Assembly: GCF_036030735.1 (NCBI RefSeq)
Contig: NZ_CP107928.1
Location: 8,742,001-8,806,000, forward strand
Length of the DNA: 64,000 nt
Reading direction: 5' to 3'
Origin: Streptomyces sp. NBC_00425
GTDB lineage: Bacteria; Actinomycetota; Actinomycetes; Streptomycetales; Streptomycetaceae
The notes beneath the pieces are model-generated. The model was not told the DNA's origin and made no database searches. It saw nothing but the letters and a program-made list of their open reading frames with translations. The position numbers and the translations under genes were made by a program. Of the stretch, positions 1 through 64,000 are shown in pieces (positions within the stretch are counted from its first letter, which is position 1; every line of letters starts with the position of its first letter).

Positions 1-874
<874 letters not shown>

Positions 875-876
<2 letters not shown>

Positions 877-959
877 CGCCCCCGGGCCGGCGCGGGGGCG
901 TCTCGACGCGCCGGCCCGACAGTCCGAGGCCGCGGCGTGCCGTTCCGCACGCCGCGGCC
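875..959. terminator. Double hairpin terminator region
   Basis: There are two perfect inverted repeats. GACGCCCCCG (875-884) pairs with 893-902 across an 8-nt loop. GGCCGCGGCGTGC (928-940) pairs with 947-959 across a 6-nt loop. They start at the stop codon of the UvrA-like gene and precede the end of the convergent DUF6479 gene, so they probably stop transcription from both sides. There is no T-run, as is usual in high-GC actinobacteria. Confidence 0.7.
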
Positions 960-997
960 CGGGCGAGCCGACCACCCGGCGTCAGCAGGGGGTCACG

Positions 998-1363
998 TCA
1001 GTGCGCGCCGAGTCCGCCGCCGCCGAACGACCCGCTGCTGCCGCGGCTCCAGCGCGGCCGTTTCTGGTCGGTGCTCGCCTTGGTCTGCATGTTGGTCAGC
1101 TCGTAGGGGGTGAGGGGGCGTCCGCCGTCCGGCATCCGGGGCACCTCCTCGGGTTCCCGGTGCTCGCGGATCTCGCGCACCGCCCCGCCGGGCGGGAGCT
1201 GCGGCTGTTCCTCGGGGCGCGGCCGGTCCGACTCGCGCGACTTGATACGCGCGCCCAGCCAGAAGCTCCCGCCCAGAACGATCACGAGGAGCACGGGGAC
1301 CATGAACAGCCCGAGGCTGAGCAGGCCGCTCGTGGCGGCCAGCTGCTGGCTTGCGGTAGTCAT
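998..1363 (-). CDS. DUF6479 family small membrane protein
   Basis: This 121-aa protein has a short N-terminus, one membrane helix (about residues 14-36, LGLFMVPVLLVIVLGG) and then a charged, proline-rich tail. The tail carries the DUF6479-like stretch EEQPQLPPGGAVREIREHREPEEVP and ends in a Gly/Ser/Arg-rich segment. The family is common in Streptomyces and has no known function; the topology suggests a single-pass protein with a cytosolic tail. It is convergent with the UvrA-like gene and divergent from the copper-binding protein gene. Confidence 0.7.
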   Translation of the reverse strand: MTTASQQLAATSGLLSLGLFMVPVLLVIVLGGSFWLGARIKSRESDRPRPEEQPQLPPGGAVREIREHREPEEVPRMPDGGRPLTPYELTNMQTKASTDQKRPRWSRGSSGSFGGGGLGAH

Positions 1364-1473
1364 ATCAGGAAAATACCCACGAAAAGGACTACAAACCGAA
1401 CATTCCGGTTCCGGTTCCGGCCCGCCGACATCCCGGGCGCTCCTGAATTCATGCCGTGCCGTCCGCGGGTCGG

Positions 1474-1507
1474 CGGCGGACGGTTTGGCTCGGCGGACGG
1501 TTTGGCT
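1474..1507. repeat. Two perfect 17-bp tandem copies
   Basis: CGGCGGACGGTTTGGCT occurs twice head to tail (1474-1490 and 1491-1507). It lies 28 nt before the GTG start of the copper-binding protein, so it could be a regulatory duplication or simple slippage. Confidence 0.6.
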
Positions 1508-1534
1508 CGGCGCGCACCGGCTACCCGCTCACAC

Positions 1535-1909
1535 GTGACTTCGACGACATCCCAGCAGGAGCTCTTCCGGTTCCTGGAGGACCGCTTCGCCTGTGCGCAG
1601 GCGTGCACCGAGTGTGCGCAGGCGTGTGCGCTGCGCGCGAGCCTCGTGGACCCGGACGGAACCGACCGGAAGGCGCTGGTGCGCCGCAAGGGCATCATGT
1701 GCGCGGAGGTCTGCGACGCGACCTGCCGCGTGCTGTCCGAGGAGAACCGGATGGACGAGGACGGCATCCGCGCCCAGTTGGAGTGGTGCCGCACCGTCTG
1801 CCTGGAGTGCGCGCACGCCTTCGACGGGTACCCCGGCGCCGAGGAGAGCGCGGCGGCCTGCCGGGCGTGCGCGCAGGCCTGCACGGACTTCATCCGGACG
1901 TTGAACTGA
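1535..1909 (+). CDS. Four-helix bundle copper-binding (Csp-like) protein
   Basis: This 124-aa protein is very rich in cysteine. The Cys come in CxxxC and CxxxCxxxC spacings along predicted helices (FACAQACTECAQAC; CAEVCDATC; CRTVCLECAH; CRACAQACTDF). This is the pattern of the copper-storage Csp/DUF326 four-helix bundle, in which inward-facing Cys bind many Cu(I) ions. No signal peptide is seen from this start, which suggests a cytosolic copper store. The GTG at 1535 is chosen because homology begins there (TSQQELFRFLEDRF); the frame is open further upstream. It stands alone, divergent from DUF6479. Confidence 0.8.
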   Translation: MTSTTSQQELFRFLEDRFACAQACTECAQACALRASLVDPDGTDRKALVRRKGIMCAEVCDATCRVLSEENRMDEDGIRAQLEWCRTVCLECAHAFDGYPGAEESAAACRACAQACTDFIRTLN

Positions 1910-2140
1910 GCCGGCCACGCCGCTGAACCGAGCCGTTCCGGCGAACGGCGACAGCGCCACTTGGCGACCGCGCGAACGGAGACCGCGCCGACCGGAGGGG
2001 CAGCGCCGACCGGGGGGGCATGCCGCGCCGACGAACCGGAGCGCCATCGCTTTACGCCGCCCCTGTGCATTCCCAATTTCTGGAACACGTTCTACGGTGT
2101 GCGCCGTCAGGACACCGGCCTTGGGGAGCCAGGAGGCGCC

Positions 2141-3319
2141 GTGCACCTCGACCACACGCCCGAGCAACTGCGGCTGCGCACGGAACTGCGCGCCTACTTC
2201 GCCGAGTTGGTGCCGGACAACGCCTACGCCCGGCACTCCGATCCGGTCGGCGCGAAGGCCTTCTACCGCGCCACCATCCGCCGCCTCGGCGCCGACGGCT
2301 GGCTCGGCGTCGGCTGGCCCGAGGAATACGGCGGTCGCGGCCTGACCCCGATCGAGCAGTTCGTCTTCTTCGACGAGGCCGCCCAGGCCGGCGTACCGCT
2401 GCCCCTGATGGCGCTGAACACCGTCGGGCCGACGATCATGCGGTACGGCACCGACGAACAGAAGGCGTACTTCCTGCCGAAGATCCTCGCCGGGGAGATC
2501 GACTTCGCCATCGGCTACAGCGAACCCGACGCGGGCACCGACCTGGCGGCCCTCAGGACGCGCGCGGTGCGCGACGGCGACGCCTACGTCGTCAACGGGC
2601 AGAAGATCTGGACGACCAACGGCGACACCGCCGACTGGGTGTGGCTCGCCGTGCGCACCGACCCCGAGGCCCCGCCGCACAAGGGCATCTCCATGCTCCT
2701 CGTGCCGACCACCGATCCCGGCTACTCCTGCACCGTCATCCGCACGCTCGCCTCCCACGACACCACCGCCAGCTACTACGAGAACATCCGCGTCCCCGTT
2801 TCCCGGCGCGTCGGCGCGGAGAACCAGGGCTGGCGGCTGATCACCAACCAGCTCAACCACGAGCGCGTCACCCTCGCCGCGCACGGCACCATGGCCATCC
2901 GCGCCCTGCACGACGTGCAGCGCTGGGCGACCGAGACCAAGCTCGCCGACGGCCGCCGCGTCATCGACCTGGCCTGGGTGCGCCGCCGGCTGGCCCAGAC
3001 CCATGTGAAGCTCGACGCCCTCAAGCTCCTCAACTGGCAGATGGTCGGGGCCCTGCAGAACGGCACCCTCACCCCGCAGGACGCCTCCGCCGTCAAGGTC
3101 TACGGCTCCGAGGCCCGGCGCGACGCCTACTCGTGGCTGCTGGAGGTCGTCGCGGTGCCCGGTGCGCTCCAGGAGGGCTCCGCGGGCGCGGTGCTCCGCG
3201 GCGAACTGGAGCGCGGCTATCGCTCTGCCGTGATCTTCACCTTCGGCGGCGGCAACAACGAGATCCAGCGGGAGATCATCTCGTGGATCGGCCTCGGAAT
3301 GCCCCGCGTGCGACGCTGA
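2141..3319 (+). CDS. Acyl-CoA dehydrogenase family protein
   Basis: This 392-aa flavoenzyme has the full acyl-CoA dehydrogenase layout: an N-terminal helical domain (LRTELRAYFAELVP), a middle beta domain with the FAD/substrate motif IGYSEPDAGTDLAALRTRA, and a C-terminal helical domain ending FTFGGGNNEIQREIISWIGLGMPR. It should oxidise an acyl-CoA to the enoyl-CoA and pass electrons to ETF. The substrate is unknown. The GTG at 2141 is supported by AGGAGG at 2131-2136; the frame is open upstream to about 1961, but that part does not resemble the family. No partner dehydrogenase subunit or thiolase is adjacent. Confidence 0.88.
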   Translation: MHLDHTPEQLRLRTELRAYFAELVPDNAYARHSDPVGAKAFYRATIRRLGADGWLGVGWPEEYGGRGLTPIEQFVFFDEAAQAGVPLPLMALNTVGPTIMRYGTDEQKAYFLPKILAGEIDFAIGYSEPDAGTDLAALRTRAVRDGDAYVVNGQKIWTTNGDTADWVWLAVRTDPEAPPHKGISMLLVPTTDPGYSCTVIRTLASHDTTASYYENIRVPVSRRVGAENQGWRLITNQLNHERVTLAAHGTMAIRALHDVQRWATETKLADGRRVIDLAWVRRRLAQTHVKLDALKLLNWQMVGALQNGTLTPQDASAVKVYGSEARRDAYSWLLEVVAVPGALQEGSAGAVLRGELERGYRSAVIFTFGGGNNEIQREIISWIGLGMPRVRR

Positions 3320-3968
3320 GGGTTGTTGTGACGAGGCCTTTTAGTTGGCACAAAGGGGGACAGTTGGCGCTGAGCTCAACGTTCGGCGGCGGTGGTGCAG
3401 ATCCGTCAGTGATGCTGCTGACTGGGCTTCGAACTGCTGTTATGTCGGGGCGAGGCTGCAGTGTTCGAGGCACGGATGGCCGTTACCTCCGGGGCTCCGA
3501 CGCGAGATCGCCGCTACTCCTGCCACATTGATGTCTCAGGTGTCCAACGTCCGACGCCGCTCCCCTGAACCCGAACCCTCACCTCCCGTACAAGTGCGCA
3601 GCACGAAGCTCACCTCCGCCGTGACCGCCCGTTCCGCCGCTGTCGACGTCTGAACCCGTACGCGACACATGTGATGCAACCTGCGACCAAGGCACGGAGC
3701 TTCCGCTCGACATAGCCGTCCGGATCCGGTGCCTGCGCCTTGCTGGCGTCAGCCGTGACTACGGCCGTCGAAACATCGGCCGCCCACCCCCCGGTTTCCT
3801 CATGATCGACAGCCTGCAGAGGAACCTGGGCCACGGCGCTACCCGGGACGCGGTGATCGCAGACGCGACGGCCATCGACGACGTCTACCGCCCCCTGACC
3901 AGTAACCGAGCCCCTTCAGCTGCCACTCGACGATCCCAAGGTCTGCTTTCGATACACGCCCCTAGTAC
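3320..3968. other. Intergenic stretch without a recognisable gene
   Basis: About 650 bases lie between the acyl-CoA dehydrogenase and the end of the convergent oxidoreductase. The first 250 bases look less GC-rich than their surroundings. Open frames here lack ribosome sites and resemble no family I know. It could be old mobile-element debris, but nothing in it proves that. Confidence 0.5.
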
Positions 3969-3994
3969 GGCCGGAGGTTGTTCGACGTCCGGCC
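3969..3994 (-). terminator. Hairpin downstream of the oxidoreductase gene
   Basis: GGCCGGA (3969-3975) pairs with TCCGGCC (3988-3994) across 12 nt. It lies about 40 nt past the stop of the minus-strand gene at 4031, a suitable position for a terminator. The stem is only 7 bp. Confidence 0.4.
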
Positions 3995-4030
3995 ACAGCC
4001 GTGCGGTGGCGCTGAAGCACTGGATTCTGC

Positions 4031-4963
4031 TCAGAACGTCAGGACCAGTCGGCCCCGAACGCCGCCTGCGGCGAGGAGTCGGTGCGCTTCGGCGGCCTGT
4101 TCGGCCGGGAGCGACTTGGCGACCCGGAGAGTGATGAGGCCGTCCTCCACCTGCTGCCTGAGTCTGTCGAGTTTGGCGTGCTCCCGGATGTACGAGAACA
4201 CGACGATCGGCTCGAAGACGATGTCCCGTTCGCCGGGGGCGTCATAGCCGCGCAGTGTCACCACCCGGCCGCCGTCGCGGACCGCTCGTGCGGTGAGAGC
4301 GCCGAGCGACGCGCCGTCCAGGAGGCCGTCGACGCCCTCCGGGACCTCTGCGCGTACCCGGTCCGGGTACTCCGCGCCGCGACGGAGTACGACGTCGGCG
4401 CCGAGTTCCTTGATCAGGGCCTCGTCCTGCTCCGAGGCGTCGGCGACCACACGGAGCCCGTCCGCCTTGGCCAGCTGGACGGCGTATCCGCCCACCGCGC
4501 CGGCCGCTCCCGTGATCGCGACGGTCTGGCCGGGTTCCAGGCCGAGGGTGTCCAGGGCCAGGCGCGCGGTCAGTCCGTTCATCGGGAGGGAGGAGGCCTG
4601 CACGTCGCTCACGCCGTGGGGAGCGCGGACGACCGACTCCGCCGGGACCACGACCTGTTCGGCGTACGCACCACGTGAGCCGTCGGCGAGCACGATCGCC
4701 ATCACGCGGTCGCCGACGCTCAGATCCGTGTCCGTGCCCGTGCCTATCTGGTCCACGACGCCTGCGGCCTCCATGCCGCGGACGAACGGCGGCCGGGCGT
4801 CCGGCGAGCGGGCGGGGCCGCTGCGCTGGAGGGCGTCGACAGCGTTGACGGTCGCAGCGTGCACCCGGATGCGCACCTCGCCCGGACCTGCCTCTGGCGC
4901 GGGCAGCTCAAGAATCTGAAGCACCTCTGGTCCACCGAATTCCGTATAACCCACTGCCTTCAT
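4031..4963 (-). CDS. NADP-dependent quinone oxidoreductase-like (zinc-free MDR family)
   Basis: This 310-aa medium-chain reductase has an N-terminal GroES-like domain (MKAVGYTEFGGPEVLQI; ATVNAVDALQR) and a Rossmann domain with AITGAAGAVGGYAVQLAK near residue 150. There is no catalytic or structural zinc Cys set, as in QOR/zeta-crystallin enzymes that reduce quinones or activated double bonds with NADPH. The ATG at 4963 begins the family homology and has GAGG about 8 nt upstream; the frame is open further 5' without homology. It lies head to tail with the upstream regulator gene, 354 bases away. Substrate unknown. Confidence 0.85.
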   Translation of the reverse strand: MKAVGYTEFGGPEVLQILELPAPEAGPGEVRIRVHAATVNAVDALQRSGPARSPDARPPFVRGMEAAGVVDQIGTGTDTDLSVGDRVMAIVLADGSRGAYAEQVVVPAESVVRAPHGVSDVQASSLPMNGLTARLALDTLGLEPGQTVAITGAAGAVGGYAVQLAKADGLRVVADASEQDEALIKELGADVVLRRGAEYPDRVRAEVPEGVDGLLDGASLGALTARAVRDGGRVVTLRGYDAPGERDIVFEPIVVFSYIREHAKLDRLRQQVEDGLITLRVAKSLPAEQAAEAHRLLAAGGVRGRLVLTF

Positions 4964-5317
4964 TCGAAGCACCTCATTGCCTGGCATGCGGTCGTTGAGG
5001 TGTCCGACCCTTCCGTCTCGCGTGCGCCCGGAAAAGGGGAGGGTTCTAGGCTGGGATACGGCCGTAGGGGGGACGAGTCTCTCCCCCCATGCCACCGGTG
5101 CCGACGAGAGAATGCGATGCTCCTCGCGGTGGTGCTCCGGTACGCCGATGAGAGCAGGCACGCGGAGCAGTCTGAGGCAGGACCTCCAGAGGCGGAACGA
5201 GCGGGCCCGGCGTCCGCGCGCCGCCCAGACGGTGGGATCGAAGCAGCTGACGACAGTAACTGACGACCGAGCCGACAACGGTCACGGCCCGCTGGCCGCC
5301 CGTAAGGGCGAGAGGGC
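4964..5317. other. Intergenic region, likely promoter of the oxidoreductase
   Basis: 354 bases lie between two minus-strand genes. They hold a small hairpin (CGCCC-GTAA-GGGCG, 5297-5310) just past the regulator stop, which may end its transcript. No coding sequence was recognised; the oxidoreductase promoter must lie here, but I could not place it with confidence. Confidence 0.4.
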
Positions 5318-6187
5318 TCAGGTGGCGGTGTCGGACGTTGTCCGTTTCTGGTCCGCGGCCCAGGAGGCCAGGAGGCGCAGCCCGTCGTGGGACGGGGTGG
5401 CGGGTTCGGCGTTCCACACGATGATGTGCTGGTCGGGGTCCGTGCCGCAGGTGAGTGTGTTCCAGTCGAGGGTCAGCTCTCCCACCACCGGGTGATGAAG
5501 CTTCTTGACGCCCTTGCCCCGCATCGCGACGTCGTGTTCGGTCCACCACTGCCGGAACTGTGTGTCGCGGGCGGAGAGTTCCTCGACCAGAGCGGCGAGG
5601 CGCTGGTCGTCGGGATAGCGGGCGCTTTCCATGCGCAGTTGGGCGATGGCCAGCCGGGTGACCTCGTCCCAGTCGGCGTACAGCGTGCGCATCCAGGGTT
5701 CGGTGAACAGCAGCCGGACGAACACGCGCTCCTGTTCCGGGTAGCGCCCGAAATCGGTCCACAGGGCGGCGGCGAGCTGGTTCCAGCCCAGGATGTCGGT
5801 GCGTCGGCCGATGACGAAGGCCGGGGAGGCGGTGAGATCGTCCAGCATGCGCTGTAGCTGTGTGTCCACCTGCTGGCGCTCGCGTGACGCGGAGGGGCGC
5901 ACCCTCTCTTTCGCCGCGAGGTCGAAGAGGTAGGCGCGCTGGTCGTCGTTGAGGCGGAGTGTCTTGGCGAGTTCGTCGAGCAGGGGAGCCGATGCCTGGA
6001 GACGGCCCTGCTCGATGCGCGTGTAGTACTCGGTGCTGATCGCGGCGAGAAGGGCCACTTCCTCACGGCGCAGACCGCTCACGCGCCGCCGTTCCCCGGC
6101 GCGGAGTCCAACCTCGGAAGGACTGAGTTCGGCTCGGCGGGCTTTGAGGAACTCACCCAGCTCGTTCAGATGAGGGTCGCGGTTCAT
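5318..6187 (-). CDS. XRE-type regulator with MmyB-like ligand-binding domain
   Basis: This 289-aa protein has an N-terminal HTH (about residues 10-70: LGEFLKARRAELSPSEVG, VSGLRREEVALLAAISTEYYTRIEQG). It is followed by the MmyB-like PAS-fold domain (FVIGRRTDILGWNQLAAALW; LTLDWNTLTCGTDPDQHIIVWNAEP). This architecture is abundant in Streptomyces; the C-terminal domain is thought to bind a small hydrophobic ligand, and members often control an adjacent oxidoreductase. The gene lies directly upstream of the QOR-like gene on the same strand, which is a plausible target. A perfect palindrome, CTCATATATGAG (6254-6265), lies 67 bases before the ATG. Confidence 0.88.
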   Translation of the reverse strand: MNRDPHLNELGEFLKARRAELSPSEVGLRAGERRRVSGLRREEVALLAAISTEYYTRIEQGRLQASAPLLDELAKTLRLNDDQRAYLFDLAAKERVRPSASRERQQVDTQLQRMLDDLTASPAFVIGRRTDILGWNQLAAALWTDFGRYPEQERVFVRLLFTEPWMRTLYADWDEVTRLAIAQLRMESARYPDDQRLAALVEELSARDTQFRQWWTEHDVAMRGKGVKKLHHPVVGELTLDWNTLTCGTDPDQHIIVWNAEPATPSHDGLRLLASWAADQKRTTSDTAT

Positions 6188-6253
6188 GATTTGCAGCCTC
6201 GCACAGGAACCCGGAGCTGTGAGGGTGGGTGATCCTGTCCATGTTGGGCTTTA

Positions 6254-6265
6254 CTCATATATGAG
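6254..6265. promoter_or_regulatory. 12-bp palindrome upstream of the XRE regulator
   Basis: CTCATATATGAG is a perfect palindrome in an AT-rich pocket of a GC-rich sequence, 67 bases upstream of the regulator start. It may be an operator for self-regulation. There is one copy only and no functional evidence. Confidence 0.4.
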
Positions 6266-6307
6266 AATGATGTTAGCTCCGACCTGCGCTACGACAAGTG
6301 GAAGAAG

Positions 6308-6343
6308 GCTCGGCGGCCCAGGGTGCGTACCAGGCCGCCGAGC
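6308..6343 (-). terminator. Terminator hairpin of the DJ-1 operon
   Basis: GCTCGGCGGCC (6308-6318) pairs perfectly with 6333-6343 across 14 nt. It lies 24 nt past the stop of the minus-strand DJ-1 gene, so it probably ends the 7.5-6.4 kb transcript. Confidence 0.6.
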
Positions 6344-6366
6344 GAACACATGGCTCAGGTGTCAGC

Positions 6367-7062
6367 TCACAGTGCCTTGAGCAGTTCCTGGGCGAGGGGT
6401 ACCGCAGAGCCCGGGTTCTGGCCGGTGTACAGGGTGCGGTCCGTCTCGACGTGCGGGGCGAACGGCTCGGTCTCTCGGTAGTCCGCGCCGAGTTCGTCGA
6501 CGAGGCGGTCCTGCAGCAGCCACTTCGCGCGGTCCGCGAGACCGTTCAGCTTCTCCTCGGCGTTGGAGAGGCCTGTCAGACGGTAGCCGGCGAACGGGGA
6601 CGTTCCGTCCGGGCCGATGGTGGCCAGCAGCGCTGCGGGCCCGTGGCAGACCAGCGACACAGGCTTGCCCGAGGCGAGCCACTCGGTGAGCAGCTTGCCG
6701 GAGGCGGCGTCGTCGGGCAGGTCCTCCATCGGGCCCCAGCCGCCGGGATAGAACACGGCCACGTAGTCGTCGATGTCGACGTCCTCGATGCGGATCGGGT
6801 GCGCCAGCTCGGTCGCCTCACGCAGGGCGGTCCGCATGCGCTCGGCGCCTTCCTCGCCGCCGTTGAAGTCCGCGGTGAGGCTGAGCGCGTCCGCCGTGGG
6901 CGGCACACCGCCGGGCGTCGCCGCCGCGATCTCGAATCCGGCCTCCTTGAAGACCTGGTAGGGGCCGATCGCTTCCTCGGCCCAGAAACCGGCCGGCTGC
7001 CGGGTTCCGTCGGCCAGCGTCCAGTGGTCGGACGCGGTGATCACGAAGAGGATCTTCGCCAT
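6367..7062 (-). CDS. DJ-1/PfpI (Hsp31-like) type 1 glutamine amidotransferase-fold protein
   Basis: This 231-aa protein carries the nucleophile elbow VCHGPAALL (Cys near residue 131), the early motif AKILFVITASDHWTLADGT and the region VFYPGGWGPMEDL. These match the Hsp31/class I DJ-1 branch, whose members act as glyoxalase III/deglycase or chaperone. It should be cytosolic and protect against reactive carbonyls, which fits its oxidoreductase neighbours. AAGGAG lies 8 nt before the ATG. It is 26 nt downstream of the SnoaL-like gene, so the two are probably co-transcribed. Confidence 0.88.
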   Translation of the reverse strand: MAKILFVITASDHWTLADGTRQPAGFWAEEAIGPYQVFKEAGFEIAAATPGGVPPTADALSLTADFNGGEEGAERMRTALREATELAHPIRIEDVDIDDYVAVFYPGGWGPMEDLPDDAASGKLLTEWLASGKPVSLVCHGPAALLATIGPDGTSPFAGYRLTGLSNAEEKLNGLADRAKWLLQDRLVDELGADYRETEPFAPHVETDRTLYTGQNPGSAVPLAQELLKAL

Positions 7063-7088
7063 GGGTGGATCTCCTTGAGGGGGTCGTC

Positions 7089-7481
7089 TCAGCCTTTGAT
7101 GGCTTCCTGCAGGACGTGGCTGTCGGCGGCCTGCCGCATACTGACGGCCTGGCCGTCACGGACGGTCCACAGGTGGATGAACCGGACGTCGGCAGTGCTG
7201 CCGGACTTCGTCTCGGCGTGGTAGTGCCCGGCCACGAAGACGTGGCCTTCGTCGTCCGCGTAGAAGTTCTCGGGCACCGCGCCGAGGGACACGATGTTCG
7301 GCATCGGCGTGCCGAAGAAGTCCTTTGCCACGCTGTCCCAGCCGTGGTAGACGCCGCTGTTCGGGAAGCCGGGGGTGATGTCCCAGACGAGGTCCGGAGC
7401 CATGACCTCCTTGGTGACCTCGGGCGCCATCCGGGATTCGTAGACCCGCCGGATGAGAGCGAGATTCGGGGATTCGGACAT
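7089..7481 (-). CDS. SnoaL-like / NTF2-fold protein
   Basis: This 130-aa protein has the cone-shaped NTF2 fold pattern: LIRRVYESRMAPEVTKEVMAPDLVWDITPG and HYHAETKSGSTADVRFIHLWTVRDGQ. Members bind small molecules or act as isomerases or cyclases; no specific reaction can be assigned. GGAG lies about 7 nt before the ATG at 7481. It lies between the flavodoxin remnant and the DJ-1 gene, all on the minus strand and closely spaced, which looks like a former three-gene operon. Confidence 0.75.
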   Translation of the reverse strand: MSESPNLALIRRVYESRMAPEVTKEVMAPDLVWDITPGFPNSGVYHGWDSVAKDFFGTPMPNIVSLGAVPENFYADDEGHVFVAGHYHAETKSGSTADVRFIHLWTVRDGQAVSMRQAADSHVLQEAIKG

Positions 7482-7536
7482 GGGTTTGCTCCTTGTGCGG
7501 GGGAAATGGAGACGGATGGAGGGAAGGGCCTGGTGA

Positions 7537-7857
7537 TCAGGCCGTGAGGGTCGCCCGTCCGGCATGGAAGATCGCGGCCTGATGTGCGACGCGGGCGCCC
7601 GGATGTTCCGCGGCGGTGAGGTCCGCCGTGTGGAAAGGCGCGGAGGCGGTATCCGTGTCCGTGGCGGCACCGAAGGTGATCGCGTCAGCGTCGTCCCACT
7701 GCGCCCACCGCTCATCCGTGATGGTGTCCACGGAGATCACGACCACGTCCGCGCCGGCTCCCGCCGTGCCACACGCCACGATCTCGGCGACGGCGGCCGT
7801 GTCGCCGTAGCCCGAATGAGAGCCGACGGCGATCGTGGTGCGGCCGGAAGGGGGCAT
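7537..7857 (-). pseudogene. Truncated WrbA-like flavodoxin / NAD(P)H quinone reductase
   Basis: The 106 codons start as a WrbA-type flavodoxin: an FMN phosphate loop (AVGSHSGYGDTAAVAEIVACG), then the core strand ADVVVISVDTITDERWAQWDDADAITFGAATDTDTASAPFHTAD. Intact relatives run about 200 residues and have FGxPTY at the second FMN loop. Here that loop is altered (FGAATDTDT) and the protein ends about 30 residues later in unrelated sequence. The second half of the fold is absent, so a stable FMN protein is unlikely. It is the first gene of the minus-strand group with the SnoaL-like and DJ-1 genes. Confidence 0.7.
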
Positions 7858-8492
7858 GATGATCGGGCTCCTCGAAAGTCTTCGTCCGGTGTACGGCCGA
7901 GCATTGCATCGCAAGAGCACGCTGTGAGGGGGAAGAAATTTTCCCCTGCCTACCGCTCTCCCGGTATGCGCATCCGGTCCGACGGCCGGATCTTGCAGAG
8001 TGGGGCGTCCCGCACTCGCGCGATACGGCAGTTGCAGTTCGGGTTCGCCGCTCGTCGGAGACTCGGTTTCTGTGCATACTCGGATGAGGTGTCTTAGGAC
8101 ATCAGGGAACGGCGAAGAGCGCCACCCTCTTGGTAATCGCCAGATGCATGTATTCGGTACGTCCTGGATGGCGATATGAGTCGCACCTTCGGTAACGGCC
8201 AACTCTTTCGCCCTTTTAAAGCTGGTCGCCGTGGATGGCCGCCACCCCGGTCGGGTCTGGATCGCGGTAAGCCACTATTTCGACCGGTTCCACCAGAGTT
8301 TCGTGGGCGGCCGTGTTATGGCGCATCCGTTTCCTAGATGTCCAGCCTCGTCATAAGGGGTGCCATTGCCGGACGTGACGTTCGGGCCTCGGGCCGGTAC
8401 TGCCCGTGAGACTGGGTGCGCTGCAGATCCGGATCGGCAGGGCTTGGATCTGCTCCGCTCCCAGGTCCGAGAATAAGGCCTCTTCATGGATA
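7858..8492. other. Intergenic region between decayed genes
   Basis: About 635 bases have no recognisable coding region on either strand. They separate the flavodoxin remnant (leftward) from the SDR remnant (rightward), so they contain two outward promoters. Only the rightward one (8501-8530) could be placed. Confidence 0.4.
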
Positions 8493-8530
8493 TCAAATGC
8501 TTGATTAGATACAGTCACCTGAAGTACTTT
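8493..8530 (+). promoter_or_regulatory. MarR-type operator overlapping a promoter, leaderless arrangement
   Basis: TCAAATGCTTGA (8493-8504) is an inverted repeat. It overlaps a -35 box TTGATT (8501-8506), followed after 18 bp by TACTTT (8525-8530). The -10 ends six bases before the ATG at 8537, so the transcript would begin at or next to the start codon. The same 12-mer occurs at 22206, 22819 and 23902 beside MarR, SDR and aldehyde dehydrogenase genes. Confidence 0.65.
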
Positions 8531-8536
8531 GAAGCT

Positions 8537-9201
8537 ATGACTCGGACCCTTGCTCTGACAACGGGCCCTTCCTCCGGCATTGGCGCCGCGTGCGCCTGCC
8601 TCCTGGCGGACGCCTCGGATGTCGTCCTGATGGCCCGCCGTGTCTACCGGTTGCAGGACCTGGCTGACGAACTCCGTAAGGCCTGTGCCGCAGTGGAAGC
8701 TCTTCCTGCGGACCTTTCCACTCGTGAGGACATCGTCACGGTGAGGGACCGTTCGAGCGCTGGGGCTGTCCGTCTCCTGATCGACAACGTCGGTGTCGGC
8801 GGCTCCGTTCCGCTCCGCTCATCGACGTCGATTCGACCGAGGCCGATGGCCCGTTCACTCTCAACGCTGAGGCGCAGAGACAACTCGCCGGCGTCGCACT
8901 CCCCGGCATGCTCGCCGCCGAAGACGGCGCCATCGCCTCGTTGCCCGCTGCCGGCGCCGGACGGGCCCCGCAGCACCCTGTACATCGCGGCCAGGCCGCC
9001 ACGGTTGCCTTCACTGGGATACGCACCCAGGTGCTCCGCTCCGGCCCGGTGGCCACCGAGTTTCACCAGAGCATGGGACAAGCCGTCCCGGTCAATGCCG
9101 CCACCGGCGTGGAGTTGTCCGGCGACGCTCGCCCCGCTGGCCCGAACCGGTGTCCAACACCGATGACCCAACGCACACGACGCACAGCGCGGCACGGATA
9201 G
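8537..9201 (+). pseudogene. Decayed short-chain dehydrogenase (SDR), frameshifted
   Basis: The start MTRTLALTTGPSSGIGAACACLLAD parallels the intact SDR at 22863 (MTRPIALITGASSGIGAAYARLLAD). Homology runs to LLIDNVGVGGSVPL. It then continues in another frame from about 8813 (PLIDVDSTEADGPFTLNAEA...LPGMLAAEDGAIASL). After that the catalytic YxxxK segment is corrupted (HPVHRGQAATVAF where the intact copy has LYVAAKAAVLGF). One frameshift, loss of the active-site Tyr and loss of the C-terminus make it non-functional. Promoter and operator are still present. Confidence 0.8.
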
Positions 9202-9214
9202 GAAGTGACCACCA

Positions 9215-10210
9215 GTGAGCAGGATGAACCCCTCCGATACAGAGTCGGCCTCTGACTTGAGCGAAGCCCGGGTAGTGGTGGCGAGCGCGTACGGCGGTCC
9301 TGAGGTGCTGTCGGTGATCGACGAAGCCGTACCCGAGCCCGGGCCGGGCCAGGTGCGCATTGCGGTCCGCGCCGCCGGCGTCAACCCCTTCGATCAGAAG
9401 GTGTACAGCGGCGCCTTCGGCACCGATCCGGGGAACTTGCCCCTACGGCTCGGTCTCGAGGCGGCAGGAGTGGTGACCGCGGCGGGCGACCATGCGACCG
9501 GCCCCGCAGGTCCGGTCGAGGTCGGCGACGAGGTGATCGCCTACCGTGCGCCCGGCGCTTATGCCGCCGAACTCGTTGTCCCGGCCTCCTCGGTGGTGCC
9601 GAAGCCCGCCAACCTGTCCTGGGAGCAGGCCGGCGGGCTGATGCTCGCCGGCGTTACAGCCGTGCACGCTCTCGAGGCGATCGGCCTGCGCAAGGGCGAG
9701 TCGGTGTTGATCCATGGCGCTGCCGGCGGAGTCGGTCTGATGGCCGTGCAGCTGGCGGTCGCGCGCGGCGCCACTGTCCTGGGAACTGCGAGCCCGGCCA
9801 AGCATGACATGTTGCGCGAGCTGGGGGCGGTGCCGGTCGCGTACGGGCCCGGTCTGGCCGACCGGGTACGCGCGGCAGCATCGGAGGGCGTCCATGCGGC
9901 GGCAGACCTTGTGGGCACCGACGAGGCGGTGGACGTCTCCGTGGAACTGGTGGCGGACCGTTCCCGCATCGCCACGATCGCGGGCATCGTGCGCGGGGCC
10001 CAGGCCGGCATCAAGCTTCTCGGCGGCAGTCCCGGCGCGGATCCGGGCACGGACATCCGTGCCGCCGCCCGCCTGCAGCTCACCGAGGCTGCGGAGGCCG
10101 GGCGACTGCGAGTCCTGATCGCCGGCAGCTACCCGCTCAGCGAGGCCGCTGCCGCCCATCGCGAGATCATGACAGGTCACACGAGCGGAAAAATCGTCCT
10201 GGTGCCGTAA
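9215..10210 (+). CDS. NADP-dependent quinone oxidoreductase-like (MDR family)
   Basis: This 331-aa medium-chain reductase has a GroES-like half (VVASAYGGPEVLSVIDEAVP; AAGVNPFDQKVYSG) and an NADP-binding Rossmann motif, LIHGAAGGVGLMAVQLA (about residue 165). There are no zinc-ligand cysteines, so it is a QOR-type enzyme reducing a quinone or enone. The GTG at 9215 has GGAAG about 9 nt upstream; an ATG nine bases further in is an alternative. It follows the SDR remnant by 13 bases and may share its operator-controlled promoter, in which case it is the surviving gene of that operon. Confidence 0.85.
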   Translation: MSRMNPSDTESASDLSEARVVVASAYGGPEVLSVIDEAVPEPGPGQVRIAVRAAGVNPFDQKVYSGAFGTDPGNLPLRLGLEAAGVVTAAGDHATGPAGPVEVGDEVIAYRAPGAYAAELVVPASSVVPKPANLSWEQAGGLMLAGVTAVHALEAIGLRKGESVLIHGAAGGVGLMAVQLAVARGATVLGTASPAKHDMLRELGAVPVAYGPGLADRVRAAASEGVHAAADLVGTDEAVDVSVELVADRSRIATIAGIVRGAQAGIKLLGGSPGADPGTDIRAAARLQLTEAAEAGRLRVLIAGSYPLSEAAAAHREIMTGHTSGKIVLVP

Positions 10211-10241
10211 ACCAGGTGAACGGCTACGTGACCACGCCGAA

Positions 10242-10263
10242 CGTCTGCGGGGCATCGCAGACG
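10242..10263 (+). terminator. Hairpin after the oxidoreductase gene
   Basis: CGTCTGCG (10242-10249) pairs with CGCAGACG (10256-10263) across 6 nt, 32 nt past the stop at 10210. Confidence 0.5.
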
Positions 10264-10303
10264 CCCACGACCGCGCCCGGATCACCCTGAAGGACCCCAC
10301 ACC

Positions 10304-10633
10304 GTGAGCGGAGCAGCAGACGAGCGCGACCGCATCCGCATAGCCATGGACCGCATCCTGACCGGCCGACCCGAGCGCTCCAATGGAGCCCTGACCATCG
10401 TGGCCCTCGCCATCGAGGCCAGCGTCCCCCGCAACGCCCTCACCCAGCGCCACCTCGATCTGAAGAACGAGCTCTACGCCAAGGTCAAAGAGCGCGGACA
10501 ACCCACGGACACCGAGACCCGGCTCCGCAAACAGGTCGTACGGCTCAAGGAACTCCGCGACAAGGACAAAGCCGAAACCATCGGGCGACCTGCTTTCGCT
10601 GCCGCGTGGTGGCTCCAGATAGCCGCCAGATAG
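10304..10633 (+). CDS. Small helical DNA-binding-like protein, probably 3'-truncated
   Basis: This 109-aa product is uncharacterised. The first about 90 residues are helical, with an HTH-like part (GALTIVALAIEASVPRNALTQRHLDLKNELY) followed by a charged coiled-coil start (TETRLRKQVVRLKELRDKDKAE). I infer that such proteins normally continue the coiled coil. Here it breaks at residue 92 into non-helical sequence and stops just before the IS21-type remnant. It may have been cut by that insertion. The start codon is a GTG. Confidence 0.5.
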   Translation: MSGAADERDRIRIAMDRILTGRPERSNGALTIVALAIEASVPRNALTQRHLDLKNELYAKVKERGQPTDTETRLRKQVVRLKELRDKDKAETIGRPAFAAAWWLQIAAR

Positions 10634-11012
10634 TCGTTTGTCGACCATCTTGATAGTCGTCCCTACTGACCTGCGCTTGTTCTGCACGTCGGGCGGCTGC
10701 CCGGGGCCTGGATGGGATGGCTTAGTGCGATTGCCGGGGGTCACGGTCGCGGACGCTGCGGGGCCAGGGCGGGGGCAAAGCGCCCTCGGGCGCCGTCACG
10801 GCCCGGACTGGCGATGCCGGGTCTTGCCCCCAGCCGCCGTTCTCCAGTGTGTAGTTGGCGGTGACGGCGGTCGCGGCGGTGGGGACGGCGAGTTCGGCGA
10901 GCTGGAGACGGTACTTGGTGGTCGCGCGTGGAAGAGGTCCTTGAGCCCGGTGGTGGGTGAGAGGCGACCTGTGCCCTCGTCGTTCCCGGTGTGGTGCTGG
11001 TGCAGGGGCTGA
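10634..11012 (+). other. Probable left part of a decayed IS element
   Basis: 380 bases precede the recognisable IstA frame. The repeated word GATAGTCGT occurs at about 10631 and again 19 bases later, the kind of short repeat seen at IS21 ends. I could not find the matching right end, so the element boundary is a guess. The IstA N-terminus expected here is not readable in any frame. Confidence 0.35.
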
Positions 11013-11988
11013 TTGACGTCAGGGGACCTGCGGCCGACCTATCGGCCCGCGGACCCGGCCTCGCGGACGGTCTATGAGCCGGGCGAGATCGGCCAGTGCG
11101 ACCTGTGGTTCCCGCCCGCGGACATCCCGCTCGGCTTCGGACAGGTCGAGCGGCCGCCGGTGCTGGTCATGGTCGCGGGCTCTTCGCGGTGGATCATCGC
11201 GCGGATGCTGCCGTCCAGGTCTGCGGCGGATCTGATCGCAGGGCACTGGCGGCTGCTGACCGAGTTGAGCGCCGTTCCCCGGGTGCTGGTCTGGAACAAC
11301 GAGGGAGCCGTCGGCTCCTGGCGGCTGGGCGGTCCTCAACTTACCGATGAATTCGCCGCGTTCGCCGGGCTGCTGGGCATCAAGTTCCTGCTATGTAAGC
11401 CCGGGGATCCAGAAGCCAAGGGTCTGGTCGAGCGGGCCAACGGCTATCTGGAGACGTCGTTCCTGCCCGGGCGGGTGTTCACCTCGCCGTCCGACTTCAC
11501 CATTCAGCTCGCCGACTGACCGACCAAGGCCAACCGGCGCATCCACCGGACCTTGCAGGTCCGCCCGTCGGACCGGCTGGAGGCCGACCGCTCTCGGATG
11601 CGGGCCCTGCCGCCGGTCGCGCCGCCGGGCTGGTGGAAGGCATCGCTGCGGCTGCTGAGGGATCACTATGTCCGCCTGGACACCTGCGACTACTCGGTGC
11701 ATCCGCTGGCCGTCGGCCGCCGCATCGAGGTCGCCGCCAAACTGGACCAGGTCCTGGTGACCTGCGACGGCGTCGAGGTCGCCCGCCATGCACGCGGCTG
11801 GGCCCGCCACCAGACCATCACCGATCCGGACCATGCGGCGGCTGCCGCGGCCCCCCCGCAAGGCCGCAGCCGGCACGAAAGCGGCGCCGGTGGACGTGAC
11901 GGAGGTCGAGGAGCGGTTGCCGGACACCTACGACCGGATCTTCGGCGTCATCGACGGCGGGCTGAGCACGGGCGAAGGGGCAGCGTGA
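11013..11988 (+). pseudogene. istA: IS21-family transposase IstA remnant
   Basis: The frame reads RTVYEPGEIGQCDLWFPPADIPL, then PRVLVWNNEGAVG, then CKPGDPEAKGLVERANGYLETSFLPGR. These are the central DDE (rve) domain blocks of an IS21 IstA. A TGA at 11517-11519 stands where relatives have Trp (LAD-stop-PTKANRRIHR), and the same frame then continues for about 100 codons (DHYVRLDTCDYSVHPLAVGR). Near 11850 a frameshift moves the C-terminus (EVEERLPDTYDRIFGV) to another frame. The N-terminal HTH part is missing. It cannot make an active transposase. Confidence 0.85.
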
Positions 11989-12032
11989 TGAGCACGAAGA
12001 ACACCACCCGGACAAGGACCAGCCGCGCCTGA
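11988..12032 (+). pseudogene. istB: IstB N-terminal stub
   Basis: The ATG at 11988 overlaps the istA stop in the usual istA-istB arrangement. It reads MSTKNTTRTRTSRA and then stops; the AAA+ ATPase that should follow is absent and the ferritin-like gene begins 37 bases later. The element has lost its right half. Confidence 0.55.
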
Positions 12033-12068
12033 TGCAAGACGGCGAGTGCCTGCATCGAACGGGACGTC

Positions 12069-13121
12069 TCACTCCTCGACGTACAGGAACTCCGGCCCGT
12101 AGGTCTTTCCGCTGCCGTCGGGCAGCTTCAGCTGGACAAGCTTCCGCGCCTCGGTGCGCATCCCGCGCATGTGGCTGATCGCCGGCAACAGTGCGTCCGA
12201 GTCACCCGTCTGCCAGGCTGTCTCCAGCGCCCGCAGCATTGCGCTGAAATGCGTGTTGAACGCGCCGAGCACCTGCTGAACCTCGGGCGTGGGCGCATTC
12301 AGCCCGCCGTTGGCCCAACCGCCCTCGGGCACCCTCCCCATCGGGAAGGCCGGGGGCAACGGGACGTCGTCGCCCTTGAAGTCCCAGACGACCGGATCCT
12401 CCGACACCTTGATCAGCTTCTTGCCACGGAACATCTCCCGGAACACGTAGAAGTGCGCCAGTTCCCCGGGCTTGCCGGGGAAGGGGTTCTCGGGCGAGGC
12501 GGAGGTGCCCTCACCCTGCTCCTTGATGACCTCGATGGCGGCTCGCACCTTCTCGATGGTGTCGAGCGGAAGGATCCTGTTGCCCTGACCGTGGCTCTCA
12601 AGGGAGAAGTCGATCTGCCGGTCGCCGCCGATCAAGTGCTGGTGCGTCTCGAAGGTTTCCTCGATCGCGGTGTAGAAGGCCCCGATGGTGGCGAAGGTGT
12701 CGAACAGAGCGACCGGGTGCTCCGGGCTCTCGATCTCGGAGAACATCTCGACCGAGTCCTTGGTCAGCCCCTCCAGGAAGACGATGAGTTCGGGCCGCAC
12801 GCCGCCCGGCAGCGCGTGCTCGTACTTCGGTACCACCTTCGGATCGGCGAGGACCGGCGTCCCTCCGATGGTGGTGAGCATGTTGCACACCAGTCCCATG
12901 TGGGTCATCTCGTCGAAGATGATCTCCCGGATGGCCTTGGCGACTGCCCCGTTCGGCTCCTTGATCGACCACAGGGCGCTCGCGTACGGACCAATGGTCG
13001 CGATCTCCACCATGATCGCCTGCTGCAGGGAGTTCTTCAGCCACTCCCCATCGCGGTCCGCGGGGAGGACTCCCATCAGCTCGACGATGGCGTTGCTCTC
13101 ATACTCAAGGACCGCGGTCAT
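12069..13121 (-). CDS. Ferritin-like (VioB / iminophenylpyruvate dimer synthase-type) protein
   Basis: This 350-aa protein has an N-terminal four-helix ferritin-like domain with metal-ligand motifs (IMVEIATIGPYASALWSI; EIIFDEMTHMGLVCNML; ETFETHQHL). This matches the ferritin-like domain found in VioB and iminophenylpyruvate dimer synthases. A C-terminal helical part (FNTHFSAMLRALETAWQTGD) follows. Its chemistry is unproven; family members work with L-amino-acid oxidases in bisindole synthesis, but no such oxidase is adjacent. The ATG at 13121 has GAAGG about 9 nt upstream. CTGAATG (13140-13146) and CATTCAG (13169-13175) form an inverted repeat in its promoter region. Confidence 0.75.
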   Translation of the reverse strand: MTAVLEYESNAIVELMGVLPADRDGEWLKNSLQQAIMVEIATIGPYASALWSIKEPNGAVAKAIREIIFDEMTHMGLVCNMLTTIGGTPVLADPKVVPKYEHALPGGVRPELIVFLEGLTKDSVEMFSEIESPEHPVALFDTFATIGAFYTAIEETFETHQHLIGGDRQIDFSLESHGQGNRILPLDTIEKVRAAIEVIKEQGEGTSASPENPFPGKPGELAHFYVFREMFRGKKLIKVSEDPVVWDFKGDDVPLPPAFPMGRVPEGGWANGGLNAPTPEVQQVLGAFNTHFSAMLRALETAWQTGDSDALLPAISHMRGMRTEARKLVQLKLPDGSGKTYGPEFLYVEE

Positions 13122-13552
13122 GCCACACACCCTTCTCGTCTGAATGTAGACAGCATGAAAACCCTATTCATTCAGCAGGCCAGGCGAGTGAGGGGCAGGC
13201 GCGCCCTCTGGCGGTTCACCCGATCGACGCATGCCGCCTCGAAGCCCGCGGTCACGCGAGTCGTCCTCGGCGGCGACGCAGCGAGACCGTGGCGCAAGGG
13301 ATGACCGAAGCCTCTGCGCCGAGCAGCTCGGCGAGGAACTCGTCGGACGACGCGGGGGCGATGCCGGGGCACGTCCAGAGGGGCGGTCCGTCAGCTTCCG
13401 GGTCCGTGTGCGGCGAGACGGCTGGTGCAGGCGGCCGAGCCCATCCTGACTCCGGCCCCCGGGCACCTCTTCACACGGACACCCCACAGTGGTGACGCGC
13501 GCCACAACGCTCCCGCTGGTATGTATAGGAGAGCCGGACCGGAGGTGGAGTG
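13122..13552. other. Divergent intergenic region
   Basis: About 430 bases lie between the minus-strand ferritin-like gene and the plus-strand frameshifted gene. They hold the 7-bp inverted repeat at 13140-13175 and the strong ribosome site GGAGG at 13541-13545. No gene was recognised within. Confidence 0.4.
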
Positions 13553-13791
13553 ATGGTGAGAAGCCGACGGGATATGAATTTGTTCAGCCCGAACGAGCTG
13601 AGCAACTACATCCATGCGATCGACATGTGGTCACCGCGCGCTTCGACGTGACAGCCGTGCTCGCTGCCACGCCCGAAGCCGAGGAGCACAATGCTGACGC
13701 CCTCCCTCACGCCTGGGTGAGCCGCAACAGCCCACCCGAGCTCATCGGGGGGATCACGCTGAAGAACGTTCTGAAGGAGGTGTACGGCTAG
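13553..13791 (+). pseudogene. Uncharacterised small gene broken by a 2-nt insertion
   Basis: The ATG at 13553 has GGAGG 7 nt upstream and reads MVRSRRDMNLFSPNELSNYI...IDMW before a TGA at about 13649. Deleting two bases in the GCGCGC run near 13640 restores a frame that continues FDVTAVLAATPEAEEHNADALPHAW...LIGGITLKNVLKEVYG to 13791. That end lies one base before the next start codon and so is coupled to it. The downstream part looks conserved in composition. It may be a mutation, a sequencing error or a programmed frameshift. The family is unknown. Confidence 0.55.
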
Positions 13792-13792
13792 C

Positions 13793-14293
13793 ATGCGCAC
13801 GCCCGTGTTCGAGCTCCACATCCGGCCGATGTTCCGCGCTACCGACAAGGCACACATGGACTTTGCGGTCGACCTGTGGGACTACGACGATGTCGTCGCG
13901 AATGCCGACGCCATCCTGGCGCGGCTGCAGAGCGACATGCCGCCCACAGCGACCGGCGGGCTGTGGCCGGAGGAGTGGATCACGCTCTTCCAACGCTGGA
14001 AGGACGGCGCCCGCAAGCGCCTGGACCTCGGCACAGCCACCTTCGCCTTCCAACAGGACACCACGAAGACCACCATCACCGCGACCGGCGCTTTTCCGGC
14101 CGTTGGCGTCGTGGGCTGGCTGCAACTGGAGAGCGAGACGGCCACCTCGAAGACGTACGTCCTGTACTTCGAAGCCCCGGATGCTCCCGCGGGCGGGACC
14201 CCCCATGCCTTCACCCTGAAGGAGAGCTACCCCTCCACCGACACCCGGTCCATCTTCGTCCACGACAGCACCGGCACCCAGCAGCTGCACTGA
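13793..14293 (+). CDS. Uncharacterised 166-aa protein
   Basis: GGAGG about 14 nt upstream and a stop/start gap of one base couple it to the broken gene before it. The sequence begins MRTPVFELHIRPMFRATDKAHMDFAVDLWDYDDV. It has a tryptophan-rich middle (GGLWPEEWITLFQRWKDG) and a beta-rich second half (TTITATGAFPAVGVVGWLQLESET...TYVLYFEAPDAP) ending SIFVHDSTGTQQLH. There is no signal peptide or membrane helix. I do not recognise the family. Its divergent neighbour is the ferritin-like gene, the only hint of context. Confidence 0.7.
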   Translation: MRTPVFELHIRPMFRATDKAHMDFAVDLWDYDDVVANADAILARLQSDMPPTATGGLWPEEWITLFQRWKDGARKRLDLGTATFAFQQDTTKTTITATGAFPAVGVVGWLQLESETATSKTYVLYFEAPDAPAGGTPHAFTLKESYPSTDTRSIFVHDSTGTQQLH

Positions 14294-14342
14294 GCTTGCC
14301 GATGCATCTTTCGCCACCGCAAGCGTCGATGGCCAGCACATC

Positions 14343-15202
14343 GTGAAGCTCTCACTTCCCGCCCTGCGCGGGTTCGCGCTCTGCGGCATCCTCCTGGTGA
14401 ACATCGACCAGATCACCCCCATGGAACGGATTTCCAGCACCTTCCACTGGCTCCCCATCCCCGGTTCCTCCTGGTGCGTCGACTGACAGCTCTGGGCCTG
14501 CTCGGCGCCGCCCACCAACTCCTCCAGCCCGGTGAGGCGCTGGCTCCGTACGCGGTCATCGGACTCGTCATCCTGCTGCCTGCCACCTGCCTGCCGACCC
14601 GGCTGGTGCTGATCGCCGGTCTGGTGGGCACCGTCGCTTCGGTCACTCTGGTCAGTGCCGGCATTGCCAGCATCCCGGGTCTGTTCCTGCTCGGCCTGGG
14701 GGTTGCCCGCCTCGGCGTCGTCCACACCCTGGACCGGCGCACCGGCCAACTGGCCGCCGTTCTCACCCTGGCGGCTCCGGCGGCAGCTGCGGCGGTGCGG
14801 TGGCAGTACACCTATGCGCCGGCCGGGCCGTTCGCCACCCGCATCGCCGCCGGCGCCGGGCTGCTCGGTGCCCTCGCCTACGCCACCGCCCTGCTGCTCC
14901 TGTTGCACACACGGCTCGGCCGATCGTTGTCGGCGGTGCTGGAACCGCTCGGCCGGATGGCACTGACCAACTACATCACCGCCACGCTCGCCGTGACCGC
15001 CGCCACCCCGCTGCTAGGGCTCAGGGGCTCCGCGCGTTGGGACATCGCCATGCTGCTGGCCGCGGGGATCCTCGTGGTACAGGCCTTCCTCAGCCGCTGG
15101 TGGCTGTGCCGGATGCGCTATGGGCCTCTGGAGTGGTGCCTGCGCAGCGTCACCTGGTGGAGCATCGTGCCCATCGCCCGTTCCCTGACGCCAGCCGCCT
15201 GA
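14343..15202 (+). pseudogene. DUF418 membrane protein with internal deletion
   Basis: The N-terminal DUF418 signature LPALRGFALCGILLVNIDQITPM starts at a GTG (14343) and reads into a stop at 14484. From 14474, in another frame, the C-terminal part follows without a gap: RRLTALGLLGAAHQLLQPGEALAPYAVIGLVILLP and then several membrane helices, to RMALTNYITATLAVTAATPLL and GPLEWCLRSVTWW. DUF418 proteins are about 380-400 aa; about 80-100 residues, including the FxxFSxLFG region, are missing at the junction. The 242-codon second part could still be translated from its GTG. Confidence 0.75.
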
Positions 15203-15480
15203 AACGGGGCGGACGCGCACGACCGGATGCGGGGTGCGACGACGCGAGGCGGCAAGGGCAGGCCGAACATCGGGAGCACTCCCCAGATCGCCTGTCGGCC
15301 CGCGACTTCGGTGCGCAATGCCGGAAAGCCTCCGGCTGAGTGGTGATGCTTGCGATGCGCGGCCGTCCCGGACCTGGCCGAGATGCCCGGTACCTACGCA
15401 CACCAAGCCAGCTGACGTGCGGTTTTCACGGTGTACACGGTTTGTTGACGGGGTGCATCGTGGCTGTCGACGAGCGGTGG

Positions 15481-15501
15481 CCTGTTCGTCCAACGAACAG
15501 G
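15481..15501. promoter_or_regulatory. 21-bp palindrome, TetR-operator-like
   Basis: CCTGTTCGT-CCA-ACGAACAGG has perfect 9-bp arms around a 3-nt centre. The size and form suit a TetR-family operator, but no TetR gene or intact target is adjacent. It may be left over from a lost gene. Confidence 0.45.
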
Positions 15502-15794
15502 TCCATAGAGGATGGCAGGAGTTACTTCTACGGTGTCGCCGGCCGCGGCGATCTTCCCGACGAGCCTGGCCATGGCGTCCGCCGGCCATGTCGCTCCCAC
15601 CGCCGGGCTGAGCGCCGCGGCGCGCCTCCACAGCCGGGGGAGCGGGGCCCGGGGGCGCGGCGCACGGCCCTGTCACGTGCGCCGTGCGGCTGCGTCCCGT
15701 CATGAGAAGGGGGCAGCGGCGCGTCCCGTGGCCGTTGACCAGCTTGTCCAGTGAATCCTCCGCGCCGGACCGAAAGGGCTGAGGTGCTTCCAGC

Positions 15795-15892
15795 CCGGTC
15801 CGCCCTGGCCGGTCCGCCCTGGCCGGTCCGCCCTGGCCGGTCCGCCCTGGCCGGTCCGCCCTGGCCGGTCCGCCCTGGCCGGTCCGCCCTCC
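15795..15892. repeat. Seven tandem 14-bp units
   Basis: CCGGTCCGCCCTGG is repeated six times exactly from 15795 to 15878. A seventh copy (15879-15892) differs in its last two bases. Because 14 is not a multiple of three it cannot be a protein repeat in a fixed frame. It lies in a gap with no gene. Confidence 0.9.
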
Positions 15893-16089
15893 TTGGCCCC
15901 CTGTGGGACTTCGCCCGGCCGTTTACCCAGGATCGGTCCTACGGCCGAACGCGATGTCGTCCTGAGTGCGGACGCGGCAGCGTGCAGCGCGCGGTCGACA
16001 GTCCTCCTCGCCGGCGGTCCCTGGTGTGGACACGGGCGTCGAGCCATCAGAGGAGTGAGTGTAAAGGTGCTTGATGCAATTAGGCTTGC

Positions 16090-16111
16090 TTGATGTGAAT
16101 CAAGAGGTTAA
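16090..16111. promoter_or_regulatory. Possible degenerate MarR operator
   Basis: The palindrome TTGATGTGAATCAA (16090-16103) overlaps TCAAGAGGTTAA (16100-16111). The latter matches TCAAGTGCTTGA at 9 of 12 positions. It lies just before an SDR remnant, as the better copies do at 8493 and 22819. Confidence 0.35.
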
Positions 16112-16121
16112 TGCTGGGCAG

Positions 16122-16455
16122 GTGCATCGAACGCTGGCCCTGATCACCGACGGCTCCTCGGCCGGCGGTCACGCTTGTGCCGTGCCCTTGGCCGACGGCT
16201 GCGCCGCCCTCCCGGCGGCCCGGCCGAACGGCCCGGCCATCAAGCGACGCCGGGCCCACACAGCGGCGGCGGACCTGCTGACCGCCGACGACGTCCGGCT
16301 GTGGGATGGCCTCGCCGAAGTGGGCGGCTTCGCGCCGCTCCGCAGACCTTGCCGGGCCGCGCCCGGAGGAATGGGTGTACGTACCGGGCCTGGAAGACAA
16401 GGGTTTCGCGCTCAACACCCACCGGGGCGCCGAATCCGCCCTGCTGCCCGGCGCC
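16122..16455 (+). pseudogene. Second decayed SDR copy, internally deleted
   Basis: From the GTG at 16122, VHRTLALITDGSSAGGHACAVPLADG parallels the SDR start ALITGASSGIGAA. LLTADDVRLWDGLAEVGGFAPL parallels RLAAGDVRMLISNAGAGGYAPL. After a large deletion another frame (about 16340-16455) reads SADLAGPRPEEWVYVPGLED, against AASLAGLRLGETVCAPGLEG in the intact gene at 22863. The catalytic centre is missing. It directly precedes the pao-like operon. Confidence 0.65.
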
Positions 16456-16558
16456 ACCACCCATCTCCTGCCATCACGCCGGCGGGATCAGCAGTCCGCA
16501 CGCGCCTTCGCGATGCGGCTCGGCCATCGATACGCCCCTGACCACCACCCGCACCCCC

Positions 16559-16576
16559 CACCGAGGGAGAGTGGAC
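16559..16576 (+). promoter_or_regulatory. Ribosome-binding leader shared with the gene at 38811
   Basis: GAGGGAGAGTGGAC directly before the ATG at 16577 is identical in the 14 bases before the ATG at 38811. The match continues into both Tat signal sequences. GGGAGAG is the probable Shine-Dalgarno sequence. Confidence 0.7.
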
Positions 16577-17227
16577 ATGTCCACCGAACGTTCCCCCCAA
16601 GCCGTGACTCCCCCTGGCGCGTCCCCCACACCACCACCCACCCGGCGTACCGTCATCGTCGCGACCACCGTTGTCGGAGGAGCCGCTGTGGCAGGCGGTC
16701 TGATCGCGGCGCCGCCCGCGCTCGCCGCCGAGGGAGCGGTGGCTGCCGAGGGTCCGCCAGGCAGCCGCCTCTCCTTGACGGTCAACGGCGTCCGGCACAC
16801 CGTGACGATCGACAACCGCACCTCGCTGCTGGACCTCCTGCGCGAGCATCTCGACCTGACCGGCTCGAAGAAGGGCTGCAACGCCGGTGCCTGCGGGGCC
16901 TGTACGGTCCTGGTCGACGGACGCCGGGTCAACTCCTGTCTGACGCTGGCGGTGCGGCTGGAGGGCGCCGAGGTCATCACGATCGAGGGCCTGGCGAAGG
17001 GCGACCGACTTCACCCACTGCAGCAGGCGTTCATCGATCAGGACGCCTTCCAGTGCGGCTTCTGCACGTCGGGCCAGATCGTGTCGGGCGTGGGATGCAT
17101 CCAGGAGGGTCACACCGGCTCCAGGGCGGAGATCCGGGAGTGGATGAGCGGCAACCTCTGCCGCTGCGGCTGCTACGTGAAGATCGAGCGCGCGGTCGAG
17201 CGGGCCGCCGCCGACCGGAAGGGCTGA
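16577..17227 (+). CDS. paoA: PaoA-like periplasmic-type aldehyde oxidase, 2Fe-2S subunit
   Basis: This 216-aa subunit carries two [2Fe-2S] clusters. The plant-type set is CNAGACGACTVLVDG plus Cys in RVNSC; the helical-domain set is CGFCTSGQ and CRCGC. A long N-terminus has a twin-arginine-like signal (TRRTVIVATTVVGG...ALAAEG, about residues 22-52), so the folded complex is probably Tat-exported. In the PaoABC model it passes electrons from the molybdenum subunit to the FAD subunit. Gene order A-B-C followed by an XdhC-type chaperone matches E. coli paoABCD. The ATG at 16577 has GGGAGAG close upstream. paoB follows after 5 bases. Confidence 0.88.
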   Translation: MSTERSPQAVTPPGASPTPPPTRRTVIVATTVVGGAAVAGGLIAAPPALAAEGAVAAEGPPGSRLSLTVNGVRHTVTIDNRTSLLDLLREHLDLTGSKKGCNAGACGACTVLVDGRRVNSCLTLAVRLEGAEVITIEGLAKGDRLHPLQQAFIDQDAFQCGFCTSGQIVSGVGCIQEGHTGSRAEIREWMSGNLCRCGCYVKIERAVERAAADRKG

Positions 17228-17232
17228 TCCCT

Positions 17233-18213
17233 GTGTATCCCTTCACCTTCACCAAGGCCGCGGACATGCGTGAGGCCCTCAGCGCCGGTTGGCGCGGCGG
17301 GCGTTACATCGCAGGCGGCACCACGCTCGTCGACCTGATGCGGGAGACCGTCGAACGCCCCGGCTCGCTCGTGGACATCAGCACCCTGCCGCTGCGCGAG
17401 GTCACCGTCACCGAACGCGGGGGCCTGCGCATCGGGGCCCTGGTCCGCATGGCCGAGGCCGCCGCCCACCCGAAGGTGCGTGTCCTGCACCCCGTCGTCT
17501 CCGAGGCGCTGGAACTGAGCGCGTCGGCCCAGCTGCGGAACATGGCGACCATCGGTGGCAACATCATGCAGCGCACCCGGTGCACGTACTTCCGGGACGT
17601 GACCGCCGCCTGCAACAAGCGTGAGCCCGGCTCCGGGTGCGCCGCCCTGCACGGCTACAACCGCAGCCATGCCATCCTCGGCACCTCCGACCACTGCGTA
17701 GCAACCCATCCCTCCGACGTCGCCGTGGCCTTCGCGGCACTCGAGGCGACGGTGCACGTACTGGGCCAGGACGGGGAACGGCGTATTGCCTTCGCCGACT
17801 TCCTACTGCGGCCAGGCAGCACCCCGAACCGTGAACAGGCCCTGTACAAGGGTGAGTTGATCACCGCCGTGGAGATCCCCGCCCTTCCGCGCCCACTGAA
17901 GTCCGGCTACCTGAAAGTGCGCGACCGCCAGTCCTACGAGTTCGCGCTCACGTCGGCCGCGGTCGCGCTGCACATCCGTGGCGGCGTCATCCGAGAGGCG
18001 AAGGTCGCCGCCGGCGGCGTGGGCACCGTGCCCTGGAAACTGCCCGTCGTCGAGCGCCACCTCATCGGCGAACGCCCCTCCGACCGGCTGTGGGCCGAGG
18101 CCGCCGAGCACGCGGCCGACGGGGCGCGCCCCCTCACGCACAACGGCTTCAAGGCCGAGCTGCTCAAACGCACCGTCGAACGCCAGCTGCGCACCGTTGG
18201 AGGCGCCAAGTGA
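17233..18213 (+). CDS. paoB: PaoB-like FAD subunit with extra [4Fe-4S] cysteines
   Basis: This 326-aa subunit has the FAD-binding molybdopterin dehydrogenase domain (RYIAGGTTLVDLMRETVERP; ATIGGNIMQRTRC) and the CO-dehydrogenase flavoprotein C-terminal domain (YLKVRDRQSYEFALTSAAVAL). Cys117, Cys127, Cys136 and Cys155 match the insertion that holds a [4Fe-4S] cluster in PaoB but is absent from ordinary xanthine dehydrogenase FAD subunits. This supports aldehyde oxidase rather than purine chemistry. It begins with GTG and overlaps paoC by 4 bases (GTGA). Confidence 0.88.
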   Translation: MYPFTFTKAADMREALSAGWRGGRYIAGGTTLVDLMRETVERPGSLVDISTLPLREVTVTERGGLRIGALVRMAEAAAHPKVRVLHPVVSEALELSASAQLRNMATIGGNIMQRTRCTYFRDVTAACNKREPGSGCAALHGYNRSHAILGTSDHCVATHPSDVAVAFAALEATVHVLGQDGERRIAFADFLLRPGSTPNREQALYKGELITAVEIPALPRPLKSGYLKVRDRQSYEFALTSAAVALHIRGGVIREAKVAAGGVGTVPWKLPVVERHLIGERPSDRLWAEAAEHAADGARPLTHNGFKAELLKRTVERQLRTVGGAK

Positions 18214-20396
18214 GCCAGCCGCAGGCAGCAGTCGGTGCGGGGCTGCCCCGGGTCGACGCACGGCTGAGGGTGACCGGGGGAGCCAAGTACGCCGCCGACA
18301 ACAGCCCCGACGGGGTCGTGCACGCGGTCATCGTGGAAAGCAGCGTCGGCCGGGGCAGGGTCACCGGCATCGACACCCGCGCGGCCGAAGCCCAGACCGG
18401 CGTCCTGAAGGTGATCAGCCACCTCAACGCGCCCAAACTGCCGCCCGTCGAAGGGCGGTTCCCGCCGGGCAAACCGTTGCGCGCTTTCCAGGACGACCGG
18501 GTCCAGTTCTTCGGACAGCCGGTCGCGGTCGCGGTGGCGACCACGCTGGAGATCGCACAGCACGCCGCGAGCCTGGTGAAGGTCTCCTACGATGCCGAGA
18601 CCTCCTCGACCGACATCAGCGTCGCCGACGCCGACGGCGAAACCCAGACCTATGCACGGGGCGACGCCGCCCGGGCCCTGGACGCCGCCCCCGTCCGGCT
18701 GGAGACGACGTACCGGACGGCCCGCAACCACCACAACCCGATGGAACCGGCCGGCATCGTCGCCCACTGGGACGGCGACCGGCTGACCGTCTGGGAGAAG
18801 ACCCAGTACGTGCAGGGGGCCGTGTTCACCTTGTCCGGCGAGTTCGGCATCCCGCCGGACCACATCCGCGTCATCTCGCCGTTCGTCGGCGGAGCCTTCG
18901 GCAACGCCGCCCGCACCTGGGTGCACTCCGTCATCGCGGCCATGGCCGCACGCGAAGTGAAACGCCCCGTGAAACTCGTCCTCACCCGCAGGCAGATGTA
19001 CTTCACCGTGGGATTCCGGCCCGCATACGAGTACGCACTGCGACTGGGCGCCGACCGAGGGGGCCGCCTGACCGCGTCGACGCACGACGTCCGCGCCGAG
19101 TCCTCCCGCTACGAGACCTACAGCGAAAGCGTTCTCGTCCCAGGCCGCATGCTCTACAGCACGCCCAACGTCCGCCAGGCCTACGACCACGTTCCGCTCG
19201 ATGTGAGCACACCGTGGTTCATGCGCGGCCCCGGCTACGCCAGCGGCGCTTACCCCGTCGAGTCGGCCATGGACGAACTCGCGCACGAACTGGGTGTGGA
19301 CCCGATCGAGCTGCGCGTGCGCAACGAACCGGCCGACGACGAGTCGAGCGGCCTGCCGTTCTCCACCCGCCGCCTGCGCGAGTGCTACCTCACGGGTGCC
19401 CGTGAGTTCGGCTGGCACCGGCGCAACCCCAAGCCTCGCTCGACGCGTGACGGTGACTGGCTCATCGGCATGGGCATGGCCGCCGGTGTCTACGACACCG
19501 CGCGCAGCCGGGCCCAGGCCTCGGTCAGGCTCGACGCCGACGGCACCGCCCTGGTGCAGTCCTCGACCAGCGACATGGGCCCTGGCACGGCCACGTCCAT
19601 GAGTCAGGTCGCCGCCGACGCCCTCGGCCTGACGATGCGCCAGGTGACCTTCCGGCTCGGAGACTCCCTCATGCCTCCGGCCCCCGTCCACGCCGGCTCG
19701 ATGACCATGGCCAGTGTCGGATCCGCCGTCCAGGACGGCTGCGACAAGCTGCGCAGGCAGGCGATCACGCTCGCGGTCGACGACGAGAGATCACCGCTGT
19801 ACGGCGCCGACGCCGCCGACATCGTCGTACGAGGTGGTCGGTTGTACGTGAAGGACGACCCCGCACGCGGGGAGACCTACCAGCGGCTCCTGGCCCGCAA
19901 CGACCGGACCCATCTCGAAGTGCTCGGTTCGTACGCCGGGGCGCCGGAACCTGAGAGGTTCTCTCTCTACGCCTACTCCGCGATCTTCGCCGAGGTGGCC
20001 GTCGACGCCCGCCTCGGCCTGGTCCGGGTCCGGCGCATGCGCGGCGTGTACGACGCCGCCCGGATCGTCAACCCGAGGCTCGCCGACAGCCAGGCCATCG
20101 GAGCCATGACAGGCGGGATCGGCCAGGCACTCCTCGAGCACACGGTCACCGATCACCGCGACGGCCGGATCGTCAACGCGAACTTCGCCGACTACCTCGT
20201 GCCGACCCACGCCGACATGCCCGACCTGAAGGCGATCTTCATCGACGGGCAGGACTACGAAGCCGACCCCATCGGCGTCAAAGGACTCGGTGAGGTCGTC
20301 ATCGTCGGAGTGGCGCCCGCCATCGCCAACGCGGTGTTCAACGCCACCGGCCGCCGCATCCGCGAACTGCCCGTCACCGCGGAAGCACTGCTCTGA
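18210..20396 (+). CDS. paoC: PaoC-like molybdenum-cofactor catalytic subunit
   Basis: This 728-aa subunit shows the two molybdopterin-binding regions of the xanthine oxidase family. Landmarks are RVDARLRVTGGAKYAAD at the start, RNHHNPMEPAGIVAHW, PFVGGAFG, the cofactor region SSTSDMGPGTATSMSQVAADALGL, and the catalytic glutamate in VKGLGEVV (about Glu695). Expected reaction: oxidation of aldehydes, often aromatic, to acids with water as oxygen donor. It has no signal of its own and should be exported with PaoA. It overlaps paoB by 4 bases. Confidence 0.9.
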   Translation: MSQPQAAVGAGLPRVDARLRVTGGAKYAADNSPDGVVHAVIVESSVGRGRVTGIDTRAAEAQTGVLKVISHLNAPKLPPVEGRFPPGKPLRAFQDDRVQFFGQPVAVAVATTLEIAQHAASLVKVSYDAETSSTDISVADADGETQTYARGDAARALDAAPVRLETTYRTARNHHNPMEPAGIVAHWDGDRLTVWEKTQYVQGAVFTLSGEFGIPPDHIRVISPFVGGAFGNAARTWVHSVIAAMAAREVKRPVKLVLTRRQMYFTVGFRPAYEYALRLGADRGGRLTASTHDVRAESSRYETYSESVLVPGRMLYSTPNVRQAYDHVPLDVSTPWFMRGPGYASGAYPVESAMDELAHELGVDPIELRVRNEPADDESSGLPFSTRRLRECYLTGAREFGWHRRNPKPRSTRDGDWLIGMGMAAGVYDTARSRAQASVRLDADGTALVQSSTSDMGPGTATSMSQVAADALGLTMRQVTFRLGDSLMPPAPVHAGSMTMASVGSAVQDGCDKLRRQAITLAVDDERSPLYGADAADIVVRGGRLYVKDDPARGETYQRLLARNDRTHLEVLGSYAGAPEPERFSLYAYSAIFAEVAVDARLGLVRVRRMRGVYDAARIVNPRLADSQAIGAMTGGIGQALLEHTVTDHRDGRIVNANFADYLVPTHADMPDLKAIFIDGQDYEADPIGVKGLGEVVIVGVAPAIANAVFNATGRRIRELPVTAEALL

Positions 20397-20517
20397 GCCC
20401 CCGGGCGGCCGGTGTACCCCACAACACGCGGCTACCCGGGTACCAGGGCCGTCGTCGCGGTTTCCTCCCCTAGAGCGCGGCGACGGCCCGTTGACCCCAC
20501 CTCACGGAAAGCCCCCC

Positions 20518-21681
20518 ATGCTGAACATCACGGACACACTGCACGCCTGGTGCCACGAGGGCCGGCCGTTCGCCCTCGCCACCGTCATCGAGGTCAGAGG
20601 CAGTGCACCCCTGCCGGTCGGCACCGCGCTGGCCGTGGACGCCGACGGCAACGCGGTCGGTGGCGTCTCCGGCGGCTGCGTCGAAGCAGCGGTGTACGAA
20701 CTGGCCCGCCAAGTGCTGGCAGACCGCGCTGCCCCCGCACGTGTTGCCTTCGGGTACTCCGATTCCGATGCCTTCGCCGCCGGCCTGACCTGCGGCGGAG
20801 AGATCGGTGTCCTGGTACAGCGCGTGGAGCCCGGCGGCCAACCCCAGCTCGCCGTCGCCCTCGATGCCGTGACCGCGGGGCGTCCGTCGGCCGTCGCCCA
20901 CGTCGTCGACGGTCCCGGTGAACTTGTCGGCCGTATGCTCCACATCCCCGCCGAGGGCACTCACGACGGCACACTCGGGGTCGAGAGCGAGGACCGGGCG
21001 GTCGTGGCGCACGCACGTGCGCTGCTGCGGGCGGGTCGTACCGCCTCGATCGAGGTCGGCGGCGGTTGGGGAGAAGCAGAGAACCCGGACGTCGGCACTT
21101 GCCCGCGCAAGCTCACCGTCCTCGTCCACGTGCACGCGTCCCGCCCCCGTATGCTGATCTTCGGTGCCGTCGACTTCGCCGCCGCTCTCAGCCGGGCGGG
21201 GAGCTTCCTCGGCTACCGGGTGACCGTCTGCGACGCCCGTCCGGTCTTCGCCACCCCGGCCCGCCTCCCGCACGCCGACGAGGTCGTCACCGACTGGCCC
21301 CACCGCTACCTCGCGGCCACCGAGACCGATGCCCGCACCGTCGTCTGCGTCCTCACCCACGACGCCAAGTTCGACATCCCCCTGCTGTGTCTGGCACTGA
21401 CCCTCCCCGTCGGCTACGTCGGCGCCATGGGCTCGCGACGCACCCACGAGCGTCGCGTCGACCTGCTGCGGGAAGCCGGCGTCTCCCAGGACCAACTGGC
21501 GCGTCTGCACTCACCGATCGGCCTGGACATCGGAGCCCTTACTCCCGAGGAGACAGCGATCTCCATCACTTCCGAGATCATCGCTCACACCAACCGCGGC
21601 ACGGGAAGGCCGCTTTCACACAGCACCGGCCCCATACACGTTCCCGCGCAGCCTCTGCCCGGCCTGGTGACGGCGCCGTGA
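20518..21681 (+). CDS. paoD: XdhC/PaoD-like molybdenum cofactor insertion chaperone
   Basis: This 387-aa protein has an N-terminal XdhC/CoxI domain (FALATVIEVRGSAPLPVGTALAVD; VSGGCVEAAVYELA; AGLTCGGEIGVLVQ) and a C-terminal Rossmann domain (RMLIFGAVDFAAALSRAG; VGYVGAMGSRRTHERR). Family members bind the sulfurated cofactor and insert it into the matching apoenzyme. It lies 121 bases downstream of paoC, the position of paoD. The usual GxGxxG is GAVDFA here, so nucleotide binding may be altered. The last about 30 residues are a low-complexity tail. Confidence 0.85.
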   Translation: MLNITDTLHAWCHEGRPFALATVIEVRGSAPLPVGTALAVDADGNAVGGVSGGCVEAAVYELARQVLADRAAPARVAFGYSDSDAFAAGLTCGGEIGVLVQRVEPGGQPQLAVALDAVTAGRPSAVAHVVDGPGELVGRMLHIPAEGTHDGTLGVESEDRAVVAHARALLRAGRTASIEVGGGWGEAENPDVGTCPRKLTVLVHVHASRPRMLIFGAVDFAAALSRAGSFLGYRVTVCDARPVFATPARLPHADEVVTDWPHRYLAATETDARTVVCVLTHDAKFDIPLLCLALTLPVGYVGAMGSRRTHERRVDLLREAGVSQDQLARLHSPIGLDIGALTPEETAISITSEIIAHTNRGTGRPLSHSTGPIHVPAQPLPGLVTAP

Positions 21682-21721
21682 TCCCCGCACAAGCGCCTTC
21701 GGCAGCCGCAAGCGCGCCGTC

Positions 21722-22177
21722 TCACGCCTCCCGGACCACGTCGGCCACCTCGTCCAGCAGTGCCCTCAGCTGTGCGGCCTTCTTCGGACCGAGCTTCTCG
21801 GCGATCCGCTGTTCGATGTCCACGATCACGGCCTCGGCATCCCGCAGGGAGTCGCGGCCGGCGTCGGTGAGGTGCAACTCCTGCACGTGACGGTGGCGCG
21901 GGTGCGGTCGGCGTTCCAGTTGACCCCGCTCCTCCAGGCGGGCCACCTGGGAGGCCACTGCTTGCGGGGTGACGTTCAGGCGGCGGGCCAGTTCCGCGCC
22001 GGTCAGGCCGGGATCGGTGTGGACGGAGATCAGCAGGGTGTACTGCGCGGCCGCGATGCCCAGCGGTCGTAGCCGTTGCTCTTTCCGGGCCTGCACGGCC
22101 CACTCCGCCCGACGCAGGGCCCAGGTCACCCGGGTCAGGTGCTCGGCAGGGATCGACCGTTCATCATCCTTTGTCAC
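21722..22177 (-). CDS. MarR-family regulator (copy 1)
   Basis: This 151-aa winged-helix regulator has a recognition segment LARRLNVTPQAVASQVARLEERGQLERR and a wing around RHRHVQELHLTDAGRD. It is close to the MarR gene at 22317, so the two are paralogues. The GTG at 22177 lies six bases after the -10-like TATTCT and has no Shine-Dalgarno sequence, which suggests a leaderless mRNA. The operator-like TCAAGTGCTTGA (22206-22217) lies 29-40 bases upstream, implying self-control. It is convergent with the pao-like operon. Confidence 0.88.
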   Translation of the reverse strand: MTKDDERSIPAEHLTRVTWALRRAEWAVQARKEQRLRPLGIAAAQYTLLISVHTDPGLTGAELARRLNVTPQAVASQVARLEERGQLERRPHPRHRHVQELHLTDAGRDSLRDAEAVIVDIEQRIAEKLGPKKAAQLRALLDEVADVVREA

Positions 22178-22205
22178 CCGGCGAGAATACGGCACCTGCC
22201 GCTTG

Positions 22206-22217
22206 TCAAGTGCTTGA
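22206..22217. promoter_or_regulatory. MarR operator-like palindrome, site 2
   Basis: TCAAGTGCTTGA lies upstream of MarR copy 1. On the minus strand TTGACA at its edge is followed after 14 bases by TATTCT, and six bases later by the GTG. MarR copy 2 has the same spacing. Confidence 0.6.
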
Positions 22218-22267
22218 TTGCCCTCAAGTACGTGAATCTCTCTTGATCTGGCCGAGCGGGCCACGTG

Positions 22268-22312
22268 GCGTCGGTCCTCCCCACGGGCCAGCTGGGAGGC
22301 CACTGCCTGGGG
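22268..22312 (-). pseudogene. 45-bp fragment of a third MarR recognition helix
   Basis: Read on the minus strand this piece encodes PQAVASQLARGEDRR, against PQAVASQVARLEERG in the adjacent MarR protein. It lies between the two MarR genes and next to the stop of copy 2. It is most easily explained as the scar of unequal recombination between MarR copies. Confidence 0.5.
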
Positions 22313-22316
22313 GCGC

Positions 22317-22790
22317 TCAGTCGACGGGACCGTGAATCGAGACCTCGCGAACCGCCTCGGCCACTCGGTCGAGCAGCGCTCGCAGTTGTGCTGACTCCGA
22401 GCCGAGACCATCGGTGACCTGCCGCTCGATGTCGGCGATCACTGCGTCGGCCGCGCGCAACGCCTCCCGACCGGCGTCGGTCAGGTGCAGCTCCTGGATG
22501 TGCCGGTGGCGCGAATGCTCACGTCTCTCCAGCTGGCCGCGGCCCTCCAGGCGCGCCACCAGTGAGGCGACGGCCTGGGGGGTCACGTTGAGGCGGCGGG
22601 CAAGTTCGGCGCCGGTCAGCCCCGGCTCGTCGTGCACGGAGATCAGGAGCGTGTAGTGCGCCGCCGCCATGCCCAGCGGACGCAGTCGCTGCTCCTTGAG
22701 GCTCTGCACCGCCAGCTCCGCGCGGCGCAACGCCCAGGTCACCCGGTCGAGCGCGCCGAGCCCGACCGGCTCCTCATCATTGCGTATCAC
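22317..22790 (-). CDS. MarR-family regulator (copy 2), divergent from the SDR
   Basis: This 157-aa winged-helix protein has LARRLNVTPQAVASLVARLEGRGQLERR and a wing at HSRHRHIQELHLTDAGRE. It is closely similar to the copy ending at 21722. It starts with GTG at 22790, six bases after the -10-like TATCCT and without a ribosome site, so it is probably leaderless. It is divergent from the SDR at 22863; TCAAATGTTTGA (22819-22830) lies between them and is placed to control both. A regulator of this type usually releases DNA on binding a phenolic or aldehyde ligand. Confidence 0.88.
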   Translation of the reverse strand: MIRNDEEPVGLGALDRVTWALRRAELAVQSLKEQRLRPLGMAAAHYTLLISVHDEPGLTGAELARRLNVTPQAVASLVARLEGRGQLERREHSRHRHIQELHLTDAGREALRAADAVIADIERQVTDGLGSESAQLRALLDRVAEAVREVSIHGPVD

Positions 22791-22818
22791 GCGAGAAGGA
22801 TACGACACTTCAGTGGAA

Positions 22819-22832
22819 TCAAATGTTTGACA
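22819..22832. promoter_or_regulatory. MarR operator-like palindrome, site 3 (divergent promoter)
   Basis: TCAAATGTTTGA (22819-22830) lies in the 72-base space between MarR copy 2 and the SDR. Its right half overlaps TTGACA (22827-22832), a -35 box for the SDR; its left half overlaps TTGATT, the MarR -35 box on the other strand. Confidence 0.65.
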
Positions 22833-22862
22833 TGTGCCTAGAGGTTGATGAACCCTGGTTCC

Positions 22863-23654
22863 ATGACTCGCCCCATCGCTTTGATCACTGGCGCCTCCTC
22901 CGGCATCGGCGCCGCCTATGCCCGTCTCCTGGCGGACGATCACGACCTGGTGCTGGTCGCGCGACGCGCCGACCGGCTCGCCGATCTTGCCCAGGAACTC
23001 CGCGCCCGTGGAGCAGCCGTCGAGGTGCTGCCCGCCGACCTCATGGCCCATGACGGCATCGCCGCTGTCACCGACCGGCTGGCCGCCGGGGACGTGCGCA
23101 TGCTGATCAGCAATGCCGGCGCCGGCGGCTACGCCCCGCTCGTCGACGTCGACCCTGCCGACATCGACCGCCTGCTCACCCTCAACGCCGTCGCCCCCGT
23201 CCGGCTGGTCCACGCCGCACTCCCCGGAATGCTCGCAGCGGGCGAAGGTGTGATCGTCACCGTCGCCTCGCTCCTCGCCTTCAGTGCGGGCCTTGCTGAC
23301 TCGCGAGCCCCCCGGCGCACCTTGTACGTCGCCGCGAAGGCCGCCGTCTTGGGCTTCACGCGCACCCTCGCCGGTGAGCTCGCCGACACCCCGGTCCGCG
23401 TCCAGGTGGTGTGCCCCGGCGTTGTGGCAACAGAGTGGAACAGTGGCGCCGGCCGCAGCATCCCCTGGGCGATGTCGCCCGAGGACGTCGCAGCGGCCAG
23501 CCTGGCCGGGCTGCGCCTCGGTGAGACCGTCTGTGCCCCTGGCCTGGAGGGCCAGGACTCGGCCCTTGCTGCCTTGCTCGGTGCGGAGGCCGCCTTTGTC
23601 GCGGGCGGCAACCAGCCGACACCCGCGGTTCGCTACACGGAGCCGCGAGATTAG
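22863..23654 (+). CDS. Short-chain dehydrogenase/reductase (SDR)
   Basis: This 263-aa classical SDR has TGASSGIGAA (cofactor loop, residues 10-19), NAG (LISNAGAGGY), catalytic Ser in VTVASLLAFSAG and YVAAK (Tyr and Lys, about 160-164). The VARRADRL after the second strand suggests NADPH. It is the intact member of a set of three, the others being the remnants at 8537 and 16122. The ATG at 22863 begins the homology; an ATG 15 bases upstream is also possible. It is divergent from MarR copy 2 and controlled through the shared operator. Substrate unknown. Confidence 0.9.
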   Translation: MTRPIALITGASSGIGAAYARLLADDHDLVLVARRADRLADLAQELRARGAAVEVLPADLMAHDGIAAVTDRLAAGDVRMLISNAGAGGYAPLVDVDPADIDRLLTLNAVAPVRLVHAALPGMLAAGEGVIVTVASLLAFSAGLADSRAPRRTLYVAAKAAVLGFTRTLAGELADTPVRVQVVCPGVVATEWNSGAGRSIPWAMSPEDVAAASLAGLRLGETVCAPGLEGQDSALAALLGAEAAFVAGGNQPTPAVRYTEPRD

Positions 23655-24099
23655 GGCAGTGACAGTCGGCGGGTAGGTGAGTGTCACCAGCCGTCTGCCC
23701 GCCGGTCGGCTGCCTTCCCCGCGCGGGGCGGCCGACGTGATGTGCGCACCTGGTGGCAGTTCCCGAGGCCCTGTCCGCCCGCTCGCCGCTCGGCCGGTTC
23801 GGGTCGCGTGAGGGTGGCTGTCGCCGCTGCGGCCTCGATGAGGGCAGCGGCGTCGTGACGTTTCTGGGGCGCTCATCGGGTCGCAAGAATCTTGACAGAT
23901 ATCAAATGCTTGACACCATGCAGCCGGTTGATATTCTGATGCTTGTCAGGCTCGCGAGCCTTCGCTGAAGTCATTGATGTCGGCGCGCCCCCGCCCTCGC
24001 GCGGCGGCCCTTCATCGCGCCGAAGAGCGTGTCCCCCATCTGCCGCCACCCGCAGGGTGCTGCTCGGATGCCGGCGGTCCCGAGAAAGTGGGAAAGTTC
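23655..24099. other. Intergenic region and leader of the aldehyde dehydrogenase
   Basis: No gene was recognised. The region holds site 4 of the MarR-type operator and a good promoter (23902-23937), then a leader of about 155 bases before the ATG at 24100. The aldehyde dehydrogenase frame stays open through part of this leader, but that part has no homology. Confidence 0.45.
23902..23937 (+). promoter_or_regulatory. MarR operator-like site 4 overlapping a strong promoter
   Basis: TCAAATGCTTGA (23902-23913) overlaps the -35 box TTGACA (23910-23915). The -10 box TATTCT (23932-23937) follows after 16 bp. Binding would block RNA polymerase, the classic MarR mode. It drives the aldehyde dehydrogenase at 24100. 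Confidence 0.7.
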
Positions 24100-25626
24100 A
24101 TGACCAACAACACCCCGACGATCACGCGTGACGGAGCCATCGGGCAGGACGGGAACCAGGTGGTCACCGTCGATCAGGCCACCGGGGCGGAGTTCGCCCG
24201 GTACCCCGTGGCCGGCAAGGAAGAGGCGGTCGCGGCTGTCGCTGCCGCACGCTCGTCCGCCGGGCCCTGGTGGGACCTCGGATTCGAGGGCCGCGCGGAG
24301 CGACTGCGCGCGTGGCGGCGGGAGATAGCCGTAGGCGGCGAGGAGGGGGCCGCCCTCATCCACACCGAAAACGGCAAGCCCCTCGACGACGCCCGCGTCG
24401 AGGTGCTCGGGATTCTGGAGCACGTGCAGTACGCCATCGAGAACGCCGAGCGCGTGCTGGGACGCCGGGAGGTCCCCGCCAGCCCCACCGTGCCCAACCA
24501 GCGAGCGTGGGTCGAATACCAGCCCTACGGCGTCGTCGGTGTCATCGGCCCGTGGAACTTCCCGCTCCTGACGCCGGGGGCCATCCTGATCGAGGCGATC
24601 GCGGCCGGAAACGCCGCCATCCTCAAGCCCAGCCAGATCACTCCCGGCGTCGGGGAGTGGATCGTCCGGACCTGGCAGCGTGCGGTCCCCGACTTCCCGG
24701 ACGTCCTCCAGTGCCTCAACGGGTTCGGGGCCACCGGCGGAGCGCTCATCGAGGCCGGCCTGAACAAGCTAGCGTTCACCGGCAGCGTCACCACGGGCAA
24801 GACGGTGGCCGCCCAGTGCGCGCAGACCCTGACCCCCGTACTGCTGGAACTCGGGGGCAAGGACGGCGTCATCGTGGCTGAGGACGCCGACCTGGACGAA
24901 GCCGCCAGGCACGTCGTGTGGGGCGCCATGCAGAACACCGGCCACGGCTGCATCAGCCTCGAAGTGGCCTACGTCGCCGAGTCGGTTCACGACGAGTTCG
25001 TCGAGAAGATCAGCGAGCTCGCCAAGCAGGTACGCGTCGGCAGCGACGAGGACGCGGAGATCGGGCCGGTTCCCCTGCCCACCCAGATCCCGACCATCAG
25101 GGAGCACATCCAGGACGCGCTCGATCGCGGCGCGACAGCCACTGTCGGTGGCATCGAGGCGGTGGGGGAACGCTATGTCACTCCCACCATCCTCGTCGGC
25201 GTGAGCCCCGACGCCCTGGCGGTGACGGAGGAGACGTTCGGGCCCACGCTGGCCGTCGTCAAGGTCACCGACACGCAGGAGGCCGTCGCACACATCAACG
25301 CAGGGCGGTACGGACTGGGCAGCGCCGTCTTCAGCCGCGACCGCGGCGAAGCCATCGCCCGTCAACTCCGCGTGGGAATGACCAGCATCAACGACGCCCT
25401 GGTGTTCTCCATCAACCCCGCCGTGCCCTTCGGAGGTCGCGGCGACAGCGGCTACGGGCGCAAGCAAGGTGAGGAAGGACTCCGGGAGTTCGCCTACCCG
25501 CACTCCTTCACGGCCAAGACCGGCCCCGCCCAGTTCTCGGCGACCACCTTCGGCAGGCCCGCGGGCGCGATGGCGGGAGCCCTCGCCGGCGTTCGCAACA
25601 GGATCCTGGCCGAGGGCGGCCAGTAG
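24100..25626 (+). CDS. Aldehyde dehydrogenase family protein
   Basis: This 508-aa NAD(P)-dependent aldehyde dehydrogenase has GVVGVIGPWNFPLLTPG (Asn169-type oxyanion motif), FTGSVTTGK, catalytic Glu250 (LLELGGKDG) and catalytic Cys284 (QNTGHGC). FGPTLAVVK follows near the end. GGGAAAG lies just upstream of the ATG at 24100. About 40 extra C-terminal residues, rich in Ala and Gly (FGRPAGAMAGALAGVRN), may touch a membrane or partner. It is the third kind of enzyme carrying the TCAARTGYTTGA operator, so a shared aldehyde/alcohol regulon with the SDRs is likely. Confidence 0.9.
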   Translation: MTNNTPTITRDGAIGQDGNQVVTVDQATGAEFARYPVAGKEEAVAAVAAARSSAGPWWDLGFEGRAERLRAWRREIAVGGEEGAALIHTENGKPLDDARVEVLGILEHVQYAIENAERVLGRREVPASPTVPNQRAWVEYQPYGVVGVIGPWNFPLLTPGAILIEAIAAGNAAILKPSQITPGVGEWIVRTWQRAVPDFPDVLQCLNGFGATGGALIEAGLNKLAFTGSVTTGKTVAAQCAQTLTPVLLELGGKDGVIVAEDADLDEAARHVVWGAMQNTGHGCISLEVAYVAESVHDEFVEKISELAKQVRVGSDEDAEIGPVPLPTQIPTIREHIQDALDRGATATVGGIEAVGERYVTPTILVGVSPDALAVTEETFGPTLAVVKVTDTQEAVAHINAGRYGLGSAVFSRDRGEAIARQLRVGMTSINDALVFSINPAVPFGGRGDSGYGRKQGEEGLREFAYPHSFTAKTGPAQFSATTFGRPAGAMAGALAGVRNRILAEGGQ

Positions 25627-25662
25627 ACCGACTGATCAGCCGACCGTGGAGGCGGGACAGTC

Positions 25663-25795
25663 GCCGTCTCCGGGGCCCGCCGGCGGAGTGGGTTCTCTCG
25701 CCGTACAACTCGCTCCGCACGCCGGGGCCACCGTCATCGCTCTGGCGAGCGAGTCCCACCACGCACGGCTTGCCCGGCTCGGGCGATCCGGCTGA
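25663..25795 (+). pseudogene. Fragment of a quinone oxidoreductase Rossmann domain
   Basis: The piece reads GPAGGVGSLAVQLAPHAGATVIALASESHHARLARLG and then stops. GxxGGVGSxAVQLA is the nucleotide-binding motif of QOR-type MDR enzymes. No GroES-like half precedes it. It is an orphan fragment about 40 codons long. Confidence 0.6.
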
Positions 25796-26111
25796 CCTGC
25801 GGAGCGGGCGTCGGCAAGGGCGTTCGTGCCGCGGCATTCAGCGGCGAGGTGCCACGGGATCGCCGGCGCCGTTGTCCGCCATCACCGGGCAGAGGGAGTA
25901 GCCGGTCCGCGCGGTGGGGGCGACGACGAGCGGATCGCCGCCGGGGAGCTGAAGATCCCCGGCAAAGGTCTCCGCCGGCTCGGCGGATTCCGAGAGGGCC
26001 TCCGAGCGCTGGAACGCCGAGACACGAACGGCCAGGTCGTTTCTCAGGCTCTGGGGGCCATCGCCGAGCGACGGCTGCCGCATCCGGCGAGCGAGTCGTC
26101 ACCCCACAGCA
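25796..26111. other. Unassigned stretch between two gene fragments
   Basis: About 315 bases lie between the QOR fragment and the aldehyde dehydrogenase fragment. Open frames exist on both strands without recognisable homology or ribosome sites. Given both edges, this is probably decayed coding DNA. Confidence 0.4.
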
Positions 26112-26312
26112 GAATTCGTCTTCGTGAACAACTACAACCGGAATTTCACGGGCGCGCCGTTCGGCGGTGTCGGTGCGAGCGGCTTCGGCCGGGAGACCGC
26201 GGCGGAAACCCTGCGCGAGTACGGCTACAGCAAGAACATCCGCCTGGTCTCCGGGAGGGGCCAGATCCCTCGCTGGGCGCCGTCCCTCGAGGTGACCGGA
26301 CACGACGAATGA
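26112..26312 (+). pseudogene. C-terminal fragment of an aldehyde dehydrogenase
   Basis: The frame reads FVNNYNRNFTGAPFGGVGASGFGRETAAETLREYGYSKNIRL and ends SLEVTGHDE. PFGGVGASGFGRE is the C-terminal oligomerisation-strand motif of aldehyde dehydrogenases. About 430 residues, including the active-site Cys, are missing upstream. It is not a piece of the intact gene at 24100, whose matching segment is PFGGRGDSGYGRKQGEE. Confidence 0.75.
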
Positions 26313-26412
26313 ACAACCCGGCCTTCGAGGCACCGTGACCGCCTCGCCGGTGCGGCGTGGGCGGGTCGCGCTCCGCGGTGGCCGGATGCCTGCCGCGACC
26401 ACGGCGGAGTCC

Positions 26413-26430
26413 ACGAACACGAACACGAAC
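26413..26430. repeat. ACGAAC x3
   Basis: Three exact hexamer copies lie in the region upstream of the ABC transporter operon. It is a short simple repeat. Confidence 0.6.
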
Positions 26431-26457
26431 ACGGAAAGCACCGCAGGTGGGTGCGTA

Positions 26458-26469
26458 GTACCGCGGTAC
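26458..26469. promoter_or_regulatory. GTACCGCGGTAC palindrome upstream of the ABC operon
   Basis: This perfect 12-bp palindrome lies about 117 bases before the ATP-binding subunit gene. A second GGTACC follows about 34 bases later. Together they may be an operator for the exporter operon. Confidence 0.4.
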
Positions 26470-26585
26470 CACGAGTACGGCGCAGGTCAGCCTCCTGGTA
26501 CCACCGGACCGGGGTGATTGGGCACCTAGCGTTGCCGGTGCGGCGTCGAAGTGACGGACGCCGGAGCCCGAGAGAAAGAACGCGC

Positions 26586-27542
26586 ATGATCGACGCACGG
26601 CAGTTGACCAAGAAATACGGCGAGAAGACGGCTGTCGACGGGCTGGACTTCGTCGTGAAGCCGGGCACGGTGACCGGCTTCCTGGGGCCCAACGGCGCGG
26701 GCAAGTCCACGACCATGCGCATGATCGTCGGCCTGGACGCCCCGACGAGCGGCTCCGTCACCGTCAACGGCCACCACTACGCCCGGCACCAGGCGCCGTT
26801 GCAGGAGGTCGGCGCTCTCCTGGAGGCGAAGTCGATCCACCCGGGCCGCTCGGCGTACAACCACCTCAAGGCACTCGCGCTGACTCACGGCATTCCGGGC
26901 AGTCGGGTCGACGAGGTCATCGGCCTCGCCGGACTGGGCAGTGTGGCGAAGAAACGGGCCGGCGCCTTTTCTCTCGGAATGGGCCAGCGGCTCGGCATCG
27001 CCGCAGCGCTGCTGGGCGACCCGCAGACGGTGATGTTGGACGAGCCGGTCAACGGGCTGGACCCGGAGGGCGTGCTCTGGATCCGCAACCTGCTCAAGGG
27101 GCTCGCCGACGAGGGCCGGACGGTGTTCGTGTCCTCGCACCTGATGAGCGAGATGGCCCTGGTGGCGGACCACCTGATCATCGTGGGACGCGGCCGGCTG
27201 CTGGCCGACACGACCGTGGCGGAACTCATCCGCAAGGCGGGCGGCGACATGGTGAACGTCGCGGCCCAGGACCCGGCGCGTCTGCGGGACGTGCTGGCCG
27301 GGCCGGGCGTCGACGTCACCGGCCGGATCGGCTCCGAGGAACTCCAGGTGACCGGGCTGACCGCCCGCGAGATCGGACTGAAGGCCGCCGAACACGGGAT
27401 CGCGCTGTTCGAGCTGAGCGCGCGGACGGTGTCGCTGGAGGAGGCGTTCATGGACCTGACCAGGGATGCCGTGGAGTACCACGGCACGACGACCGGGATC
27501 GAGACCATCGAGACCCTCGAGGCCGCCGGGAGGCCCGCGTGA
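26586..27542 (+). CDS. ABC transporter ATP-binding protein
   Basis: This 318-aa ATPase has Walker A GPNGAGKST (about residue 38), the signature FSLGMGQRLGIAAALL (a degenerate LSGGQ, as usual in this drug-exporter branch), Walker B TVMLDEPVNGLDPEG and the H-loop VSSHLMSEM. The C-terminal extension after residue 220 is typical of DrrA/bacitracin-type exporters. It is translated with the permease (GTGA overlap) and followed by a two-component system; together they resemble a sensor-controlled exporter for a cell-envelope or toxic compound. Confidence 0.9.
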   Translation: MIDARQLTKKYGEKTAVDGLDFVVKPGTVTGFLGPNGAGKSTTMRMIVGLDAPTSGSVTVNGHHYARHQAPLQEVGALLEAKSIHPGRSAYNHLKALALTHGIPGSRVDEVIGLAGLGSVAKKRAGAFSLGMGQRLGIAAALLGDPQTVMLDEPVNGLDPEGVLWIRNLLKGLADEGRTVFVSSHLMSEMALVADHLIIVGRGRLLADTTVAELIRKAGGDMVNVAAQDPARLRDVLAGPGVDVTGRIGSEELQVTGLTAREIGLKAAEHGIALFELSARTVSLEEAFMDLTRDAVEYHGTTTGIETIETLEAAGRPA

Positions 27543-28378
27543 GCACCCTCACCGCAACCGCCGAGAAACCGCGCACCACCCCCGCCCGACCCGTCTACCG
27601 GGTAACCGGACGACGCGTGCTCTCCTCCGAATGGGCCAAACTGTGGTCCCTGCGCTCGACCTGGATCACCCTGGGCCTCGGCCTGCTCTTCCTGGTCGCC
27701 TTCGGTCTCATCGCCGCGAGCCGCTACAAGTCGGGAATCGACTCCGGCAACATGGACTCGGACTTCGCCGACTCGACGACCGTCAGCCTGTCCCTGTTCG
27801 GTACGAACTTCGCCCAGCTGGCCCTGGGTGTGCTCGGCGTGCTGGTCACGGCGGGCGAGTACTCGACCGGCATGATCCGCTCGACGCTCGCGGCGGTGCC
27901 CCGCCGACTGCCCGTGCTGTGGTCCAAGGCGACCGTGTTCGGGCTGGTCGCCCTGGCGGTGGGGACGCTGGGTGCGTTCGTCACCTTCCTGATCGGGAGC
28001 GGCATCGTCTCGGGCACGCCCGCGGACATGAGCTTCTCCCACGCGGGTGTCCTGCGGAGTCTGCTGGGCGCAGGGCTGTACCTCGGCCTGGTCGGGGTGA
28101 TCGGCGCAGCCCTCGGCGCACTGCTGCGGTCGGTGGCCGGCGGGATCTCGGTCCTGGTCGCCACGTTCATGCTGATCCCGGGGCTCATCTCCCTGCTGCC
28201 CAGCTCCTGGCAGAACGACATCAGCCCCTACCTGCCGTCGAACGCGGGTGAGGCGATGTTCGCCCTGACTCACGACTCCACGACCCTCTCGCCGGGCGCG
28301 GGACTGCTGGTCTTCCTCTGCTGGACGGTGCTGGCGCTGGGCGGCGCGGCGTACCGGCTCGTACGCAGTGACGTCTGA
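27539..28378 (+). CDS. ABC-2 type permease
   Basis: This 279-aa protein has about six hydrophobic segments (for example ITLGLGLLFLVAFGLIAAS, FAQLALGVLGVLVTAGEY, VFGLVALAVGTLGAFVTFLIGSG, LYLGLVGVIGAALGALLRSV, LLVFLCWTVLALGGAAYRL) and the ABC-2 motif AGEYSTGMIRSTLAAVPRR. It forms the membrane part of the exporter with the preceding ATPase. It starts with GTG, overlapping the ATPase stop by 4 bases. Confidence 0.88.
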   Translation: MSTLTATAEKPRTTPARPVYRVTGRRVLSSEWAKLWSLRSTWITLGLGLLFLVAFGLIAASRYKSGIDSGNMDSDFADSTTVSLSLFGTNFAQLALGVLGVLVTAGEYSTGMIRSTLAAVPRRLPVLWSKATVFGLVALAVGTLGAFVTFLIGSGIVSGTPADMSFSHAGVLRSLLGAGLYLGLVGVIGAALGALLRSVAGGISVLVATFMLIPGLISLLPSSWQNDISPYLPSNAGEAMFALTHDSTTLSPGAGLLVFLCWTVLALGGAAYRLVRSDV

Positions 28379-28405
28379 CGCCCGCATCATGGGCAGGTGA
28401 CGTCC

Positions 28406-29689
28406 GTGACCACCGATGACATCAGCGGCATGGGACCGCTGGTCGCCCGGCTCTCCCGGGGCGGCCAGCGGCTGCGGCAGGCCGACCGGACACATCCCTG
28501 GATGCTGGACACCGCCATCGTCGTCCTGGTCTTCCTGATGTTCTGCCTGCCCGATCTGATCCACGGCGGTGTGGACGACGGCGACAGCCCGCGCCGGTTC
28601 CGGGTCGCCTTCACCCATCTTCCCGTAGCGGGAATGCTGGCCCTGCAGGCCGGCCTGGTACTGCCGCTGCTGTGGCGGCGGCGCAAGCCCGCGGTGGCCT
28701 TCGGCGTCATCGCCGCGGTGTTCGTCCTGCAGTGGTCCCTGGGCGCCGCGCTGCGCGCGGACATCGCCCTCTTCGTCGGGCTGTACAGCCTGGCCCTGCA
28801 CGGGCGGCTGCGGCAGCTGCCGTGGGCCTGTGCGGCCATGGCGGGCGCCATGACGCTGGTCGCGGTCCGCGCGTCCTCGGCCGTGTCCGTCGGGGACGCG
28901 CTGTTCTTCCTGCTGAGCACGGCGACCGCGGCCCTCGCGCTCGGCATGATGGTCCGGATCCGCCGCGCCCAGCTCGCCGGACTGCGCGAGAGGGCAGCCC
29001 GGCTGGAGATCGAGCGCGACCAGCGCAGCAGGCTGGCCACGGCCACCGAACGCACCCGTGTCGCCCGCGAGATGCACGACATCGTCGGCCACAACCTGTC
29101 CGTCATCATCACGCTCGCCGACGCCGGCGCCTACGCCGCGGACATCCAACCCGCGCGAGGCAAGGAGGCCCTGCTGCTCATCGGCGACACCGGCCGACAG
29201 GCCCTCGGCGAACTGCGGCGGGTGCTCGGGGTGCTGCGCGAGGCCGGTGGCGGTCCAACCGGTGGACCCGAGCTCAGCCCGCAGCCCGGCATCCTGGACC
29301 TCGGCGCCCTGTGCGCCACGGTGCGCGCCGCAGGACTGGAGGTCGTCTATCGGACCTCCGGCGACGTCGACGCCCTGGACAGCGGGGTGCAGCTGACGGT
29401 GTACCGCATCGTCCAGGAAGCCCTCACCAACACCCTGAAGCACGCCGCACCCGACACCCGGGTACACCTGGCGATCCTCGCCGAGGACAGTCGGCTGACC
29501 ATCAGGGTCCAGGACACCGGCCCGGACACATCGCCCGGACCGCCGAACGAGGAAGGACATGGCCTGGTGGGCATGCGGGAGAGAGCGGCCTTGTACGGCG
29601 GCACCGTCAGCGCGGGACCGACGGCGGGCGGAGGATGGAGCGTCGAGGCCGTCCTCGACCTCACGCCGGGAAGCGGCGGTGACCGATGA
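28406..29689 (+). CDS. NarL-type sensor histidine kinase
   Basis: This 427-aa membrane kinase has several N-terminal membrane helices (about residues 35-185). A HisKA_3 domain carries the phospho-acceptor motif REMHDIVGHNLSVI. The HATPase_c domain has YRIVQEALTNTLKHA (N box) and GHGLVGMRERAALYGG (G boxes). The start at 28406 is chosen over 28397 because AGGTGA lies at the right distance. It overlaps the response regulator by 4 bases. The sensor has no large extracellular loop, as in kinases that sense membrane stress together with a linked ABC exporter. Confidence 0.88.
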   Translation: MTTDDISGMGPLVARLSRGGQRLRQADRTHPWMLDTAIVVLVFLMFCLPDLIHGGVDDGDSPRRFRVAFTHLPVAGMLALQAGLVLPLLWRRRKPAVAFGVIAAVFVLQWSLGAALRADIALFVGLYSLALHGRLRQLPWACAAMAGAMTLVAVRASSAVSVGDALFFLLSTATAALALGMMVRIRRAQLAGLRERAARLEIERDQRSRLATATERTRVAREMHDIVGHNLSVIITLADAGAYAADIQPARGKEALLLIGDTGRQALGELRRVLGVLREAGGGPTGGPELSPQPGILDLGALCATVRAAGLEVVYRTSGDVDALDSGVQLTVYRIVQEALTNTLKHAAPDTRVHLAILAEDSRLTIRVQDTGPDTSPGPPNEEGHGLVGMRERAALYGGTVSAGPTAGGGWSVEAVLDLTPGSGGDR

Positions 29690-30354
29690 CCACCGTGCTC
29701 ATCGTGGACGACCAGCCGCTGCAACGCTACGGCTTCCACCTGCTCCTGGGCTCCGTCCCCGAGACCGATGTCGTCGGTGAGGCCGCCCACGGCGCCGAGG
29801 CCGTCCGCAAGACGGCCGAACTGCGTCCGGACGTCGTCCTGATGGACGTCCGCATGCCCGGCATGGACGGCATCGAGGCCACCCGCCGCATCGTCGCCGC
29901 CGGCGGCCGCTCGCACGTCCTCGTGCTCACGACGTTCGACCTCGACGAGTACGTCCACGCCGCCCTGCGGGCCGGCGCGAGCGGGTTCCTGCTCAAGGAC
30001 GCGCGTCCCGAGGAGCTCCTCGCCGGGATCCGCGCGGTCGCCGTCGGCGACGCGGTCATCGCGCCCGCTCTCACCCGCCGCCTCCTTGAGGAGTACGCCC
30101 AGTACGTCCCCTCCCACAGAACCGACCCGGCCGAGGACCCGAGGCTCACCTCCCTGACCGACCGTGAACGCGAGATCCTCGTGGCCGTCGGCAAAGGCTG
30201 GACCAACGGGGAGATCGCCACGCGGTTCGTGCTGTCCGAGTCCACGGTCAAGACGCATGTCGGCCGTGTCCTGGCCAAGATCGGAGCCCGCGACCGCATC
30301 CAGGCCGTGATCTTCGCCTACGACCACGGCCTCGCCCGGCCCACCGCGGACTGA
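29686..30354 (+). CDS. NarL/LuxR-type response regulator
   Basis: This 222-aa regulator has a receiver domain with phospho-acceptor Asp in VVLMDVRMPGMDGIEA (about Asp54) and Lys in FLLKDARPEEL, then a LuxR HTH (LTDREREILVAVGKGWTNGEIATRFVLSESTVKTHVGRVLAKIGARDR). It is the partner of the preceding kinase and probably controls the exporter operon just upstream. Confidence 0.92.
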   Translation: MTTVLIVDDQPLQRYGFHLLLGSVPETDVVGEAAHGAEAVRKTAELRPDVVLMDVRMPGMDGIEATRRIVAAGGRSHVLVLTTFDLDEYVHAALRAGASGFLLKDARPEELLAGIRAVAVGDAVIAPALTRRLLEEYAQYVPSHRTDPAEDPRLTSLTDREREILVAVGKGWTNGEIATRFVLSESTVKTHVGRVLAKIGARDRIQAVIFAYDHGLARPTAD

Positions 30355-30838
30355 ACCGACGAGCGGCGGCCTGCAGGAACGCCGTCGGCCCGGGACCCGA
30401 GCGCCGACGAGCAGGTCCGAGTGCGGAGTTCTCAGGCGGAGGAGGGTGCCCCCGGCAGGCCCCTGCACAAGCGTCGAACGGCCGCGTTGGGTTTGGTCAA
30501 GGGCCGCGTCGCCACCGAACTCGACCACATCCGGTGCAGGATCCGGCTCGGCCTCCCGTACGGCCGACGAGTGGCCGAGTCGCTCGTACGACGCCCGATG
30601 CGGCGAGTCCATCACCGCGACGAGTAGTACCCGTGGACATCGCCTCGGGCGACCCTGGCTGCCGCGCGGATGTCCGCCATCGCCGTGCGTGGAACGCGCC
30701 GCCACTTCCGCGGCGAAGGATTCCAGGGACTCCTCGCCGGGGCCCGGTGGGCGCGGCACTCCTTCCTCCTGCGCAGGGGGCGGCCTGCCAGGTGTCTACA
30801 CTCACGGGAGACGGGGTGAACTCACGGGAGGAGTCGGG
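30355..30838. other. Intergenic region before the TetR gene
   Basis: 484 bases without a recognisable gene. Near the right end the 10-mer CTCACGGGAG occurs twice, at 30801-30810 and 30821-30830. The spacing is exactly two helical turns, and the second copy overlaps the ribosome site of the TetR gene. This could be a binding site for self-regulation. Confidence 0.45.
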
Positions 30839-31423
30839 ATGCCGCGCAACCGCCAGCAGATCCCGCGGGAGGAGCGCACGGGTGATCTGCTAGCCGCGGC
30901 CACCGAGCTCTTTCTGGCGAAGGGCTACGACAAGACGACGATGGCGGACATCAGTGCCGCCGCAGGCGTGGCCCGGGGCAACGTCTATTGGTACTTCGAC
31001 TCGAAGGACCACATCTTCGCCGCCGTCATCAACCGCATGCTCAGTCGCGAGATCCGCATCCTGAACGAGGAGCAGGCCGGTGCCGACCCACTGAGCCGCC
31101 TGGTGCGCGGGCTGTCCGACATGCGCTACTCCCGGCCGCTGCACCAGGCCATGCACGACCGGCTTCCCCATTCGGAGGCAGTTCGCGAGGCCCACAACAC
31201 CTTCCTGAACTGGATCGTCGGACTGGTCGACGAGTTCATGGCCGAGCGCGGCCTCGACGACTCCTCCGGTATCGATGCAGAGCTCGTCCGCGATGTCGCG
31301 GTCGCCGTCTTCGAAGGGGCGCACGTGCCCAACGACTGGAACAGACCGGCCCACGAGATGATCCGGTTCCTGTTGGAGTCCGTCGTGGCCAGGAGTGCGG
31401 CGGCCAAGGGGCGCAAGCGCTGA
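30839..31423 (+). CDS. TetR/AcrR-family regulator
   Basis: This 194-aa protein has an N-terminal HTH (LLAAATELFLAKGYDKTTMADISAAAGVARGNVYWYFDSKDHIFAAVI, about residues 18-65) and an all-helical ligand domain of normal length. GGAGGAG lies upstream of the ATG. It is convergent with the flavoprotein hydroxylase gene (10 bases apart) and is the most likely local regulator of the 31.4-40 kb genes. Its operator is not known. Confidence 0.9.
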   Translation: MPRNRQQIPREERTGDLLAAATELFLAKGYDKTTMADISAAAGVARGNVYWYFDSKDHIFAAVINRMLSREIRILNEEQAGADPLSRLVRGLSDMRYSRPLHQAMHDRLPHSEAVREAHNTFLNWIVGLVDEFMAERGLDDSSGIDAELVRDVAVAVFEGAHVPNDWNRPAHEMIRFLLESVVARSAAAKGRKR

Positions 31424-31433
31424 ACGCGGTGCC

Positions 31434-33140
31434 TCAGACGAGGTGAGGCCCGACTCCCGCTGACACCGCCCGCCCCGCACCGACCGCTTCCGCTTCCGCG
31501 TCCCGGGGCGGAAGCGTCGCCCCGCGCAGCACGTCGAGCACGGCGGTGGGATCCGCGGGAGCCTGCCGGCCCCGCCAGCCGACGTGACCGTCCGGGCGGA
31601 CGAGCACCAGCGGCCGCTCGTACAGCTCCACGGCGGCCCGGTCGGCTAGGCGCAGCACCGTCAACGGCACACCACACCCGCGCGCGGCCTGCACCACAGG
31701 CGTCGGGTCCGCGGAACCCGAGACCACGAGCGTGAACCCGCGCCCGAAGTGGTCGAGCACCGAACTGCCGTCGGGCAGCCAGACGTGCGGTGCGCGGCAA
31801 CCGGGCCACGTCGACGGCACGTACTCGTCCGGCTCGTCGGGCGGCTCCGGACTGCCGTCCGGCACGCAGATCGGGGAGCCGCTGTAGCGGTATCCGAGCT
31901 GGACGCCCGTGCAGCGGAACTCCTTGGCCCGGGACCGGCGGATCTCCTCGCCCAGCTCACGGCGCAGCCGTTCGCCTTCCGCGTCCATGCGGTCGAGCGC
32001 CGGATCGGGCACGAGCTGCGCGTCGGCCCTCCAGTTGCTGGAGGCTTCGGTGACGTTGCGGACGGCGATCGGCCGCCGCTCCTGCTCGTAGCTGTCCAGG
32101 AGCGCCGGGCCTCCCCATCCGTGGAGTGTCGCGGCGAGCTTCCAGCCGAGGTCCACGGCGTCACCGATCCCGGTGTTGGCTCCGAAGCCCCCCTTGGGCC
32201 ACAGCAGATGCGCCGCGTCGCCCGCGAGGAACACCCGCCCCGCACGGTAGGTGCGGGCCACGACGCAGTGTCCGCTCCAGGGCTGCGCCGCGAGGATCTC
32301 CACGTCGATCGGCGCACCGGCGGCCTCGCGTATCCAGGCGACCGCGTCGTCGGGGTCGGGCTCCTCGTCCAGGTAGACCGAGAGCCGCCACTCGTCCACG
32401 CCGTTGACGACCGTGATGTACGGCCTGCGTGCCGACGACAGGGTGTGGATCTGGACCGCGGGGCCGCCCAGCCGTTCCCGCAGCAGGTCCAGTAGCTGTG
32501 GCGCACGGAAGTGCACGGCGAAGTTGTGACCCTGGGCGAACATGCCCTCGAACTCGATGCCGAGCGCCCGACGGATGCCGCTGCGGCCTCCGTCGCAGGC
32601 CACCAGGTACGCGCCGGCCAGCGTCTCGGTGACACCGCTCGCCACGTCGCGCACCACGGCCAGGACACCCTCCAAGTCCTGCTCCATCGTCTCCAGGCGG
32701 GTGCCGTACCTGATCTCGACTCCCGGCAGTTCGCCGGCGGTGCGCGCGAGCAGCGGCACGAAGGAGAACTTGGACAGGAACGCGGGGCCCTCCGGCGTCA
32801 GCGGGGTGTACACGCCCGGAGACCGGTTGGTGACCCCGTAGTCGAAGTCGGTGAGGACGCGCCCCGTGGCGGAGGTGGCGAACACCGTACGGTGCGGGTA
32901 GTCCGGGGGCGGTGCCGACTCCGTGCGTGCCTCTTCCGCGCACCCCCAGCGGCGCAGATGTTCCATGGTGCGCGAAAAGATCGCTTCACCTGCTGGAAAG
33001 GGCACATGGCCGTCACCCTGATCGATCACGGTGACCGGTACACCACGCCACCCCAACTCGGTCGCGAGGGCGAGGCCCACAGGCCCTGCTCCCACGATCA
33101 GGACGCGCCGGGATGCGGCTCCTTCGTGCTGGTCAGACAT
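31434..33140 (-). CDS. FAD-dependent aromatic hydroxylase (MhpA/PheA-like)
   Basis: This 568-aa flavoprotein monooxygenase has the FAD Rossmann motif VLIVGAGPVGLALATELGWRG near residue 14, DG in YLVACDGGRSGIRRALG, and GDAAHLLWPKGGFGANTGIGDAVDLGWKLA. A C-terminal thioredoxin-like domain (LPDGSSVLDHFGRGFTLVVSG) is typical of phenol or hydroxyphenylpropionate hydroxylases and polyketide hydroxylases. It should add an OH to a phenolic ring using NAD(P)H and O2. The ATG at 33140 has AGGAAGG upstream. Its predicted promoter carries the GTTCAAGAGA element shared with two others. No dedicated ring-cleavage enzyme is adjacent except the cupin at 34433. Confidence 0.88.
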   Translation of the reverse strand: MSDQHEGAASRRVLIVGAGPVGLALATELGWRGVPVTVIDQGDGHVPFPAGEAIFSRTMEHLRRWGCAEEARTESAPPPDYPHRTVFATSATGRVLTDFDYGVTNRSPGVYTPLTPEGPAFLSKFSFVPLLARTAGELPGVEIRYGTRLETMEQDLEGVLAVVRDVASGVTETLAGAYLVACDGGRSGIRRALGIEFEGMFAQGHNFAVHFRAPQLLDLLRERLGGPAVQIHTLSSARRPYITVVNGVDEWRLSVYLDEEPDPDDAVAWIREAAGAPIDVEILAAQPWSGHCVVARTYRAGRVFLAGDAAHLLWPKGGFGANTGIGDAVDLGWKLAATLHGWGGPALLDSYEQERRPIAVRNVTEASSNWRADAQLVPDPALDRMDAEGERLRRELGEEIRRSRAKEFRCTGVQLGYRYSGSPICVPDGSPEPPDEPDEYVPSTWPGCRAPHVWLPDGSSVLDHFGRGFTLVVSGSADPTPVVQAARGCGVPLTVLRLADRAAVELYERPLVLVRPDGHVGWRGRQAPADPTAVLDVLRGATLPPRDAEAEAVGAGRAVSAGVGPHLV

Positions 33141-33592
33141 TGAAGATCTGCCTTCCTGAGCAAGGGTCGGACCACTCATGGTCCCATCTCTTGAACCCGG
33201 GTCAGAATTACACGCGCATGTCGCTGTATGGAAGACCTGGAAAAACACAAGACTTTTGACCGATCGTGTGCGGTGCTACGCTCGTCTTGGGTTCAAGAGA
33301 GAGGGGCGTCATGACGCCTCCCGCTGATCACAGCGATACCGGGAGCCACTGCCTGGCTCTGGGCCGGCCCGCTGCCGGGATCGACCAGTTGGCAGACGGC
33401 AGACCATCCGCGTAACTGCCCATATGCGGCAGCCCGATGGTGCCGTCGCGCCTCACCGATTGACGGGGGCACCGAGGTGCGATTCGAGGTCGAACGCATC
33501 GGCGCCCTGGTCAGGGCGCGGCGGCGGCGTTCCAGCCGGAGAAATGTCGCCCTCACCACACGATTCCGGCAGCCAACGGAGGACACGACGAC
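33141..33592. promoter_or_regulatory. Divergent promoter region with paired GGGTTCAAGAGA elements
   Basis: Leftward: a -10-like TAATTC (complement of 33205-33210) is followed after 7 nt by GGGTTCAAGAGA (complement of 33187-33198). Rightward: TTGACC (33256-33261), TACGCT (33277-33282), then GGGTTCAAGAGA at 33289-33300. Both elements therefore lie at the expected transcription start. The rightward promoter leaves a leader of about 300 bases before the methyltransferase-like gene, with no coding region seen in it. Confidence 0.6.
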
Positions 33593-34336
33593 ATGAGTAC
33601 GGAAGCCAAGGACAGCTTCGGCGGCGGAGACCCGTGGAAGTACATCCAGCAGTGGGACGAGGAGCGCTTCGGCCCGGAGATCCACGATGTGAAGCTGCGG
33701 GCGAAATGGGAGATGGCCATGGCCATCGCCGGTGGCCTGCCGTACATCTGGCAGGAGCTGGCCCGGCCGATCTCCGAGATCGTCTACGGTCTCCTCGAAC
33801 TCCGTCGGGGAGACCGGGTTCTGCTCATCGGTGAGGGCATCGCCCCCGCCGGGTGGGTCGAGGACATGCGGGCCTTGGTGGGACCGGAGGGCGTCATCGA
33901 CACCGTGGAGATCATCAAGGACGGACGAAACGCCGTCCTGGGCAAGGTTCCCGGGCGGAACGGCCAGGTTGGCTGCTGGCGCTGGTCGTACACGGACTCG
34001 GTGGGCGACGAGGCATACGATTGCGTCGCCGTGCTGCAGGCGACACAGCACTGTGACGACTGGCCTGAGACGGCTGCGGACCTGCTGCGGGTGATGAAGC
34101 CCGGCCGGCGCATCGTGCTGGCCGAAGCGGTCTTGAAGGGAGCGACGTTCTTCTCCCGTGTCGACTCCGACGTCCACCTGCGGCAGTGGTTCGACAAACT
34201 CTTCGGGCACGTCCCCGTGGACGACATCCCCTACTACTCCGGAGAGCAGATCCGCGAGGCGTTCGGGGACAAGGTCGACAGCCCTCAGCTGATGGAGTGG
34301 AAGGGCATCGAGATGTACTGGGGCCGAAAGAGGTGA
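33593..34336 (+). CDS. SAM-methyltransferase-like protein, uncharacterised
   Basis: This 247-aa protein has a class I methyltransferase-like core: [17 protein letters not shown] as motif I (an unusual GEG instead of GxGxG), then [46 protein letters not shown] (motifs IV-VI), and a helical lid before it ([23 protein letters not shown]). Whether it methylates or only binds SAM is unclear. GGAGG lies upstream of the ATG. It is 96 bases before the cupin gene and probably in one operon with it and the dehydrogenase. Confidence 0.7.
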
Positions 34337-34432
34337 CCACTGCCACGGGCTTCGGCCAGCAGGCGGCGGCACACACTCCCTCCCCGTCACCCAAGTTGAT
34401 CCAGCCGTTCACCGAAGGACAAGGAGGTCCCC

Positions 34433-35422
34433 GTGGGTGTCGTTGAAGACGTCATGGTCCTGGGCTCCGACCATCCGCTGCGCAGTATCGTCCGCGACGA
34501 GGGCTTGCTGCTCTCGCCGCCGCATCCCCCGAAGGTGCCCGTCAAACTGTGGCAGGAGCACCCGCCGCTGACCGTGGTGCACTACCCGCAGCAGTACGAG
34601 CCGGAGGCATTCGCCCCTCCGCGCGGTGTCTACGAGAACGACGAGATCCGCGTCGAGTGGCAGAAAATGGACGGCCGGCAGCCGTTCTACCATCGCAACT
34701 GCGACGTCGACGAGATCTCCTACCAGATCGGCGGCGGGCGGACGCTGATGTCCGAACTCGGCGTGATCGAGTTCCAGCCCGGCGATTTCTCCCGTATCCC
34801 GCGCGGCGTCGCCCACGACAACTACGGTCGCGAGGACAGCCACCTGCTGTTCTACATCCCCGCACCGGTCACCGAGCTGGCACCGGCCCAGCGGGAGTCC
34901 CGGGCCACGTTCCCGCCGTTCCCCGGCTGGCAGCCCGGCAAGGCCAACGAGGCGATCACTCAATGCATGGCCGCGCTCGGCCACGACATCACCGTCTTCG
35001 GGGTCGACGAAAAGCTCCTGCTCGAGCAGGTGCACCAGGAGGAGCAGCGGATGGCGGTGCTCCGGGCCGATCCCAGTCAGGACGTCACCTGGCTGTACAC
35101 GACCGATCGCATCCGCCTCGGCATGGTCACCACCACCCCGGGCGGACAGCGCCGCTACCGGCGCACCCTCGACGCCGACGAAATCCAGTACCAGGCCCAT
35201 GGCCACCGCACGCTGATCACCCAGCGGGGCATCGTCGACCTTCAGCCGGGCGACTTCGTCCGCATCCCGCTCGGGATCTCCCACGCCAGCGTCGTGACCG
35301 AGCCCGGTGACTACGTCAGTCTTCTCTCGCACCAGGAACTGCCCCAGGTCGCCGAGACCGCGCGTACGGCGGATGCCTGTACCCCCGAACGGCTTTCGAG
35401 CCTCACCATGGAGGTCCGCTGA
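34433..35422 (+). CDS. Double-cupin protein, possible ring-cleavage dioxygenase
   Basis: This 329-aa protein has two cupin halves. Cupin 1 has His/Glu/His candidates in FYHRNCDVDEISYQIGGG and IPRGVAHDNYG. Cupin 2 (RRTLDADEIQYQAHGHRTLI; FVRIPLGISHASV) lacks the first His. This suggests one metal site only, as in gentisate and homogentisate dioxygenases, whose fold it shares distantly. AAGGAGG lies just before the GTG. It overlaps the dehydrogenase by one base. Homogentisate dioxygenase itself is unlikely, because the C-terminal active-site signature is not seen. Confidence 0.65.
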   Translation: MGVVEDVMVLGSDHPLRSIVRDEGLLLSPPHPPKVPVKLWQEHPPLTVVHYPQQYEPEAFAPPRGVYENDEIRVEWQKMDGRQPFYHRNCDVDEISYQIGGGRTLMSELGVIEFQPGDFSRIPRGVAHDNYGREDSHLLFYIPAPVTELAPAQRESRATFPPFPGWQPGKANEAITQCMAALGHDITVFGVDEKLLLEQVHQEEQRMAVLRADPSQDVTWLYTTDRIRLGMVTTTPGGQRRYRRTLDADEIQYQAHGHRTLITQRGIVDLQPGDFVRIPLGISHASVVTEPGDYVSLLSHQELPQVAETARTADACTPERLSSLTMEVR

Positions 35423-36525
35423 TGGCCACGATGCTTGCCCTGCGAGCGCACCAGGGCGCCGAAGCGCTCGTCCTGGACGAGCTGCCCGTCCCCGAGCCTG
35501 GTCCGCTCGACGTGGTCGTGAAAGTCGCCTCCGCCGGCCTGGCCCCGGGGATCATGCGCCTGCTGCGGATGGGAGCGCTGAAGCACCTGCCCACCACCCT
35601 CGGCCACGAGGCCGCAGGAGTCGTCTCCGCCGTCGGCCGCGATGTCACGGGCCACGCGGTCGGCGACCGGGTGCGGGTCCACCCCCTGCTGAACTGCCGT
35701 GAGTGCGACTACTGCCGTACCGGCCGGGACATGATGTGCGCCCAGCAGGCCATGCTCGGCCATGCCGCCTTCGGCGCTGCTCCGATGCCCCTGTACGAGC
35801 AGTACCACGACGGCGGACTCGCGGAATACGTCCGTGTTCCGCACTGGCTGATCGATTCCCTGCCGGACTCCGTCAGCTTCGACGTCGCGGCCAAGGTCCA
35901 GGATCTGGCCAACGCCGTGCGCGCACTCAAGTGCGCCGACCTTCCGGAACGGGCCACTCTCGTGGTCACCGCCGCGACCGGCACCATGGGAACCGCGACG
36001 GTCAAACTCGCGGAGCACTTCGGAGTCGCCCGTCTTGTCCTCGTAGGCCGTGACACAGAGCGCCTCCAGCGCGTCGCGGGGCTCGCCGGCGGCATACCGG
36101 CCGGCATCGTCGCACTCGACGAACTCCCTGAGGACTGGTCGACCGACGGCACTCTCACCCGCAGGCTGCGCCGGCTGGCACCGGCCGGAGCCCACGCCGT
36201 CATCGACTTCATCCCGGACGGTCCCGCCCTCGGCCAGACCATGGCCGGCATGGCCACCGGCGGCACACTCGTGCACATGGGCGGCAACTCCACCCCGCTG
36301 TCGCTGCCCCCTATCGCCCTGATGATGCACTGCTGGCGCTTCGTCGCCACTCGTGCGTGCACCCGCCAGGACACGACGGATGTCCTTCGGCTGCTCGAGA
36401 CGGGCACCCTCACCGCCGACGAGCTCATCACCCATCGGTTCCCGCTCACCGAAGCGCTCAAGGCCATGGACGCCATAGAGCAACGTGCCGACGACCCGAT
36501 GTGGATGACCGTGATCAACCCCTGA
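35422..36525 (+). CDS. Zinc-type alcohol dehydrogenase-like protein
   Basis: This 367-aa MDR enzyme has the structural zinc set (CRECDYCRTGRDMMC) and GHEAAG. The usual catalytic Cys (GVCHTD-type) is missing: the segment reads ASAGLAPGIMRLLRMG. The nucleotide-binding motif is VVTAATGTMGTATVKLAE. Without the Cys ligand the catalytic zinc may be absent, so a quinone/enone reductase or a different reaction is possible. It overlaps the cupin gene (TGATG), so the two are translated together and probably act in one pathway. A hairpin follows at 36547. Confidence 0.8.
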   Translation: MATMLALRAHQGAEALVLDELPVPEPGPLDVVVKVASAGLAPGIMRLLRMGALKHLPTTLGHEAAGVVSAVGRDVTGHAVGDRVRVHPLLNCRECDYCRTGRDMMCAQQAMLGHAAFGAAPMPLYEQYHDGGLAEYVRVPHWLIDSLPDSVSFDVAAKVQDLANAVRALKCADLPERATLVVTAATGTMGTATVKLAEHFGVARLVLVGRDTERLQRVAGLAGGIPAGIVALDELPEDWSTDGTLTRRLRRLAPAGAHAVIDFIPDGPALGQTMAGMATGGTLVHMGGNSTPLSLPPIALMMHCWRFVATRACTRQDTTDVLRLLETGTLTADELITHRFPLTEALKAMDAIEQRADDPMWMTVINP

Positions 36526-36546
36526 CCCGACGCACGAGCACCGTCA

Positions 36547-36562
36547 CGGCTCCGAGGAGCCG
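36547..36562. terminator. Hairpin after the dehydrogenase gene
   Basis: CGGCTCC-GA-GGAGCCG (7-bp arms, tight loop) lies 22 bases past the stop at 36525 and just before the end of the minus-strand TetR remnant. Confidence 0.45.
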
Positions 36563-36564
36563 CC

Positions 36565-36930
36565 TCACAACAGCGGGAGGAGGCCAGGAAGTGTCCGAAT
36601 CAGAAGCCGTACGCAGCCAGGAACCGCCCGTTCGCGGTGGTCGGGGCGGCCGGGCTCAGCGGCGCGGATGACGTCGAAGGACAGGTCCTCCTTGCCGCTC
36701 CGGCGGCGGTAGATGGCCGCCTTGTCGACGCCGGCGGTGCGGGCGGCGCGTTCGACGGAGAGATCGGCCAACGGAACACCGTCCTCGCACAGTTCCGTCA
36801 GCGCTTCCAGAATCGCCTGTTCCACGGCCTTGCTGCGGGGACGACCGTGGGTGGAACCGTACGACGGCGCATGGCTCTCCGTCCTTTCACTCGCAGCGCA
36901 CCGGTGAACGTCGCACGTCCGCGCGGTCAC
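36565..36930 (-). pseudogene. TetR-family regulator, DNA-binding domain only
   Basis: The 121 codons contain one TetR HTH (SKAVEQAILEALTELCEDGVPLADLSVERAARTAGVDKAAIYRRRSGKEDLSFDVIRA). They end in unrelated sequence at the point where the helical ligand domain (about 110 residues) should begin. The start appears to be GTG. A lone HTH might still bind DNA, but without the dimerisation helices this is unlikely. Confidence 0.65.
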
Positions 36931-37192
36931 GCCGCCCGCGGAGCAGCACCCACCTGCGCCTGAAGACCCGTGTCCCGCTCAGGCCCGGCTGCGCGCGGTG
37001 CGCGCGAAGCGCCGGCACGCAGGACAACGAACGGCGTCACCCACCCGCACGGCGATGGCCGCGTGGCGGCGGCCCGGGCCCGGGTGGACCAGGCGGCACG
37101 GCACGGGTGGGGTCACGCAGCGAACAGCGGCGGGGCCCGTGAAGGCCACCCCCCAGGGCTCCACCCGTACCCCTGTGGCAGTTGGCCGGGCG

Positions 37193-38257
37193 TCAGGGCA
37201 GGAGGATGACTTTGCCGGTCTGTCGTTGGCTTTCGAGGTAGGTGTGGGCTTCGGCTGCTTCTTCGAGGGGGTAGGCGCGGTCGATGATCGGGGTGATCTT
37301 CTTGTCTGCCAGCAGTTCCAGGCACAGTTGTTGGTCGCGCAGAGTGGCACCGCGCACGCTGGCGATCTTGACCTGTTGGCCGATGAGGGCGAGTGCGTCC
37401 AGTTCGAGGCGGGATCCCTGGTCGGTCGGTGTGCCAAGGACGATGACCGTGCCGCCGAGGCGTGTGCAGGCAAGGGAGAGCTGGAAGAAGTCGTTGCCGC
37501 CGACGCAGTCCCAGACGGCGTCGGCGCCCAGGCCGTGGGTCAGCTCGCGTATCTGTGCCGGCATCCGGGGGTCGGTGGAGTGCACGATGTGGTCGTAGCC
37601 GAGCCTGCCGAGTGCTTCGTCGCGGTCCGGCTTCGTTGTGGTGCCGATGACGGTGGCCCCGCTCAGCTTGGCCAGTTGTGCGCAGGCGATCGCCATTCCG
37701 CCGCTGGCGCCGGTGATGACCACCGTGTCGCCGGGGCCGACGGGCGCTTGCCGGGCGCAGTTGAGCGGGGTGGTGTAGGTCCACATGGTGGCCGCGGCCG
37801 TCTCGTAGTCGACGCCGTCGGGGATGGGCAGGACGGCGTCCTGGCGACGCGCGACGTACTGGGCGTATCCGCCGAAGACCTGGTGTCCGGGATAGGCGGT
37901 GTCGACACACAGGTTTTCGAGTCCGCGTACGCACAGGGCGCAGTTGCGGCATGGCGGGTGCGGAAGCTGGACCGCCCTGTCGCCGGTGCGCCAGCGGGTG
38001 ACGTTCTCGCCGGTGGCGACGATCTCACCGGCCGCGTCACGGCCGAGCTGGAACGGCAGGGGCCAGGCCGGCCGTCCCGGGAGAGGCTGCGGCAGGTTGC
38101 CCGAGCGGTAGCGCAGGTCCCAGCTGTTGACGGCCGTGGCGTGCACGCGCAACAAGACGTCGTCGGGGCCGATGTCGGGGATCGGTGCCTCGATGTACTT
38201 GAGCACCTCGGGCCCGCCATGTTCGAACAGGCGGACCGCCATCATGGTCTGTTCCAC
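37193..38257 (-). CDS. Zinc-binding dehydrogenase (MDR family)
   Basis: This 354-aa enzyme begins VEQTMMAVRLFEHGGPEVLKYIEAPIPD. It has structural-zinc cysteines (CRNCALCVRGLENLC), GRDAAGEIVATG in place of the catalytic GHE motif, and the cofactor motif VVITGASGGMAIACAQLAK. As in other members with NSWDLR instead of a Cys, the catalytic zinc is probably absent. GAAGGA lies 8 nt before the GTG at 38257, which is preferred over a GTG 6 bases upstream. It is a single gene on the minus strand, divergent from the Tat amidohydrolase. Confidence 0.82.
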   Translation of the reverse strand: MEQTMMAVRLFEHGGPEVLKYIEAPIPDIGPDDVLLRVHATAVNSWDLRYRSGNLPQPLPGRPAWPLPFQLGRDAAGEIVATGENVTRWRTGDRAVQLPHPPCRNCALCVRGLENLCVDTAYPGHQVFGGYAQYVARRQDAVLPIPDGVDYETAAATMWTYTTPLNCARQAPVGPGDTVVITGASGGMAIACAQLAKLSGATVIGTTTKPDRDEALGRLGYDHIVHSTDPRMPAQIRELTHGLGADAVWDCVGGNDFFQLSLACTRLGGTVIVLGTPTDQGSRLELDALALIGQQVKIASVRGATLRDQQLCLELLADKKITPIIDRAYPLEEAAEAHTYLESQRQTGKVILLP

Positions 38258-38522
38258 TCTCACGTTCCTTCAGATCGTTACGCGGTTCATCGCAGGCCCG
38301 GCACGGCCGCCGGCACCTCACCCGCCCCGGGAAGACCCTGCGCGAGCAGACCCCGACCATGCGGCTCATCCGGGGCGGACCAGAGAACTGACCAGTCTGA
38401 CGATCCGGGGTAGCCCGTTTGCGTGGCCTGGCCGTGGCGGTCGGTACAGGTTGACAGACCGCCCAGGTTCTTGACTGCGAGTCATGAGATGCGGCCGAGC
38501 ATGTCCGGCTACGTTACTGGTC
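38258..38522. other. Divergent intergenic region
   Basis: This region separates the minus-strand dehydrogenase from the rightward promoter at 38523. No gene was recognised. The frame that continues into the amidohydrolase is open here, but it shows no homology before 38811. Confidence 0.4.
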
Positions 38523-38568
38523 TTGACTGGAAAATATCCTAGAACTAGCTTGGCTCCAGTTCAAGAGA
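38523..38568 (+). promoter_or_regulatory. Promoter with GTTCAAGAGA start-site element
   Basis: TTGACT (38523-38528), a 17-bp spacer, TAGCTT (38546-38551), 7 nt, then GTTCAAGAGA (38559-38568). This is the best -35/-10 pair of the three promoters that share the element (the others are at 33187-33210 and 33256-33300). The leader to the ATG at 38811 is about 250 bases. Confidence 0.65.
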
Positions 38569-38810
38569 GGGAGTGGGTAGCAGCCCACGTCACCCAGGAG
38601 CGCTCTGGAGCGCGACCCGGTCGCCGGACGCGGCCCGTCAACTCTGCGAGCCGGTCACGACCAGCCCACTCCCTGCCTGCCGCCATGCCTTCGACGGCTG
38701 CGGCTCCAAGGGTCATCGGCCTGATCGCGAACGACGCGCACCCTCGCGGAGCGCAACAGCCATTGGCAGGACCCTGGCAATCACCCGCGCGCCCCAGAGG
38801 GAGAGTGGAC

Positions 38811-40016
38811 ATGCCCGACGACCGTTCCTTCCAAGCCATGAATCCGCCCGCTGAGCCCCGTACCGAGCCTCCTGCCGAGTCCACCCGGCGAAGATTCATC
38901 GCCGCTACTGCCGCTGCCGGAGGAGCCGCCATGGTCGGCGGTCTGGCCGGGGGGCAACCCGCGCTCGCCGCCGAGGCGGTGTCCGGCAGTCGTGCCTCCA
39001 CGGCGGGGGCCGGCTCAAAGGGACATCGGCATGCCGAAACAAAGGAGAAGAAGATGCGCATCGTGGCCGTGGAAGAGGCGTTCTCCATTCCTGGAGCCAT
39101 CCGGCAGGAGGGAGCGATCCGTCAGCGCTTGGAGGCGCCAGAGGCGATCAAGCAGGAGTGGTTCCGTCGCCTGGACGATCTGACCGACCTGCGCCTGGCG
39201 GACATGGATGCCAACGGCGTCGATGTCCAGGTCCTCTCGTACGCCACGCCGGGCTTGGAAGTGATCGAGGACCCGGCGGAGGCGGTGGCCGTCGCGCGGC
39301 GGGTCAACGACCATCTTGCCAAGGCGGTCGCCGCACATCCGAAACGGTTCGCGGGCTTCGCGGTCCTTCCGCTGCAGGACCCCAAGGCCGCGGTCGTGGA
39401 GCTGCGCCGAGCGGTGAAGGAACTCGGGCTCAAAGGCGTGCTGTACAACGACCATGTGCGGGGGCACTACCTGGACGAGCCGCAGTTCAGGCCGGTATGG
39501 GCTGAACTGGAGCGCCTCGGTGTGACGCTGTATCTGCATCCGGCCGTTGTCCCGGCCGACAACTGGCGCGTCTTCGACGGGTACCCCGTGCTGGTCGGGC
39601 CGTCGTGGGGGTGGACCGCGACGACGGGTGCCCATGCGCTCCGGTTGATCTACGGCGGTGTGTTCGACGAGTTCCCGCGCGCGTCGGTGATGTTGGGCCA
39701 CATGGGCGAGCTGCTGCCGTTCCAGATGGCCAGGCTCGACAGCCGCTACGGCCAGGTGCCCCCCGAGCGCAGGGTGCAACACCTGCCCTCGTACTACCTG
39801 CGGAACAACGTGTACGTCACCACCAGCGGAGTCATGTCGCACGCCGCGCTGCTGGGAGCCGTCCATGCCGTGGGTGTCGACCGGGTCCTGTTCTCCATCG
39901 ACTACCCGTTCGAGTCCAGTGCTGCGGCGGTGGAATTCCTGCGCTCCGCACCGTACGCGCCGGCCGACCTCGCGAGCATCGCGCACGGCAACGCCGAGCG
40001 CGTTCTGGGACTGTGA
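38811..40016 (+). CDS. Tat-leader amidohydrolase, 2,3-dihydroxybenzoate/resorcylate decarboxylase-like
   Basis: This 401-aa protein starts with a twin-arginine signal (STRRRFIAATAAAGG...ALAAEA, about residues 24-55). From Met82 the mature part is a full-length amidohydrolase-2/ACMSD-type barrel: MRIVAVEEAF, a metal His in YLHPAVV, HMGE in VMLGHMGELLPFQMAR, and FSIDYPFES. These fit non-oxidative decarboxylases of dihydroxybenzoates. A second start with an ideal ribosome site (AAGGAG, 6 nt, ATG 39054) lies inside the frame, so a cytosolic 320-aa form is possible. The Tat part is close to that of PaoA at 16577. A hairpin terminator follows. Confidence 0.85.
   Translation: MPDDRSFQAMNPPAEPRTEPPAESTRRRFIAATAAAGGAAMVGGLAGGQPALAAEAVSGSRASTAGAGSKGHRHAETKEKKMRIVAVEEAFSIPGAIRQEGAIRQRLEAPEAIKQEWFRRLDDLTDLRLADMDANGVDVQVLSYATPGLEVIEDPAEAVAVARRVNDHLAKAVAAHPKRFAGFAVLPLQDPKAAVVELRRAVKELGLKGVLYNDHVRGHYLDEPQFRPVWAELERLGVTLYLHPAVVPADNWRVFDGYPVLVGPSWGWTATTGAHALRLIYGGVFDEFPRASVMLGHMGELLPFQMARLDSRYGQVPPERRVQHLPSYYLRNNVYVTTSGVMSHAALLGAVHAVGVDRVLFSIDYPFESSAAAVEFLRSAPYAPADLASIAHGNAERVLGL
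39042..39056 (+). promoter_or_regulatory. Internal ribosome-binding site and start codon
   Basis: AAGGAG (39042-39047), a 6-nt spacer and ATG (39054) lie in frame inside the amidohydrolase gene. They coincide exactly with the N-terminus expected for cytosolic relatives. In the long form the site is translated as TKEKKM. Confidence 0.6.
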
Positions 40017-40187
40017 CGAGCCACGATGCTCAAGCGTTGACGAACTCTCGCCCCCGCTGATGAACGACGTTCGCGCCCAGCCGGTGGGTCGGCGGCGCGG
40101 GCTGGGGCCGCTCTGGAGAACGACTACAGCTGCCGCCTTCACCGGGTGCCCTTCGCAGAGGTCGTACGGCATGCCTCGAAGACGCTA

Positions 40188-40227
40188 CGGCGCACGCCAC
40201 CATGCGGTTTGACGGTGGCGTGCGCCG
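40188..40227. terminator. Bidirectional terminator hairpin
   Basis: CGGCGCACGCCACC (40188-40201) pairs perfectly with 40214-40227 across 12 nt. It lies between the convergent ends of the amidohydrolase (+) and the IclR regulator (-). Confidence 0.7.
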
Positions 40228-40234
40228 CCGCCGT

Positions 40235-41008
40235 TCACAGACCCTGACCGATCTCCCGCGCTGTCGCGAGCAGGGGTTCGGACAGTTCGGCGAGCCGTGC
40301 GCGGGTGCAGCGGACGGACGGAGCCGCCACGACCACGGCTGCTACGGCGACGCCCGTACGGTCGCGCACGCACGCGCCGACGGCGTGCACTCCGCGCTCG
40401 CTCTCCTGAAAATTGAGGGCGTAGCCGTGGCGGCGCACGGACACCAGCTCCTTCATCAGGCTCTCGAAGTCCTTGGGAGCTCTGGCCCGGTCCTCGGGGA
40501 GCCCGTTGGGGTAGAGAGCCCGGAGCCGGTCAGTCGGCAGTGCGGCGAGCAGGGCCTTGCCGCCCGAGGTCACGTGGGCGGGCAGGAGTGTGCCGGTGCG
40601 GTAGCTGACGCGCAGCGCCTGTGAGCCTTCCACGCCGTCGAGGAAGCGGCTGCCGTTGCCCTCGAGCACCATCAGGTGGGTCGTCTCCCGGACGGCGTCC
40701 GCCAGCCGTTGCAGGTGGGGATGGGCGATGGTGATCAGGTCCGGAGGAGGGGGCGCCTGGCTTCCCCTGATCGCCTGCAGAGCCGGCCCCGGCCGGTACA
40801 CCTTGTGGCGGTCCTGCACGGCGAATCCCTCGAAGACGAGCATCGCGAGGATCCGGTGCGCGGTCGAGCGCGCGACGCCGAGCCGGTCGGCGACGTCCAT
40901 CACCCGAAGCTCGTCGAGCTCGTGCAGCAGCCGGACGACGCGCAGGGCGTTGCCGGCGGCGCTCACCGGATACGAGGGGCTCGGCGAGGGGCTGCTTGAA
41001 TTCTCCAT
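40235..41008 (-). CDS. IclR-family regulator of the gentisate/salicylate operon
   Basis: This 257-aa protein has an N-terminal winged HTH (ALRVVRLLHELDELRVMDVADRLGVARSTAHRILAMLVFEGFAV, about residues 20-65). The IclR effector domain follows (HLMVLEGNGSRFLDGVEGSQALRVSYRTG; LPAHVTSGGKALLAAL; GYALNFQESERGVHAVGACV). IclR proteins commonly sense aromatic acids and sit next to the operon they control. It is divergent from gentisate dioxygenase with 122 bases between; the inverted repeat at 41021-41044 is a probable operator. Confidence 0.9.
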   Translation of the reverse strand: MENSSSPSPSPSYPVSAAGNALRVVRLLHELDELRVMDVADRLGVARSTAHRILAMLVFEGFAVQDRHKVYRPGPALQAIRGSQAPPPPDLITIAHPHLQRLADAVRETTHLMVLEGNGSRFLDGVEGSQALRVSYRTGTLLPAHVTSGGKALLAALPTDRLRALYPNGLPEDRARAPKDFESLMKELVSVRRHGYALNFQESERGVHAVGACVRDRTGVAVAAVVVAAPSVRCTRARLAELSEPLLATAREIGQGL

Positions 41009-41020
41009 AGAGGAATTCTA

Positions 41021-41044
41021 CCCCTCATAGATTCCGGTGAGGGG
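41021..41044. promoter_or_regulatory. Inverted repeat, probable IclR operator
   Basis: CCCCTCA (41021-41027) and TGAGGGG (41038-41044) have 7-bp perfect arms one helical turn apart. They lie in the divergent promoter region 13 bases upstream of the IclR start and before the sdg-type operon. A possible -10 (TAGCGT, 41056-41061) lies just to the right. Confidence 0.55.
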
Positions 41045-41130
41045 AAATCGCGGCGTAGCGTCAGGGACGGCGCAGAACGATGCGCGCTTCTTCCGGCGGT
41101 CGCCGTACGACACGAACGTGGAGGTTTTCC

Positions 41131-42207
41131 ATGACCGACACCACCAGCGAACAGACCGAGCGCAAGCTGCTCGACGAGCTCTACGCGGATTTCGAGGACG
41201 CGGGCCTGATCCCGCTGTGGACCCAGGTGGACGGCCTCATGCCGATGGTGCCGCAGCCAGCCGCGGTGCCGCACCTGTGGCGGTGGGCGGAGCTGCTGCC
41301 CATCGCACAGCGCTCCGGAGAGCTCGTGCCGGTGGGGCGTGGCGGCGAGCGCCGCGCCATGGCCCTGTCCAACCCCGGTCTTCCGGGCCTGCCTTACGCC
41401 ACCCCGACGCTGTGGACCGCGATCCAGTACCTGGGACCGCGCGAGGTCGCGCCCTCGCACCGGCACAGCCAGGGCGCCTTCCGGTTCGTGGTCGAAGGCG
41501 AGGGCGTGTGGACCAACGTCGACGGGGACGCGGTGGCGATGCGACGGGGTGACCTGCTGCTCACGCCGAGCTGGGCCTTCCACGAGCACCAGAACGTCAC
41601 CGATGAGCCGATGGCCTGGCTCGACGGCCTGGACATCCCGCTCGTCTCCGAGCTGGACGCCGGCTTCTTCGAATTCGGCCCCGACGAGCTCTCCACCCGT
41701 GAAACCCCCGAGCGCTCGCGCGGCCAGCGACTGTGGGGCCACCCCGGACTGCGCCCGATCAGCCGGCCTGACCAGCCCAACTCCCCGCTGAACGCGTACC
41801 GCTGGGAGCACACCGATGCCGCTCTGACCGCCCAGCTGGAACTGGAGGACGAGGGCGTCCCCGGCGTGCTCGAGCCCGGGCACGCCGGAGTCCGCTTCTC
41901 GAACCCCACCACCGGCAAGGACGCCCTGGTCACGATGCGCACCGAGATGCGCCGTCTGAGGGCCGGCGCCCGGACCACCCCGGTGCGCACAACCGGCTCC
42001 GCGGTCTGGCAGGTGTTCGAGGGCGAGGCGGTCGCCCAGGTCGGCGACAAGGTCTTCGAGATCGCCAAGGGCGACCTGTTCGTCGTCCCCTCCTGGTGCG
42101 AGGTCTCGCTGTCCGCCCGCACCCAGGTCGACCTCTTCCGCTTCAGCGACGAGCCCGTCTACGAGGCCCTCGGTCTCGCCCGTACCTCCCGAGGAGAACA
42201 CAAGTGA
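41131..42207 (+). CDS. sdgD: Gentisate 1,2-dioxygenase
   Basis: This 358-aa double-cupin Fe(II) dioxygenase opens gentisate between C1 and C2 to give maleylpyruvate. The iron site is in the first cupin (SHRHSQGAFRFVVEGEG and TPSWAFHEHQN). The second cupin (TGSAVWQVFEGEAVAQVGD) is structural. Length and motifs match bacterial gentisate dioxygenases, including SdgD of the Streptomyces salicylate pathway. GGAGG lies 7 nt before the ATG. It is the first gene of a tightly packed seven-step operon, and the next start overlaps its stop (GTGA). Confidence 0.93.
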   Translation: MTDTTSEQTERKLLDELYADFEDAGLIPLWTQVDGLMPMVPQPAAVPHLWRWAELLPIAQRSGELVPVGRGGERRAMALSNPGLPGLPYATPTLWTAIQYLGPREVAPSHRHSQGAFRFVVEGEGVWTNVDGDAVAMRRGDLLLTPSWAFHEHQNVTDEPMAWLDGLDIPLVSELDAGFFEFGPDELSTRETPERSRGQRLWGHPGLRPISRPDQPNSPLNAYRWEHTDAALTAQLELEDEGVPGVLEPGHAGVRFSNPTTGKDALVTMRTEMRRLRAGARTTPVRTTGSAVWQVFEGEAVAQVGDKVFEIAKGDLFVVPSWCEVSLSARTQVDLFRFSDEPVYEALGLARTSRGEHK

Positions 42208-43034
42208 AGCTCGCCACCATCCGCGTCAACGGCACCACGCGCGCCGTCCGCATCGATGAAGACAAGGCGGTGGACCTGGGCGACAGCGACCTGGCGGTCT
42301 TCCTGCGCCACGGTGACTGGGCGACGCGTGCCGCGGACGCCGACGGTGAGACGTACGAAGGCCCACTGGACTACGCCCCCGTGGTCGTCGCCCCGGAGAA
42401 GGTCGTGTGCGTCGGTCTCAACTACCGCACCCACATTCTGGAGATGGGCCGCGAACTCCCCTCGCACCCCACGCTGTTCTCCAAGTTCGCGCGGGTGCTG
42501 GTCGGCGCGTACGACGACGTGACCCTGCCCGCCGCGTCCACGCAGATGGACTGGGAGGCCGAGCTCGGCGTCGTCATCGGTGCCGAGGTCCGGCACGCCG
42601 ACACGGAGCAGGCGCGGGCCGCGATCGCCGGGTACACCGTGCTCAACGATGTCACCGCCCGCGATTGGCAGTACCGCACCACCCAGTGGGACCAGGGCAA
42701 GAACTTCGAGGCCACCACACCCATCGGACCGTGGCTGGTGACCGCCGACGACCCCACGGTCTCCGCACAGGGCCTGAACCTGACGTGTGAGGTCGACGGC
42801 GACACGGTCCAGAAGGCCGACACCGGTGACCTCGTCTTCGACCCGGCCGCACTGATCGCGTACCTGTCCGAGATCGTCACCCTCGTGCCCGGCGACGTGA
42901 TCGCCACCGGCACTCCGGGCGGGGTCGGCCACGCCCGCAAGCCCGCCCGCTATCTGCAGGACGGAACACTCCTCGTCACCCGGATCGAGGGAATCGGCGA
43001 GACCCGCAACACCTGCCGTCGGGAGACGCGGTGA
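42204..43034 (+). CDS. Fumarylpyruvate hydrolase (FAH family)
   Basis: This 276-aa fumarylacetoacetate hydrolase-fold enzyme has KVVCVGLNYRTHILEMG, the metal-binding acidic motif in MDWEAELGVVIG, NDVTARDWQ, and the C-terminal GDVIATGTPGGVG. In this operon the substrate should be fumarylpyruvate, cut to fumarate and pyruvate, the last step of the gentisate route. It starts with GTG overlapping the dioxygenase stop, with GAGGAG upstream, and overlaps the isomerase by 4 bases. Confidence 0.9.
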   Translation: MKLATIRVNGTTRAVRIDEDKAVDLGDSDLAVFLRHGDWATRAADADGETYEGPLDYAPVVVAPEKVVCVGLNYRTHILEMGRELPSHPTLFSKFARVLVGAYDDVTLPAASTQMDWEAELGVVIGAEVRHADTEQARAAIAGYTVLNDVTARDWQYRTTQWDQGKNFEATTPIGPWLVTADDPTVSAQGLNLTCEVDGDTVQKADTGDLVFDPAALIAYLSEIVTLVPGDVIATGTPGGVGHARKPARYLQDGTLLVTRIEGIGETRNTCRRETR

Positions 43035-43756
43035 GCGAACGCCCGGCCGCGATGCTGGGGCGAGTGACCAAGGGCACGGCGGCCTTCGAAGCCGCCGTGC
43101 ACCGGCTGACCGACCCAGGATTCACCAGGCCTTCGTATCTGCCGGGCTGGAGCCGCGCCCACGTGGTCGCCCACGTCGCCCGTAACGCCGATGCACTCGT
43201 CAACCTGCTGACCTGGGCGCGTACCGGTGTCGAGACGCCCATGTACGCAAGCGGCGACCAGCGTGCGCGGGAGATAGAGGAGGGTGCCCGGCAGCCGGCC
43301 GAAAAGCTGCGTGCCGAGCTGCTCGCGGCCGACGGCCGTCTCGCCGGGGAGCTCGCCGCCCTGCCCGACGAGTGCTGGGCGGCGACCGTGCGCACCGCGC
43401 GAGGCCGTGAGGTGCCCGCCTCTCAGGTGCCCTGGATGCGGGTGCGGGAGGTATGGGTCCACACCGTCGACATGGACATGGGCGCCAGCTTCGACGATGT
43501 CCCGCACGATGTGTGCGTGGCCCTGGTCGACGACGTGGCCGCATCCTTCCAGGGTCGACCGGACTGCCCCTCCGTCCGGCTGCAGTCCGAGGACGGCGCT
43601 CACACCTGGCTGCTGGGCGACTCGGTCGACGTCGAGCCGGTCGTGGTCAGTGGTGGTCTGCCCAGCCTGGCCGCCTACGTGACCGGGCGCCCCGTGCCCG
43701 GTCCCTTGTACCCGACCGGCGGGGGATTCCTGCCGAAGCTGCCCGCGTGGCTGTGA
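43031..43756 (+). CDS. Mycothiol-dependent maleylpyruvate isomerase
   Basis: This 241-aa MDMPI/DinB-fold protein has the metal triad of mycothiol-dependent isomerases: His in RAHVVAHVARNADAL (about His48) and the Glu/His pair in VREVWVHTVDMD. It turns maleylpyruvate into fumarylpyruvate with mycothiol as cofactor, replacing the glutathione enzyme of proteobacteria. This is evidence for an actinobacterial host. It overlaps the hydrolase by 4 bases. Confidence 0.92.
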   Translation: MSERPAAMLGRVTKGTAAFEAAVHRLTDPGFTRPSYLPGWSRAHVVAHVARNADALVNLLTWARTGVETPMYASGDQRAREIEEGARQPAEKLRAELLAADGRLAGELAALPDECWAATVRTARGREVPASQVPWMRVREVWVHTVDMDMGASFDDVPHDVCVALVDDVAASFQGRPDCPSVRLQSEDGAHTWLLGDSVDVEPVVVSGGLPSLAAYVTGRPVPGPLYPTGGGFLPKLPAWL

Positions 43757-43772
43757 GCACGAAGGAAAGACG

Positions 43773-45326
43773 ATGAAAGTTGCCTGCATCGGCGCAGGTC
43801 CCGGAGGACTGTTCTTCGCCACACTGCTCAAGCGCAGCCGGCCCGACGCCGAGGTCGTGGTCTTCGAACGCAACCGCCCGGACGACACGTTCGGCTTCGG
43901 AGTGGTCTTCTCGGACGCCACACTCGACGCCATTGACGCCGCCGACCCTGTCCTCAGCGAGGCGCTGGAGAAGCACGGTCGGCACTGGGACGACATCGAG
44001 GTCCGCGTGCACGGGGCACGGGAGCGCGTGGGCGGTATGGGCATGGCGGCTGTGGTCCGCAAGACGCTGCTGAGCCTGCTGCAGGAACGGGCCCGCGCCG
44101 AGGGCGTGCGGATGCGCTTCCAGCACGAGGTCCGCGACGCCTCCGAGCTGGACGACTTCGACCTCGTAGTGGTGTGCGACGGCGCCAACAGCCGTTTGCG
44201 CACCCTGTTCGCCGACGACTTCGGACCGACCGCCGAGGTGGCGAGCGCGAAGTTCATCTGGTTCGGCACGACCTACGCGTTCGACGGGCTCACTTTCGTC
44301 CACCAGGACGGCCCCCACGGTGTCTTCGCCGCCCACGCCTATCCGATCAGTGACTCGCTGAGCACCTTCATCGTCGAGACCGACGCGGACTCATGGGCCA
44401 GGGCCGGTCTGGACGCCTTCGATCCCTCGACTCCGCCGGGCCTGAGCGACGAGAAGACCAAGGGCTACCTGGAAAACCTGTTCCGTGAGCAGATCGACGG
44501 GCACCCGCTGGTCGGCAACAACTCCCGCTGGGCCAACTTCGCCACCCGCAGGGCCCGTTCGTGGCGACGGGGCAAGTGGGTGCTGCTGGGCGACGCCGCG
44601 CACACCGCGCACTTCTCCGTCGGGTCCGGAACCAAGATGGCCATGGAGGACGCGGTCGCGCTGGCCGAGGCCCTGGGGGAGGCGTCTCACAGCGTGCCGG
44701 AGGCACTGGAGATCTACGAGGAGCGCCGCCGCCCCAAGGTGGAGAAGATCCAGAACTCGGCGCGGCCCAGCCTGTCCTGGTGGGAGCACTTCGGCCGCTA
44801 CGTCCGTACGCTCGACGACCCGACGCAGTTCGCCTTCCACTTCCTCACCCGCAGCATCCCGCGGGGCAAACTCGCCGTGCGCGACGCGTTGTACGTGGAC
44901 CGCGTCGACGGATGGTGGCGGGGCCGTCACGAGGCGGAGCCCCTGCAGACGCCATTCCAGGGCGGGCCGCACCGCCTTCCCACGCGGCGGGTGACGGTCG
45001 ACGACGACCTCCTGACCGGAACCGACGGCACCGGCATCCCGATGGTCCCCTTCAGCGGTCGGTCGTCGGGGGTGGGCGTATGGATCGACGCCCCGGACAC
45101 CGAGGAGGGCCTGCCGCTCGCCCTTGATCAGGTGCGTGGGACGGCAGAGGCGGGCGCCCTGCTCGTCGGTGTACGCGGCGGTACGGCGCTGACCCGCGTA
45201 CTGGTCGCGGAGGAGGCCCGGCTCGTGCACAGCCTGCCCGCCGCGATCGTCGGCGCGTACGACGACGACACCGCGACCACGCTCGTCCTCTCCGGCCGGG
45301 CCGACCTCGTCGGAGGCACCAAGTGA
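43773..45326 (+). CDS. sdgC: Salicylyl-CoA 5-hydroxylase (SdgC-like)
   Basis: This 517-aa flavoprotein hydroxylase has an N-terminal FAD motif MKVACIGAGPGGLFFATLLKR, the second FAD motif VLLGDAAHTAHFSVGSGTKMAMEDAVALAEAL, and LVVVCDGANSRLR. The closest known role by family and context is SdgC, which hydroxylates salicylyl-CoA at C5 to gentisyl-CoA using NADH and O2; the thioester then gives gentisate. A C-terminal extension of about 130 residues after the FAD domain has no obvious motif. AAGGAAAG lies upstream of the ATG. It overlaps the next gene by 4 bases. Confidence 0.85.
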   Translation: MKVACIGAGPGGLFFATLLKRSRPDAEVVVFERNRPDDTFGFGVVFSDATLDAIDAADPVLSEALEKHGRHWDDIEVRVHGARERVGGMGMAAVVRKTLLSLLQERARAEGVRMRFQHEVRDASELDDFDLVVVCDGANSRLRTLFADDFGPTAEVASAKFIWFGTTYAFDGLTFVHQDGPHGVFAAHAYPISDSLSTFIVETDADSWARAGLDAFDPSTPPGLSDEKTKGYLENLFREQIDGHPLVGNNSRWANFATRRARSWRRGKWVLLGDAAHTAHFSVGSGTKMAMEDAVALAEALGEASHSVPEALEIYEERRRPKVEKIQNSARPSLSWWEHFGRYVRTLDDPTQFAFHFLTRSIPRGKLAVRDALYVDRVDGWWRGRHEAEPLQTPFQGGPHRLPTRRVTVDDDLLTGTDGTGIPMVPFSGRSSGVGVWIDAPDTEEGLPLALDQVRGTAEAGALLVGVRGGTALTRVLVAEEARLVHSLPAAIVGAYDDDTATTLVLSGRADLVGGTK

Positions 45327-47380
45327 CCACCCTGGAACCGCTGTTCGCCCCCCGAGCCATCGCCGTGCTCGGCGCATCGGCCACGCCCGGGAAGCTCGGC
45401 GCGGCGATGGCCGACTCCCTGGATTCCTTCCCGGGGCCGGTGATGAAGGTCAACTCCGGCCGTCCGGACCCCGATCGGGGCTTCTTCCCCACCGTCGGCG
45501 AGGCCGCCGCAAGTCACGGCATCACACCCGACCTGGTCGTCTCCTGCATCCCGGCCGCCGTGACCGCCGACGCCCTGCGCGAGGCGGCCGCCGTCGGCGC
45601 CCGCGCCGCACTCGTGTGCGCCGGCGGTTTCGCGGAAGCCGGGGGTGACGGTGCGCTGCACCAGCAGGCGTTGACCGAGGTGGTGCGGGACACCGGCATC
45701 CGGGTCCTCGGACCGAACACCTCGGGCTTCCTCGTCCCCCACCGACGGCTCACGGCCAGTTTCGTCCCGGGCGCGCCCGACCTGGAACCGGGTCCGGTGG
45801 CGGTCGTGGCCGCGAGCGGCGGCGTGAACCACGCGCTGGCGTTCGCCCTGGCCGAGGCCGGCGTCGGCCTGCGCCTCGGGGTCGGCCTCGGCAACAGCCT
45901 GGACGTCACCCAGGGCGACGTCCTGCGCCACCTCGCCGAGGACGACGGCGTAAGGGCCGTCGCCCTGCACGTGGAGACCGCCGCGGAAGGCCGCCGCCTC
46001 ACCGAGGCGGTGCGGCGTCTGACCGATAGTGTCCCCGTGGTGGCCCTGGTCGTGGGCCGCAGCGACATCGGAGACTTCGCCCGCTCCCACACCGGTGCCC
46101 TGGCCACCTCCTGGCGCGTGACCCGGACGGCCCTGCGCCAGGCCGGAGCCGTCCTCGTCGACGACGAACGCGACCTCGTCGACGCCGTCACCGCGCTCAG
46201 CCGCGTACGCCTACCCGCCAACCCACGCCCAGGCATCGGCCTGGTCACCGCCCAGGCCGGACCCGGTCTGCTGCTCACGGACGACCTGCGCTCCCACGGC
46301 ATCCAGGTTCCGCCGCTGGTCGAACGGACCGCGAAGGAGCTGCGTGAGCTGCTCCCGGCCCTCACCTATCTGAACAACCCCGTCGACACCGGCCGCCCTT
46401 CGCCCGTGCTCACGCAGGTGGTGGAGCGGGTCTCGGAGGACCCCGGTATCGACGTCACCGCCGTCTACGGGCTGTTGGAACCCACCACCGTGGACCTCCC
46501 GGCCGCGCTGGCCGCCGCACGTACGGCCACCCCGCTCGTCGCCGTCGTCGGCGGACCCGTGGAACAGGCGCGGCGGGCCCGCCGTGAACTCGGTGAAGCC
46601 GGCATTCCCTGCGCGGCCACGCCTGCCTCCGGATCGGCGATGGTGCGCGCGCTCGTCGAGGACGCGGCTGCGCGCACTCGACTGGAGGCCGTCCTCACCG
46701 CCTCCGATGCCCCCGTCCTGCCCCCACCGGGGCCGGTCGACGAGCACACGGCCAAGGGCGTCCTGGCGGACTTGGGCATCCACACACCCGTACGGCGCGT
46801 GTGCGCCGACCCCGCCGAAGCGCACGCGGCTCTCGACGAGCTCGGCGGCTCGGTCGTCGTGAAGATCCTCGACGCGGACATCCTGCACAAGACGGAAGTG
46901 GGCGGGGTCCAGGTCGGCATCCGCACGCACGACGAGCTCGACGAAGCCCTTGTCCGCATGCCCGCGAGCCCCGCGCTGCTGGTGGAGCAGATGGCCCCCG
47001 CGGGTCCCGAACTCATCGTCGGCGTACGCCGGGACCCGGTCTTCGGCCCCGTGCTGGCTCTGGGCGCCGGGGGAACGGCCGCCGAAATCCTCGGCGACGT
47101 CTCCCTGCGCCTCGCGCCCCTGTCCGCGAACGAGGCCCATGGGATGCTCGACGAGCTAGCGACCAGCCAGCTGTTCCTCGGCGCGCGCGGTGCCACCCCG
47201 GTCGACCGTGCGCGACTCACCCACGTGCTGCTCGCCCTGGCCTCCCTTGCCGCCGACGATGCCGTGGCCGAGTGCGAGATCAACCCTTTGCGCGTCCTGC
47301 CCGACGGCGACGTCGTCGCGCTCGACGCCGTACTGCTGCTGCGTGACCCCCGGGATCAAGGAGGATCCGATGACGCGTGA
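45323..47380 (+). CDS. sdgB: ADP-forming acyl-CoA synthetase-like protein (SdgB candidate)
   Basis: This 685-aa protein has the three parts of NDP-forming acyl-CoA synthetases: a CoA-binding domain (LFAPRAIAVLGASATPGKLG), a ligase domain with the phospho-His loop FARSHTGALATSW (about residue 255), and a C-terminal ATP-grasp domain (GSVVVKILDADILHKTEVGGVQVGI; GPELIVGVRRDPVFGPVLALGAGG). In the salicylate route it should take part in forming salicylyl-CoA together with the AMP-ligase. Assignment to SdgB is by context. It overlaps the AMP-ligase by 11 bases. Confidence 0.8.
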   Translation: MTTLEPLFAPRAIAVLGASATPGKLGAAMADSLDSFPGPVMKVNSGRPDPDRGFFPTVGEAAASHGITPDLVVSCIPAAVTADALREAAAVGARAALVCAGGFAEAGGDGALHQQALTEVVRDTGIRVLGPNTSGFLVPHRRLTASFVPGAPDLEPGPVAVVAASGGVNHALAFALAEAGVGLRLGVGLGNSLDVTQGDVLRHLAEDDGVRAVALHVETAAEGRRLTEAVRRLTDSVPVVALVVGRSDIGDFARSHTGALATSWRVTRTALRQAGAVLVDDERDLVDAVTALSRVRLPANPRPGIGLVTAQAGPGLLLTDDLRSHGIQVPPLVERTAKELRELLPALTYLNNPVDTGRPSPVLTQVVERVSEDPGIDVTAVYGLLEPTTVDLPAALAAARTATPLVAVVGGPVEQARRARRELGEAGIPCAATPASGSAMVRALVEDAAARTRLEAVLTASDAPVLPPPGPVDEHTAKGVLADLGIHTPVRRVCADPAEAHAALDELGGSVVVKILDADILHKTEVGGVQVGIRTHDELDEALVRMPASPALLVEQMAPAGPELIVGVRRDPVFGPVLALGAGGTAAEILGDVSLRLAPLSANEAHGMLDELATSQLFLGARGATPVDRARLTHVLLALASLAADDAVAECEINPLRVLPDGDVVALDAVLLLRDPRDQGGSDDA

Positions 47381-49031
47381 GGGATTCGTACCCTGGCCCA
47401 AGGAGGCGGCCGACCGCTACCGCGAGGCCGGGTACTGGCGTGGCAGGCCGCTCGGCTCGTACCTGCACGAGTGGGCGGAGACCTACGGCGGCACAGTGGC
47501 CGTTGTGGATGGCGACACGCGCCTGACATACCGTCAACTCGTCGACAGGGCTGACGGACTGGCGTGCCGCCTGCTGGACAGGGGCCTTAACCCCGGTGAC
47601 GCGATGCTCCTCCAGCTGCCCAACGGCTGGGAGTTCGTCACACTCACCCTCGCCTGTCTGCGGGCCGGCATCGCTCCCGTGATGGCGATGCCCGCGCACC
47701 GCGGTCACGAACTGCGCTACCTGGCCGCCCATGCAGAGGTCACCGCGATCGCCGTACCGGACCGACTCGGCGACTTCGACCACCGGGCCCTGGGCCGGGA
47801 GGTCGCCGAAGACACCCCGAGCGTACGGTTGTTGCTCGTCGCCGGTGGCACTGCCGGTACCGACGTCACGGACCTGCGCGCCCTGGCCGAACCGGCCGAC
47901 GACCCGGCCGGCGCACGGGCCCGGCTCGACGACATCTCTCCGGACAGCGGAGACATCGCCGTCTTCCTGCTCTCCGGCGGCACGACCGGACTGCCGAAGC
48001 TCATCACCCGCACCCATGACGACTACGAGTACAACGCACGGCGCAGCGCCGAGGTCTGCGGCCTCGACGCCGACTCCGTCTACCTGGTGGCGCTGCCCGC
48101 CGGACACAACTTCCCCCTGGCCTGCCCCGGCATCCTGGGCACCCTCATGAACGGCGGCCGGGTCGTCCTGGCCCGCACCCCGGAACCCGGCAAGGTGCTG
48201 CCGCTGATGGCCGCCGAGGGCGTGACGGTCACCGCCGCCGTACCGGCCGTCGTCCAGCGCTGGATCGACGCGGTGGCCTCGGGCCGCCACCCCGCCCCGC
48301 CGGCCCTACGGCTGTTGCAGGTGGGGGGCGCCCGCCTCGCGCCGGAGGTCGCCCGCCGCGCCGAACCCGTGCTCGGCGGCACACTCCAGCAGGTGTTCGG
48401 CATGGCGGAAGGGCTGCTGAACTACACGCGCCCCGACGACCCAGACGAGATCAAGATCGAGACGCAGGGCCGCCCCATGTGCCCGGACGACGAGATCCTC
48501 GTCGTCGACGCCTCCGACGAGCCGGTCCGGCCCGGCGAGATGGGCGCGCTGCTCACCCGCGGCCCGTACACCCCACGCGGCTACTACCGGGCAGCCGATC
48601 ACAACGCCCGAGCGTTCACCCCTGACGGCTGGTACCGCACGGGTGACGTCGTACGGCTGCACCCGTCGGGCAATCTCGTCGTCGAAGGACGGGACAAGGA
48701 CCTCATCAACCGGGGCGGCGAGAAGATCTCCGCCGAGGAGGTCGAGAACCTGATCTACCGCCTGCCCGGTGTCGCCCGCGTCGCGGCCGTCGCGAAGGCC
48801 GATCCTGACCTGGGGGAGCGGGTGTGCGCCGTCGTGGTCGTCGAGCCGGGGACCCACCTGAGCCTCGAATCGGTGCGTGCCGCCCTCACCGCCATGCAGG
48901 TGGCCCGCTACAAGCTCCCCGAAGACCTCATGGTCGTGGAGGAGTTGCCGCTGACAAAGGTCGGCAAGATCGACAAGAAACGCCTGCGGGAGGTCGTCCG
49001 TGGCACGGCGGACTCCGTCGAGGCGGTGTGA
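47370..49031 (+). CDS. sdgA: Salicylyl-AMP ligase (SdgA/DhbE-like)
   Basis: This 553-aa ANL-superfamily adenylate-forming enzyme of the 2,3-dihydroxybenzoate/salicylate-AMP ligase branch has FVPWPKEAADRYREAGYW at the start, the P-loop LLSGGTTGLPKLITRTHDDY, ALPAGHNFPLACPG, QVFGMAEGLLNYTR, and a C-terminal lid Lys in LTKVGKIDKKRL. It activates salicylate as the adenylate. AAGGAGG lies 5 nt before the ATG. No siderophore NRPS genes are near, which together with the operon favours catabolism. It is the last gene of the operon, followed by a strong hairpin. Confidence 0.87.
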   Translation: MTREGFVPWPKEAADRYREAGYWRGRPLGSYLHEWAETYGGTVAVVDGDTRLTYRQLVDRADGLACRLLDRGLNPGDAMLLQLPNGWEFVTLTLACLRAGIAPVMAMPAHRGHELRYLAAHAEVTAIAVPDRLGDFDHRALGREVAEDTPSVRLLLVAGGTAGTDVTDLRALAEPADDPAGARARLDDISPDSGDIAVFLLSGGTTGLPKLITRTHDDYEYNARRSAEVCGLDADSVYLVALPAGHNFPLACPGILGTLMNGGRVVLARTPEPGKVLPLMAAEGVTVTAAVPAVVQRWIDAVASGRHPAPPALRLLQVGGARLAPEVARRAEPVLGGTLQQVFGMAEGLLNYTRPDDPDEIKIETQGRPMCPDDEILVVDASDEPVRPGEMGALLTRGPYTPRGYYRAADHNARAFTPDGWYRTGDVVRLHPSGNLVVEGRDKDLINRGGEKISAEEVENLIYRLPGVARVAAVAKADPDLGERVCAVVVVEPGTHLSLESVRAALTAMQVARYKLPEDLMVVEELPLTKVGKIDKKRLREVVRGTADSVEAV

Positions 49032-49422
49032 CGGCGCTCGCCGCGGCGGCGAAGGGTCCGGCGGCGTTGCGTGATGCTTCCGCTTTCCCGGAGGGAGTCG
49101 ATCGGCGTCGCCGGCCATCCGGCGGTACCTGGGAAACGGCTCCAGGTACCGCCGTCGCCGTCGACCCGTGCCCCGATCGTCGGACCGGCAGCGGGATGTA
49201 CACCGTCCCGGTGACCAGCGACACGCGTCCTCTCGTACGCCTCGCACGTCCTGCCGCCGAGTCTTTCTCCGTGCGGCCCAGGCCGAGTACTTCGAGCACC
49301 GGTCGGTCGGTCAAAGGACACGGATCGGCGTCGTCGGCACGAGCCCGCGGCTGACCCGGAACCGAACGTCGCTGCCACGTCGTGCGCGTGGCGAACGACG
49401 GCCCGGAATCGGGTGACGGTCG
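49032..49422. other. Gap with the operon terminator
   Basis: 391 bases lie between the convergent AMP-ligase and the monooxygenase-like gene. Apart from the hairpin at 49120-49154 I see nothing coding. Confidence 0.5.
49120..49154 (+). terminator. Strong hairpin ending the sdg-type operon
   Basis: CGGCGGTACCTGG (49120-49132) pairs perfectly with CCAGGTACCGCCG (49142-49154) across 9 nt, about 90 nt past the last stop. There is no T-run. Confidence 0.7.
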
Positions 49423-49794
49423 TCATTCCCCGTCGCAGACGCCCTCTACGGCGAACTTCTGGTAGAGGTGCGGGTAGGCCACGGTTCCGGCAGGGTAGTT
49501 CGCCAGATGCGAGGCGAACTCCGGTGTGCCGAGCGCTGCACGGAGGTGCTCCGTGGACTTCCAGACCGCGACGTTGGTGAAGAGCCGGCTGCCGGCTATC
49601 CCCCGGTACAGTTGCACCGAGAGAAGGCTCCCCGACCTCTTCATGTACTCCGCGTCGTCCTTCCAGGCGGCCACCACCTCGTCCTCCTTGCCCTCCGGGG
49701 CGACAAAGGTGTTGATGATGGTGACCGGGCCGGCCTCCTCCTTCTGCTGGTCGTGGAAGTGGGCGGACTCGTCGAGTCGGCCGAAACTCAGCAT
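49423..49794 (-). CDS. Antibiotic biosynthesis monooxygenase (ABM)-domain protein
   Basis: This 123-aa ferredoxin-like alpha/beta-barrel protein has TIINTFVAPEGKEDEVVAAWKDDAEYMKRSGSLLSVQLYRGI and FTNVAVWKSTEHLRAAL, the ABM-domain pattern. Members oxidise polyphenols or haem without a cofactor, or simply bind aromatics; the reaction is unknown. GGAGG lies before the ATG at 49794. It lies 92 bases downstream of the alpha/beta hydrolase on the same strand, and both are probably under the TetR operators at 50716-50804. Confidence 0.8.
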   Translation of the reverse strand: MLSFGRLDESAHFHDQQKEEAGPVTIINTFVAPEGKEDEVVAAWKDDAEYMKRSGSLLSVQLYRGIAGSRLFTNVAVWKSTEHLRAALGTPEFASHLANYPAGTVAYPHLYQKFAVEGVCDGE

Positions 49795-49886
49795 GGTTCC
49801 TCCATGTACGCGCGTGTGGTGAGTTGTGATCGAGGGGCGGTCCGGGTGAGGGGCCTGGCCCCTGGGGCACCGCCCGTGGTGTGCGT

Positions 49887-50681
49887 TCAGGCGTGGTGCT
49901 TGTCGAGGAAGTCGGTGATGAGCTGCAGCCACTCCTCGGTCCGCTCCAGCATCGGCAGGTGGCCGGTGGCGATCTCGGCGAGTTGGGCGCCGGGGATGGT
50001 CTCTGCGAGCCGGCGGTGCAGGGCGCTGGAGACGAGGCGGTCGTCGGTGGTCGAGACGACCAGAGTGGGGACCGTGATGCCGGCGAGGTCGTCCCGGACA
50101 TCGACCCGGCCGACGAGGTCGGTCTGCTCGGAGCTGCCGTCGACCGTACTGGCGGCGACGTAGCCGAGGGTCTGCCGCAGTTGCTCGGCCGGCATCGACT
50201 CCAGCGCCTGGGTGCCGAGGGCCACCATGAGCTGGAACTCGGCGAGCAGCTCGCGGTCGCCGGACGCGGCGATCTTGCTCTGGATCGAGGAGGCGAGAGA
50301 GAGCCGGTTGTCGCGGTGCGGGAAGGCGGCGGTCAGGACGAGTGCGGTGACGCGCTCGGGGTGGCGGGTGGCGGCGCGGATGGCGACCGGGCCGCCGAGG
50401 GAGTAGCCGGACACGGCGAAGCGGTCGACGCCCTCCGCGTCGGCGGCGGCGACGAGCTGGTCGGCGAGGTCGTCGACGGACAGCGGGGTGGTGGAGCGGG
50501 GGGTGTCGCCGCTGCCGGGGTAGTCGATGCCGACGACGGTGTGGCGGGCGGCGAGGGCTTCCAGGACGGGGCCGTAAGTGCCGGCCAGGCTGCTGCCGGC
50601 GCCGTGGGCGAGGAGCAGGCCGGGGCCGGAGCCGAGGCGGGTGCGGGCGAAGGCGGGTGCGGTGAGGTTGCGGGGTGACAT
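49887..50681 (-). CDS. Alpha/beta hydrolase
   Basis: This 264-aa alpha/beta-hydrolase fold protein has an oxyanion region LLLAHGAGSSLAGTYG, nucleophile elbow FAVSGYSLGGPVA (Ser near residue 93), an acid in VVSTTDDRLVS, and a C-terminal His in IATGHLPMLER. This is a complete triad, so an esterase, lactonase or C-C hydrolase activity is expected. AAAGG lies before the ATG. It is divergent from the TetR gene at 50824, and the space between holds three matching operator-like sites. Confidence 0.88.
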   Translation of the reverse strand: MSPRNLTAPAFARTRLGSGPGLLLAHGAGSSLAGTYGPVLEALAARHTVVGIDYPGSGDTPRSTTPLSVDDLADQLVAAADAEGVDRFAVSGYSLGGPVAIRAATRHPERVTALVLTAAFPHRDNRLSLASSIQSKIAASGDRELLAEFQLMVALGTQALESMPAEQLRQTLGYVAASTVDGSSEQTDLVGRVDVRDDLAGITVPTLVVSTTDDRLVSSALHRRLAETIPGAQLAEIATGHLPMLERTEEWLQLITDFLDKHHA

Positions 50682-50715
50682 GAGCGTCTGCCTTTCGAAT
50701 CGTCGACACGCGAGA

Positions 50716-50804
50716 ATCATCCAGTGCGTGTGATTACTTCCTCAGGTCTATCACACGGTGCGTATGATTGCCGCCTGTGACGTCAATCACACACTTCGTA
50801 TGAT
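50716..50804. promoter_or_regulatory. Three 19-bp TetR-operator-like sites
   Basis: Site 1 (50716-50734, reverse orientation) reads ATCACACGCACTGGATGAT. Site 2 (50750-50768) reads ATCACACGGTGCGTATGAT. Site 3 (50786-50804) reads ATCACACACTTCGTATGAT. All fit an imperfect palindrome ATCAnACG-N3-CGTnTGAT. Centres are 34 and 36 bp apart. They fill the divergent space between the hydrolase and its TetR gene. Confidence 0.75.
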
Positions 50805-50823
50805 GTGGGGGTAGGGTGGCGGC

Positions 50824-51423
50824 ATGAAGCAGCCCCTCCACCGCCGTCAGCCGACACCGGGCAACCCACGCGTACAGCGCACCCGCAATCGCGTGCTGGC
50901 GGTCGCGCGGGAGCTGCTGCCTGAGGTCGGACCGGCCGGACTGACCTACGCCCTGCTCGCCGAGCGGTCGGAGGTGACCCGCCAGACCCTCTACCGGCAC
51001 TGGCCCACCAGGGCCGCGCTGCTCTTCGACCTCGTCCTCGAAGGCCCCGACCTCGGCACCTACCCCGAACCGGGCAGCGACGTACGCGCCGTGGCCACCG
51101 CCTGGCTGAAGAGCCTGCGTGCCGGCGTCAGCGTGCCGGCCGTGCGAGCCGCGGCCCTGGCCGTCACCGCCCAGGCCGACCACGACCCCGACAGCGCCCG
51201 GGCGCTCGTCCGCATCGGCGAAGACCGCTACGTCGGCTTCAACAAGCTGCTGGAGCCTTCGGGCATCCAGATCAGCGACGACGAGTTCACCCTGCTCTAC
51301 GGGCCCGTCCTCGCCCGCCTCTTCCTCGACCGCGGTCAGGTCACCGACGCCTTCATCGACGCCGTGGTCGCCCAATGGCTCACCACGCTGGAGCCCGCCG
51401 ACGCACCGCAGGATCTCCGGTAG
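50824..51423 (+). CDS. TetR/AcrR-family regulator
   Basis: This 199-aa protein has an HTH at about residues 20-65 (RTRNRVLAVARELLPEVGPAGLTYALLAERSEVTRQTLYRHWPTRAALLFDLV) and a C-terminal helical ligand domain (WLKSLRAGVSVPAVRAAALAVTAQADHD) of normal length. It is divergent from the alpha/beta hydrolase and probably represses itself and the hydrolase-monooxygenase pair through the three sites at 50716-50804. No clear Shine-Dalgarno sequence precedes the ATG, only GGGGGTAGGGTGG. Confidence 0.9.
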   Translation: MKQPLHRRQPTPGNPRVQRTRNRVLAVARELLPEVGPAGLTYALLAERSEVTRQTLYRHWPTRAALLFDLVLEGPDLGTYPEPGSDVRAVATAWLKSLRAGVSVPAVRAAALAVTAQADHDPDSARALVRIGEDRYVGFNKLLEPSGIQISDDEFTLLYGPVLARLFLDRGQVTDAFIDAVVAQWLTTLEPADAPQDLR

Positions 51424-52264
51424 TAGTCGCCGAAAGCTCCTGACGGAGGGGAACAACCGCGTTCAGGCAGCTGGCCCGGGCTCCTGGCAACCCGTCACCG
51501 CCGCCTCTGTCGAGTGAGCCTCGCCGTCCGCTGCTGGGCACTACGGCTGCTGAGCACTACGGCACACCGGCATGGCCGCCGGTCACCTGTCCGTGTCCGC
51601 ATGTGGAGCGCCGTCAGGTGCTCCGGGACGTGCTCGCCGACCCTTGGCCGGCCGAGCCGGTGTGGTCGACCAATGAACCGAGCGGTGCTCTGCGCCGGTG
51701 CGAAGCTCTCGAAGGCATGGGCGTCGCTCCGGCGATCGGCTTCATGGAGGCTTCATGTGCTGAGTGGTACGTGCTTTATGAGGCGGCTGTTGTCTGGCGG
51801 TCATGCACGTACTCCTCGTCCCGCCGGTGGGCGACATCGGCCAGCCTGCTGTGCGGCACCGGCCTTCCGCGGTCGGCGCCTCGCTGCCGGAGCTAGGCGA
51901 TGACGCAGGGCATGAAGGAACCGCCCGCCTGTTCACCTCGGTGGGGCAGCGACGGCGTTGCTCGCGGGTCCGCTCCACTAGCCGACCGGTGAACGGCGGC
52001 CTACGCGGCCACGTCGGTGCTGTGGGTTCCCACGTCTGAGCGCCGGACCGGTCTGTCGGCGGCAACCGCCCAGTTCAAAGAGCGACTTGGCCGCTCACGC
52101 TCCCCGGTCGGCCGGACCGCGTGCACGCCGGCCCGGGGAGGGAGCGGTCTCCACCATCGCGGGGACCATCGCCCTTCCCGCGCGGGCCCTGCCGGCCCGG
52201 CGACGGCGCCGTGACCCACGCACACACGAACTGACTCGCACACAGAAGGAATGGGGAACTGGAA
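51424..52264. other. 841-base gap with no recognised gene
   Basis: The region between the TetR gene and the Tat amidohydrolase has a few short open frames. One (about 51603-51780, reading RRQVLRDVLADPWPAEPVW) has coding-like composition but no homology that I know and no proper end. The amidohydrolase promoter must lie in the right part. Confidence 0.4.
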
Positions 52265-53449
52265 ATGAACCTGCGACGGAACATCTCGCGTCGAAGGATG
52301 ATTGAAGGAGCATCGGCCGCGGCACTCGTCACGGCTGCTGCGGCCACCATGCCTGCTGCCATGGCCAGTCCGGAGACGGCATCGTCCGGCCCGGGACTGC
52401 CGAAAGGCAACTGGCGTATCGACACCCACGCGCACTACTCGCCCGACGTGTACAACGACTACCTCAAGCGCTATGGCCTCCTCGGCGCCATTACCGGGGC
52501 CTACGGTCCCTGGTCGGTCGAGCGGCACGTGGCCTTCATGGACCAGTACCGGATCCAGGCCAGCGTCCTGTCGTTCGGCGACCTTCAGATCACCGTCGGC
52601 CCGGTGGACGACCGGCGCGCCACCGCCCGCGCGGTCAACGACTACGCCCGCGACCTCGTGCAGACCCGTGGTGACCGATTCGGGATCTTCGCGGTCACCC
52701 CGATGCCCGACATCGAGGGCTCGGTGGCCGAGGTGGACCGCGCGCTCGGCGAACTGGATCTCGACGGCATCTGCCTGCTCACCAACTACAAGGGCACCTA
52801 CCTGGGGGACCCTTCGTTCGCGCCTCTGTACGAGATCCTCAACGACCGCGGTGCCTACGTGTACGTCCACCCGACGGGGCCGGAGAACAACCCGGCTCCC
52901 AAGTTGTGCTTCGGCCCCGACATCCCGGCCGGGAACAACGTCTTCGAGTACAACTTCGACGCGACCCGCGCGATGACGAGCCTGATCTACAACGGTGTCC
53001 TGCGGGACTACCCGAACATCCGCTGGCACTTCACCCACAGCGGCGGGGCACTGCCGTTCCTGGCCTTCCGGCTCGCGACCCGGCACTCGGCCTTCCCACC
53101 GTTCAACGAGGTGCTGCCCGAAGGCCCCCTCACGTACATGAAGCGGATGTACTTCGACAACGCACAGGCATTCACCGCCGCGCAGTTGCAGCCGCTGTCG
53201 TCGCTGGTACCCGACAGCCACATCATGTTCGGCAGCGACTGGCCGGCGACCCGCCATCTCTACGCGGCCGACAACGTCGAGACGATGCCCTTCCTCAAGG
53301 GCAGCCTGCCGAATCTCAAGGCAGGCGACCCCGAACCGAACGTCGACGAGATCTACAGCCGGCGCCGGCGGATCGCTCTCGAGCGGGACAACGCCCTCGA
53401 GCAGTTCCCGAAGCTGAAGGCGCGTATACGCCGCTCCGGCTCTCGCTGA
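52265..53449 (+). CDS. Tat-leader amidohydrolase (ACMSD/decarboxylase type)
   Basis: This 394-aa protein has a twin-arginine signal ISRRRMIEGASAAALVTAAAATMPAAMAS (about residues 6-35). A metal-dependent amidohydrolase-2 barrel follows: IDTHAHYSP (HxH metal pair), YVHPTGPENNP, WHFTHSGGALPFLAFRL, and FGSDWPATRHL. The fold includes 2-amino-3-carboxymuconate semialdehyde and hydroxybenzoate decarboxylases and lactone hydrolases. It is one of four such proteins in the window and the second with a Tat signal; here the signal resembles its own rather than the PaoA type. A hairpin follows. Confidence 0.85.
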   Translation: MNLRRNISRRRMIEGASAAALVTAAAATMPAAMASPETASSGPGLPKGNWRIDTHAHYSPDVYNDYLKRYGLLGAITGAYGPWSVERHVAFMDQYRIQASVLSFGDLQITVGPVDDRRATARAVNDYARDLVQTRGDRFGIFAVTPMPDIEGSVAEVDRALGELDLDGICLLTNYKGTYLGDPSFAPLYEILNDRGAYVYVHPTGPENNPAPKLCFGPDIPAGNNVFEYNFDATRAMTSLIYNGVLRDYPNIRWHFTHSGGALPFLAFRLATRHSAFPPFNEVLPEGPLTYMKRMYFDNAQAFTAAQLQPLSSLVPDSHIMFGSDWPATRHLYAADNVETMPFLKGSLPNLKAGDPEPNVDEIYSRRRRIALERDNALEQFPKLKARIRRSGSR

Positions 53450-53479
53450 CCCGCGACCGTACGCAGGCCCGGCCTACCG

Positions 53480-53505
53480 CCCGCTCCCCAGGCAAGGGGC
53501 GCGGG
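53480..53505 (+). terminator. Hairpin after the amidohydrolase
   Basis: CCCGCTCCCC (53480-53489) pairs with GGGGCGCGGG (53496-53505), with one mismatch and a 6-nt loop, 31 bases past the stop and before the two-component genes. Confidence 0.5.
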
Positions 53506-53621
53506 ACAGACACCGTACGCTGGCTGCGTTCGAGGCCCTCTGCCTCCATGCCGCCGGTGTCCCGCGGCCATGACTGCCGTCCCCCTCCCTCTTCCTGTCT
53601 CGGCGATGGAAAGCGAGCACG

Positions 53622-54326
53622 ATGAGTACGCAGCGCGTTCTGGTCGTCGATGACGAGCCCAAGATCCGCATGACCGTGCGCGGCTACCTGGAGGCGGACG
53701 GTTTCCACGTCGCCGAAGCCGCGGACGGACCGTCCGCCCTGAAGGCGCTCACCCATGACCGACCGGACCTCGTGGTACTCGACGTGATGCTTCCGGGCCT
53801 GGACGGTTTCGAGGTCCTGCGCCGCATCCGGGAGGCGAGCCAGATCCCGGTGATCATGCTCACCGCCCGCGACGAGGAGGTCGACCGGCTGATCGGCTTC
53901 ACCACCGGCAGCGACGACTACGTCACCAAGCCGTTCAGCCCTCGCGAACTGGCACTACGGGTGCGGGCCATCCTGCGGCGCACCGACAGCCGGTCCGAGG
54001 CGGATCACGAGGACGGCGTGCTGCGCTTCGACGGACTGACTGTCGATCGCGTGACGCGGACCGTGCAGGTAGATGCCGACCGGACGGTGGAGCTGTCCGC
54101 TCTCGACTTCGATCTGTTGTTCGCGATGGCCCGTGTCCCCGGGCGGGTCTTCACTCGGCGCGGCCTGTTGGCCCAGGTGTGGGGCGAGGACTTCTTCGGC
54201 GACGAGCGCGTCGTGGACGTGCACATCCGTACTCTGCGGCGTGCGCTGGGCGACGAGGCGAGCGCACCTCGGTTCGTAGGCACCGTCCGCACCATCGGCT
54301 ACCGGTTCGTCGGGCGCCCCGCCTAG
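53622..54326 (+). CDS. OmpR/PhoB-type response regulator
   Basis: This 234-aa regulator has a receiver with Asp in LVVLDVMLPGLDGFEVL (about Asp54), Thr in VIMLTARDEEVD and Lys in VTKPFSPREL. The C-terminal winged helix has LSALDFDLLFAMARVPGRVFTRRGLLAQVWG and ERVVDVHIRTLRRAL. It is the partner of the kinase 26 bases downstream. Confidence 0.93.
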   Translation: MSTQRVLVVDDEPKIRMTVRGYLEADGFHVAEAADGPSALKALTHDRPDLVVLDVMLPGLDGFEVLRRIREASQIPVIMLTARDEEVDRLIGFTTGSDDYVTKPFSPRELALRVRAILRRTDSRSEADHEDGVLRFDGLTVDRVTRTVQVDADRTVELSALDFDLLFAMARVPGRVFTRRGLLAQVWGEDFFGDERVVDVHIRTLRRALGDEASAPRFVGTVRTIGYRFVGRPA

Positions 54327-54352
54327 CCGGCGGCCAGGAAGGACACCTATCG

Positions 54353-55483
54353 ATGCCGTTCTCCGGCTTCCCGGCCTACCGCCGATCTCGTGCGCGGCTG
54401 CGCCGAATCCAGCAGCGGATGTCGCTGCGTGACCGGCTGGTGCTCTCACACCTCATGGTCCTCCTCCTGGCGCTGGCGGCCATGGCGGCGATCAGCGCGC
54501 TGATCGAGGTGTGGCTCGGCTTTGACGACATCGAAGGCGACGTGGTCCTGCAGATCGGCCTCTTGTTCGGAGGGGCCGCGGCTTTCCCGGCGTCCCTCGC
54601 CCTGAGCCGGTTTCTGCTGCGTCCCCTCGACAGGGTGCGCGCCGCCACGCGTCGGCTCGCCGAGGGACACTACGACGACGTCCTCGAACTCCCCAGCGAG
54701 CCGGGCCTGGCCGCGCTGGTCCAAGACGTCAACACGCTGGCGGCAGCCCTCGATGACACCCAACGCCGCCGCGCCCGGCTCATCTCCGAGGTCGCCCACG
54801 AGATGCGCACCCCCATCACCATCCTCCGCGGCCAGATCGAGGGTGTGGCCGACGGCATCTTCGTCCCCGATGAGGCGATGTTCGCCTCCCTCGCCGACGA
54901 CCTTCACCGGCTGGAGCGCTTGGCGGGCGACCTGTCCAGCCTGTCCCGGTCGGAGGAGGCGGCCTTCGATCTTCACCACGAGCCCACCGACGTGGCCACG
55001 TTGGCCCGGGCCACGGCCGAGCGGCTGCGCCCCCAGTACGACGACCAGACGGTAGTCCTGACCGTGGACGCAGGCACACCCGTCGGCACGTTCTGCGACC
55101 CGGACCGGATCACTCAGATCCTGGTGAACCTGCTGGGCAACGCACTGGCCGCATGCGATCCGCACGGGCATGTGGTGCTGTCCGTGCACACCGAACCTGC
55201 TCCCGTACGCCACGTCACCGTCCGCGTCACGGACGACGGCATCGGCATCGCCGCACACAACCTCGAACGCGTCTTCCGCCGCTTCGAACGCCTCGAGCGT
55301 CTCGGTCGACCTGCTGCTGCCGGTGGCAGTGGCATCGGCCTGACCATCGCCCGGGGCATCGCCCGAGCCCACGGCGGAGACATCACCGCGGAATCCGCTG
55401 GACCGGGCAAGGGCGCAACGTTCACCCTTCGCCTACCGCAGGAACACGTCCCCGGGGCCGGCATGCCTCCGGTCTCCCGCTGA
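54353..55483 (+). CDS. HAMP-containing sensor histidine kinase
   Basis: This 376-aa kinase has two membrane helices (about residues 30-52 and 63-85) with almost no extracellular loop. They are followed by a HAMP linker (RFLLRPLDRVRAATRRLAEG), HisKA with EVAHEMRTPITILRGQ, and HATPase_c (ILVNLLGNALAACDPHG; VTDDGIGIAAHNLERVF; GSGIGLTIARGIARAHGG). The missing sensor domain suggests it senses within the membrane. AGGAAGGA lies upstream. Target genes are not evident; the flanking amidohydrolases are candidates only by position. Confidence 0.9.
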   Translation: MPFSGFPAYRRSRARLRRIQQRMSLRDRLVLSHLMVLLLALAAMAAISALIEVWLGFDDIEGDVVLQIGLLFGGAAAFPASLALSRFLLRPLDRVRAATRRLAEGHYDDVLELPSEPGLAALVQDVNTLAAALDDTQRRRARLISEVAHEMRTPITILRGQIEGVADGIFVPDEAMFASLADDLHRLERLAGDLSSLSRSEEAAFDLHHEPTDVATLARATAERLRPQYDDQTVVLTVDAGTPVGTFCDPDRITQILVNLLGNALAACDPHGHVVLSVHTEPAPVRHVTVRVTDDGIGIAAHNLERVFRRFERLERLGRPAAAGGSGIGLTIARGIARAHGGDITAESAGPGKGATFTLRLPQEHVPGAGMPPVSR

Positions 55484-55703
55484 CTCCAACGACCCAGCCC
55501 GGAACGGCGGTGATGAGCAGGTCGCGGTCGCGAAGACGCCGAGCCGTGCGCCCGGTGAGCGTCGCCGGCTCCGGAGACAGTGCGGCTGCCGCGGCGCGCG
55601 ACACGGCCGGCGTCCCGCAGGAACCCCGGCCGGCGACGCCCGGATCGCATCGGCGAGCACGGCTGTACTGCCGGCCCCGGATGGTTTCGACAGGCCCCGA
55701 GGA

Positions 55704-56648
55704 TCAGGCCAGTCCCAGAAGTGCTTCGGCGTTGCCGGCCAGGATGCCCTGGGTGTCCGCTGCGTCGAGCCCGGCCCGTTCGATGTAGGCGACGGTGTCG
55801 AGGTAGTGCTCGCCGCCCTGGTACGGGAAGTCGCTGCCGAGGACGAGCCGGTCCGCGCCGACCGCCTGGACCGCGGCCTGCAGTGCCGCCTGGGAACTGT
55901 GGGCGACGGTGTCGTACCACATCCGGCGCGCCGCCTGGCTCGGCGGAAGGGGGGCGTCAGGTGCCTCGAAGTGGGCGAGGTTGTCCCACCGCTCCAGCAG
56001 CATGGGCAACGCGCCGCCGAAGTGGGAGTTGAGGATGCGTACACGGGGGTAGCGCGTCACGAACCCACGGGTGATGAGCTGGGCCGCTACGACGGTGTCC
56101 TCCACGGGCGCGCCGACCATCCAGGTGAGGTGGTGGTCGGTGATCTGCGGGGAGGCGACGCCGTCGCCGGCGGGGTGGAGGTACATCACGGTGCCGCGGC
56201 GGTCGAGTTCCTGCCATACCGGTGCGAAGGCAGGGTCGGTCAGCGCCCGGCCCGCGGCAGAGGTGGTCAGGGCCACGCCCACCACCCCCGGCGCCTCGAG
56301 GACGCGGTCGAGTTCGGTCAGAGCCGCGTCGACGTGCGGCAGAGGAAGCACGACGAAGGCCAGGAAGCGGTCGGGGTGGCGGTCCACCAGGGCGACGTAC
56401 CGGTCGTTGATCATGTGTGCGGCTGCGGCGGCCTGCTCCGGATCCGGCAGAGCGCCCGTCATGGGTGAGGCCGAGATCACCTGTCGGTCCACACCGGCCC
56501 GTTCCATCAGGGAGAAGCGGGCCTCGAGCTCCTTGTCGGTGTCGTCGGCCCCGAGCCCGCGCTGGCCGCCGGTGGTCGTGACGCCCGAGTCGGCCAGGAA
56601 GTCCAGGTAGTCGCTGGGGTAGACGTGAGCGTGCGTGTCGATCCGCAT
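55704..56648 (-). CDS. Amidohydrolase-2 family protein (decarboxylase-like)
   Basis: This 314-aa cytosolic metal-dependent barrel has RIDTHAHVYP (HxH), VMYLHPAGDG, ILNSHFGGALPMLLERW, and VLGSDFPYQGGE (metal Asp). These match the ACMSD/hydroxybenzoate decarboxylase group. There is no signal peptide. GAGGAACT lies before the ATG at 56648. It lies downstream of the aldo/keto reductase and a further amidohydrolase on the same strand, probably one operon (58863 to 55704). The polypurine tract precedes it. Confidence 0.87.
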   Translation of the reverse strand: MRIDTHAHVYPSDYLDFLADSGVTTTGGQRGLGADDTDKELEARFSLMERAGVDRQVISASPMTGALPDPEQAAAAAHMINDRYVALVDRHPDRFLAFVVLPLPHVDAALTELDRVLEAPGVVGVALTTSAAGRALTDPAFAPVWQELDRRGTVMYLHPAGDGVASPQITDHHLTWMVGAPVEDTVVAAQLITRGFVTRYPRVRILNSHFGGALPMLLERWDNLAHFEAPDAPLPPSQAARRMWYDTVAHSSQAALQAAVQAVGADRLVLGSDFPYQGGEHYLDTVAYIERAGLDAADTQGILAGNAEALLGLA

Positions 56649-56672
56649 GACGGAGTTCCTCAATCGTCGAGC

Positions 56673-56728
56673 GAAGGGGGAAGGGGGAAAGGGGAAGGAG
56701 GGGAGTGGGAGGTGGGAGGTGGGAGCGG
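56673..56728 (+). repeat. G-rich polypurine tract
   Basis: About 55 bases are almost purely A/G on the + strand, with at least six runs of three to five G separated by one to three bases. It can in principle form a G-quadruplex in the + strand. It lies 25-80 bases upstream of the amidohydrolase start, so it is transcribed as a C-rich leader. Confidence 0.75.
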
Positions 56729-56775
56729 ATTCCAGCGGTGCAGGAAAGACCGCTGGGCGAAATGGATACGCCGAG

Positions 56776-57903
<1,128 letters not shown>

Positions 57904-58863
57904 TCACCGCGCTGTCCGCGGAAACAGGCGCTGGGCGTTCGCCGTCGTGAGCGATCGCCATGTCGTGTCCCGCGCCGGTGGTTCGGCCGCGTCGATCGCC
58001 GCGATGTGGGCGTCGGCCAGCGGCGCGGGCGTCCAGCAGTAGTCGCTGCCGAAGAGCACGCGGTCAGGGTCGACGAGCTTCAGCAGTGCGGGGACCTGGC
58101 GAGGGAAGGCTGTGCTCGCCATGTCGTAGTACAGACCGCGGAGTTGCTGCACCGCGTCGGGGCCGGGCGGTTGCCGCGCATGCAGGAACAGGCTCATGAA
58201 CTCGTTGATGCGGTCGGCCAGGACGGGAATCGCGCCGCCGCAGTGCGGGACGATCACCCGCATGTTCGGATGACGCGTCAGGACGCCCTCCATCACCAGG
58301 TCCGTGACGGTCCGGGCCGTGTCGAAGATGTACTCGACCATCGGACGCGGTCTGCCGAGCGCCGACTGCTCCCAGCAGACGGGCGAGGTGGGGTGCAGGA
58401 AGACCACCGCCCGCCGCCGGTCGAGCTCCGCGAAGACCGGGTCGAGGCGCTGGTCGCCCAGGTACACCCCGTGGGTGTGGGTCAGCAACGCCACGCCGTC
58501 GGCGCCGAGTTCGTCGAAGGAGAAGGCGATCTCCTCGACCGCGCCGTCGACGTCCGGCAGCGGAAGTGACACGAAGTTGCCGAAACGGCCCGGGTGGTCC
58601 CGGGTCAGTTCGGCGGTGTACTCGTTGACGCGCCGGGCTAGGAGGCGGGCCGCCTTGTCGTCGCCGAAGTGCACACCGGGGGAGGACATGGAGAGCATCG
58701 CGGTCTCGATGCCGTTGCGGTCCATCAGATCGAGATGGGCTTGCAGGGACCAGGACGGCCAGCCGCCCATGCCGTCGGGGTGGGCGTGGCCTGCGGCCGT
58801 CGCGTGCTGGACGTAGAAGTCGGGAAGCATGTGGGCGTGGACATCGATGAGGCTGGAGGACAT
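57904..58863 (-). CDS. Amidohydrolase-2 family protein (decarboxylase-like)
   Basis: This 319-aa metal-dependent barrel has LIDVHAHMLPDF (HxH), VVFLHPTSPVCWEQ, VIVPHCGGAIPVLADRI, and VLFGSDYCWTPA. It is close in layout to the proteins at 55704 and 52265 but has no signal peptide. Decarboxylation or C-C hydrolysis of an aromatic or unsaturated acid is expected. It is 57 bases downstream of the antiporter gene on the same strand. Confidence 0.87.
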   Translation of the reverse strand: MSSSLIDVHAHMLPDFYVQHATAAGHAHPDGMGGWPSWSLQAHLDLMDRNGIETAMLSMSSPGVHFGDDKAARLLARRVNEYTAELTRDHPGRFGNFVSLPLPDVDGAVEEIAFSFDELGADGVALLTHTHGVYLGDQRLDPVFAELDRRRAVVFLHPTSPVCWEQSALGRPRPMVEYIFDTARTVTDLVMEGVLTRHPNMRVIVPHCGGAIPVLADRINEFMSLFLHARQPPGPDAVQQLRGLYYDMASTAFPRQVPALLKLVDPDRVLFGSDYCWTPAPLADAHIAAIDAAEPPARDTTWRSLTTANAQRLFPRTAR

Positions 58864-58920
58864 GGCAGCGGGATTCCTTCTCGTGGGGCTCGCGTCGTCA
58901 GGGCACGCACCGCAAGCGGC

Positions 58921-60507
58921 CTACTCCACCTGCTCGCCTCCGGCCAACCGGACCTCTTCGTTGTCCAGGGCCGCCTGGAGACGGCGGAGCACGGTGTCGT
59001 CGATCTGCGACTCGTCGCGCAGGCGGACGACGGTCGCACGCTTCGTGGCGATGAGGGCGAGGCGGAGCTCGGTGTAGTGGTGGTTGTGGAGCAGGGCCGG
59101 ATCGTCGTCGGTGCCTGCGCCCCTTGCCCGTACGGTCGCCAGGTTGGCCTCGTACTCCTGGCGCAGCCACTCCACGACTTTCGGAGTGGTCCCCTGTTCG
59201 GCGGCGAGCCGGGGCAGCGCCTTGATGGCTTCCTCGGTCGCCGCCGTCTCGGCGAGGACCTGCTCCTCGTCGACGGACGTGTCGCGCGGCAGCCGGGCCC
59301 AGCGCACCACGCCCGGCAGCAGCAGTCCCTGCACCACGAGGGTCACCACGATGACGCCGGAGGTGACGAAGACGATGAACGCCCGTCCGGGGAACGGCTC
59401 GCCCGAGTCGAGGTTCTCCGGCACGGAGAGCGCCACGGCCAGCGACACAGCGCCCCGGAAGCCCGCCAAGCCGCTGACCACTCGTGCCCGGTCGCTCATT
59501 CTCCGCAGCCGCTGCTCGGGACGCCGGTCGATCGCGCGGATCAGGTAGGCGGAGGAGAACAGGAACGCGAACCGGACCGCGACCAGGACCACGCTGACTG
59601 CCCCGATCGCGATGAGGGCGTCCCTGAGGTCGGATCGGCTCAAGTGGCGCAGCGCGTACTGCAGTTCCACTCCGACCAGGACGAACAGGGCGCCGTTGAT
59701 GATGAACGTGGCCAGCGGCCAGAAGGCCAGTGCCTGACGGCGGTGATCGGCGCGGATGAGGCTCGGAGCGACCTGGGCCATGATCAGACCGCTCACGACG
59801 ACCGCGAGGACACCAGAGGCGTGAATCTGTTCGGCCAGCAGATATGCCGTGAACGGCGCCAGGATCATGACGAGATTGCCGAGCAGGGGATCGTCCAGCC
59901 GGCGCCGCAGGTTCATGTTGACCCAGGCGACCGCCACTCCGACCGCGGCCCCTCCGCCGTAGGCCAGCAGGAACAGCGCTCCGACGTGCGGCAGTGTCAG
60001 GTGTTCCTCGCCTACGGTGATACCGACCGCCAGGCCGTAGACGACCAGTGCGGTGCCGTCGTTGACGAGGCTTTCCGCACGCAGCACAGTGATCTGACGG
60101 CGCGGCAGGGAGCCCGCCAGGGCGCTCACTGCGGTGGCGTCGGTGGGAGCGACGGCCGCGCCCAGGGCCCACGCCGGTCCCCACGGCAGCCCGAGCGCAT
60201 GCCCGGCGACCGCCACAGCACCTGCGGTGAGGATCACCAGGACCGTGCTCAGCAGGACGATGCCGCGCAGGTTCGTACGGATCTCCCGCATCGAGGTGGT
60301 GAGGCTCTCCCAGTAGAGCAGTACGGGAAGGAAGAGCAACAACACTACTTCGGGAGGGAGTTGGGTCTGGCGGACGGCCGGGACGAGGCCGATGAGCGCG
60401 CCCACGACGAGCAGCACGACGGGCGGCGCGACGTGGAAGCGCTGCCCCAGAACGTTGCCCACCAGCACGGCCGCACCCAGGACGACAACGAGTTCGAGAC
60501 CGAGCAT
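58921..60507 (-). CDS. Na+/H+ antiporter, NhaP/CPA1 type
   Basis: This 528-aa membrane protein has about 12 hydrophobic segments in the first 410 residues. The ion-site motif is AAVAPTDATAVSALAGSLP with LRAESLVNDGTALVVYG, both typical of CPA1 exchangers. About 115 residues of charged cytosolic tail follow (DTSVDEEQVLAETAATEEAIKAL). It should expel Na+ or K+ for protons and stabilise cytosolic pH. It is the first gene of the minus-strand group that includes the two amidohydrolases, which could fit tolerance of organic acids. Confidence 0.92.
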   Translation of the reverse strand: MLGLELVVVLGAAVLVGNVLGQRFHVAPPVVLLVVGALIGLVPAVRQTQLPPEVVLLLFLPVLLYWESLTTSMREIRTNLRGIVLLSTVLVILTAGAVAVAGHALGLPWGPAWALGAAVAPTDATAVSALAGSLPRRQITVLRAESLVNDGTALVVYGLAVGITVGEEHLTLPHVGALFLLAYGGGAAVGVAVAWVNMNLRRRLDDPLLGNLVMILAPFTAYLLAEQIHASGVLAVVVSGLIMAQVAPSLIRADHRRQALAFWPLATFIINGALFVLVGVELQYALRHLSRSDLRDALIAIGAVSVVLVAVRFAFLFSSAYLIRAIDRRPEQRLRRMSDRARVVSGLAGFRGAVSLAVALSVPENLDSGEPFPGRAFIVFVTSGVIVVTLVVQGLLLPGVVRWARLPRDTSVDEEQVLAETAATEEAIKALPRLAAEQGTTPKVVEWLRQEYEANLATVRARGAGTDDDPALLHNHHYTELRLALIATKRATVVRLRDESQIDDTVLRRLQAALDNEEVRLAGGEQVE

Positions 60508-60580
60508 GGTGCTTACTCCTGTGGGGGACTGGCTGTCGGCGTTGGCCCAACGGCGGCGGCTTCCACCGGGATCGCCTCGG

Positions 60581-60952
60581 TCATCGGGGCACCAGTCGCA
60601 GTGTCGTGGAGCGCGCCGCGACCAAGGGGTTGACGTACGCGCCGCCGAAGCGGCCGTACTTGGTGCGGTACGCGGTGTCGACGCGGTCGTCGACCTCGGA
60701 GTCCGCCACCTGAACGAACGTGACGTCCTTGTCGACGCCTCCGGAGCGGATGTGCCCCTCGTGGCCGGAGCGGGCCGTGCGCCACCAGCCGCCGTCCGTA
60801 CCGCGGAAGGAGCGGACGTACAGATCGTCGCCGTCGCGGACGACCCAGACCGGCACCGGACCCCGCAGAGTGCCGTCGTCGCGGCGCGGCGCCATCTCCA
60901 ACTCGTCGGCCGCGGCGATGCGGTCGAGCTCGTCGTTCGTCCATTTCGTCAT
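60581..60952 (-). CDS. DUF2255 family protein
   Basis: This 123-aa beta-rich small protein has TKWTNDELDRIAAADELEMAPRRDDGTLRGPVPVWVVRDGDDLYVRSFRGTDGGWWRTA, the DUF2255 signature, related in fold to flavin/nitroreductase-like small proteins. The role is unknown. It lies between the SnoaL-like gene and the antiporter on the same strand, 73 bases upstream of the latter. Confidence 0.8.
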   Translation of the reverse strand: MTKWTNDELDRIAAADELEMAPRRDDGTLRGPVPVWVVRDGDDLYVRSFRGTDGGWWRTARSGHEGHIRSGGVDKDVTFVQVADSEVDDRVDTAYRTKYGRFGGAYVNPLVAARSTTLRLVPR

Positions 60953-61051
60953 CGGTGTTCTCCGGTCGAGGAGGCGGCGGGCGGGGCGGACGAGCGGGAA
61001 CTCCTGAGGGGCGGCGCGCCGCTGTGGTGAAGGGTGCCGGAGGACTCGTGG

Positions 61052-61477
61052 TCAGCTGGGAGTGCTGGTGAGCGGGTCACCGAGGTGGGTACGGGTGATT
61101 CCGAGTGAGTCCTCGAAAACGCGATAGTCGTCGATCAGTCCGTCGGCGACGGTGAAACGCAGGATCATCTCGCTCTCGAGTACCTGTCCCGAGGGGTGGA
61201 ACCGGGAGGAGTACCAGCCCGGCGCCCAAACCCGTCCGTCGACCTCCACCATGGTGCCCAGCTCGAACGCGAGCGGCTCGACGGCGGCGAAGAACGCGGT
61301 GAGGGACTGCCGGATCTCCACCGGCCCGGTGCGGCTCCCGGCCCACGGGGTGAGCGCTGGATCGCCCGGGATCGTCCAGGTCGCCTCAGGGGTGAAGTGG
61401 GAGAGCACGCGCTCCATGTCACGCGTGCCGAAGGCATCGAAGTACGCCTCGACGGTGGCGATCGCCTCGCTGGTCAT
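61052..61477 (-). CDS. SnoaL-like / NTF2-fold protein
   Basis: This 141-aa protein has TVEAYFDAFGTRDMERVLSHFTPEATWTIPGDPALTPWAG, then FELGTMVEVDGRVWAPGWYSSRFHPSG and ILRFTVADGLIDDYRVFED. This is the SnoaL-like ligand-binding cone fold. It could be an isomerase or a binding protein. It is unrelated in detail to the one at 7089. It lies between the dehydrogenase and DUF2255 genes. Confidence 0.8.
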   Translation of the reverse strand: MTSEAIATVEAYFDAFGTRDMERVLSHFTPEATWTIPGDPALTPWAGSRTGPVEIRQSLTAFFAAVEPLAFELGTMVEVDGRVWAPGWYSSRFHPSGQVLESEMILRFTVADGLIDDYRVFEDSLGITRTHLGDPLTSTPS

Positions 61478-61593
61478 GGCTGTAGGTCCGTTCTGTCTGG
61501 CGGCCGCGACGGGCAGGCGGCCGAGCCGCCGCCCGACGGGGCCGGCGGTCCTGGGAGCCGTCGACCGGCGCTCACCACCGCCCGGGCTTCAGG

Positions 61594-62610
61594 TCACGGG
61601 CGCAGCAATGCCTTGACGGCGCGGCGCTCGTCCATGGCCTTGTAACCTTCTGCGACCTCGTCCAGGGGCAGAGTGAGGTCGAAGACCTTGCCCGGGTTGA
61701 TACGGCCGCCGACGACGCGCTCGATCAGGTCGGGAAGGTAGGCGCGCACGGGGGCGGGACCACCGCGCAGACCGACGTGGGAGAAGAAGAGTTCCTGGCC
61801 GTCGATCTGCACGTCGTGCGGCATGCCGACGAAGCCGACATTGCCGCCGGGGCGGGTGGACTGCAGGGCCTGGTGCATGGACTGCTGGGTGCCTACGCAT
61901 TCGAGGACGGACTCGGCGCCGATGCCGTCGGTCAGTTCCTTGACGCGGGCCACGCCATCCTCGCCGCGTTCGGCGACGATGTCGGTCGCGCCGAATTCCA
62001 GGGCCAGTTTCTGCCGGGACTCGTGCCGGCTCATGGCGATGATGCGCTCGGCGCCCAGTTCCTTGGCGGCGATGACCCCACACAGGCCCACCGCCCCGTC
62101 ACCGACGACCACGGCCGTCGAACCGGGTTTGACCTCGGCGGCCTTGGCGGCGTACCAGCCTGTGCCCATGACGTCGGAGAGCGCCAGCAGGCTGGGGATC
62201 AGCTCCTCGGCCGGCTGCTCCGGGGTGGCGACCAGGGTGCCGTCGGCGAGGGGGACGCGGACGTACTCGGCCTGGCAGCCGTTCGGGAAGTCCCGGTGCA
62301 GACAGGAGGTGTGATACCCGGCCCGACAGATCGGGCAGGTGTTGTCGGAGGCGATGAAGGAGCCGATGACGAACTGGCCGGGCTTCACAGCCGAGACGTC
62401 GCTGCCGATCTCTTCGACGATGCCGACGTACTCGTGGCCGATCGGCTGCGGCTCGTTGACCGGGTTGATGCCGCGGTAGCTCCACAGGTCGGAGCCGCAC
62501 ACGCAGGTGGCGACGGTGCGGATGACCGCGTCCGTGGGCGCCACGATCTTCGGCTCGGGGGCGTTCTCCACCCGGATGTCCCCAGGCGCGTGAATGATGG
62601 TTGCTCGCAT
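61594..62610 (-). CDS. Zinc-dependent alcohol dehydrogenase
   Basis: This 338-aa MDR dehydrogenase keeps the catalytic Cys (VATCVCGSDLWSYRG), GHEYVGIVEEIG, a reduced structural-zinc set (CPICRAGYHTSC) and the cofactor motif VVVGDGAVGLCGVIAAKELG. Unlike the proteins at 35422 and 37193 it has the full catalytic zinc signature. It should oxidise an alcohol or reduce an aldehyde with NAD(P). The ATG at 62610 begins the homology. It is 35 bases downstream of the cupin gene on the same strand. Confidence 0.88.
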   Translation of the reverse strand: MRATIIHAPGDIRVENAPEPKIVAPTDAVIRTVATCVCGSDLWSYRGINPVNEPQPIGHEYVGIVEEIGSDVSAVKPGQFVIGSFIASDNTCPICRAGYHTSCLHRDFPNGCQAEYVRVPLADGTLVATPEQPAEELIPSLLALSDVMGTGWYAAKAAEVKPGSTAVVVGDGAVGLCGVIAAKELGAERIIAMSRHESRQKLALEFGATDIVAERGEDGVARVKELTDGIGAESVLECVGTQQSMHQALQSTRPGGNVGFVGMPHDVQIDGQELFFSHVGLRGGPAPVRAYLPDLIERVVGGRINPGKVFDLTLPLDEVAEGYKAMDERRAVKALLRP

Positions 62611-62645
62611 GATGGCTTCCCGGTTCCTTTCGGTCTGTCGTGGCG

Positions 62646-63053
62646 TCAGGGGCGGGTACGGGTGCTGACGCGCGGGGCGTTGTAGTCGTCGTCCGGGACG
62701 TGTTCGAGCCAGGTGGTGTCGTCCGTCTCCCACAGCGCGAGATGGACCATGAACTGGTCGGGAGCGGCACCGTGCCAGTGCTCCTCACCCGGGGGTGTGT
62801 GGATGACGTCGCCGGGATGGGCCTCGGTGACGTCGCCGCCACGGGACTGCACCAGCGCGACGCCCTCGACGATGTAGAGGGTCTGGCCCAGGGCGTGGGA
62901 GTGCCACGCGGTGCGGGCGCCGGGAGTGAATCGGACCAGGTTGGCCCGCATCCGCGAGGGGTGCTCACCGCGGTGGATCACGTCGGCGTAGGCGTCGCCG
63001 GTGAACCACTCGGCCGGGAGCTTCATGGTGGGAGGCCGCTTCAGCAGTTCCAT
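62646..63053 (-). CDS. Single-domain cupin protein
   Basis: This 135-aa cupin has a metal motif WHSHALGQTLYIVEGVALVQSRGG, with His in PGEEHWHGAAP. Small cupins next to carboxymuconolactone decarboxylase-like genes are common in actinobacteria and often form one redox-stress operon with a dehydrogenase; function unproven. A ribosome site GGAGGAACG lies before the ATG at 63053. The neighbours on both sides are on the same strand. Confidence 0.85.
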   Translation of the reverse strand: MELLKRPPTMKLPAEWFTGDAYADVIHRGEHPSRMRANLVRFTPGARTAWHSHALGQTLYIVEGVALVQSRGGDVTEAHPGDVIHTPPGEEHWHGAAPDQFMVHLALWETDDTTWLEHVPDDDYNAPRVSTRTRP

Positions 63054-63149
63054 GGTGTGTCGTTCCTCCGGTGTGGTGCTGCCGCCGGACCATGCGGCGG
63101 CGAGGTGGGGGGAGCCCGGGACGTGGGGGTGTGCCTGGGCGGAGGAGTA

Positions 63150-63482
63150 TCAGCCGGACTGGTCGGACTTCTCCACGATCTCCTTGAGCTGGGTCATCGC
63201 AGTCATGGCGTTGGGCCATCCGGCGTAGAAGGCCAGATGGGTGATGGCCTCGACCAGCTCGTCCTTGGTCACGCCGTTCTCCAGCGCCTTGCCGAGGTGG
63301 AAGCTGAGCTGGTCGGCTCGGTACAGGGCGGCGAGAGCGGTGACGGTGACGAGGCTGCGGTCGCGCGGGGACAGACCCGGCCGCTCCCAGATGTCGCCGA
63401 ACAGGACGGTGTCGGTCACCTCCGCGAGCTTGGGGGCGAACTCCTGGATCGCCGGCGGCGCGAACTTCTTCCGTTCTGACAT
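63150..63482 (-). CDS. Carboxymuconolactone decarboxylase (CMD/AhpD-like) family protein
   Basis: This 110-aa all-helical protein has LFGDIWERPGLSPRDRSLVTVTALAALYRADQLSFHLGKALENGVTKDELVEAITHLAFYAGWPNAM, the CMD family core. It lacks the CxxC of AhpD peroxidase partners, so it is nearer to the gamma-carboxymuconolactone decarboxylase branch, though shorter. It is co-oriented with the cupin and dehydrogenase genes. Confidence 0.87.
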   Translation of the reverse strand: MSERKKFAPPAIQEFAPKLAEVTDTVLFGDIWERPGLSPRDRSLVTVTALAALYRADQLSFHLGKALENGVTKDELVEAITHLAFYAGWPNAMTAMTQLKEIVEKSDQSG

Positions 63483-63588
63483 GAGGTGGTGCTCCTAGCC
63501 TGTGTGCGGGGGGATTCACGCCGCTCGGTCTTGAGCCGGGTGGCGGGAGGGGTGCTCACCGAAGAACGAGGTGACTCGGCGAGGGCGG

Positions 63589-64000
63589 TCAGACGTATTC
63601 GTCCTCGCCGTGTGGGTCGAAGCGGGACGTACCGTCGATCCAGAACAACTCCGTCGGCACCCCGGCGCAGGCGACTGGATCGCGGAAGACGACCGGGTCC
63701 TGACCGCCACCGAGCCGGACGCGCAGCAGGCCGCCGAGGCAGGCGGCGCTGACCGTGCCGACCGCCCTGATGCGACGGTCGCTCATGGCGGCGTACACCG
63801 CGTGGCCGCTGCTGGAGATGCCCAGCACGCCGAGGCGCTCGGGAGGGACGCCCTTCCGGGTGCTGAGGTAGCTGACGGCGCTCTTGACGTCCTCGCCTCG
63901 CCGGACGGGGTGCTCCAGGAAATAACGGCGTTCGCCTTCACTCGCGCCTGGTGAGCGGCGTCGAAGGCGAGGGCGGCGAAGCCCGCCACGGTCGGACGCC
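63589..64000 (-). pseudogene. Broken alpha/beta hydrolase (DLH-like), cut by the window edge
   Basis: On the minus strand the 5' part reads [14 protein letters not shown] and then shifts frame near 63951. It continues [53 protein letters not shown] and [24 protein letters not shown], and then stops. The nucleophile elbow (GISSSGH) is altered. About 100 residues are missing between [11 protein letters not shown] and GVPTELFW, and the C-terminal helix is lost. It is a clear remnant of a dienelactone-hydrolase-like protein; the gene runs past base 64000. Confidence 0.7.

Follow-up and report, generated by a model that had tools for sequence, protein, structure and literature searches.

The DNA analysed (hereafter the window) is a stretch of 64,000 nucleotides from Streptomyces sp. 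NBC_00425. Translation of the open reading frame at 38811–40016 gives a protein of 401 residues that comprises a Tat leader, a linker ending in TKEKK and an enzyme starting at Met82. This gene, the features within it and just upstream of it and the paoA-like gene discussed below all lie on the forward strand. The enzyme body (39054–40016; 320 residues and the stop codon) is of the Amidohydro_2, gamma-resorcylate / 2,3-dihydroxybenzoate decarboxylase type. It matches PF04909 (Amidohydro_2) with an E-value of 1.2e-38 and 134 bits, against a curated cut-off of 26.4, and the sequence of 2dvt with an E-value of 8e-71, in an alignment that starts at query residue 85 and 2dvt residue 5; a search of the enzyme against NCBIfam returned no family at E 0.001. 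Chain 2dvt_C was also the top Foldseek match (TM(target) 0.90) of an AlphaFold2 model of the 401-residue protein, built from 41 sequences with a mean pLDDT of 73.3. In this model pLDDT stays below 50 over residues 1–79 and order sets in at about residue 80, so that the predicted start of the domain coincides with the internal start codon described below.

When aligned with 2dvt, residues E88, H243, H297 and D364 lie in motifs that match, and none of the four varies over the 41 aligned rows; their counterparts in gamma-resorcylate decarboxylase are presumably the metal-binding and catalytic residues Glu8, His164, His218 and Asp287. The EEHF motif of 2dvt reads EEAF in the window enzyme, with A90 invariant over the 41 rows. 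Since the fungal 2,3-dihydroxybenzoate decarboxylases are likewise not known to have the second histidine of EEHF, this substitution counts against the gamma-resorcylate subtype only. Judged by sequence and model, the body is a decarboxylase-type enzyme with putative activity on a dihydroxybenzoate-like acid. The region 41080–49031 contains genes that by resemblance encode a gentisate dioxygenase, an FAA hydrolase, a mycothiol maleylpyruvate isomerase, a salicylyl-CoA 5-hydroxylase and a DHB-AMP-ligase-like protein (the dioxygenase, hydroxylase and ligase score under their NCBIfam cut-offs). The region resembles a set for the conversion of salicylyl-CoA to gentisate, which suggests aromatic-acid catabolism. 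Further along, a second amidohydrolase (52265–53449) has a twin-arginine leader of its own (SRRRMIEGAS), and two leaderless amidohydrolases are found on the minus strand at 55704–56663 and 57904–58863.

The Tat leader occupies residues 1–53 (38811–38969), with the twin arginine R26-R27 (38886–38891) in TRRRFIA. Inspection by eye of T25-RRRFIA, the A/G-rich stretch and ALA-A shows the features of an S/T-R-R-x-F-L-K-like Tat signal (consensus as worded in the extracts of PMC4899797), and an AxA cut is predicted after ALA, at residue 53. The linker follows (residues 54–81; 38970–39053), and its 3' part is probably an old 5'UTR, as discussed below. Ahead of the leader lies a paoA-like 5'UTR (38737–38810), which begins where the upstream alignment with paoA begins and contains the ribosome site of the leader, GAGGGAGAG (38797–38805). 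At the protein level, 36 of the 43 rows P0001–P0043 have the twin-arginine leader and the other seven records begin near codon 41. At the DNA level, 21 distinct orthologous loci were compared (duplicates L039, L041 and L065–L067 removed; L043 and L044 are contig-end pieces from one assembly, with 225 body codons), and 17 of them have an in-frame leader that includes the twin arginine. A GGAG-type ribosome site precedes the upstream ATG in all 17 loci in which this ATG was located by motif, a set that includes L015 (L032 and L040 were not located, and L011 and L042 are not given).

Within the h-region of the leader there is a decoy combination of a Shine-Dalgarno (SD) sequence and ATG (38919–38933), with the start codon at codon 41 (38931) and an SD duplex energy of -9.5 kcal/mol. 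Across 18 loci this codon is GTG in 16, ATG in one and CTG in one, and the SD energy is -8 or lower in 10 of the 18; the codon-41 start of the seven short records among P0001–P0043 is probably a mis-annotation. Database records place the start of the gene in three ways, giving proteins of 401, 361 and 320 residues, so annotation can miss exported forms of catabolic enzymes. A promoter inside the leader was sought and no sigma-70-type site was found in 38300–39200; promoters of other kinds are frequent in Streptomyces.

The internal SD, AAGGAG (39042–39047), is followed after a 6-nt spacer by an in-frame ATG at codon 82 (39054–39056). The initial annotation had pointed to this arrangement at 39042–39056, and to codon 82 as the place where cytosolic relatives begin; both statements hold, the leaderless proteins P0051 (from Streptomyces sp. 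846.5), P0056 and P0058 (from Amycolatopsis balhimycina) beginning at this very Met. With SD strength calculated as duplex energy against an anti-SD 11-mer, the upstream start scores -9.8 kcal/mol versus -9.2 for the internal one. In the 39 open reading frames of the window, which were delimited by hand with some starts approximate, 1.9% of 216 internal in-frame ATGs and 31% of the 39 starts have a site as strong as -9.2. The presence of a decoy of equal strength at codon 41 of the same frame means that the SD-ATG motif by itself proves little, and conservation of the internal site says more than the strength of the motif.

A closer comparison of the 21 loci showed GGAG at positions -10 to -7 of the internal ATG in every one, the ATG itself in 20 (L038 has CTG, with its leader intact) and an internal SD of -8.6 to -9.7 kcal/mol in 20 (-6.6 in L015). 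In the ungapped comparison six of the ten positions from -10 to -1 are invariant and none of the 32 from -42 to -11, and the linker ahead of the site varies in both sequence and length. The residues encoded at the site vary as well (KEKK, SEEK, SEDK, SEKK, SEAK, VEEK, PEEK), codon -4 being AAG, TCG, GTG or CCG, or GGG in the frameshifted L040, while the SD stays constant. In raw values, over 17 loci, none of 133 mRNA segments is less structured than the one at the junction. Synonymous-codon shuffling of these 17 loci gave a mean z of 0.69 for openness of the junction mRNA, nothing exceptional next to the range of -1.08 to 0.88 found at 14 control places or to the sister-clade value (0.65 at +12), and selection on this openness was dropped as support. 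The AT-richness of the third base at codon -2 (0.71 of the 21 loci) was also left unused, as four body columns reach 1.0.

A relative of the leader block is found in the same window. A paoA-like gene (16577–17227) encodes the iron-sulphur subunit of a PaoABC-type aldehyde oxidoreductase; its best NCBIfam match is NF008514 (PaoA), at 216 bits and under the cut-off of 322. Its 5'UTR (16500–16576) and leader (from 16577 on), together 16500–16739, are kin of the block ahead of the decarboxylase. The close likeness to the paoA leader that had been noticed from the letters was borne out by the protein alignment (48%, query 2–75 of 81, E 3.7e-8) and extends to the DNA of leader and 5'UTR (71%, query 2–237 of 251, E 1.9e-27). 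This match, 22 kb from the decarboxylase gene, covers the leader and about 70 nt of the 5'UTR and is the sole strong DNA match in the 9.8-Mb genome, the next best place having an E-value of 3.2e-4. A PaoA query found matches in 14 of 15 genomes (not in G261), and all 14 have at least one copy with a twin-arginine leader. Among the 30 paoA loci fetched, this leader was read in 24, was absent from L114 and was left unread by the motif in five.

In a DNA tree of 40 leader blocks, 17 decarboxylase blocks form one clade (100/100) among 23 paoA blocks. The window genome's own paoA, L032 and L040 were missed by the motifs and are not in this tree. The decarboxylase clade is closest to the paoA type of L092–L097, which lies about 12–40 kb from the enzyme gene in three of six genomes (G108, G222 and G779). 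The tree was rooted at its midpoint and so proves no direction of transfer; a passage from paoA to the enzyme is supported by the fact that close PaoA relatives generally carry the leader, which many relatives of the enzyme lack. It is thus highly probable, from sequence homology, that the leader block was captured from a paoA-type gene, and it probably moved once.

The untranslated stretch upstream of the paoA-like block (38649–38733) is probably a decayed copy of the old 5'UTR of the enzyme, with a borderline score against its own linker (31; mean 22.5 and maximum 29 in 100 shuffles) and no remaining ribosome site (SD -1.7). It shows no kinship with paoA (score 16, null mean 16.9), whose homology starts after it, at 38737, and it aligns with the L033 and L038 copies, which are clear. 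In L033 the 89 nt upstream of the paoA-like block are homologous to the linker and internal ribosome site of L014 (score 78; mean 19.5 and maximum 30 in 200 shuffles). A recheck scored the upstream stretches against 19 linkers with 100 shuffles each and gave 78 for L033, 72 for L038 and 51 for L014, with shuffle maxima of 34, 30 and 37. Altogether nine of 17 stretches exceed all their shuffles, narrowly except in these three loci, and eight do not; the two copies within one locus score only 12–38 against each other.

At its edge, located by motif in 16 of the 21 loci, the upstream copy has ACG where the downstream copy has ATG. The SD at this edge is weaker than the internal one in all 16 and reaches -8 or lower in two. 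In L033 and L038 it is -9.5 versus -9.7 for the internal site, though nothing starts at the upstream copy; an unused site can therefore survive, and decay is not universal. The stretch ahead of the edge looks replaced in L013 and L034–L036, and within the DNA examined an aldehyde dehydrogenase gene ends upstream in eight of the 21 loci. The likely order of the locus is a first copy of the old 5'UTR, the 5'UTR and leader of paoA, the second copy with its ribosome site, and the enzyme. The second linker-like copy upstream indicates that the translated linker probably derives from the enzyme's old 5'UTR, an identity that we consider likely. The earlier proposal that an old ribosome site is now translated as TKEKK thus finds support, weaker than that for the capture of the leader.

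Matches at an E-value of 1e-100 or better were found in 22 of 392 Streptomyces genomes and, by identity, eight of them belong to this clade, six to the sister clade and eight are more distant. A second draw of 391 Streptomyces genomes added no further orthologue to this clade. With the leaderless P0058 as query (E 1e-95), 394 genomes of the class gave five matches, three of them of this clade. A contig scan gave 34 loci, with the window-type leader in Streptomyces records and in Actinobacteria bacterium OV320. Restriction of the leader to this lineage is supported by the comparison of orthologues; a leader spread across many genera and lacking the internal site was not seen in the 392 Streptomyces genomes, the 394 genomes of the class or the 34 loci of the scan. 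Of the description of the gene as a recent fusion, the capture is supported, as what looks like a single event, and the word recent needs qualifying, as the median pairwise dS of the clade is about 0.26 (19 loci).

A tree of 106 rows, some of them leaderless, contains three leader types, each in a part of its own, which may mean that export arose on more than one occasion. The third type (MSEQHPSK...SRRNFIRKS) is seen in P0089, P0090, P0094, P0099, P0117 and their kin, mostly from metagenome sources, one of them named as a Chloracidobacterium MAG. One leader-intact orthologue, L090 (NZ_CP108366.1), is placed on a 1.7-Mb linear plasmid of Streptomyces sp. NBC_01340 that is typed mobilizable, so that the gene may travel.

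Four of the 21 loci lack a working leader. In L040 the leader goes out of frame immediately ahead of the SD, in one draft assembly where this could be a sequencing error; L015 has a nonsense codon ahead of the leader arginines; L011 and L042 have no leader, with the stop of the aldehyde dehydrogenase gene upstream. Each of the four has an open body of 320–321 codons behind the internal site. The dN/dS of these bodies to their nearest relatives is 0.12–0.24, as pairwise and not branch-specific values, close to the median of 0.19 over all pairs among 19 loci. On the best body tree, in which 10 of 21 inner branches are weak, the leader state needs four changes; L042 is sister to the leader-intact L031 (87/97) and L011 is unplaced, and in these two the leader may have been excised between the copies or may never have been inserted. 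The body of L015 is identical to that of P0047, a short record. A short record does not prove that the leader was lost, since the body of P0046, also short, is identical to that of the leader-bearing L090.

The sister clade (11 loci: L016–L021, L045, L046, L048, L049 and L052) has enzymes about 70% identical and a Tat leader of another type (MTTGSS...SRRRLLAAAAG). All 11 retain the Met at the junction, with an SD of -4 to -5 ahead of it. Three leaders of this clade are damaged, those of L019 and L049 lacking the arginines and that of L018 being out of frame. L030, a leaderless copy listed with the sister clade, was left out of the count. Genome G009 carries both the Tat-led L016 and this L030, whose SD is strong (-10.3), and there two genes may do what the single gene of the window may do.

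These observations would be explained if a gene for a cytosolic-type decarboxylase received, once, a 5'UTR, ribosome site and Tat leader derived from paoA, a step supported by homology and the tree. The block would have gone into the 5'UTR that the enzyme gene already had, and some loci would still carry a second copy of this 5'UTR upstream; the homology of that copy was demonstrated in a few loci, and its identity as the old 5'UTR is our interpretation. The downstream copy would have become an in-frame linker that retained the old ribosome site and ATG, and two starts with comparable ribosome sites would now serve one open reading frame. Initiation at 38811 would give a precursor for Tat export, cut after ALA, and initiation at 39054 the ancestral cytosolic enzyme. 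Both forms would probably be made, some species having later settled on one. We infer double initiation, export and use of both forms from the DNA and its conservation. That an exported and a cytosolic product are both made seems fairly probable on this sequence evidence, and the complete account, with leader capture, a linker from the old 5'UTR, two starts and two products, is reasonably probable as a whole.

It is unlikely that the upstream start alone is used and the enzyme is exported only, the internal site being a vestige that has not decayed or is held by amino-acid constraint. With this codon usage, K and E codons do give rise to SD-like DNA by themselves, and among ten body columns with a conserved Glu three have an invariant codon, GAG in two of them; at the site itself, however, the amino acids at -4 and -2 vary under a constant SD. 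The strong SDs of the unused copies in L033 and L038 suit a vestige, as does the unremarkable outcome of synonymous shuffling, yet the upstream edge has the weaker SD in all 16 loci where it was located. L038, with its leader intact and no internal ATG, fits this reading, and the Tat-led sister clade lacks a junction SD in 11 of 11 loci, with three leaders damaged; against this, the ATG is retained in 20 of the 21 loci and the bodies are open behind the internal site in the four where the leader is broken or gone. Those same four loci would fit the opposite case, of a leader that is a passenger, little translated or non-functional and on its way to being lost, so that the enzyme is cytosolic only, but this is improbable given a leader in frame with its twin arginine in the other 17 and a GGAG-type site before each of the 17 motif-located upstream ATGs. 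SD-like sequences may act as translation pauses, and a pause in place of a start, 81 codons in and about 28 residues past the predicted cut, might let the Tat leader emerge before the body, but this is very improbable, as it leaves the ATG of 20 of the 21 loci unexplained and the site is also present in loci with no working leader and absent from the sister clade.

If both forms are made, a single insertion that spared the old ribosome site could at once have given a one-place enzyme a second place. Tentatively, selection would have kept the two-start state in most of the Streptomyces clade, with exported-only or cytosolic-only states elsewhere, as an analogue of subfunctionalisation achieved with no gene duplication. 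The flanking copies may permit a clean deletion of the leader that restores the old gene, of which L011 and L042 would be cases. As a rule, the way in which an enzyme changes compartment has to be deduced from endpoints that diverged long ago. In this clade, living species still show the family that supplied the leader, one boundary of the insertion, remnants of both copies of the sequence that received it, the two-start state and several subsequent losses, and a stepwise route to dual localisation becomes testable in ordinary Streptomyces.

Literature searches gave, among the matches listed, no paper on this gene. The parts of the protein have known counterparts. The gamma-resorcylate / 2,3-dihydroxybenzoate decarboxylases (2dvt, 6m53 and 7a19) share the sequence type and fold of the body, and their aligned chains span this body and not the leader. 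The PaoA-type Tat leader is homologous in both leader and 5'UTR DNA and is carried in the window by an unrelated enzyme. Signal peptides of Enterobacterales are often gained and lost, with losses exceeding gains, according to the extracts of PMC5952966, in which Tat groups were removed from the set.

As for the two starts, which with their ribosome sites flank the leader in frame across loci, the extracts of PMC4899797 describe PA2699 of P. aeruginosa, a member of the amidohydrolase superfamily, with Tat-led and leaderless forms from two starts. According to these extracts either start worked on a plasmid with the other mutated, and the leader drove a Tat reporter and is lost in some relatives; the forms, when tagged, aggregated and were not observed outside the cell, and the authors consider it possibly the first bacterial protein with two locations through two starts. 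The likeness lies in a pair of starts of which the upstream one gives a Tat leader and the downstream one does not, as predicted from sequence for the window gene. PA2699 belongs to Amidohydrolase_3, whereas the window enzyme is Amidohydro_2, and, unlike for the window gene, the extracts name neither a donor gene nor a duplicated 5'UTR. A second precedent is the E. coli arginine decarboxylase SpeA, in which initiation at an in-frame internal codon yields a shortened form located in the cytoplasm and not in the periplasm (extracts of PMC9825163 and PMC13245402, citing Meydan 2019), but this form is only 26 residues shorter, the enzyme family differs from that of the window, and the origin of the leader is not discussed in those extracts. 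By this comparison the proposed working mode is of a known kind, that of PA2699 and SpeA, and what appears new is a readable history with losses in both directions.
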